Part shown: in pieces, positions 1 through 27,613 of the stretch
Layout: each line of letters opens with the position of its first letter
Numbering within the stretch: position 1 is the stretch's first letter
Origin: a virus
Strand: one strand, 5' to 3'
IMG/VR virus record: IMGVR_UViG_3300049893_001681
Span: 1 to 27,613 of that record
Length of the DNA: 27,613 bases
The notes under the pieces: model-generated
What the model was told of the DNA's origin: nothing
What the model saw: only the letters and a program-made list of their open reading frames with translations
The model's database searches: none
Translations under genes and position numbers: made by a program

Positions 1-1208
1 CATGTGATTGTATCAAATTAACATTATCAGTTCGGGGTGATGACGATCCTCAAACAGCAACCTTTCAATCGGTTCAAATGGTTTTGGATTTTAACAATAG
101 ACCGACGTATAAATTTGATATTTTTGGGACATTTATATATTTATGGTTTGACGAATCAATAAATTTCTGGGTATTTACTATTGAAGAACCGCATACGCCT
201 TATACTATATATTTAATCAGGGGGCGTGATACGATAGATCAGTATTGTCCGATTTATCCTTTTGTTGTTGAAGGTTCTGCTGGTTCAGAGGGTTGGACTG
301 ATTGGAATATTGAAACACTTATTGGTGTGGGTACAGAATATTGCGGAGATTGTGAAAAAATCGAGGAAAGATACGCTAAATTTTATAAATCAATTAAATT
401 GCCTAAAATTTTCAAAGAAGAAAACAGAGGCTGGAAATCTTGCTGTTGTAATTTTATGGCTTTGGCGTCTGGTTCAAATGATTCTTGGAAAAATGATTTA
501 ACAAGCGCATGGATAAAACTTTCAGACGTTGCGGATAGTGCCGATATTTCAATTATTTCATGCTCTGGAGAACTTGTATATAAACCAGAGAAGAAAAACG
601 TTGTAAAGACGCCAAACGCGTTTTATTGGACGGTAAATTGGAATGAAGTACTAATTGAAAAAGGCTCTGGAACCTATAAAATTATAATTTCTTGTTCAAT
701 TTCTGGTATTACTCAAGAAATAGTCTGGGGAGTTTACGATTTAAAACCTTGGACGATCAAAAACGCTTTACAAACTGCGAGAATTAAAGCAATCTATAAT
801 TCGTACCAAGAAATTGAAGGAATAGATTTTACTGGAAGTAAAGTTTTAGATACTATACGTTTCAATGGTTTCATTGGAAAAGCACAACCGAACACTTTTA
901 TTGATAATTTGGTTTATCAAAATAGAGAAACAAAAAAAGTAATTCGTGAAAATTTATATGTTTACGAAATTCACGTTGATCCAACTTGCGAAAATATTAC
1001 TTCAAAAATTGTTGATTTATTTTTATTGTCAGAAAATGATTTATTTATAACTGACGGAAATAAATTTAATCACTCTTATAAATATTTAGATTTGCCAGTA
1101 ATTCTTGAAAATACTGCGGAATTTGAGTATAAAGATTTTGATAGAAAGGCTGGTTTAATGGCAAAAGTATCTGATAAATTCAAAAATAAAAGAAGTTTTT
1201 ATAAATAA
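1..1208 (+). CDS. Tail/virion structural protein, 5'-truncated
   Basis: The frame is open from base 3 to a TAA at 1206-1208, and the in-frame ATG at 78 is internal, so the window begins inside this gene. About 400 codons are visible. The protein is soluble-looking and rich in aromatic residues and beta-prone stretches, with scattered cysteines (a CGDC motif near residue 93 counted from the ATG at 78, and a CCC run near 123). No signal peptide, membrane segment or catalytic motif is seen. Its position directly before the lysis-like genes is where many siphophages place distal tail, baseplate or fibre genes, which is the basis of the call. The family is not recognised. It could also be another late virion protein. 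Confidence 0.5.
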   Translation, partial: CDCIKLTLSVRGDDDPQTATFQSVQMVLDFNNRPTYKFDIFGTFIYLWFDESINFWVFTIEEPHTPYTIYLIRGRDTIDQYCPIYPFVVEGSAGSEGWTDWNIETLIGVGTEYCGDCEKIEERYAKFYKSIKLPKIFKEENRGWKSCCCNFMALASGSNDSWKNDLTSAWIKLSDVADSADISIISCSGELVYKPEKKNVVKTPNAFYWTVNWNEVLIEKGSGTYKIIISCSISGITQEIVWGVYDLKPWTIKNALQTARIKAIYNSYQEIEGIDFTGSKVLDTIRFNGFIGKAQPNTFIDNLVYQNRETKKVIRENLYVYEIHVDPTCENITSKIVDLFLLSENDLFITDGNKFNHSYKYLDLPVILENTAEFEYKDFDRKAGLMAKVSDKFKNKRSFYK

Positions 1209-1293
1209 ATTTTTTGTATGATAAAATTAATATATAATAAAAATCGGTAAATATACTTATATTTGAATATCAATAATGAAAAACCTTTTTTAA

Positions 1294-1587
1294 ATGAAAA
1301 ATAGTGTCGATTTTTATGCTACAATGTTTGGGGCATTTGCCTCGTTTATTAAAGCCAGAAAAATGAAATTAAAGTTATCAAATTTAGTGTTGCAAGTGAT
1401 TATTGGTGGCGCTTTAGGATTCCTAACGATAGGAGCAATAGATTATTTTTTTAAAGACGCAAGTCCAAGAATTGTAATGTTAATTTCATTCGTTGTTGGT
1501 TGGTGCGCGAATGAAATAACAGATTTATTTGACCATGCGATAAAGGACGGATATGAAGCCATAAAATATAGATTTACTAAAAAATGA
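1294..1587 (+). CDS. Putative holin (two membrane segments)
   Basis: This 97-residue protein has two hydrophobic segments, about residues 28-52 (Gly- and Ile-rich) and 58-76, a basic N-terminal stretch (KARKMKLK) and a charged C-terminus ending YRFTKK. Small size, two transmembrane helices and a position ahead of other exported proteins and an endolysin candidate fit a class II holin, which would make holes in the inner membrane at lysis. A TATATTTG box at 1258-1265 could be a promoter, but no TTG lies 19 nt upstream, so it is weak. The stop overlaps the next small ORF (ATGA). The function is inferred from topology and neighbours only. Confidence 0.6.
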   Translation: MKNSVDFYATMFGAFASFIKARKMKLKLSNLVLQVIIGGALGFLTIGAIDYFFKDASPRIVMLISFVVGWCANEITDLFDHAIKDGYEAIKYRFTKK

Positions 1588-1676
1588 AAATTGATTTACG
1601 TGTTTTTATTATAACTTTTTTTATATGGTTTTTCATTTGTTTTTTAATTTATTTGAAGTTATATGAAACTAATTAA
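1584..1676 (+). CDS. Tiny single-pass membrane protein (30 aa)
   Basis: The ATG overlaps the holin stop (ATGA), and the ORF encodes MKIDLRVF followed by about 17 strongly hydrophobic residues and a short polar end. It terminates 14 nt inside the next gene. Start-stop coupling on one side and overlap on the other, plus a clear transmembrane segment, suggest a real translated peptide in the lysis block. A holin-modulating or antiholin role is possible but is only inference. At this length a chance ORF in AT-rich DNA cannot be excluded. Confidence 0.4.
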   Translation: MKIDLRVFIITFFIWFFICFLIYLKLYETN

Positions 1677-1953
1677 TTTTATATTCATTGCATGGATGTT
1701 TTCAGCAACAAGTTTTTTAATTGGTATTTTGATTTTTGAAAATACGTACAAAAAAAAGGAAAATTCGTTGATAAAAGAAATTGATTATAACAAAAAACAG
1801 ATTGATTCACTTGAAAAATTATACCAAAAATTAGATTTAAAAAAAATTGAAAAAATAAATGAATTTAAAACAAAAAAACTTGAAACACGTTATTACAATC
1901 TTAATGATTTTGACAGCGTCATTCGTACTTTGTCAGACATCAGACAGCGTTAA
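1663..1953 (+). CDS. Inner-membrane-anchored coiled-coil protein, i-spanin-like
   Basis: This 96-residue protein has one N-terminal membrane segment (about residues 4-24) followed by a highly charged, Lys/Glu-rich region (about 28-75) with heptad-like spacing, predicted to be an extended coiled coil. This is the architecture of Rz-type inner-membrane spanin subunits, which link to an outer-membrane partner and disrupt the outer membrane at lysis. The next gene begins inside it in another frame (95-nt overlap), which resembles Rz/Rz1 nesting. No homology is recognised. The call rests on topology, overlap and position between holin and endolysin candidates. Confidence 0.45.
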   Translation: MKLINFIFIAWMFSATSFLIGILIFENTYKKKENSLIKEIDYNKKQIDSLEKLYQKLDLKKIEKINEFKTKKLETRYYNLNDFDSVIRTLSDIRQR

Positions 1954-2230
1954 ATGTTATAATAAAGAAGAATTAAAAGCGATCACTTTAAAATTAATTG
2001 AGGGCGCTGAATGTTTTGAAATAAAAGAAATTATTGAGCAACAAAATATTTATTTAATTGAACAAAAAAAATCCTACATAAATACAGTTGATCTTTTAAC
2101 GGTTGAAAATGAAAATCTTAATAAAAAATACCAAAAAGAGGTAAAAAGAAAAAAAATCTGGAGAACAACGACGATTTCTTTAGGCGGTGTTTTAACCAGT
2201 ATTATCTTAATTTTACAATTTACAAAATGA
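1859..2230 (+). CDS. Exported protein with C-terminal membrane anchor, spanin candidate
   Basis: This 123-residue protein starts inside the preceding gene in another frame. Residues 1-10 are basic and polar, residues 10-24 are hydrophobic, and the segment ends FVLCQT, a typical flavobacterial signal peptide that would be cleaved before Gln. The middle is a charged helical region with coiled-coil character (about 70-95), and residues 104-121 form a second hydrophobic segment close to the C-terminus. The mature protein would span the periplasm with a C-terminal inner-membrane anchor. A lipobox reading of FVLC is poor because Leu occupies the -1 position. Together with the overlapping gene it could form a spanin pair. 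If the Cys were lipidated it would match a unimolecular spanin. Confidence 0.45.
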   Translation: MNLKQKNLKHVITILMILTASFVLCQTSDSVKCYNKEELKAITLKLIEGAECFEIKEIIEQQNIYLIEQKKSYINTVDLLTVENENLNKKYQKEVKRKKIWRTTTISLGGVLTSIILILQFTK

Positions 2231-2511
2231 TTGAAGGAGTAATAGTTAAAAGGGAGCCAAAAAATAGGCTTGAAAAAAGAAAGTTCAAAGATGAACTTTT
2301 AAAAGCACAAAAATTGATCATAGAAATCGAATGCGAGTTTGAATTTATGCTTTTCAACGATGAAAATAAATTCAGTTATAAACAGCTTTATGATTACTTT
2401 TTGGGAAAATGGCTTAAAATGGTAGATGTTTTTTTTATAAAAGCAATGAAATTCAGTTACATAATTTTTGACGCTTTTCATTTTTCACGTAAATATAAAC
2501 CAGTCGTATGA
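2227..2511 (+). CDS. Hypothetical protein in lysis block
   Basis: This 94-residue ORF overlaps the upstream stop (ATGA) and the start of the endolysin candidate (ATGA), so it looks translationally coupled to both. The N-terminal half is Lys/Glu-rich and helical. Residues about 62-88 are rich in Phe, Ile and Tyr but interrupted by charges, so a membrane segment is uncertain. I do not recognise the family. Its location suggests an accessory role in lysis or regulation of the lysin, but the sequence offers no direct support. Confidence 0.45.
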   Translation: MIEGVIVKREPKNRLEKRKFKDELLKAQKLIIEIECEFEFMLFNDENKFSYKQLYDYFLGKWLKMVDVFFIKAMKFSYIIFDAFHFSRKYKPVV

Positions 2512-3056
2512 GCAATGTAAAAAAATACACAGATGAAGAACTTTTAAAACGTGCTGAAAGTTTACCAAGTTTTAAAGGCTTTCCACAGACATACTGGGTT
2601 TGTGCGGTTCGATCAAATGAAGATGAAACCGATTCTTTCGACGATAAAATATATATTTTCAGGGGACAAAAATTCGTTTGCGTTACAAGTGGCACAACTA
2701 ACAAAGGAAACAAAGGAACTGGAGTCGTTTGCGCTGATGTTTGGAATTATGGCGTCTGGAAATTTGGAAAACACAAAGGACGTGCAAACGCAGGAGTTCA
2801 AATTAAAGGAATTGCGTATCAAAGAGATTTTACTGAAGACGGAAAAACAAATCCAACGACTGAAGTAAAAACTGATATAAGAGGTTTTAATTTCCACGGC
2901 GCCAGTCATGATCTTAGCCAAAAGGTAGTGAAAAAAAATATAGGCGGTTGGTCGGAAGGTTGTATCGTATGTAACGATATCCCTAAATTTGCTCAAATAA
3001 TTAACTATTTTAAAGAACAAAGTGTTTTTTCTATGGTTATTTTAAACGAGTTTTAA
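2508..3056 (+). CDS. Endolysin candidate with L,D-transpeptidase (YkuD)-like motif
   Basis: This 182-residue protein carries RGFNFHGAS near residues 124-132 and GWSEGCIVCND near 146-156. A histidine in an HG motif followed some 20 residues later by S-x-G-C is the signature spacing of YkuD-fold L,D-transpeptidases (HG...SxGC), where the Cys is the nucleophile. Phage proteins with this motif act on peptidoglycan. There is no signal peptide, so release would depend on a holin, consistent with the upstream membrane genes. It is the last gene before two terminators. Exact bond specificity is not visible. A structural or host-modifying role is a less likely alternative. Confidence 0.55.
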   Translation: MSNVKKYTDEELLKRAESLPSFKGFPQTYWVCAVRSNEDETDSFDDKIYIFRGQKFVCVTSGTTNKGNKGTGVVCADVWNYGVWKFGKHKGRANAGVQIKGIAYQRDFTEDGKTNPTTEVKTDIRGFNFHGASHDLSQKVVKKNIGGWSEGCIVCNDIPKFAQIINYFKEQSVFSMVILNEF

Positions 3057-3089
3057 AAAAAAATACTATCTTTGCAAATCATGTTTTGT

Positions 3090-3111
3090 CGCTTATAATA
3101 AGCGTTTTTTT
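3090..3111 (+). terminator. Rho-independent terminator
   Basis: A 6-bp stem CGCTTA/TAAGCG with a 3-nt loop is followed by seven T residues. It lies about 35 nt after the lysin stop codon. A TATCTTTG box (3067-3074) sits just upstream, so the hairpin could also terminate a short leader. Confidence 0.6.
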
Positions 3112-3146
3112 AGATTTGTTTTAATGTTTTAAAATTTTAGTAAAAG

Positions 3147-3178
3147 ATCGGTTATATTAATTAACCGATTTTTTTTTT
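3147..3178 (+). terminator. Strong Rho-independent terminator
   Basis: A perfect 8-bp stem ATCGGTTA/TAACCGAT with a 7-nt loop is followed by a run of about ten T residues. It separates the late lysis block from the early regulatory and replication genes. Confidence 0.8.
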
Positions 3179-3186
3179 GTATAAAT

Positions 3187-3218
3187 TTGTTTTATATTAA
3201 TATAAATTATTATATTTA
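3187..3218 (+). promoter_or_regulatory. Bacteroidota-type promoter for early genes
   Basis: A TTG at 3187-3189 is followed after 21 nt by TATATTTA at 3211-3218, close to the Bacteroidota -7 consensus TAnnTTTG. It lies after a strong terminator and about 30 nt before the ATG at 3247. Confidence 0.55.
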
Positions 3219-3246
3219 CAAAAAATTATTAATTAAAACAAAAAAC

Positions 3247-3543
3247 ATGAAAAAATCAGAAAGAACAATAAATATGGTTTTGGCCATATTAATTGAAAGT
3301 CAAACGCCTATCAAAGCGCATAAGATTATTGAATTATCAAAATATTACGGCTTGAGTTTTATTGAAAGTGACTTAAGAAAATCAGTTAATTATTTAAGAA
3401 GTTCTGGTGTTGGTATTTGTTCCGACGAAAGAGGTTATTATTTATCATCAAATCCAAGAGTAATTCAAAATACTATCGATCATTTGGAAAAAAGAATTGA
3501 AGGAATTACGAACGCTATTGAGGGTTTAAAATCAATTAAATAA
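3247..3543 (+). CDS. Winged-helix-like early regulatory protein
   Basis: This 98-residue protein starts at the ATG after an A-rich leader; an upstream in-frame extension would begin inside the promoter. Residues about 5-60 look like a helix-turn-helix fold (helices around RTINMVLAIL, AHKIIELSKYYG and ESDLRKSVNYLRSS) followed by a short beta wing (GICSDERGYYLSS). The last 30 residues (IDHLEKRIEGITNAIEGLKS) form an amphipathic helix suited to dimerisation. It immediately precedes the replication protein gene (stop TAA, then ATG), so it may regulate early transcription or load replication factors. Such small winged-helix proteins are common in Bacteroidetes phage replication modules. The exact role is unknown. 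Confidence 0.6.
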   Translation: MKKSERTINMVLAILIESQTPIKAHKIIELSKYYGLSFIESDLRKSVNYLRSSGVGICSDERGYYLSSNPRVIQNTIDHLEKRIEGITNAIEGLKSIK

Positions 3544-4311
3544 ATGAGATCAAATTATTTAACGATTCAAGGTTGGATGATTGCCGATCTTAATTTATCT
3601 GGAAATCAATTACTTGCATACGCTTTAATTTATGGTTTTACCCAAGACGGAGATAGCGAATTTTCTGGTTCAGTTGCTTATATCTCAAAATGGTTAAATT
3701 GCTCAAAACCTACGACTTTAAAAGCAATTAATGATCTTGTAGAAAAAGGATTGATATTGAAATATAAATTCGCTGTAAATGGTGTTTGTTTTAATAAATA
3801 TAAGGCTGTTTATCCAGATAGTAAAGAATCTTTACTACCAGTAAAGAAAAACGATGAAAGTAGTAAAGAATCTTTATCTGAGGTAGTAAAGAATCTTGAC
3901 GAGGGTAGTAAAGAATCTTTACCCAATAATATAATTAATAATAATATTATAAATAATACTATTAATAATATAGAGGAACGCAAATTAAAATTTGCTGACA
4001 CACTCAAACCTTATTTAGATTTATACGGTAGAGAATTAATCAAAGATTTTTACCTTTATTGGACTGAACCAAATCATTCTAATAAAAAAATGAAGTACGA
4101 ACTTGAAAAAACTTGGAGTTTGGAAAGAAGACTAAGAACGTGGATTAAAAACGATAAAAACTTTAAAAATGGAAAATCAAATAACACTAAAAAATCAATG
4201 GATGAACGACTTGCAGAAACTATCCAAAGACTCAATGGAACGAGTAGCTGTGAAATGCCAAAACAAGGGTTTAACGATCAAAGTCAATTCAGTATTGAAT
4301 CTGTTTACTGA
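3544..4311 (+). CDS. Replication initiation protein with helix-turn-helix domain
   Basis: In this 255-residue protein, residues about 1-90 resemble the phage replication helix-turn-helix domain: a sequence beginning NYLTIQGWMI with LSGNQLLAYALIYGF, then a winged helix (AYISKWLNCSKPTTLKAINDLVEKGLI). Residues 93-140 are low-complexity, with repeated SKESL blocks and an Asn/Ile-rich run. These are encoded by the DNA repeats and A+T tract that probably form the origin. The C-terminal part (about 145-215) is helical with Trp-rich motifs (LYWTEPN, TWSLERRLRTWIKN) seen in phage replication proteins. It likely binds the origin and recruits a helicase, as lambda O does. Its 3' end overlaps the next gene by 143 nt. 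Confidence 0.7.
   Translation: MRSNYLTIQGWMIADLNLSGNQLLAYALIYGFTQDGDSEFSGSVAYISKWLNCSKPTTLKAINDLVEKGLILKYKFAVNGVCFNKYKAVYPDSKESLLPVKKNDESSKESLSEVVKNLDEGSKESLPNNIINNNIINNTINNIEERKLKFADTLKPYLDLYGRELIKDFYLYWTEPNHSNKKMKYELEKTWSLERRLRTWIKNDKNFKNGKSNNTKKSMDERLAETIQRLNGTSSCEMPKQGFNDQSQFSIESVY
3821..3973 (+). repeat. Iteron array plus A+T tract: candidate replication origin
   Basis: The palindromic 15-mer GTAAAGAATCTTTAC occurs at 3821-3835 and 3908-3922. One-mismatch copies lie at 3863-3877 and 3886-3900, and a half copy lies at 3841-3848. Start-to-start spacings are 20, 22, 23 and 22 nt, about two helical turns. The array is followed directly by about 50 nt of nearly pure A/T (3925-3973). Iterons inside the initiator gene followed by an AT-rich unwinding tract is the layout of lambda-type origins. 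Function is inferred. Confidence 0.7.
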
Positions 4312-4963
4312 AAGTCCTTTACTATTAAACTCAAAAGATTGGTTTGAAAATCAGTTTTTTGTTTACGTTGCAAGAAGTATTTATGGAGTTAGCCCCGAAC
4401 AAATAGACAGAATTACTCTGGAAAGCGTTTTTCAAGCGATTTGCGAACGTTTTGAGGGAATTACGATAAATGACATTCAGACGGCATTTAGAATGCACGT
4501 ACAGATAGAAAAAACGTATAATTTGACAAGAGATGAGTTTATTGCACCTATTAATACTTTTTGGAGTAAAAAATTAATCGTAAAAAACGAGATTAATTTA
4601 GAAATAAACCAGATAAAATTAGAAGAAGAAAGCAAAAAGAAAGTTCAAGAAAGTTATGAAGAAGCTAAACAGCTTTATTTTGATAGTATTGGAAAAGGAT
4701 TTTACCTTGGTGATATGTTTCACGCCTCAATGATATTTGAGAATTTTAAAAACATCCTTTCTATTGAAGAAAAAAAGGAATTGTTAGAAAAAGCAAATCA
4801 TAAATACATGGATGCAAAAAACAAAGAAAATGAGTTTAATATTGTGCCTAATGGGTTTGGTAAATATAAAGACGGAAAAGACAAACCTAAATGTCATTAT
4901 TTTCTGGCGTTGGAAGTAATAAATTATTTTTTATCTAAAAATTATAAATTTGTAGAGGTTTAA
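4169..4963 (+). CDS. Hypothetical protein of replication module
   Basis: This 264-residue soluble protein contains several helical stretches (for example LEINQIKLEEESKKKVQESY) and no recognised motif. The ATG used starts 143 nt inside the replication gene in another frame. No later ATG occurs before residue about 180, so either this start or a TTG/GTG near 4277-4292 must be used. A conserved-looking core begins around NSVLNLFTESPLL (about residue 40). Position directly after the initiator suggests a replication partner such as a helicase loader, but no Walker motif is visible and the function remains unknown. Confidence 0.5.
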   Translation: MENQITLKNQWMNDLQKLSKDSMERVAVKCQNKGLTIKVNSVLNLFTESPLLLNSKDWFENQFFVYVARSIYGVSPEQIDRITLESVFQAICERFEGITINDIQTAFRMHVQIEKTYNLTRDEFIAPINTFWSKKLIVKNEINLEINQIKLEEESKKKVQESYEEAKQLYFDSIGKGFYLGDMFHASMIFENFKNILSIEEKKELLEKANHKYMDAKNKENEFNIVPNGFGKYKDGKDKPKCHYFLALEVINYFLSKNYKFVEV

Positions 4964-4973
4964 AATTTGATAA

Positions 4974-5642
4974 ATGAAAATTAAAAATAAAAAATGCAAG
5001 ATTTGTTATAATGAGTTTAAACCTTATTCGAGTTTGGATAAGGTTTGTTCAAATTACGATTGTAAAATTGAAATGCAGACAAAAACGGCATTAAAAAACC
5101 TCAACAAAATAAAAAAAGAAGAAAAAACACAAAAAGCAATTGAGAAAAAAAATAGATCAATAGGACTTTACACGAGAAAGGATAAGACAGAGTTACAAAA
5201 ATTAATAAATAAACTCGCAAGAATGATTGATAATTATTTTGAATTTAATTGTTGTATCGATTGCGGTAAACCATTTGGAAATCAAATTGACGGTGGCCAC
5301 TTTATTGGTGTTGGTGCTAATGAATCCTTAAGATATAATTTGCACAATATTCATTCACAAAAATCAGATTGCAATCAAAATGGATTAGGAAGCGGAAAGC
5401 AGTTACAATATCTGAGAGGTATTGAAAAGAGATACGGCGCTATTTATGGTGAATACCTTGAGTTTAAGCAACAAAATTATTATCCATTAATAAAATTAAC
5501 CTCATCAGAAATAATAGAAAGGAAAAAGATCGTTAGTGGTTTAATAAGAAACTTTAATACTTTCACTTTTGAAAACCCTATTCAAGCGAGGCAGATGATG
5601 AATTTGATAATTGGAATTTATACGAAAGACGTTGATTTCTAA
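4974..5642 (+). CDS. ninG: NinG/Rap-like recombination protein
   Basis: This 222-residue protein has an N-terminal zinc-binding pattern (CKIC near residues 8-11, then C25 and C30), a long basic helical linker with KIKKEEKTQKAIEKK, and a C-terminal HNH-like region. The latter has CIDCGKP near 94-100 followed by GGHF, NLHNIHSQ and a further Cys. This order is characteristic of lambda NinG (Rap, DUF1364), a structure-specific nuclease that acts on branched recombination intermediates. Length and order match the family. It lies downstream of replication genes and upstream of ERF and exonuclease genes, consistent with phage recombination. Confidence 0.85.
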   Translation: MKIKNKKCKICYNEFKPYSSLDKVCSNYDCKIEMQTKTALKNLNKIKKEEKTQKAIEKKNRSIGLYTRKDKTELQKLINKLARMIDNYFEFNCCIDCGKPFGNQIDGGHFIGVGANESLRYNLHNIHSQKSDCNQNGLGSGKQLQYLRGIEKRYGAIYGEYLEFKQQNYYPLIKLTSSEIIERKKIVSGLIRNFNTFTFENPIQARQMMNLIIGIYTKDVDF

Positions 5643-5693
5643 GGTTTTTTTATTTAGAATAAATATAAATAAGTTTTTTTTTTATCAAAAGCA

Positions 5694-5723
5694 TTGTTAA
5701 TTGAATATAAATTTATATATTTG
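5694..5723 (+). promoter_or_regulatory. Bacteroidota-type promoter
   Basis: TTG at 5694-5696 is followed after 19 nt by TATATTTG at 5716-5723, an exact match to TAnnTTTG with the preferred spacing. It lies in the gap after the NinG gene and about 30 nt before the ATG at 5752. Confidence 0.75.
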
Positions 5724-5751
5724 CGATATAAAATTAAACAAAACAAAAAAC

Positions 5752-5994
5752 ATGGAAACAATCACTTTAAAAAAATCAAGCTTAATCCAAACTATTTACG
5801 ATTTAGGAATAGACGTGAACACTTGGAACACTATCCATTTAAACCATTCGGGGGCTGTGTTAACGACGGTTTACAATCAATCGTTAGCAATGTTATTAGC
5901 AACTAAAATGGGTTCACATAAGCCATCAGATCCAGATGAGAACGCCTACATTAAATTCGAAAAATCAAATATCACAGTATATCTTTATTTGTAA
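5752..5994 (+). CDS. Small hypothetical protein
   Basis: This 80-residue protein is first in a new transcription unit after a good promoter. The ATG after an A-rich AAACAAAAAAC leader is chosen because the upstream in-frame extension would lie inside the promoter. The sequence begins METITLKKSSLIQTIYDLG and is mostly helical at the N-terminus, with a beta-rich C-terminal end (NITVYLYL). No cysteines or motifs are seen and the family is not recognised. It is co-directional with the RadC-like gene and could be a small host-interaction or regulatory protein. Confidence 0.55.
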   Translation: METITLKKSSLIQTIYDLGIDVNTWNTIHLNHSGAVLTTVYNQSLAMLLATKMGSHKPSDPDENAYIKFEKSNITVYLYL

Positions 5995-6030
5995 TAATAA
6001 TTGATTTTAAAACAAATTAAAAAACAAAAT

Positions 6031-6480
6031 ATGAAAAAAATATTGACACCACAGATTGAAATAAGTTTAAAGTATAAAAATAAGAAATCTGAATTATTTC
6101 ACATTGATTCATCAGTAAAAGCGGTTGAATGTTTAAGAGAAATTTACAACTCTGATACCATAAGTTGGACTGAGGAGGCCATTTTAATATGTTTAAATAA
6201 CGATAATAAAGTTCTTGGACATTTTAAACTTTCAAGCGGTGGAATGACTGGCGTGATAATGGATCAAAGAATAATTATGCAAGTTGCATTATTGAGCCAT
6301 GCCAGCGGAATTATTTTATCTCATAATCACCCGAGCGGAGTTTTAAAACCTTCAGACGAGGATATAAAAGTCACAAAAAATCTTCAAAAATGTTGCGATT
6401 TATTTAGAGTTACGCTAATGGATCATATCATAATTACTGACGAATCATATTATTCATTTAACGATAACGGATTGCTATGA
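6031..6480 (+). CDS. RadC-like JAB/JAMM-domain protein
   Basis: This 149-residue protein carries the JAMM metalloprotease-type motif of the RadC family: SHNHPSG followed by PSDEDI (HxH, seven residues, S, two, D), plus an upstream acidic residue in TEEAILICL. The order EEAILICLN, LSSGGM, SHASGIILSHNHPSG, PSDEDIKVT and DHIIITDESYYS is the usual RadC core without the N-terminal helix-hairpin-helix region, as in short phage and mobile-element versions. The family is linked to recombination neighbourhoods and anti-restriction loci, but its activity is not established. The start is the ATG at 6031, since upstream codons are non-ATG leader. Confidence 0.85.
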   Translation: MKKILTPQIEISLKYKNKKSELFHIDSSVKAVECLREIYNSDTISWTEEAILICLNNDNKVLGHFKLSSGGMTGVIMDQRIIMQVALLSHASGIILSHNHPSGVLKPSDEDIKVTKNLQKCCDLFRVTLMDHIIITDESYYSFNDNGLL

Positions 6481-6659
6481 AAAAAAGAGTAGAAGGATAT
6501 TACGTTGTTAAAGGACAGAAATGTCCTTTCAGCGTTACTTTGGATATAAAATCAAATAAATATTGCATACAAGAATTAATAAAGTTTCATTTTAATACTT
6601 TGAATATGAACTTTGGTAAAATTTACATTCTATCAGCAATAATTATAAAAAATGATTAA
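6477..6659 (+). CDS. Small hypothetical protein
   Basis: This 60-residue ORF overlaps the RadC-like stop by ATGA, a sign of translational coupling. The sequence starts MKKRVEGYYVVKGQKCPF and is moderately basic with beta-prone segments; the C-terminus is Ile-rich (IYILSAIIIKND) but too short and polar for a confident membrane segment. No family is recognised. The compact spacing supports it as a true gene. Confidence 0.45.
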   Translation: MKKRVEGYYVVKGQKCPFSVTLDIKSNKYCIQELIKFHFNTLNMNFGKIYILSAIIIKND

Positions 6660-6671
6660 AATATAATCAAA

Positions 6672-7091
6672 ATGAATGATAATATTAAAGAAATAACAAA
6701 GATAGTGCATTGGTACAAAGGTCTTTCGAAAGATTATTCTGGAATTGAAGATTTATTAAAGGCCAGAAAGCAATTAGTAACTTATCAATTTTTACTTGCT
6801 GTGGAGGTTGGTAATGCAAGACAAAGCTGGAAGGAGTGCGAAGCACAAACGGAAATCATAAGACGCGGTGAAATTGCTAAATTAATTGAACAAAAATTTC
6901 CAATGAGTAAAGCAGTTGAATTAGCAAAAAATGAATCAGTTTTAATGTACGAAGCCGAAAAAATTGCTGACGGATATTATAATTCATTGAAATTTATATT
7001 AGACGCCTCATATGAAGTTGGAAACACAATGAGTCAGCATATATCTTATTTACGAAAAGAATATGAACTATCAAATTTTAATGGCCGTTAA
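6672..7091 (+). CDS. Hypothetical helical phage protein
   Basis: This 139-residue protein is predicted to be almost entirely alpha-helical, with stretches KARKQLVTYQFLLAVEV, ECEAQTEIIRRGEIAKLIEQ and AVELAKNESVLMYEAEKIA. It carries no cysteine motif or membrane segment. It precedes the DnaJ-zinc-finger-like and ERF genes. Helical proteins of this size commonly sit beside single-strand annealing proteins in Bacteroidetes phages, so a recombination accessory role is possible. That is context only. A new promoter lies just after it. Confidence 0.55.
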   Translation: MNDNIKEITKIVHWYKGLSKDYSGIEDLLKARKQLVTYQFLLAVEVGNARQSWKECEAQTEIIRRGEIAKLIEQKFPMSKAVELAKNESVLMYEAEKIADGYYNSLKFILDASYEVGNTMSQHISYLRKEYELSNFNGR

Positions 7092-7120
7092 AAAAAAATA
7101 TATTTTTTTATTTAAAATTA

Positions 7121-7150
7121 TTGTTTATTAAATATATTTACTTATATTTA
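7121..7150 (+). promoter_or_regulatory. Bacteroidota-type promoter for recombination operon
   Basis: TTGTTTATT begins at 7121, and TATATTTA lies at 7143-7150 after a 19-nt spacer. The -33 region resembles that of the promoters at 12137 and 19512 (TTGTTTATTAAATA). Confidence 0.7.
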
Positions 7151-7173
7151 CAGAAAATTTAAAACAAGAAAAC

Positions 7174-7449
7174 ATGATTTATTTAACGGAAAAAGATTTA
7201 AACAAAGCAATTTTAAAAGGACTTGTAAAAAAAGAAGACGTTACAGTCGTAGAAGTGGATGAGTGTGATGAATATGATCACCCATGCGAGGAGTGTGGCG
7301 GTTCTGGAAGAGTTGATAATGCGTACGAACCTTGGGACGAAAAATTAGAAGATTGTGAAGATTGCGACGGTCTTGGAACAAGAAGAAGACTATATGACGG
7401 TCTTTTAGTTTTTGAAGGTTACGAATTAGAAGACGAAGATTTCGAATAA
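7174..7449 (+). CDS. DnaJ-type zinc-finger-like small acidic protein
   Basis: This 91-residue protein has the paired motif CEECGGSGR (about residues 38-46) and CEDCDGLGTR (about 62-71), which is the CxxCxGxG pair of a DnaJ cysteine-rich zinc finger. The rest is strongly acidic (VEVDECDEYD at the centre, ELEDEDFE at the end). Only two CxxCxGxG repeats are present instead of four, so it would bind one zinc. No J domain is seen. It is the first gene of the operon containing ERF, the exonuclease and the SSB-like protein. It may mimic DNA or engage chaperones, but this is speculative. Confidence 0.6.
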   Translation: MIYLTEKDLNKAILKGLVKKEDVTVVEVDECDEYDHPCEECGGSGRVDNAYEPWDEKLEDCEDCDGLGTRRRLYDGLLVFEGYELEDEDFE

Positions 7450-7474
7450 TTTTAAAACAAAAAATAAAACAAAA

Positions 7475-8137
7475 ATGGAAAATTTACTTAAAGCAGTAAT
7501 TGAAGTAATGAAGGAAGTCGAGGGAATCGACAAAACGTTACAAGTTGGAACTGGAATAAGCGCCTATAAAGGCGTTTCCGACCAAGAAGTAAAAAAAGCG
7601 GTTGGAAGATCAATGTCAAAAAATGGTTTAGCAATTTTCCCAGTAGACATTCAGCCAAATGTAAGGATTGAACATTACGACGAAAATTATCAAGGAAATA
7701 TTAAAAGAAAACAAACCGTTTTTACGGATGTTTTAACTACATATAGACTTTATCACACGTCTGGAGAATCAATTGAAATAAAAGGTTACGGACATGGAGT
7801 TGATACACAAGATAAAAGCGCTGGAAAGGCCACAACATATGCGCTGAAATACGCTTTACTTTATACTTTTTTAATTCCAACTGGTAAAATAGACGACGCT
7901 GATAAACATCATTCGAACGAGTACGAAAAAACTTCAAATGATAAAAAAGGAGAAACAAACAAAGAAAACAACTCCAAAACAAAACAAAAAGGCGCTATTA
8001 ATGAAAAAAGATTTCAAAATGCGTTTGAATTGATAAAAAATGGTGATTATTCTATGGAAGATTTAAAAGCAAATTTCCAATTAACGCCAGAGCAAATTAA
8101 AAAACTTGATGAATTAAAAAAAGTGAAAAATGATTAA
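7475..8137 (+). CDS. erf: ERF-family single-strand annealing protein
   Basis: In this 220-residue protein, the N-terminal region (about 1-140) matches the ERF superfamily: an initial helix, YKGVSDQEVKKAVGRSMSKNG, beta strands, and the characteristic GYGHGVDTQDKSAGKA followed by YALKYALLYTFLIPTG and an acidic DDAD. ERF proteins anneal complementary single strands during phage recombination and genome circularisation. Residues about 150-180 are a low-complexity Lys/Asn linker, and the C-terminal 40 residues form a small helical domain (FELIKNGDYSMEDLKANFQL). The next gene, a lambda-exonuclease-like nuclease, overlaps by 8 nt, giving the expected annealase-exonuclease pair. Confidence 0.85.
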   Translation: MENLLKAVIEVMKEVEGIDKTLQVGTGISAYKGVSDQEVKKAVGRSMSKNGLAIFPVDIQPNVRIEHYDENYQGNIKRKQTVFTDVLTTYRLYHTSGESIEIKGYGHGVDTQDKSAGKATTYALKYALLYTFLIPTGKIDDADKHHSNEYEKTSNDKKGETNKENNSKTKQKGAINEKRFQNAFELIKNGDYSMEDLKANFQLTPEQIKKLDELKKVKND

Positions 8138-8798
8138 CCAAGACGCAGAAAGGCAGTATCTAAATAAAGACGGTGAGTTAATTATTAGAGCAAGTGAGGC
8201 CTCACGAATTATGGCCTCACTAAAATCTGATAAATTACCAGAAGGCGCAATGACATACGTTGAAGAAGTTTTTAAAATGATTTACTTAAATTATAATAAA
8301 CCAGAAATAAGTAAAGATGAATTTCAAAAAGGTCATAAATGTGAATCAGGGGCTATTGAATTGCTTAATTTAATTTACGATGAAGATTATGAAAAGAACG
8401 AAATTCGAAAAGGTGATGGATATTTTAAAGGAACTTGCGATATTTTAAAACCTAAAAAATATATTCGAGATACGAAATGTCCTTGGTCAAAGATAACGTT
8501 TCCAATTACAGAAAAAGAAGCAAAAAACACAAATTACGAATATCAATTACGTGTTTATATGAGGCTTTACGACGTTCCAGAGGCCTTTTTAGACTATTGT
8601 TTAATAACTACTCCAGTAGAATTAAGAAAACCATACGAAAGTCCAAAAATTCACGAAATGGACGATTTGCCGTTGAATTTAAGAAAATTTACACTACAAT
8701 ACAAAAGAGATCCAGTTATCGAGCAGTTAATGGTTCGAAGAGTTGAGCAGTGCAGAATTTATTTCGATAAATTAAAAAAACAATTTAAACAATTTTAA
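8130..8798 (+). CDS. YqaJ/lambda-exonuclease-like PD-(D/E)XK nuclease
   Basis: This 222-residue protein has HKCESGAIELLN near residues 71-82, GTCDIL near 99-104 and RDTKCPW near 112-118, followed by NYEYQLRVYMRLY. The Glu, Asp and D-x-K residues in this order plus the downstream Q-x-x-x-Y helix match YqaJ/RecB-type exonucleases that resect double-stranded ends. Overlap with the ERF gene fits the two-component recombination systems of phages (exonuclease plus annealase). Expected length for the family is 200-230 residues. Confidence in the fold is good; the direction of digestion is not visible from sequence. Confidence 0.8.
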   Translation: MINQDAERQYLNKDGELIIRASEASRIMASLKSDKLPEGAMTYVEEVFKMIYLNYNKPEISKDEFQKGHKCESGAIELLNLIYDEDYEKNEIRKGDGYFKGTCDILKPKKYIRDTKCPWSKITFPITEKEAKNTNYEYQLRVYMRLYDVPEAFLDYCLITTPVELRKPYESPKIHEMDDLPLNLRKFTLQYKRDPVIEQLMVRRVEQCRIYFDKLKKQFKQF

Positions 8799-8825
8799 TA
8801 ATTTTAATAAAAAAACAATAGAATT

Positions 8826-9185
8826 ATGAATGTAAAAGGTAAATTAATTTACAAAGCAGATGAAAATCAAATTTCTGCGGATTTTAAAAAAAGGGATTTC
8901 GTGGTAGAAACTATTGAGGAAATGTACCCACAAAAAATATTAATCCAATTAATACAAGATAAATGCCGATTATTGGAAATGTTTAACGAGGGCGATATTA
9001 TAGACGTATCTATCAATATTAAGGGGCGTGAATGGATTTCACCTCAAGGAGAAGTGAGATATTTTAATACAATTGAAGCGTGGAAAATTGATAAAATTGG
9101 AAGTTCAGAACAATTAGGTACACCAGTTAAAAAAATAGTACAAAAGGCAAGTCAAGAAGATGAAAACGATGATTTACCTTTTTAA
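8826..9185 (+). CDS. DUF3127 SSB-like protein
   Basis: This 119-residue protein has an OB-fold-like pattern: GKLIYKADENQISADFKKRDFVV at the start (read as two strands), then ILIQLIQDKCRLLEMF, GDIIDVSINIKGREW and YFNTIEAWKI. These match the DUF3127 family found in Bacteroidetes and their phages. It ends with the acidic tip NDDLPF, which resembles the C-terminal D-D-(I/L)-P-F tip that bacterial SSB proteins use to recruit repair partners. It probably coats single-stranded DNA alongside the ERF protein and the exonuclease. The upstream A-rich leader and ATG at 8826 are typical of this genome. Confidence 0.75.
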   Translation: MNVKGKLIYKADENQISADFKKRDFVVETIEEMYPQKILIQLIQDKCRLLEMFNEGDIIDVSINIKGREWISPQGEVRYFNTIEAWKIDKIGSSEQLGTPVKKIVQKASQEDENDDLPF

Positions 9186-9206
9186 ATAATTTAAAAAATA
9201 GAAAAA

Positions 9207-9440
9207 ATGTCATTTGATTTAAGAAGATTATCAAGCATAGAACTTGAAATTAAACTTTCCCTAATGGAATATTTACAAAAAACAAAAAGAACTCCGACTG
9301 GATTCGCTAAGGAGGTTGGAATACACCCACTTCAATTGATCGGATTTATTAAACGCGGAGAGGGTTTACAATTTAGAACGCTTAAAAAAATAGGCGATTT
9401 CATTAATAATGAAAAACCAAAAAAAATAAACAATTATTAA
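9207..9440 (+). CDS. Small helix-turn-helix DNA-binding protein
   Basis: This 77-residue protein has TPTGFAKEVGIHPLQLIGFIKRG at about residues 30-52, which reads as a helix-turn-helix (AKEVGI turn and recognition helix), followed by RTLKKIGDFIN, the usual fourth helix of XRE/Cro-like domains. It ends with a basic tail (KPKKINNY). It is the last gene of the recombination operon and is followed by a terminator-like hairpin. A regulatory role for this operon or the following accessory block is likely. It lacks a C-terminal sensor or protease domain, so it is not a CI-like repressor. Confidence 0.6.
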   Translation: MSFDLRRLSSIELEIKLSLMEYLQKTKRTPTGFAKEVGIHPLQLIGFIKRGEGLQFRTLKKIGDFINNEKPKKINNY

Positions 9441-9446
9441 CTATTG

Positions 9447-9470
9447 AGGGGAATAAACGCCCCTTTTTTA
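9447..9470 (+). terminator. Terminator-like hairpin
   Basis: A short stem AGGGG/CCCCT with an 8-nt loop (aataaacg) is followed by about seven T residues. It closes the recombination operon. The loop ending in ACG before a C-run recurs at 12367-12402. Confidence 0.6.
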
Positions 9471-9481
9471 AATTTTTTAAG

Positions 9482-9703
9482 ATGAAAGAAACAACTGCAA
9501 ACATATTTAACGTTTTGATTTATGGGTTTATTTGCCTTGTAGCATACGTTTTATACCTTTATTATCGTTTAACAAGATTTTTTATATTTAGAGAATTAAA
9601 ATCATTTAAAAACACGTTTACAAACGTATTTATCTTGGCCACAACGATAGAAATGATAGTGGTTTTATTTATTTACTTATTAATTACTTGGATATGGCGT
9701 TAA
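9482..9703 (+). CDS. Two-pass small membrane protein
   Basis: This 73-residue protein has two hydrophobic segments, about residues 8-28 (NVLIYGFICLVAYVLYLYY) and 48-71 (VFILATTIEMIVVLFIYLLI), separated by a basic loop (RELKSFKN). It ends TWIWR. No family is recognised. It overlaps the next membrane-protein gene by 10 nt, so the pair is probably co-translated. Small membrane proteins in accessory phage regions may act in superinfection exclusion or lysis timing, but nothing here shows which. Confidence 0.5.
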   Translation: MKETTANIFNVLIYGFICLVAYVLYLYYRLTRFFIFRELKSFKNTFTNVFILATTIEMIVVLFIYLLITWIWR

Positions 9704-9951
9704 GTAAATTAGCAAAAGAAAGGTTATATATCAGACTATTCGTATTTATTTGTTTTATATTTTGGATTTACGGCGTTTGGTTTTTATTATCATATACAAA
9801 TTATCAACGTCAAAGAATAAAAGAACAAACCGAAAAAAAGAAATTCACTATTATTAAAGAGAGTGATTCACTTTATTTTTTTATGCCGTCTGGGGGATCT
9901 GAATATTTACAAAAAGTTAGGTTATACCAAGCAAAAGAATTTGATAAATAA
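9694..9951 (+). CDS. Single-pass membrane protein with polar C-terminal domain
   Basis: This 85-residue protein starts at the ATG at 9694; an in-frame TTG six bases upstream is less likely. A basic N-terminus (KLAKERLYIR) is followed by a hydrophobic segment at about residues 13-33 (FVFICFIFWIYGVWFLLS), a charged coiled region (QRQRIKEQTEKKK), and a small beta-rich end (IIKESDSLYFFMPSGG). It probably sits in the inner membrane with the C-terminus outside the bilayer. It is unrecognised. Its stop codon lies within the TAACGTAA repeat that begins the cassette-like region. Confidence 0.5.
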   Translation: MALSKLAKERLYIRLFVFICFIFWIYGVWFLLSYTNYQRQRIKEQTEKKKFTIIKESDSLYFFMPSGGSEYLQKVRLYQAKEFDK

Positions 9952-10021
9952 CGTAATCCATAACGGAAACGTTTCAATATTTTCAACATTGTGTTATGCT
10001 TTGTTGCGTATTTTAACGTAA
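9949..10021 (+). repeat. Cassette-boundary-like element with 8-bp direct repeats
   Basis: TAACGTAA occurs at 9949-9956 and again at 10014-10021, bracketing an imperfect hairpin with CATAAC (9959-9964) and GTTATG (9993-9998). The first copy contains the stop codon of the preceding gene. The 217-base stretch from 9952 to the next ATG otherwise holds only a promoter. Confidence 0.4.
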
Positions 10022-10108
10022 ATCTACAATAGAAGAAATAATTTGTTCTTTTTTGTGTGTTGGAAATCAATCAATTACAAAATAGTTTAAAAATAATTGT
10101 TAAAAAAC

Positions 10109-10139
10109 TTGTGTATATAATATATATTATATATATTTG
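10109..10139 (+). promoter_or_regulatory. Bacteroidota-type promoter
   Basis: TTG at 10109-10111 is followed after 20 nt by TATATTTG at 10132-10139, a consensus -7 box. The spacer is an alternating TA tract with local palindromic character that could also bind a regulator. The first ATG is 30 nt downstream. Confidence 0.65.
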
Positions 10140-10168
10140 TATCAGTTAAATATTAAAACAAAATAAAA

Positions 10169-10336
10169 ATGGAAACACAAAGATACACGGTAAAAGAAGT
10201 AATTAAATTCGGAATGTTGTTTGGTTATTTTGTATTTGATACAAAAGAAAATAAAAAAACAATTTATGAATATGATGAACATGAAAAATGGAGAGCAGAA
10301 TCAAAATGTGAATTACTTAACGCTTTAAGAAAATGA
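10169..10336 (+). CDS. Small hypothetical protein (55 aa)
   Basis: The ORF starts at an ATG after an A-rich leader 30 nt from a good promoter and ends in an ATGA overlap with the next gene. It encodes 55 residues beginning METQRYTVKEVIKFGMLFGY, with a charged C-terminal half (YEYDEHEKWRAESKCELL). No motif is recognised. Promoter, leader and coupled stop/start make it a credible gene despite its size. Confidence 0.55.
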   Translation: METQRYTVKEVIKFGMLFGYFVFDTKENKKTIYEYDEHEKWRAESKCELLNALRK

Positions 10337-10734
10337 GCGTTAAGTATTTAATTGATATAATAAATGTAGATAATGAACCTAATATAATACAGCAAATGGG
10401 ACATAGACAAGATATGACATCAGAGCAAAGATTAAAATGGGATTGTGATAATTACAAGAAAAGACTTGAAGCAAATAAGGGTTCCAATTATGAATATTGG
10501 AATGATAAGCACGATGAACTTTTAAAAAATGGATGGGATTTATTTTTAATTACAGAAAAATCAACAAGGCAATGGAGTAAGATATTTCAAAGTTATGCAA
10601 CATCGTCGGAAGAATATGCTAAGAAGTTTGTTCAACAATTAAGAAGCGAAGGTAATTTTGCGAGAATTGTTTGTGGATATGAAAAAACCAGACAAAGAAT
10701 TAAAATGTATTCAATAATTTATAAAGCAAAATGA
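10333..10734 (+). CDS. Hypothetical protein
   Basis: This 133-residue soluble protein overlaps both neighbours by ATGA, forming a three-gene coupled unit (10169-10907). It is rich in Lys, Trp and Tyr, with a central segment DHELLKNGWDLFLI-like helix-strand (KHDELLKNGWDLFLITEKST) and a C-terminal beta-hairpin-like region (FARIVCGYEKTRQRIKMYSI). This could be a small alpha/beta fold. No catalytic motif or known family is recognised. Confidence 0.5.
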   Translation: MSVKYLIDIINVDNEPNIIQQMGHRQDMTSEQRLKWDCDNYKKRLEANKGSNYEYWNDKHDELLKNGWDLFLITEKSTRQWSKIFQSYATSSEEYAKKFVQQLRSEGNFARIVCGYEKTRQRIKMYSIIYKAK

Positions 10735-10907
10735 AAAAACTAATTGACATACCAAACGAAATTGTACAAGATTTAAAGATACTTGCAATTAAACAAAATA
10801 AGGATTTAAAGAATTTTATTCAAGATGAATTAGTTTCACTTGTGCGAGGGGAGAAAAAAGAACAAAACACGGTAAATATTAACTCGAAGCTGAAATTTAA
10901 GCAATAG
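10731..10907 (+). CDS. Ribbon-helix-helix-like small DNA-binding protein
   Basis: This 58-residue ORF begins MKKLIDIPNEIVQDLKILA and continues KQNKDLKNFIQDELVSLV. A short N-terminal strand, then two helices separated by a polar turn, is the Arc/MetJ ribbon-helix-helix pattern, including the typical 'IDIP..IV..LK..A' beginning. The C-terminal tail is basic (VNINSKLKFKQ). It is coupled to the upstream gene by ATGA. It probably dimerises and binds DNA, perhaps autoregulating this unit. Just after the stop lies a strong imperfect hairpin with the GTTAGC motif. Confidence 0.6.
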   Translation: MKKLIDIPNEIVQDLKILAIKQNKDLKNFIQDELVSLVRGEKKEQNTVNINSKLKFKQ

Positions 10908-10912
10908 AGCAT

Positions 10913-10967
10913 AACGGTTAGTATAACACATCGTTTTAATGTATGTTATACATTGTTAGCACCCGTT
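10913..10967 (+). repeat. Imperfect hairpin with TAACGG...GTTAGC ends (attC-like structure)
   Basis: Arms GTATAACACAT (10921-10931) and ATGTATGTTATAC (10939-10951) pair except for two unpaired bases in the right arm. Outside them lie TAACGG (10912-10917) and GTTAGCACCCG (10955-10965). A structured site with bulged bases, flanked by TAAC/GTTA boxes after an ORF, resembles integron attC sites, but the boxes do not fit the canonical RYYYAAC/GTTRRRY pattern. Confidence 0.4.
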
Positions 10968-10993
10968 TTTTTGTTTAGGTGGAATTATTTTAA

Positions 10994-11055
10994 AAATATT
11001 TACACTTTTTTACTCAAAAAGTTTGCAGGTGTAAATATTTATTGTATCTTTACAC
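10994..11055 (+). promoter_or_regulatory. Promoter with overlapping inverted-repeat operator
   Basis: A 12-bp perfect inverted repeat AAATATTTACAC (10994-11005) and GTGTAAATATTT (11029-11040) flanks and overlaps a promoter (TTTG at 11022-11025, TATCTTTA at 11045-11052, 19-nt gap). A third half-site TTTACAC (11049-11055) overlaps the -7 box. This arrangement suits a dimeric repressor acting at two sites. The nearby ribbon-helix-helix protein is one candidate. Confidence 0.55.
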
Positions 11056-11079
11056 TATCAAATTAAAACAACAAGAAAA

Positions 11080-11265
11080 ATGAGAACAGCAAAAGATTTA
11101 AAAGTAGGAGATACTTTCAAAAAACAAGGTTTTAAATTTACAGTTGCTACAATAGAAGCTGATAAATACAAAAACGGAACAGATTGTGTAAATATTACTT
11201 GTTACACAAATGATAGTAAAACTCCTGATAGTCACTTCAATTTTAAATTGACAACAAAAGTATAA
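11080..11265 (+). CDS. Small conserved-type hypothetical protein (61 aa)
   Basis: The sequence begins MRTAKDLKVGDTFKKQGFKF and reads as a small beta-barrel (SH3-like): short strands around a G-D-T-F turn, then TVATIEADKY, VNITCYTND and FNFKLTTKV. Such 'KVGDTF' mini-proteins occur in Bacteroidetes mobile DNA; no function is known to me. It sits after an operator-controlled promoter, and its stop overlaps the next start (TAATG). Confidence 0.55.
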   Translation: MRTAKDLKVGDTFKKQGFKFTVATIEADKYKNGTDCVNITCYTNDSKTPDSHFNFKLTTKV

Positions 11266-11444
11266 TGAATGAAAATATAATAATACTGACCAATGGAGAA
11301 TCCTACGAAGCGTGGGGTTCTCTTGTTGAGTTGTGCAAAGTGAAAGGATTTAGCCACAACTATTTGAAGCGTTTGAAATACCCTTTTAAATACAAAGGAT
11401 TAGACTTCATTCGTGTGCCTTTTCGGTCTTCAAATGGGTGCTAA
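11265..11444 (+). CDS. Small hypothetical protein (59 aa), helix-turn-helix-like
   Basis: The ATG at 11265 overlaps the upstream stop. The sequence has ESYEAWGSLVELCKVKGFS followed by HNYLKRLKYPFKYKG, a pattern of short strand, two helices and a 'W/P-F-x-Y-x-G' strand that I associate with small Bacteroidetes phage proteins. The helices could form a helix-turn-helix (LVELCKVKGFSHNYLKRL). It ends SNGC, with the stop codon inside the GCTAACG repeat motif. Confidence 0.55.
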   Translation: MNENIIILTNGESYEAWGSLVELCKVKGFSHNYLKRLKYPFKYKGLDFIRVPFRSSNGC

Positions 11445-11460
11445 CGATTCGCACCTAAAC
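11436..11460 (+). repeat. Inverted-repeat partner of the left module boundary
   Basis: GGGTGCTAAC (11436-11445) is the exact reverse complement of GTTAGCACCC (10955-10964). CACCTAAAC (11452-11460) is the exact reverse complement of GTTTAGGTG (10973-10981). The two pairs bracket the two small genes at 11080-11444 and the operator. Confidence 0.6.
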
Positions 11461-11491
11461 GATAGTTTTTTAACGACTTAATAACGACAAA

Positions 11492-11746
11492 ATGAAATTA
11501 GACGAAACAATATTAATAGAGATTCAAGATTACATTAATGAACTTGATGAAAAAGTAGGGCTAAAACCTGAAACGATTGAAGATGTGCTAAAAGCCATTG
11601 ATAAGCACAGAACCGAGTTAAAAAACTTGCGTTTAGTTGTTGTTAGCAAATCGTTGTCTTCAACGCCTTGTGTTTGTGGTGATAATTTTAATCCATATCG
11701 AGATGGTGGTAGTTGTTGGAATTGCGAAACTGGCAATGTTTGCTAA
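11492..11746 (+). CDS. Small protein with cysteine-rich C-terminus
   Basis: This 84-residue protein has a helical N-terminal part (about 1-50, with ETILIEIQDYINELDEKVG) followed by a C-terminal part with five cysteines (CVC, then CWNC, then a terminal Cys), which could bind one zinc. Part of it (GTTAGCAAA at 11642-11650 versus TTTGCTAAC at 11739-11747) belongs to a repeat pair, so the cysteine-rich end may have arisen by a cassette junction. The stop codon again lies in GCTAACGG. The family is unrecognised, and composition is somewhat less AT-rich than the neighbours. Confidence 0.5.
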   Translation: MKLDETILIEIQDYINELDEKVGLKPETIEDVLKAIDKHRTELKNLRLVVVSKSLSSTPCVCGDNFNPYRDGGSCWNCETGNVC

Positions 11747-11762
11747 CGGTTTGCAAATAGGC
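11739..11762 (+). repeat. Module boundary with GCTAACGG and GCAAATAGGC
   Basis: TTTGCTAAC (11739-11747) pairs with GTTAGCAAA at 11642-11650. GCAAATAGGC (11753-11762) pairs exactly with GCCTATTTGC at 11963-11972, bracketing the small gene at 11786-11962. Confidence 0.55.
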
Positions 11763-11785
11763 TTAGTTAATTAAATTTTACGAAA

Positions 11786-11962
11786 ATGTATGATATGATG
11801 GATTTAGCGTGTGCAGAGGCACTCGGAGTAGATGTAGAAATTTACATTGAAAAAATAGAAAAAACGACTTATAAACGAGCTGAATTAATAATTAGTGCGT
11901 TGATGAGCGAAGATAAAAATATACTTATAAAAGCACGAAGGTTGTTTAATTTAATTAATTGA
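11786..11962 (+). CDS. Small hypothetical protein (58 aa)
   Basis: The ORF begins MYDMMDLACAEALGVDVEIY and continues as helices (KRAELIISALMSEDKN, KARRLFNLIN), a compact all-helical mini-protein. It lies exactly between perfect 10-bp inverted repeats (11753-11762 and 11963-11972), with no promoter of its own visible, so expression would depend on read-through from 11022. Similar mini-proteins occur in Bacteroidetes phages as far as I recall, but with no known role. The stop is TGA immediately before the repeat. Confidence 0.5.
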   Translation: MYDMMDLACAEALGVDVEIYIEKIEKTTYKRAELIISALMSEDKNILIKARRLFNLIN

Positions 11963-12050
11963 GCCTATTTGCTGTTATAAGAAAGCGATTAGCGACCCGA
12001 TAGGGTTTCTTATAACACAAAAATAGGCGACGGATTTATTCTCGCCTATT
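11963..12050 (+). repeat. Compound inverted-repeat hairpin pair after small gene
   Basis: GTTATAAGAAA (11974-11984) pairs perfectly with TTTCTTATAAC (12006-12016). Outside it, GCCTATTT pairs with AAATAGGC (12021-12028) across an internal loop. The latter arm can instead pair (AATAGGCGA, 12022-12030) with TCGCCTATT (12042-12050), giving two mutually exclusive foldings. The 236 bases between the genes at 11962 and 12199 hold these hairpins and a promoter only. Confidence 0.6.
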
Positions 12051-12092
12051 GACTGTTATGACGCGTTTTAATGCGCTAAATGATTGTAATCC

Positions 12093-12166
12093 TTATTTAT
12101 AATCGTTATAAATAACATTTTTTTTATCAAAAAATATTGTTTATTAAATATAAATACTTATATTTG
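12093..12166 (+). promoter_or_regulatory. Promoter module with upstream 23-bp palindrome (copy 1)
   Basis: A perfect palindrome (10-bp arms TTATTTATAA and TTATAAATAA, 3-nt centre) at 12093-12115 precedes a poly-T stretch and then TTG (12137-12139), 19 nt, TATATTTG (12159-12166). The 42 bases at 12135-12176 are identical to 19510-19551. The palindrome could be an operator or an AT-only terminator. Confidence 0.75.
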
Positions 12167-12198
12167 TGGTATAGAATTAAATATTAAAACAATAAGTT

Positions 12199-12378
12199 AT
12201 GGCGAATATGAGTTACTGCAGATTTAGAAACACTTTACAAGATTTACAAGATTGTTTCGATACATTAAATGACGGTTTAGATTTGGACGATCTAAGTCAC
12301 GAAGAAAAAAAAGCAATGATTGAGTTGATCGAATTATCTCAAAGAATTGGAGAAGATTACGAACATTTAATTAAGTAG
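12199..12378 (+). CDS. Small conserved-type phage protein (59 aa)
   Basis: It starts at the ATG about 30 nt from a consensus promoter. The sequence begins MANMSYCRFRNTLQDLQDCF and is followed by an acidic helical region (DGLDLDDLSHEEKKAMIELI). The 'MSYCRF.NT..DL.DC' start is one I recall from small proteins in Bacteroidetes phages and mobile elements; the function is unknown. An internal ATG (codon 4, MSYC) is an equally good start. The end of the gene forms the left arm of a 14-bp hairpin. Confidence 0.6.
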   Translation: MANMSYCRFRNTLQDLQDCFDTLNDGLDLDDLSHEEKKAMIELIELSQRIGEDYEHLIK

Positions 12379-12402
12379 GGTTTAAACGCCCTACTTAATT
12401 AA
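12367..12402 (+). other. 14-bp perfect intergenic hairpin
   Basis: TTAATTAAGTAGGG (12367-12380) pairs perfectly with CCCTACTTAATTAA (12389-12402) around an 8-nt loop. It overlaps the stop codon at 12376-12378 and lacks a T tract, so it may stabilise or process mRNA rather than terminate it. Confidence 0.6.
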
Positions 12403-12443
12403 GAAATAAAAAGATTAAAACAAGAACTTAAAAATAAAGAACA

Positions 12444-12671
12444 ATGAAAAAACTAACATTAATTATTGGACTGACATTAGTGGTAATGTCATGTAAGAAA
12501 GAAGATTATTGTAATTGTGGCGAAATAATCAGCGACAATGCAATTAACTATTCAATCACTATTAAAAATGATTGTAGTGGTAATGAAAAGGAGTTTATTT
12601 TAAGTCAAAGTGACTGGATGAAAGCGTATGTTGGAACTAATTATTGCATAAGTAACGTTAATAAATGGTAA
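12444..12671 (+). CDS. Small lipoprotein with surface-export-type signal
   Basis: This 75-residue protein has a classic lipoprotein signal: MKK, hydrophobic LTLIIGLTLVVM, then SC with Cys17 as the lipidation site. The next residues are KKEDYC, a charged stretch of the kind that directs lipoproteins to the cell surface in Bacteroidota. The mature part (about 59 residues) has further cysteines (CNCG near 23-26, C43, C66) that may form disulphides, and contains no known domain. A phage-encoded surface lipoprotein may block receptors during lysogeny or infection (superinfection exclusion), but this is inference. It sits mid-operon between small genes. Confidence 0.65.
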   Translation: MKKLTLIIGLTLVVMSCKKEDYCNCGEIISDNAINYSITIKNDCSGNEKEFILSQSDWMKAYVGTNYCISNVNKW

Positions 12672-12673
12672 AT

Positions 12674-13435
12674 ATGAAAAAAGAATTGATTTCATTGGTT
12701 AAAGCCTCTGGTTTAAATGATAAAAAACAAGAGGCGGTTCAATTAATGGTAAAAGCATTCGTTGAAGAAGCTGAAAAGCGAGAAAATGAACTTAAAACTT
12801 TAATTGTAAAAGACGTAAACGACACGCAAACTATGAAAATCGCCAGAGATAGTCGTTTGGAATTGAAAGATCAGCGTTTGAAATTGGATAAATTAATCAA
12901 GCAAAAAAGGGAAGAAGTTCAGAAGGAGATGTTAAGTTTCACGCTTGAGGACAAAATGTGGTTAAAAACATCACAACTTTTTGAAATGACATTCAAAAAA
13001 ATGGAACATACGTTACTTCAACAAGAAAATTATATTCAAATTCAAGAACAAAAAAGACTTGACGAGTTAAAAGAAAAAAGAACATTGGAGTTAAGAGAAT
13101 TAGAAATTTGTCCGCCAGTTGGAATAGAAACACACGACGAAGAAATTTACGAAGTGATTAAATCTGGATTGATCCAAAAGAAAAAAGAGGACGATTTATT
13201 GAAGGAAGAACAGCAAAAAATTCAAGAACAAGCAAGGCAACAAGTTCAGCAAAAAATTCAAGTCGAAAAACGTCCAGATTTAACCGAAACAGAAGTTTTG
13301 CAAATGTGGGTAAAAACTTTCGATATTAAGGAACCGATTAAATTTAGTGATTCAGAAGTTTCAACTGAAATCAAATTAAAGTTTGATTCATTTGTGAAAT
13401 GGGCGCATAAATTAATCATTGAAAAAGCAAATTAA
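12674..13435 (+). CDS. Coiled-coil phage protein
   Basis: In this 253-residue protein the start is taken as the ATG at 12674; an earlier ATG at 12665 (MVNM) overlaps the upstream stop. Most of the chain is charged helix: KREEVQKEM-type segments at about 50-95, QKRLDELKEKRTLELRELE near 125-145, and QQKIQEQARQQVQQKIQVEK near 180-200, predicted coiled coils. The N-terminus (LISLVKASGL...EAVQLMVKAF, then TLIVKDVNDTQTMKIARDSRLEL) resembles proteins that accompany recombination modules in Bacteroidetes phages (DUF1351-like by memory, not verified). A DNA metabolism or scaffold role is possible. Confidence 0.55.
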   Translation: MKKELISLVKASGLNDKKQEAVQLMVKAFVEEAEKRENELKTLIVKDVNDTQTMKIARDSRLELKDQRLKLDKLIKQKREEVQKEMLSFTLEDKMWLKTSQLFEMTFKKMEHTLLQQENYIQIQEQKRLDELKEKRTLELRELEICPPVGIETHDEEIYEVIKSGLIQKKKEDDLLKEEQQKIQEQARQQVQQKIQVEKRPDLTETEVLQMWVKTFDIKEPIKFSDSEVSTEIKLKFDSFVKWAHKLIIEKAN

Positions 13436-13441
13436 TTAGTT

Positions 13442-13463
13442 AGGGCGTATTAATTTACGCCCT
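13442..13463 (+). other. Intergenic hairpin
   Basis: An 8-bp stem AGGGCGTA/TACGCCCT with a 6-nt loop lies just after the coiled-coil gene. Only a weak A/T run follows, so it may be a processing or stability element rather than a full terminator. Confidence 0.5.
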
Positions 13464-13498
13464 TAATATATTAAATCAAACACTAAAAAATAAATAAA

Positions 13499-13861
13499 AT
13501 GAGTACACAAATTACAATCGTATGTTGCACAATAATTTTGTCAACATTGATAATCTTACTTCAATTTAAAATTGAGATTCAACACTTAAAACAAAGAGAA
13601 CGGAGTAGAATAATTCCAATGCCAGAAATAAATGAAAATGAATATATTTGGTCAAATGAAGAACTGGTACACTGGGCTAAAAAATACGGATTAATTAGAC
13701 AATCAAAACTGGTAACGGCAACCAAGGGTCATATAACAATAGTCTGTGATAGATTAGATGATAATACAATAGCAATTTTAAATTCAATGACGTGGTGGGA
13801 ATATAAAGATCCTATGCTTTATGAAAATAACATGATAAAGATTAATATTCAAAAAAATTGA
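13499..13861 (+). CDS. Single-pass membrane-anchored hypothetical protein
   Basis: This 120-residue protein has an N-terminal hydrophobic segment (about residues 5-24, ITIVCCTIILSTLIILLQF) followed by a positively charged stretch (HLKQRERSRI) and a soluble C-terminal domain. That domain is rich in Trp and acidic residues (YIWSNEELVHWAKKYG, then DRLDDNTIAILNSMTWWEY). Topology suggests a cytoplasmic domain tethered to the inner membrane. The family is not recognised. It is the last gene of the accessory unit before a strong terminator. Confidence 0.5.
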   Translation: MSTQITIVCCTIILSTLIILLQFKIEIQHLKQRERSRIIPMPEINENEYIWSNEELVHWAKKYGLIRQSKLVTATKGHITIVCDRLDDNTIAILNSMTWWEYKDPMLYENNMIKINIQKN

Positions 13862-13911
13862 TTATATTTATCTTGAGATAATAGTACATTTTTTAGGTAA
13901 ATACTTAGATG

Positions 13912-13944
13912 AAAAGCAACGGTTTGACGGCGTTGCTTTTTTTT
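13912..13944 (+). terminator. Strong Rho-independent terminator
   Basis: A perfect 10-bp stem AAAAGCAACG/CGTTGCTTTT with a 9-nt loop runs into eight T residues. It separates the accessory unit from the DNA-modification operon. Confidence 0.85.
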
Positions 13945-14012
13945 ATGAAAAACAAAGCCAATAAAAAAGGATTTTCTAATCAGAAAACATCTTAAAATCA
14001 AAAAAAAAATCG

Positions 14013-14020
14013 TATTTTTG
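14013..14020 (+). promoter_or_regulatory. Putative -7 box of modification operon promoter
   Basis: TATTTTTG fits TAnnTTTG and lies after a strong terminator and 19 nt before the ATG at 14039. No TTG occurs at the expected -33 position, so the promoter may be weak or need an activator. Confidence 0.5.
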
Positions 14021-14038
14021 GTTTAAAATGTAATAAAA

Positions 14039-14575
14039 ATGCAAATCGTTACGGTAAAAATATCTGAAATTCAAGAGAATAAAAACAATCCAAGATTTAT
14101 TCGAGATAAAAACTTTAAAAAACTGGTAAGTTCAGTAAAAGAATTTCCAGAAATGCTTAATATACGCCCTATTGTGGTAAATAAAGATATGACAATACTT
14201 GGGGGCAATATGAGGTTTAAGGCTTGTTTAGAAGCAGGATTAAAAGAAATTCCTATTATCATAGCTAATAATTTAACCGAAGAACAAGAAAAAGAATTTT
14301 TGATTAAAGATAATGTTTCTGGCGGTGAATGGGACTGGGATGTTTTAGCAAATGAGTGGGATTCAGAATTGTTAAATCATTGGGGCGTTGAAACTTTTGA
14401 AAGTAGCGATATTAATTTAGATGATTTTTTTGAAGAAAATGGAGATTCAGAAAAGGAACAGAAATTTAAAATAGTTCTGGAATATACTGAAGAAGATTTT
14501 GCTGAAATATCTGAATTATTCAAAAAACATTCTGGAACAAAAGAAGAGATAGTTTTTAATCTTTTATCAAAATGA
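14039..14575 (+). CDS. ParB-like nuclease-domain protein
   Basis: This 178-residue protein has an N-terminal ParB/Srx-like domain: VKISEIQENKNNPR, KKLVSSVKEF, and the box ILGGNMRFKACLEAG near residues 57-71 (G-G-N-x-R-x-x-A is the phosphate-binding motif of the family). Then comes IPIIIANNLTEEQEKEFLI. The second part contains WDWDVLANEWD and LLNHWGVE, seen in ParB-like proteins adjoining phage DNA-modification genes. The acidic C-terminal 60 residues (EYTEEDFAEISELFKKHSG) form a separate helical tail. As first gene of the operon, overlapping the next by ATGA, it probably guides or supports base modification. Nuclease or CTPase activity is not shown. Confidence 0.75.
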   Translation: MQIVTVKISEIQENKNNPRFIRDKNFKKLVSSVKEFPEMLNIRPIVVNKDMTILGGNMRFKACLEAGLKEIPIIIANNLTEEQEKEFLIKDNVSGGEWDWDVLANEWDSELLNHWGVETFESSDINLDDFFEENGDSEKEQKFKIVLEYTEEDFAEISELFKKHSGTKEEIVFNLLSK

Positions 14576-15309
14576 AAGTTTTTTTAGCTGGTAGTGGATG
14601 GGAAAAATTATGGTTTAATGATAATTTTTTTGATTTTTCAAGATTAAATACTTTTTATCAAATAAATGATAAAGAAGCAAAAAAAATTCATTTATATAAG
14701 GACTTTTTATTGGATTCGGGAGCATTTAGTTTTATAGGTGGGGCAAAGGTATCAATGAATGAATATATTGAAAAATACATCGATTTTATTAATAAATACG
14801 ATATAAAAAATTTTTTTGAATTAGACCTTTACACGCTTCCTGAGTATGGTATTAAAAAAACCGAAGAAATAAGAGCATATATTGAAGAAAAAACTAAAAA
14901 AAAAACAATACCAGTTTTTCACAAAATGCTTGGGATAGATTATTATAAAAAATTGTGTGAAGATTATAATTATATTGCTATCGGAGCATCGGGACAGCAC
15001 GATAGCAAATGGACGAGAACAAATCCTGAACAGTTAAAAAAAATGGTACTATATGCTAATTCAAAAAATGTAAAAGTACACGGACTGGGGTACACTAAAA
15101 TTGAAATGCTAAAAAAAATTCCATTTTATTCTGTTGATTCAACTTCTTGGTTATCTGGAAATAGATTTGGTGCAATTTATGTTTTTAATGGTTCGGGCTT
15201 CGATAAAAAATGTAAACCAGTTGGAATGAGAGTTAAAACAGATATGACAGCAAAAAATAATTTTTACGAATGGATAAAATTTCAAAAATACGCAGAAATA
15301 AATTTATAA
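14572..15309 (+). CDS. dpdA: DpdA-like DNA guanine transglycosylase
   Basis: This 245-residue protein resembles the tRNA-guanine transglycosylase-like enzyme DpdA of phages. Landmarks in order are LDSGAFSF (47-54), FFELDLYTLPEYG (81-93), PVFHKMLG (114-121), AIGASGQHD (136-144), VHGLGYTKIEML (169-180) and SVDSTSW (187-193). The DSGAF and SVDSTSW motifs are typical of the phage branch, and their aspartates are candidates for the catalytic residues. The protein is shorter than bacterial TGT (about 370). It would exchange guanine in DNA for preQ0 or a derivative supplied by the downstream enzymes. A tRNA role is unlikely given the absence of the TGT zinc motif. Confidence 0.8.
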   Translation: MKVFLAGSGWEKLWFNDNFFDFSRLNTFYQINDKEAKKIHLYKDFLLDSGAFSFIGGAKVSMNEYIEKYIDFINKYDIKNFFELDLYTLPEYGIKKTEEIRAYIEEKTKKKTIPVFHKMLGIDYYKKLCEDYNYIAIGASGQHDSKWTRTNPEQLKKMVLYANSKNVKVHGLGYTKIEMLKKIPFYSVDSTSWLSGNRFGAIYVFNGSGFDKKCKPVGMRVKTDMTAKNNFYEWIKFQKYAEINL

Positions 15310-15310
15310 A

Positions 15311-16078
15311 ATGAATATTTTAGGACATACAGCAATAGGAATTACTGGTTATTTAATTACTGGTAGTGAATTTTTTTTAATAGGTAGTTTAATTCCAGAT
15401 ATCTCATTAATTGGAAATGAACTTAAATTTAAAAAATTTGATAAATGGAACGTAAGAGGAAAAGTTTTTTATGATATTACTCATTCCTTGTATTTTCCTT
15501 TTTTATTATTTTTTATTAATTGGAATCTATTTTTAGGTGTTTTAATTCATATTTTAGTAGATATTCCGTTTCATAGTTCAAGTTTTCGTTGGAAACCATT
15601 TTTAATCAATCGATATAAACCAGTAAAAAAGGCATTATTATTATCGGGGGGAATGGACTCCGTCGCTTGTGCATTACTGGAAAAAGATTTTGATTGTATT
15701 TATTTTAATTACGGACAAGAATATCACTATCTTGAACATCCAATGGCCGAAGAAATGGCAAAAAAATTAGGAAAAGAATTGATTGTAATTAATAAAAATT
15801 GGAAAACAGATATACAAAATAGAAATTATTATCTTATATCTGAAGTTAAAAAATTAGGTTACAATGAAGTAATTATTGGAACACGAAATATAATACCTCT
15901 TTTTGATAAATACAAAGATAGTAACTGGTTAAATTTAAAAATTTATCAATACTTAATGGGTATTTATATTAATATGCCTTTAATTGGTCAATTTAAGTGG
16001 CAAATTCAAAAAAAATTAAACGGTTATAATAAATACTATTCAACTGAGAAATATGTATCAATCAACAAAAATATTTGA
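15311..16078 (+). CDS. Fusion: DUF457/YdjM-like membrane hydrolase + QueC-like domain
   Basis: This 255-residue protein shows two modules in one frame. Residues 1-105 have hydrophobic segments and conserved H6, D30, H58, H80, D84, H88 with THSLYFP and LIHILVDIPFH, as in DUF457/YdjM-type membrane-bound metal-dependent hydrolases. Residues 106-255 carry SGGMDS (112-117, the PP-loop of ATP pyrophosphatases), FNYGQ (132-136), QNRNYYL (169-175) and VIIGTRN (187-193), as in QueC, which converts 7-carboxy-7-deazaguanine to preQ0. The C-terminal four-cysteine zinc site of QueC is absent: the chain ends YYSTEKYVSINKNI. The C-terminus overlaps queD by 26 nt. Membrane tethering of preQ0 synthesis or a changed product are possible. 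Confidence 0.75.
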   Translation: MNILGHTAIGITGYLITGSEFFLIGSLIPDISLIGNELKFKKFDKWNVRGKVFYDITHSLYFPFLLFFINWNLFLGVLIHILVDIPFHSSSFRWKPFLINRYKPVKKALLLSGGMDSVACALLEKDFDCIYFNYGQEYHYLEHPMAEEMAKKLGKELIVINKNWKTDIQNRNYYLISEVKKLGYNEVIIGTRNIIPLFDKYKDSNWLNLKIYQYLMGIYINMPLIGQFKWQIQKKLNGYNKYYSTEKYVSINKNI

Positions 16079-16499
16079 TAATTATTCAGTAGCGTTAAGA
16101 CAATGGAAAGCAAAACATTCTCATTGTCAATTGCTACATGGTTACGCTTTAAAATTTAAAATTTGGTTTACATCAGAATCTTTGGACGATATGAACTGGA
16201 TTGTAGATTTTGGAGGGTTTAAACATAACGGATTAAAGGACTGGATGAACGAAATGTTTGACCACACTTTACTAATTGAAAAAGACGATCCTTATTTAGA
16301 TTTATTCCAATCAATGTCAATGGAAGGTTTGTGTAAATTACAAGTGTTGGAAAAAATAGGTTGTGAAAGCCTTGCAAAGTTAGTATTTGATAAATTTAAT
16401 CATACTTTATCTTTACAAGATGCTGGAAGATGTAAGGTTGTAAAAGTAGAAGTATTTGAAAATGAAAAAAATAGTGCAATATATGAGGTTAAAAGTTAG
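16053..16499 (+). CDS. queD: 6-carboxytetrahydropterin synthase-like protein (QueD)
   Basis: This 148-residue protein has AKHSHCQLLHGYALKF (residues 20-35), with candidate metal ligands His22/24 and His29 and catalytic Cys25, then NWIVDFGGFK (48-57), FDHTLL (69-74) and CESLAKLVF (104-112, Glu105). It follows the longer QueD branch in which HGY replaces the HGH of classical enzymes. QueD converts dihydroneopterin triphosphate to 6-carboxytetrahydropterin, the second step of 7-deazaguanine synthesis. The start codon lies inside the QueC-like gene and its end overlaps queE by 17 nt, so the four biosynthesis genes are translationally linked. Confidence 0.85.
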   Translation: MYQSTKIFDNYSVALRQWKAKHSHCQLLHGYALKFKIWFTSESLDDMNWIVDFGGFKHNGLKDWMNEMFDHTLLIEKDDPYLDLFQSMSMEGLCKLQVLEKIGCESLAKLVFDKFNHTLSLQDAGRCKVVKVEVFENEKNSAIYEVKS

Positions 16500-17085
16500 T
16501 GAAATATTTTATTCCTTACAAGGTGAAGGAGCAAGAATAGGAACTCCGACAATCTTTATAAGATTAAGCGGTTGTAAAGCAAAAAACGCTTGTTATTCAA
16601 TGGGTATTAAATGTGATACCGAGTTTGAAAGTGGTCAAGAAATGTCAATTCAGCAAATATGCGACTGGATTAAAGAAAACGCGCCACAATGCAGAGAAAT
16701 CACTTGGACTGGTGGTGAACCAACAGACCAATTAACAGCAGAAATTGTCAATCATTTTAAAAGTGACGGATTTTACCAAACCATTGAAACAAGTGGTTTA
16801 AATCCAGTTCCAGAGGGTATTGATTTTATTTGTGTTTCACCAAAAGTAGCAGAACACGTTATTAAAAAAAACTTTCCAAAAGGAGTTAATGAATTACGCT
16901 ATGTAAGACATAAAGGACAATCAATTCCAGAGCCAAGCATAAAAGCCGAACATTATTGGATTTCACCTCATTCAGACGGATTTAATATAAATTCAGAAAA
17001 TTTAAAGCATTGTATCGATTTATGTATAAAAAACGGTCAATGGAAATTATCACTTCAAAATCATAAAATATGGAACGTTTTGTAA
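16483..17085 (+). CDS. queE: 7-carboxy-7-deazaguanine synthase-like radical SAM protein (QueE)
   Basis: This 200-residue protein starts at the ATG at 16483 because QueE proteins begin close to the conserved [19 protein letters not shown]; an upstream in-frame extension lies inside queD. Other marks are RLSGC (27-31), TWTGGEPT (74-81), ETSG (102-105), SPK (119-121) and a C-terminal LQNHKIWNV. It converts 6-carboxytetrahydropterin to 7-carboxy-7-deazaguanine. The cysteines for the [4Fe-4S] cluster are at 31, 37 and 44 (C-x5-C-x6-C), not the usual CxxxCxxC. Other QueE variants with altered spacing are known, so the protein may still be active. It overlaps folE by 16 nt. Confidence 0.85.
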
Positions 17086-17903
17086 TTAGTTGGAAAGAAA
17101 TTCAACAAAGAGTTGAGGAACTAAAAAAATTTATTGGTAATAAAAAAACGTATGGAGTTCCAAGAGGAGGTCAATATATTTCAGCAATGCTAAATCCAGT
17201 TGATACAGTTGAGGAGTGTGATATAATTATTGACGATTTAATTGATTCTGGAACTACTTATGAAAATTTTAGAGATAAATATCCAGACAAACCTTTTATC
17301 GCTCTATATAACAAAAAAACAGAGGAAAATTTGAAGAATAAATGGCTTGTTTTTCCATGGGAAATAAAAGAAGAACCAGTTGAAGATAATTTTAAAAGAA
17401 TATTGCAATATTTAGGTGAGGACGTTGAAAGGGAAGGATTAAAAGATACACCAAAAAGGTATATTAAATTTATGAAGGAATTTTTAAAACCGAAAGAATT
17501 TAATTTTACAACGTTTGACGCTGAAGGTACGGATGAAATGGTGGTACAAACAAACATTCCTTTTTATTCACTATGCGAACATCATACGGCACCTTTTTTT
17601 GGTGTTGCTCACGTTTCATATATTCCAAATGGAAAAATAGTTGGTTTGTCTAAATTAGCAAGGACGGTTGATTTATACGCAAATAGATTTCAAAATCAAG
17701 AAAGAATTACGACACAAATTGCTGAAAGGTTACAAAAAGAATTAAATCCACTCGGTGTGGCCGTTGTAATTAAAGCACAGCATTTGTGTATGTGCATGAG
17801 AGGAGTAAAAAAGCATGATACTTGGACGACAACAAGTAAAATGATAGGAGTTTTTAAAACTGATTTAAACACTCGAAATGAATTTTTAACGTTGATTAAA
17901 TAG
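17070..17903 (+). CDS. folE: Fusion: phosphoribosyltransferase-like domain + GTP cyclohydrolase I (FolE)
   Basis: This 277-residue protein has two parts. Residues 1-105 form a short type I phosphoribosyltransferase-like region: [10 protein letters not shown] (27-36), the PRPP-loop-like [12 protein letters not shown] (52-63) and WLVFPWE (92-98). Residues 106-277 are GTP cyclohydrolase [10 protein letters not shown] (127-135), [14 protein letters not shown] (165-178), [18 protein letters not shown] (191-208) and HLCMCMRGV (238-246), with zinc ligands and catalytic residues C169, H171/H172 and C240 or C242. FolE makes dihydroneopterin triphosphate, the first committed step. The fused PRTase could feed or recycle purine nucleotides near the FolE active site, but its activity is unknown. 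Confidence 0.85.
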
Positions 17904-17910
17904 ATTACTT

Positions 17911-18294
17911 ATGAGCAGAGGACGACCAACAAAAACCGACATTAAGAAAAGGGCTTTAGTTTCAGCGCTCGAAAAAACGCTTGGAGTTGTTACTTCTGCG
18001 TGTAAAATTGTAGGCGTACACAGATCTATGCACTATGAATGGTATAACGAAGACGAGGAATATAGAAAACAAGTTGACGAAATTTCTGAACTTACTTTGG
18101 ATTTTGCTGAAACCCAACTTCATAAACAAATAAATGAAGGAAACACGAGCGCAACTATCTTCTTTTTGAAAACAAAAGGAAAAAAAAGAGGTTATATAGA
18201 ACGCCAAGAAATCGAAGACGTTTCAGAAAGGGAGCCAATTACGGTTAATATCATACGAAAAAACTTCGAAGATGAACATAGATTCGACGATTAA
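17911..18294 (+). CDS. terS: Terminase small subunit
   Basis: This 127-residue protein begins SRGRPTKTDIKKRALVSALEK, then has the helix-turn-helix GVVTSACKIVGVHRSMHYEWY and the helical DFAETQLHKQINEGNTSATIFFLKTKGKKRGY, which is diagnostic for phage terminase small subunits of this type. It recognises phage DNA ends and regulates the large subunit. It starts 7 nt after folE, so it may be co-transcribed with the modification operon, and it overlaps terL by 23 nt. Confidence 0.85.
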   Translation: MSRGRPTKTDIKKRALVSALEKTLGVVTSACKIVGVHRSMHYEWYNEDEEYRKQVDEISELTLDFAETQLHKQINEGNTSATIFFLKTKGKKRGYIERQEIEDVSEREPITVNIIRKNFEDEHRFDD

Positions 18295-19450
18295 TTATGA
18301 TTTTATTGATTATCATTATGTAAGAGGAACAAGGGGTTGCGTTTTAGTTGGTGGAACACGTTCTGGAAAAACCATTTCAATTTTACAATGGATCATAATC
18401 TATTGTAAAAAAAACAGAAATAAACAAATTGCAATTTGTAGGGACACACTAACGAATTTAAAAAGAACCGTTTTAAAAGATTTTAAATCCCTTTGTTATG
18501 GTTATGAAGGTTATACGGCAATGGCTCCAAAAATGAGGCTTAATCAACAAGATATGACCGCCACAATCAACGGAAATACCGTTACTTTTATGGGAGTATT
18601 AGATGATCCTATGAGGGTTTATGGTTTCAAGTCAGATATTTTCTTCATAAATGAGGCAGTATCGACTTATCAATCTACATTTGATCAATTAGAGCAACGT
18701 TGTAATGAGTTTTTTATCTGCGATTGTAATCCTTCGCACCCAAAATCATGGGTTTATGAATTGAAAAAAAGGGACGACGTTTTTGAATATAGAACTTCAT
18801 ATAAAAACAATCCTTTTTTAAATCCAAGAATCGTTCGTAAAATTGAATCATACGAACCTACCGAAGAAAATATAAGACAAGGAACGGCGGACGAGCGTAA
18901 ATGGTGTATCTATGGGAAAGGATTAATTTATAAAGGACGTGAAATAATTTACCCTAAATGGCAAACTTACAAAAATGAGCCAGAGGGATATGATTATCAA
19001 TTTTACGGCCTCGACTGGGGCTGGAATGATCCATTAGTAGTCGTCAAATTAACGATTTCTTCAAATAAGTTATACATCAGACAAATAGTTTATTCCTCTG
19101 AATTGGAGTTTAGCGATTTATTGGTTATTCTTAAACAAGAAAGGTCATTAATAGAGGGTGAAACATATCTTGTTTGTGATTCAGCCGAGCCAAGGTCAAT
19201 TCTTGCACTACAAAATGAAGGTTTACCAGCAATGAAAACAACAAAGGGTTCTGGATCAATATTAGACGGTATTAGAAAAATCCAAACCTATGAAATATTT
19301 ATTCACGAAGACGCAACTGGAATACAAAGCGAGGCTGATAATTATAAATTCAAAATAGATGAAAAAACTGATACGATTTTAGATATTCCAATAGATAAAC
19401 ATAACCACGGTTGGGACGCTGTTCGTTATCCTATTATTACGTTTTTATAA
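18272..19450 (+). CDS. terL: Terminase large subunit (PBSX/XtmB-type)
   Basis: This 392-residue protein has the Walker A motif GGTRSGKT at residues 27-34, Walker B-like DIFFINEA at 122-129, and the RNase H-like nuclease motif FYGLDWGWNDP at 244-253 with a later aspartate in LVCDSAEP (303) and HGWDAVRYP near 382. This ATPase-plus-nuclease order is that of phage terminase large subunits, which cut and translocate DNA into the procapsid. It overlaps the small subunit. If the genome is 7-deazaguanine-modified, this enzyme must work on modified DNA. Confidence 0.9.
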   Translation: MNIDSTINYDFIDYHYVRGTRGCVLVGGTRSGKTISILQWIIIYCKKNRNKQIAICRDTLTNLKRTVLKDFKSLCYGYEGYTAMAPKMRLNQQDMTATINGNTVTFMGVLDDPMRVYGFKSDIFFINEAVSTYQSTFDQLEQRCNEFFICDCNPSHPKSWVYELKKRDDVFEYRTSYKNNPFLNPRIVRKIESYEPTEENIRQGTADERKWCIYGKGLIYKGREIIYPKWQTYKNEPEGYDYQFYGLDWGWNDPLVVVKLTISSNKLYIRQIVYSSELEFSDLLVILKQERSLIEGETYLVCDSAEPRSILALQNEGLPAMKTTKGSGSILDGIRKIQTYEIFIHEDATGIQSEADNYKFKIDEKTDTILDIPIDKHNHGWDAVRYPIITFL

Positions 19451-19457
19451 TATTTCC

Positions 19458-19541
19458 TTATTTATAATCATTATAAATAAACATTTTTTTATATTTTTTT
19501 TTATAAAAGTATTGTTTATTAAATATAAATACTTATATTTG
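19458..19541 (+). promoter_or_regulatory. Promoter module with upstream palindrome (copy 2)
   Basis: A perfect 23-bp palindrome (10-bp arms TTATTTATAA and TTATAAATAA with a TCA centre) at 19458-19480 precedes a T-rich tract and then TTG (19512-19514), 19 nt, TATATTTG (19534-19541). The core, 19510-19551, is identical to 12135-12176. It drives the small-gene block between terL and portal. Confidence 0.75.
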
Positions 19542-19579
19542 TGGTATAGAAATAAAACAAAACATTAAAAAATAAGATT

Positions 19580-19771
19580 ATGAAAGCAAAAATTAATTTA
19601 TCTGACTTTGAGTTTAATTTCAAAGGTTTTAACGTTGAAGGCTCTGGAATGTATGAAGTAACCTACACAAGCCCACTAACTGGTAAAAAATGGAACGCAA
19701 GAATAATCGATACAACTTTAATTGATGCGATTAAAGACTTAAATGTACTAAAAAAAATCTGTAAATATTAA
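19580..19771 (+). CDS. Small hypothetical protein in terL-portal insert
   Basis: This 63-residue protein begins MKAKINLSDFEFNFKGFNVE and continues with EVTYTSPLTGKKWNARI and a helical end (LIDAIKDLNVLKKICKY). It is mostly beta in the first half, no motif is recognised, and the basic C-terminus may bind nucleic acid. It has a clear promoter 40 nt upstream and a small hairpin after it, so it is a genuine separate gene. It is not a typical morphogenesis protein. Confidence 0.55.
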   Translation: MKAKINLSDFEFNFKGFNVEGSGMYEVTYTSPLTGKKWNARIIDTTLIDAIKDLNVLKKICKY

Positions 19772-19782
19772 ACTTACTGACA

Positions 19783-19805
19783 GGCTGGAAAGACAGCCAT
19801 TTTTT
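19783..19805 (+). terminator. Weak terminator-like hairpin
   Basis: Stem GGCTG/CAGCC with a 6-nt loop is followed by A and about six T residues. It is probably partial, allowing read-through into the next genes. Confidence 0.5.
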
Positions 19806-19828
19806 AAAACATAAATAAAACAGAAAAC

Positions 19829-20182
19829 ATGGCATACGTAACAACAGAACAAGTAGCAGAATTGAGAAAACAAGTGAAAGCAACTTTTCCAAGTAAAGAA
19901 GGTTGGAAGTTTTCAGTAACGAGAGAACATTATTCAACTTTCAATGTAGAATTAAAAAAAATACCAACTTGCGGAGAAATTTTAGTTCCAGAAAATGAAA
20001 AATACACTTCAATTAATAATTATCATTTGAACTATTATTCGAAAGACGTGAAAATGATTTTTGAAATAATAAATAAAATGATTAAAAGAATTGGAGGGGT
20101 TTCAGTTGGAAAATACCATGATCCAATGACAGATTATTTTGATTATAGATATTACGTAACTTTTAGAACCAGATTACAATGA
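19829..20182 (+). CDS. LPD29-like small phage protein
   Basis: This 117-residue protein has an initial AYVTTEQVAELRKQVKATFP followed by WKFSVTREHYSTFNVEL, a pattern like the LPD29 domain (large polyvalent protein associated domain 29), where a helix with 'L/R-K-x-L/V' and 'FPxxKFSVxxxxYS' is conserved. The C-terminal half has NYYSKDVKMIFEIINKMIKR and a beta end (YFDYRYYVTF). LPD domains occur in proteins that phages and plasmids carry for host takeover or defence evasion. It overlaps the next gene (ATGA). The family assignment is from memory of motifs. Confidence 0.5.
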   Translation: MAYVTTEQVAELRKQVKATFPSKEGWKFSVTREHYSTFNVELKKIPTCGEILVPENEKYTSINNYHLNYYSKDVKMIFEIINKMIKRIGGVSVGKYHDPMTDYFDYRYYVTFRTRLQ

Positions 20183-20424
20183 TAGTAATAAAAAAAATTG
20201 AAAAAATGGATACAAAATTCGAAGAGGCTTTAAATTTGGTAACGGTTGAAATTATAAAAAGTTTAACCTACGGACAAGAATACCAATTAAATGATAAATA
20301 TTGTTTATACCATTATTCAGAAGACGATTTAATAGTGTTAAATGACTCGGAAGAATGGGTTGAACTTTATACGGTTTTATTTAACCCAGAAAATAATGAA
20401 GTAATTTTTGAACCTTGTCAATAA
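20179..20424 (+). CDS. Small acidic hypothetical protein
   Basis: This 81-residue protein overlaps the upstream gene by ATGA and the next by one base of TAATG. It is acidic in the second half (HYSEDDLIVLNDSEEWVEL) with possible DNA-mimic character. The start ATG at 20179 is preferred because of coupling; a second ATG at 20206 (MDTKFEEALNLV) is an alternative. No known family is recognised. Confidence 0.5.
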   Translation: MIVIKKIEKMDTKFEEALNLVTVEIIKSLTYGQEYQLNDKYCLYHYSEDDLIVLNDSEEWVELYTVLFNPENNEVIFEPCQ

Positions 20425-20669
20425 TGAAAAAATATTACAAACCCTCAATAGAAAATCCATTTAAAATTGAAAAAATTATTTTTCACTTTAAATTAAAGAA
20501 TGAAAAATTTCAAGATACTAAAAAATTACATTCTCAAATTTTTAAAATTGAAAATTATCTTAAAAAAAGATACTTTATTGATTCAATAAAAGCGGAAATA
20601 TTTATAGGTTTTAATGAAGACGATTTTGTGAAAGATAAAAGAACTATTCGTTATACGTTTTTTATTTAA
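20424..20669 (+). CDS. Small basic hypothetical protein
   Basis: This 81-residue ORF starts at the ATG coupled to the upstream stop (TAATG); an earlier non-ATG start is less likely. It is basic and mixed helix/strand: KIEKIIFHFKLKNEKF, then KIENYLKKRYFIDSIKAEIFI. No motif or family is recognised. It is followed by a clear terminator, which closes the four-gene insert. Confidence 0.5.
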   Translation: MKKYYKPSIENPFKIEKIIFHFKLKNEKFQDTKKLHSQIFKIENYLKKRYFIDSIKAEIFIGFNEDDFVKDKRTIRYTFFI

Positions 20670-20673
20670 TATC

Positions 20674-20696
20674 AAAGGGTTTCGCGCCCCTTTTTT
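20674..20696 (+). terminator. Rho-independent terminator after the insert block
   Basis: Stem AAAGGG/CCCTTT with an 8-nt loop (tttcgcgc) is followed by six T residues in all. It ends the small-gene unit before the portal gene. Confidence 0.7.
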
Positions 20697-20727
20697 ACTT
20701 TATGTCAAAATGTTAAAATAAATGTTT

Positions 20728-20735
20728 TATATTTG
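20728..20735 (+). promoter_or_regulatory. Putative late promoter -7 box before portal
   Basis: TATATTTG matches TAnnTTTG and lies 20 nt upstream of the portal ATG, after a terminator. No TTG occurs at the usual -33 distance, which may indicate activator dependence. Confidence 0.5.
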
Positions 20736-20755
20736 CGTATAAAATTATTTTATTT

Positions 20756-22027
20756 ATGGCTTCAATATTTGACAAGGCAAAAAACTTTTTTACTGGGAAA
20801 TCAATTCAAAATACCTTTGGAAATTTAATAGATGACGCCAAGCTGGTAGCGAAGGAATATTTCGATATTTTTGACACTTACTTTTCAAGTTGGGGGTTGA
20901 CTGGAAGAAATTATTTGAAATTCCTAAAAACATACGCTTCAAACCCGCTGGTTTATATGGTTGTAAATAGAATTTCAACAAACGTTTCTGCTATTAAGAT
21001 AAAAGTTGAAAATGATAAAGGGGATGTTTTAGAGGATTCATTGATTGAGAAAATTTTAAAGAGTTCAGATTCTTTATTTATTCAAAAAACAGCCGAGTTT
21101 TTACTACTTACTGGAAATGTGTATATATATTTTGAGGAAAATTACGGTTTAGAAGGTAACGGACAATTTATTTTATTGAATCCTGCTTTTATAACTATAA
21201 AAACTGACACTTTTGGCGATATTTCTGGGTACTATAATACTGGAGTTGGAAAAAAATTTTACGAAAAAGATGAAATTTTACATATAAAAACGTCAAACGT
21301 ACTAACTTGCGATAATGGAAACGAACTTTATGGTTTATCGCCTTTACAAGCCGGTTGGATCGTTGTTCAATCATCGAATGAAAAACTAAATGCAGAGGCC
21401 TCGATATTTAAAAATCGGGGAGTGATAGGTATATTAACTTCCGATACCGATACTCCAATTCTAAAACAAGAAAAAGAAAAACTACAAAAAGAACTTGACG
21501 AGGAAATGAGAGGTTCTGAAAAGTTCAATAAAATTAAAATTTCTGCTACGAAATTAAGATACGTTCAAACTGGAATGTCCCCAAGTGATCTAAAATTGCT
21601 TGAAGGGATATTGACCTCGTTAAGAATGATCTGCGCCCTTTATTCAATGCCGAGTGTATTATTTAATGATAATGAAAGTTCAACTTATAATAACATAAAA
21701 GAGGCAAAAATTAGCGCGTATTTAGATGTTTATATTCCGGTATGCCAAAAGATATTAAATGAACTTTCAAAATGGGTTTCAGAAAAGTTTGATACAGAAG
21801 AAAAAGCCGTTCCAGATTTAACGTCTATTGAAGCCATCAAAGGAACAACGAACGAACTTGGAAATGCTATTAATTTAATGCCCTCAAATGTGTCTACAAA
21901 AGCGGTTGAGGTTTTAACTATTAACGAGTTCAGATCAACACTTGATTTGGAACCGTTGCCGAGTGGTGGAGACGTTTTAGTAGCAACCGTCACTTTAAAA
22001 AAAACAGACACAAATAAGGTAAATTAA
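20756..22027 (+). CDS. Portal protein (HK97-type)
   Basis: This 423-residue protein has the fold signatures of HK97-like portals: FLKTYASNPLVYMVVNRIST near residues 58-77, an acidic strand (IKIKVENDKGDVLEDSLIEK), EDEILHIKTSN-like strand EKDEILHIK near 174-182, YGLSPLQAGWIVVQSSNEKLNAEASIFKNRG near 196-226 and LVKLRYVQTGMSPSDLKLLEG-like TKLRYVQTGMSPSDLKLLEG near 268-287. The C-terminal helices and CALYSMPSVLFNDNES (about 296-311) follow. It forms the dodecameric DNA entry channel at one capsid vertex. Order terL, (insert), portal, protease, capsid is the standard HK97 head block. Confidence 0.85.
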   Translation: MASIFDKAKNFFTGKSIQNTFGNLIDDAKLVAKEYFDIFDTYFSSWGLTGRNYLKFLKTYASNPLVYMVVNRISTNVSAIKIKVENDKGDVLEDSLIEKILKSSDSLFIQKTAEFLLLTGNVYIYFEENYGLEGNGQFILLNPAFITIKTDTFGDISGYYNTGVGKKFYEKDEILHIKTSNVLTCDNGNELYGLSPLQAGWIVVQSSNEKLNAEASIFKNRGVIGILTSDTDTPILKQEKEKLQKELDEEMRGSEKFNKIKISATKLRYVQTGMSPSDLKLLEGILTSLRMICALYSMPSVLFNDNESSTYNNIKEAKISAYLDVYIPVCQKILNELSKWVSEKFDTEEKAVPDLTSIEAIKGTTNELGNAINLMPSNVSTKAVEVLTINEFRSTLDLEPLPSGGDVLVATVTLKKTDTNKVN

Positions 22028-22074
22028 AATAAATGAATTATCTTCGTTTTTTAAAATAACAAAATATATCTGAT

Positions 22075-22896
22075 ATGACCGAGGATTATTTAACGATTAA
22101 GGATTACAAGGAAAGAATTGATTTTCTAATCAAAAATAAATCTGAAATAATCGAAATGAAAAAAAATGCTATTAAGCACACGGATTACGCCGACTTAAAC
22201 TGCATGGATATTGGAAATGTATTAAAAGGAATGAATGAAAATTCAGATACTGATAAAACGATAAAAAGGACGATTATCGGAAATACTTATAACTGGGCTG
22301 ATTCTCACGGCGATGTTCATTTAGATAATGTATTTAAAAAATCTATCGGTGAAAGAGTTGGTAAAATTTGGCATTTACACGATCACGAGCAAAAAATCAC
22401 GTCAAAAGTTGGTAAACCTATCGACGTTTATGAAAAAAGAATTGCTTGGCGAGAGTTGGGAATTGACAAAGCAGGTTCAACGATGGCTTTGTTTATGGAT
22501 TCAGAAATCAAAAGAGATTACAATTCAATGGTTTTTGATGAATATAAATCTGGGGAAATAAACCAACATTCAGTCGGAATGTATTACGTTAAAATCGCAT
22601 TGGCTGTAAATGATCCAGATCAAAAAGAAGAATTTGCTGTATGGCAAAAATATATTGATAGTATTGGAAACAAAGAAGTAGTGGAAAAAAGAGGTTATTT
22701 CTTTGCTGTTGCCGAAGCTAAGTTAATTGAAATTTCAGCAGTATTACAAGGTAGCAATGAATTGACACCAACTTTAAACCCTAAGAATGAAATTGAGCCG
22801 TCTAACGACACTCAAAACGAGCCGTCTGATAAAGACACTCAACACAATCAAAATAAGCCAGTAGAGGGCGCAAAATCAAGTTTATTTTATTATTAA
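22075..22896 (+). CDS. Prohead maturation protease (HK97 family)
   Basis: This 273-residue protein has GNTYNWADSHGDVHLDNVF near residues 69-87, KIWHLHDHEQ near 97-106 (catalytic His region) and NQHSVGMYYV near 163-172 (serine nucleophile), with LIEISAVLQGSN near 221-232. The order of H and S with the downstream 'EISAV' strand is that of the HK97/ClpP-like prohead protease family. It would cut the capsid N-terminal scaffold after assembly. Residues about 236-265 are acidic, Asn/Gln-rich and disordered (PSNDTQNEPSDKDTQHNQNK). It sits between portal and major capsid, as expected. Confidence 0.8.
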   Translation: MTEDYLTIKDYKERIDFLIKNKSEIIEMKKNAIKHTDYADLNCMDIGNVLKGMNENSDTDKTIKRTIIGNTYNWADSHGDVHLDNVFKKSIGERVGKIWHLHDHEQKITSKVGKPIDVYEKRIAWRELGIDKAGSTMALFMDSEIKRDYNSMVFDEYKSGEINQHSVGMYYVKIALAVNDPDQKEEFAVWQKYIDSIGNKEVVEKRGYFFAVAEAKLIEISAVLQGSNELTPTLNPKNEIEPSNDTQNEPSDKDTQHNQNKPVEGAKSSLFYY

Positions 22897-22911
22897 AAAA
22901 TTCATTAAAAA

Positions 22912-24231
22912 ATGAAAAACAAATTTACAACCTTTGCACTATTCTTGCAAAGTAAGTCTATTTCGAAAGAAAATTTCGATAAAAAGACAGAGGATGAGCA
23001 AATTTCTTTATTAAAGGAACATGCTGAAAGCCAAGAGGCATACATTAAGGAATTAGTAGAAGCAGGAAAAACTTCGGATGAAGAAATTCAAGCTTTGAAA
23101 AAAGACCTTTCTGACACCTTGACAAAAGAAAACAAAGCCTTAGTTGAGGCGGTTGCAAAACAAGGTAAAGCAATCACTAAATTGTTAAATTCAGCAAATG
23201 GATTGACAATTGAAACGGTTGAGCAACAAGTTTCTAAATTCTTAGAAGAAAATGCCGAGAAATTAAGAGAAATCAAAAATTCTGGCCATGGATATTTGGA
23301 ATTAAACTTAAAAGCGGTTGCACCTTTGACAAGTGAATCAGCTCAATCAGTTGCACCACTATCAAATTTAATGGGTGTAACCTTGGCACCTCCTTCAAAT
23401 GTACCATACAGAACTATGGGAATCATGAACTTGGTAAATATGTTCAATACTTCTCAAGCGCTTTATTCGTACACTGAATCAGTTCCATTAAATGACGGAA
23501 CGGCGTTCGTTGCCGAGGGCGGTACAAAACCTCAATCCGATTTCAAAATCGAAACTCGTTATGCAGAGCCAGTAAAAGTTGCTTCGTATGAAGTTTTAAC
23601 TGAAGAAGCTATCCAAGATATTCCTTTAATGCAATCAATTGCAACTGATTTCTTGAGAAAAACTCACGATTTGAAAAAAGAAAGAGGAATTTTATTCGGT
23701 ACTGGTGTATCTCCAGAGCCAAAAGGTGCAACGGTTTACGCTGGAACATTTACTGCAGGATCAATGGCTTTAAAAGTAAAAACTCCGAATTTTATGGACG
23801 TTGTAAACGCTTGTATTACTGATATTTACACTCGTGCAACGTTTACAGACCAAATTCCTTATCAAGCGAATTTAGTATTAGTAAATCCAGTTGATTTTTA
23901 TTTACAATTAGTTTCTGCTAAGGATAACGACGGTTTACCATTATACCCACAAGCAGGATTATTTAACGCTGTAAGTATCGGAGGCGTAACAATTCGTCCA
24001 GAGTTATCTATTCCAGTAGGTAAAATCTTCGTTGCGGATATGAGTAAATATAACGTTACCAATTACGTTGGTTATTCAGTTCGTATTGGATGGATTAACG
24101 ATCAAATGATTAAAAATCAATTTACAATGGTCGGAGAATCTCGTTTCCACGCGTTCGTTAAAAAATTAGACGAAAAAGCGTTCTTATACGACGATATCGC
24201 AACCGTTAAATCTGCGATTACTTTACCATAA
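22912..24231 (+). CDS. Major capsid protein (HK97 fold)
   Basis: This 439-residue protein has an N-terminal charged coiled-coil region (about residues 5-120, with many KEL/EEQ repeats), typical of the scaffolding delta domain cleaved by the protease. It is followed by a sequence with FVAEGGTKPQSDFKIE near 201-216, KVASYEVLTEEAIQD near 223-237, GILFGTGVSPEPKGA near 258-272, and the C-terminal MVGESRFHAFVKK with AFLYDDIATVKSAI. These are signatures of HK97-fold capsid proteins. Position after the protease confirms the assignment. It builds the icosahedral head. Confidence 0.9.
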   Translation: MKNKFTTFALFLQSKSISKENFDKKTEDEQISLLKEHAESQEAYIKELVEAGKTSDEEIQALKKDLSDTLTKENKALVEAVAKQGKAITKLLNSANGLTIETVEQQVSKFLEENAEKLREIKNSGHGYLELNLKAVAPLTSESAQSVAPLSNLMGVTLAPPSNVPYRTMGIMNLVNMFNTSQALYSYTESVPLNDGTAFVAEGGTKPQSDFKIETRYAEPVKVASYEVLTEEAIQDIPLMQSIATDFLRKTHDLKKERGILFGTGVSPEPKGATVYAGTFTAGSMALKVKTPNFMDVVNACITDIYTRATFTDQIPYQANLVLVNPVDFYLQLVSAKDNDGLPLYPQAGLFNAVSIGGVTIRPELSIPVGKIFVADMSKYNVTNYVGYSVRIGWINDQMIKNQFTMVGESRFHAFVKKLDEKAFLYDDIATVKSAITLP

Positions 24232-24249
24232 TTTTAAATAATTAAAGTA

Positions 24250-24450
24250 ATGTCAAAGGGAATAACAACAAAGAGCGCAACTTCTAAGGAGGTTGCGCCT
24301 TCTAAAAAGGTCAAAGAAGTAAAAGGAAATGAATACGTTTCTGTAAAATTTCTAAAAGACCACGGAACTAAGGAAAAAGGCAATAAAGATGTAATGCATA
24401 TTACAACTGCAGAAGCTTTGGAGGTTCATGGAATTATTGAATTTTTGTAA
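24250..24450 (+). CDS. Small head protein
   Basis: This 66-residue protein has a basic, Lys/Ser/Thr-rich N-terminal tail (about 1-28) followed by a compact YVSVKFLKDHGTKEKGNKDV and HITTAEALEVHGIIEFL, likely a small beta-alpha domain. Similar short proteins sit between capsid and connector genes in Bacteroidetes phages and may decorate or stabilise the head. The family is not established. Confidence 0.55.
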   Translation: MSKGITTKSATSKEVAPSKKVKEVKGNEYVSVKFLKDHGTKEKGNKDVMHITTAEALEVHGIIEFL

Positions 24451-24478
24451 ATAACCAACCTAAACTAAACCAATAAAT

Positions 24479-24988
24479 ATGGGGCGCATATTAAAAATAG
24501 AAGATTTTGCAGAAGGAGATTTAAGAATCCCAGTAAATCCTATTCAAGAAAATTCATTAAATGAACTAATTAAGACGGTTGAAGACGGTTACTTAAATAG
24601 GCTTTTAGGAGTTGAATTATGCGCCTTATTTTTTGTTGATTTGGATTTAAACGGTGTTCCTCAAAATCCACTATATCAAGAAATTTTTAATCCTTTTTTT
24701 AAGGACGTTTGCGGTTATTTTTGCGATTCATTAGGAATGAAAGTAATGTTAAAAAATTTCGTGTATTTTTATTGGACAAGGGGATTAGAAACTAAATTGT
24801 CAACGGTTGATGTTTCGGTATCTATATCAGAAAACTCAATTAATTCTTCTTTAATAAAGTCGAATATTGTGAATAATTATAATATCGGAGTTGATGTCTT
24901 TACGACAATTAGATTCTATTTACAAAAAAACAAAGAAGATTATCCCGAGTTTAATGGTATAGAGATTTCAAATTGTGGTTTAATTTAA
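24479..24988 (+). CDS. Head-tail connector protein, DUF6712-like
   Basis: This 169-residue protein has RILKIEDFAEGDLRIPVN near the start, LIKTVEDGYLNRLLGVELCALFF near residues 30-52, and helical middle regions (FKDVCGYFCDSLGMKVMLKNFVYFYW), a pattern of gp6-like neck connector proteins seen in Bacteroidetes phages (I recall DUF6712). It follows the small head protein, the usual place for an adaptor that extends the portal. It is helix-rich without cysteine motif or membrane segment. The exact ring position is inferred. Confidence 0.65.
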   Translation: MGRILKIEDFAEGDLRIPVNPIQENSLNELIKTVEDGYLNRLLGVELCALFFVDLDLNGVPQNPLYQEIFNPFFKDVCGYFCDSLGMKVMLKNFVYFYWTRGLETKLSTVDVSVSISENSINSSLIKSNIVNNYNIGVDVFTTIRFYLQKNKEDYPEFNGIEISNCGLI

Positions 24989-24992
24989 GATT

Positions 24993-25679
24993 ATGAATAT
25001 AGTTGACGCGATAAAATATATAATTTCAAATCTGGATTACGTTATTCAAGTTAATAGCGTTACTGGTTTTAATGTATTAAATGTATGTTCAACTAAGTCG
25101 GTAACGGTTGGAAAAATAATTACTGATGAAAATTTAAACGAATTTAAAGTTGTTTCTGTCGTATTTAATCAATCAATCACGGTTGAGGGTACGACTGATC
25201 CTTTAAGCGTTTTTATAGGTACTCAAATCTTAATTAATAAACCAATGTTTTTGGAAGGTACTGCGATAAGTACAAATAATGAATATTTACAAATAAATCA
25301 AAGAACGTCTAAAAAAACGCCTTTCATTTGGTTGCTTGAGGGATATTCATACGACGCTGGGACACTTGATTCAAGTCTTTTGTTCGATAGCGATATAAAG
25401 TTGTTTATTATGGACTTCGCAGATCCTAATGTTTTAAACGAAAAACAAGAAGAAAACGTAATTAAACCAATGGAAAACCTTGCGTATATGATTAAGGATT
25501 ACATTGATTCGGATTATGTTTTTCCACGCTTAACCACGTTTAAAATAAAACCAAGAAAAAGATTTGGAGTTGAAATTACAAACCAAGGAAACAAAAAATT
25601 AATTATAAACGAAAATTTATCTGGAGTCGAAGTAAATCTTAATTTAAAGATGTACGACACTAAAGAATGTGAATGTTAA
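24993..25679 (+). CDS. Head-tail joining or tail completion protein
   Basis: This 228-residue protein is dominated by beta-strand patterns (VTVGKIITDENLNEFKVVSV, SITVEGTTDPLSVFIGTQIL) and then a helix (ENLAYMIKDYIDS) and a beta end with LIINENLSGVEVNLNLKMYD. It ends with cysteines (CEC). Its position between connector and tail-tube-like protein suggests a head-closure or tail terminator protein. It has no recognised specific family. It starts 4 nt after the upstream stop, so the genes are tightly linked. Confidence 0.5.
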   Translation: MNIVDAIKYIISNLDYVIQVNSVTGFNVLNVCSTKSVTVGKIITDENLNEFKVVSVVFNQSITVEGTTDPLSVFIGTQILINKPMFLEGTAISTNNEYLQINQRTSKKTPFIWLLEGYSYDAGTLDSSLLFDSDIKLFIMDFADPNVLNEKQEENVIKPMENLAYMIKDYIDSDYVFPRLTTFKIKPRKRFGVEITNQGNKKLIINENLSGVEVNLNLKMYDTKECEC

Positions 25680-25698
25680 ATTTTAAAAATTAGAAAAA

Positions 25699-26631
25699 AT
25701 GTCAGGAATTTGTTCATGTGATGGCGGTACTTACGTAAATTTAAACCGTCCAAATTGTGTGATTGAGATGAAAGCAATTGCTTTTCCAATCATTTTTCCG
25801 CGTTATGATAAAGACGGAAACAGAAATTTTATTGACTTAGCAACCGTTACGGATGTAGGTCAACATATTAAGGATATGATCGCTAATTATACGACTGGCG
25901 ATAAACGTTGGGTTCCATTTCCAAGATGTGAAAATGCAAGTTTTGATCGTTCAGAAACTGTTTACGAAACTGCGCCTTCTACAAGAAAGTACAAAATTGA
26001 AGGTGTTGGTGGTGTTAGAACAATGAAGTACGAACTATGGGGCAAAGACGGAGTTCATGCAATTTTAAGAGAATTGGAAAAAATCGGTTGCAGTGAAATG
26101 GACTTTGTTTTAGTTGACGTTGCTGGAAATATCTGGGGAATCAAAGAAGATCCTACCTCTACAATCCTAACTGGTTATGAAATGGCGACTGAAACTTTTG
26201 ACGCTTTCAAAGTTTACGCAACTGACACCACAACTCAAAAAATTATGGTTCAATTTGATTTGGATAACGAAACATCAGAAAGTAATTCTTTTGCAATCAC
26301 TCCGAGCGAATTAGGTTACAAAGGAACAACTTTAAAAGGTTTAGTTTCGACAAATTTAGAAGCTTTATCGGCAACGGCAACCACAATTATTGCGTATGTT
26401 TCTAATGGATTTGGTTCGGCATTAAATGCTTTGCCAATTACTGGATTAGTTGTAGGTGATTTCTTGGTAAAAGTAAACGGCGGGGCCGGTGCTTTTCCTA
26501 CGTCAATTGTTGAAACAACTGCGGGGCGTTACACCCTAACAGTACCAACAATGGCGTCTGGAGCGAATATTGAAGTTCTTTACCTTGGCGGTTCCTTATT
26601 TGCAGGATCAAGCGATAAATTCACAGTTTAA
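25699..26631 (+). CDS. Major tail tube-like protein with C-terminal Ig-like domain
   Basis: This 310-residue protein has about 1-195 as a virion-tube-type domain: FPIIFPRYDKDGNRNFIDL near residues 28-46, ASFDRSETVYETAPSTRKYK near 79-98, GVRTMKYELWGKDGVHAIL near 103-121, and MDFVLVDVAGNIWGI near 135-149. Residues about 225-310 are rich in Thr, Ser, Ala and Gly (TATTIIAYVSNGFGSALNAL, AGRYTLTVPTMASGANIEVL), resembling an Ig-like or bacteroidetes surface domain placed at the C-terminus of many tail proteins. Position upstream of small tail genes is consistent. A few cysteines occur at the N-terminus. Confidence 0.6.
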   Translation: MSGICSCDGGTYVNLNRPNCVIEMKAIAFPIIFPRYDKDGNRNFIDLATVTDVGQHIKDMIANYTTGDKRWVPFPRCENASFDRSETVYETAPSTRKYKIEGVGGVRTMKYELWGKDGVHAILRELEKIGCSEMDFVLVDVAGNIWGIKEDPTSTILTGYEMATETFDAFKVYATDTTTQKIMVQFDLDNETSESNSFAITPSELGYKGTTLKGLVSTNLEALSATATTIIAYVSNGFGSALNALPITGLVVGDFLVKVNGGAGAFPTSIVETTAGRYTLTVPTMASGANIEVLYLGGSLFAGSSDKFTV

Positions 26632-26642
26632 TCTTTAGAACA

Positions 26643-26813
26643 ATGGCAGAAGATAACAAAAAAGAGGTCGAATTTTCAATTAAGTATTTGAAATCAGTTA
26701 CCGAAGAACAAGCTTTAAAAGATTTGCCAATGTATAACAAACAAGTCGTGAAAAAGGCTTGGAAAAGTGCAAACGGAAAACTTGACGAGGAGTTCGTAAA
26801 AAAACAAGATTAA
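26643..26813 (+). CDS. Small hypothetical protein near tail genes (56 aa)
   Basis: The ORF runs ATG 26643 to TAA 26813 and encodes 56 residues starting MAEDNKKEVEFSIKYLKSVTEEQ with an Ala/Lys-rich end (VVKKAWKSANGKLDEEF). It starts about 10 nt after the upstream stop and is followed by a strong terminator. It is charged, helical, without motifs. It may be a tail assembly factor. Confidence 0.55.
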   Translation: MAEDNKKEVEFSIKYLKSVTEEQALKDLPMYNKQVVKKAWKSANGKLDEEFVKKQD

Positions 26814-26830
26814 TTATCTTTAAAAATTGT

Positions 26831-26864
26831 AAAAAGGACGGTTTAAAAATCGTCCTTTTTTTTT
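26831..26864 (+). terminator. Strong Rho-independent terminator
   Basis: A perfect 10-bp stem AAAAAGGACG/CGTCCTTTTT with a 10-nt loop is followed by T residues through 26864. It ends the head/tube operon. TACCTTTG at 26866-26873 directly after it resembles a -7 box but would leave a 4-nt leader. Confidence 0.85.
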
Positions 26865-26876
26865 GTACCTTTGAAT

Positions 26877-27320
26877 ATGTTTCAAAAATTATACTCAATT
26901 ATAAACAAAACTAAAAAACTTTCAGAACGAGAGGCTTGGCTTTATGTGATTAACGAGGAGGTCAAAAAGGAAATTATCAGACTAAATACCGAGGAACAAT
27001 TAGAAGAGTACGGAATAGATTCAAAAGGAAATAGTTTAGGCGGATATTCACCCTATACAATTTCTATAAAAAAGTTAAAAGGTCAAAGAACTGATCATGT
27101 TACATTAAAAGATACTGGAGCATTTTACGAATCGTTTAAAATAAACGTAGATTATAATGGGTTTGAAATTGAGGCAGACGATGAAAGTATGTATGATAAT
27201 CCATTATCAATGACGTATGGAGTTGATATTATAGGTTTGACTGAAGAAAACAAAGCGAGTTTACACGAATATTTATTGGAAAATTATGGAGAATACATTA
27301 AAAGAGCAATACTTTCTTAA
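26877..27320 (+). CDS. Head-tail/tail morphogenesis-type protein
   Basis: This 147-residue protein starts at the ATG at 26877 (the TTG at 26871 overlaps a promoter-like box). An N-terminal helical region is followed by EYGIDSKGNSLGGYSPYTI and TLKDTGAFYESFKINVDYNGFEIEADD, a pattern 'LKDTG.FY.SF' like that of HK97 gp10 or virion-morphogenesis-type tail completion proteins. Residues near 95-135 finish with an acidic helix. This is the first gene after a terminator and overlaps the next gene by 35 nt. Exact function is not certain. Confidence 0.5.
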   Translation: MFQKLYSIINKTKKLSEREAWLYVINEEVKKEIIRLNTEEQLEEYGIDSKGNSLGGYSPYTISIKKLKGQRTDHVTLKDTGAFYESFKINVDYNGFEIEADDESMYDNPLSMTYGVDIIGLTEENKASLHEYLLENYGEYIKRAILS

Positions 27321-27613
27321 TATAGACGAAATGATTGCGGATAATTGGCTTAATTATTCAAAATCTAACGATACAAGGCATTTTAGAAAGTGTTTTGATG
27401 TTGGATCAAGAGAAATGGATTTAATAGCTTACGAACGATGTTTTGATAGTTTTTACGAAGAATTTGGAATTGGTAAAGATTTCGAAAGGCTAAATGAAAT
27501 GAAACTTCAAAAAATCGAATTAGAGTGTAACTATATAGAAAGCGGAAATGCTTTTGAATTGAACGAAATAAATCTATTAAAAGCAGAAATTGAGGATTTG
27601 ATGAACAAACAGA
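27286..27613 (+). CDS. Partial ORF running off the right edge
   Basis: The ATG at 27286 lies 35 nt inside the preceding gene and the frame stays open to the window end (109 codons). The product is charged and helical with aromatic residues (NWLNYSKSNDTRHFRKCFDV, YERCFDSFYEEFGIGKDF, KLQKIELECNYIESGNAFEL). Placement suggests a tail assembly gene, but no family is recognised. The 3' end is missing. Confidence 0.5.
   Translation, partial: MENTLKEQYFLNIDEMIADNWLNYSKSNDTRHFRKCFDVGSREMDLIAYERCFDSFYEEFGIGKDFERLNEMKLQKIELECNYIESGNAFELNEINLLKAEIEDLMNKQ

Follow-up and report, generated by a model that had tools for sequence, protein, structure and literature searches.

The window analysed here is the whole of a 27,613-base stretch from an IMG/VR virus record, and its positions 14039-17903 are filled exactly by six same-strand open reading frames (ORFs) of the ORF list, which overlap or nearly abut one another. 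Family searches ordered these genes from 5' to 3' as ParB-like, DpdA, QueC-like, QueD, QueE and FolE (Table 1), and the matches obtained for all six bear out a first-pass annotation that had described a tight DpdA, QueC-like, QueD, QueE and FolE operon behind a ParB-like gene. Two domain fusions were confirmed, one joining a YdjM/PLC-like domain to QueC and the other a xanthine-phosphoribosyltransferase (PRT)-like domain to FolE. Terminase small and large subunit genes lie directly downstream of FolE, and elsewhere the window encodes NinG, RadC-like, ERF recombinase, exonuclease, single-strand-binding, portal and major head proteins; this gene content identifies the virus as a tailed phage. 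The further statement that a tRNA-type TGT is absent goes beyond what the record allows, since the record spans 27.6 kb and is possibly a fragment.

Table 1. Coding features of the operon, with coordinates in the window and the best supporting family matches
Feature	Position	Strand	Support
ParB-like protein, 178 aa	14039..14575	+	PF02195 4.8e-10; PHROG 620 and 498
DpdA-like DNA guanine transglycosylase, 245 aa	14572..15309	+	PHROG 887 2.9e-47
YdjM/Zn_dep_PLPC-like N-terminal domain of the QueC fusion	15311..15616	+	Family members match PF00882 and PF04307 below threshold
QueC-like PP-loop core of the fusion	15617..16078	+	PF06508 1.4e-6
QueD-like 6-carboxytetrahydropterin synthase	16053..16499	+	PF01242 8.7e-17; PHROG 2389 5.3e-37
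QueE-like 7-carboxy-7-deazaguanine synthase	16483..17085	+	TIGR04508 5.3e-34, under the model cut-off
Xanthine/guanine phosphoribosyltransferase-like N-terminal domain with PRPP loop	17070..17363	+	NF006613 4.9e-9; PHROG 8995
FolE GTP cyclohydrolase I domain	17364..17903	+	PF01227 3.7e-66; TIGR00063 above cut-off

Transglycosylase, QueE and FolE

The predicted model of the DpdA-like protein was a TIM barrel (pLDDT 83.5), and a fold search with it returned generic TIM barrels only, with no TGT among the 50 matches listed; no Pfam TGT match was found either. The DpdA identity therefore rests on sequence: by profile, the protein aligned with the longer DpdA of the phages CAjan, VpKK5 and NP1 (hhalign, 99.6%, 6e-25), and D48 (DSGAF), D85 (LD85), H170 and D189 (VDS) were invariant in 12 relatives. 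D48 and D189, which we take to be the counterparts of the catalytic aspartates in TGT, are thus retained. dPreQ0 has been measured in the DNA of CAjan (PMC6884629). That the operon would serve tRNA modification, as a queuosine or archaeosine supply, and not DNA is highly improbable, as its transglycosylase groups with DNA-acting phage DpdA proteins, has no Pfam TGT match and adjoins a ParB protein of DNA-binding type, with terminase genes also adjacent.

In QueE, the Fe-S cysteines (16573-16614) are spaced Cx5Cx6C, and all three were invariant in six aligned sequences; this spacing differs from the known CxxxCxxC or Cx14CxxC, although the overall family match is still strong. As the start of QueE, the ATG at 16483 was preferred over a TTG at 16456. 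Full-length relatives of the PRT-FolE protein occur in VpKK5, NP1, MMDA13 and others. Long ORFs accounted for 39 of the 83 distinct FolE sequences, and a PRPP-type loop was visible in nearly all 39 (a strict pattern caught 18, and inspection by eye the others, apart from a single ORF that probably has a misplaced start). Since a transglycosylase frees guanine, recycling of guanine by the PRT domain is plausible.

A truncated QueC fused to a metal-type domain

The QueC-like gene encodes a 255-residue protein in which the PF06508 match covers residues 109-170 only. Its core carries SGGMDS, YxQ(x)5E, RN, YKDS and PL(x)4K and ends at ...YYSTE, the point from which canonical QueC continues into its zinc cluster. 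Compared with the published motif list of canonical QueC, which includes the zinc site (PMC13329287), the SGGxDS phosphate loop is present and invariant save for its x position, whereas YxQxHxxE, VPxRN and YPDC are replaced by YxQ(x)5E, RN only and YKDS, respectively. The zinc site itself, C(x)8CxxCxxC, was absent from all ten distinct fusions, the window included, that we found among viral sequences; in E. coli QueC, an essential tyrosine lies within this region (PMC13329287). The first-pass annotation had counted the whole supply chain from GTP as present; FolE, QueD and QueE stand, while a complete, canonical QueC does not, as the protein stops short of the zinc cluster and some of its motifs are altered. 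No match to the fusion was found in named phages by direct tblastn, and a pattern-based search of GTDB species genomes, which could miss distant relatives, found no full-length fusion, the QueC part alone being matched in nine loci. We found no earlier report of a YdjM/PLC-QueC fusion in the literature searched. A full-length structural match was identified in BFVD, namely A0A6J5N497 of an uncultured Caudovirales phage (252 aa, 72% identity, TM ~0.82), deposited as plain 'QueC' under a record name that omits both the N-terminal domain and the missing zinc cluster.

A frameshift or decay was considered as the cause of the short QueC and rejected, given the common end point in the 10 distinct sequences and the low dN/dS, both halves of the fusion being under purifying selection (0.07-0.34). 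A related reading holds that the truncated QueC is degenerate, that the phage inserts 7-carboxy-7-deazaguanine (CDG, giving dCDG) or host-made preQ0, and that the fusion contributes its N-terminal domain only or nothing. The loss of the zinc cluster together with the essential tyrosine region (motif data from PMC13329287) speaks for it, as do cassettes with no detected QueC, in which CDG-level or salvaged bases may serve; against it, SGGxDS, RN, YKDS and PLx4K vary little or not at all across the nine aligned members, dN/dS of the QueC half is 0.07-0.3, and the four cysteines are missing from many phage QueCs of full length too, so that their loss need not mean inactivity. On balance, we regard a degenerate QueC as unlikely.

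The zinc motif was missing from 47 of the 59 distinct phage QueCs examined, and in many full-length phage QueCs (L015, L055, L059, L063-L068 and others) all four zinc cysteines are replaced, for example by DYNG...NNNPATELR or HTSYDG...NHANVLR.

The altered core motifs also recall Cap9, a protein of type IV CBASS. The fusion motifs fit the YxQ(x)5E and P(F/L)x4K published for Cap9 and not the canonical YxQxHxxE (PMC13329287), Y134, Q136 and E142 of YxQ(x)5E are invariant, and Cap9 (9nto) was the top PDB profile match and, in a Foldseek search with the predicted core, the second match by fold (2e-6, after B. subtilis QueC 3bl5 at 9e-7). An enzyme acting like Cap9/QatC would join CDG to an amine, either a protein N-terminus or a small molecule, so that the outcome would be either a tagged protein or a 7-deazaguanine with a new substituent, destined for DNA. 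We consider this rather improbable, because the Cap9 cysteine cluster is absent, none of the six operon genes matched a CD-NTase, the profile match to Cap9 was as low as 25 bits, a single-sequence search preferred QueC 2pg3, and the fusion gene lies where DpdA operons usually have QueC. When full Cap9 sequences were sought for a tree, only fragmentary, unconvincing matches were obtained.

Residues 1 to ~102 of the fusion form a helical domain that weakly matches the YdjM and zinc-dependent PLC families: the window domain scored 22.3 against PF00882 (cut-off 26.8), and the stand-alone relative L041 scored 32.0 against PF04307 (cut-off 29). No credible relative of this domain was found in the PDB. 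H6, D30, H58, H80, D84 and H88, the putative metal ligands, are invariant in fused and stand-alone forms alike. In a different phage type, six distinct operons (L040, L041, L049, L050, L051 and MMDA13) encode this domain on its own, in a gene placed immediately behind queC; next in all six comes a small gene with homology to the one that is predicted to be QueF-like in MMDA13 (PMC7472734). That the domain is fused to QueC in one lineage and encoded beside it in another speaks for a functional link between the two. We also considered whether the domain stands in for the lost zinc site, and found no such rule across the 59 distinct QueCs: the zinc-less proteins comprised 10 fused QueCs, 5 with the domain adjacent and 32 without such a neighbour, and the adjacent case L049 retains its cysteines.

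Recurrence and variation of the cassette

Using the conserved QueE type, we collected 115 related viral stretches from IMG/VR, which gave 66 distinct cassettes, a lower bound for the number of different viral sequences that carry it. DpdA was detected in 58 of the 66, and ParB lay beside or near it in 55 of these 58 (adjacent in 44, nearby in 11, none detected in 3); in the window, the parB-like gene overlaps dpdA by 4 bases. Bacterial DpdA is partnered by the ParB-like DpdB (PMC12839542), and other phage base-modifying enzymes are also accompanied by ParB domains (PMC12783734), which together with the 55 cassettes marks the coupling as the rule. By analogy with bacterial DpdB, the ParB-like protein is probably the DNA-targeting partner of DpdA. 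Going by their published description, bacterial Dpd islands (DpdA/DpdB/DpdC) likewise combine a TGT-like DpdA with a ParB-like partner; unlike the phage operon, they are host defence islands with restriction genes and known dPreQ0/dADG (PMC12839542). In the Fusobacterium phage phiFN37 (L002:5360-7669), the genes after ParB and DpdA encode a DUF6884/YaaA-like protein, which may be DpdC-like, and a transporter annotated for queuosine precursors, an arrangement that is a salvage-type layout. Clearly different QueD and QueE sequence types were observed at the same operon position in different cassettes (L005, L009, L012, L014 and L016), indicating that genes were swapped while their order was kept.

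Bacteriophage sp. MT835752, from human faeces, has the same ParB-DpdA-QueC-like-QueD-QueE-FolE order followed by a terminase-small-like ORF, but its QueC-like protein has a cysteine cluster and no N-terminal domain. Cellulophaga phage phiSM also carries DpdA, ParB-like, QueC, QueD and QueE genes in one block, but in the order DpdA-ParB, with a canonical zinc QueC, without the fusion and with FolE elsewhere. Vibrio phage VpKK5 and Pseudomonas phage NP1 likewise encode DpdA, PRT-fused FolE, QueD, QueE and QueC or Gat-QueC, and differ from the window in their longer DpdA, other gene order, zinc QueC or Gat-QueC, and lack of an annotated ParB gene. Both domains of the fusion are also found in the Sphingomonas phage vB_StuS_MMDA13 (PMC7472734), in which a zinc-less QueC is directly followed by the YdjM/PLC-like gp34, annotated as hypothetical in the published genome, and then by the predicted QueF-like gene, QueD, PRT-FolE and DpdA. 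This phage differs in that each domain has a gene of its own, its QueC has the full length and its DpdA belongs to the other type, that of CAjan and NP1; within the stretch examined, ParB was not detected. Of the features that the first-pass annotation had thought distinctive, ParB coupling, gene order and the PRT-FolE fusion proved widespread; the unusual component is the YdjM/PLC-QueC fusion with its metal-type domain.

The position between DpdA and QueD, which the fusion occupies in the window, varied in its content: we found QueC, zinc-less QueC, Gat-QueC (L104), QueF plus QueC (L116), the YdjM/PLC-QueC fusion, a YhhQ/Vut_1-type transporter and a glycosyltransferase-like gene. The transporter fills the slot at L061:1494-2000 and L085:2358-2864, which suggests import of ready-made 7-deazaguanine. 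No QueC was detected in L052 (2079-3367), L058, L075, L094, L103, L114, L115 and L122, where a glycosyltransferase-like gene was found (PF00534; 8e-9 in L114, weak in L052), paired with a small conserved protein of ~110 aa that has no Pfam match and by eye is perhaps QueD-like. Such cassettes might possibly place a glycosylated 7-deazaguanine in DNA, to judge from their gene content, and no earlier report of glycosyltransferase DpdA cassettes was found in the literature searched. Because its contents vary, the slot probably sets the final base, and the fusion would be one of several chemistries.

Proposed pathway and the inserted base

Good support for DpdA-type 7-deazaguanine DNA modification, as first proposed for this locus, comes from homology, from the aspartates kept in DpdA, and from the order and conservation of the genes. 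We put the probability at about 0.78 that the operon makes a 7-deazaguanine from GTP and, through the product of the fusion and a ParB-guided DpdA, inserts it into phage DNA. Judging by homology, FolE, QueD and QueE would produce CDG, which the fusion may activate with ATP through its intact PP-loop and convert to a derivative of the amide or nitrile type, which could be ADG, preQ0 or some variant of these. DpdA, guided by its ParB-like partner, would then exchange guanine in DNA for the modified base, as the mechanism of bacterial DpdA/DpdB suggests; we pair ParB with DpdA because the gene neighbourhood shows it. The PRT domain that precedes FolE would probably turn the freed guanine back into GMP. 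By analogy, the modified DNA would evade host restriction; such escape is established for other DpdA phages.

A QueC core without the zinc cluster, and hence without the essential-tyrosine region of E. coli QueC, does not assure CDG conversion, and with such a QueC in the fusion, plain preQ0 is an uncertain product. It is conceivable, though we think it improbable, that the fusion makes a 7-deazaguanine base so far not known from phage DNA and that ParB-DpdA inserts it. One example would be an adduct of CDG with another amine, set free or trimmed by the metal-dependent domain; the Cap9-like motif pattern (PMC13329287) leaves some room for a new substituted base of this sort.

The last step of phage 7-deazaguanine systems varies, and it decides the base and hence which restriction enzymes are blocked. 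What this family adds is a conserved QueC that lacks the zinc site, although that site has been listed among the motifs defining QueC, and that is linked to a metal-type domain both by fusion and, separately, by gene adjacency. Across the cassettes surveyed, the common chassis would be ParB-DpdA-(variable slot)-QueD-QueE-FolE, and the contents of the slot amount to a set of candidate base chemistries.
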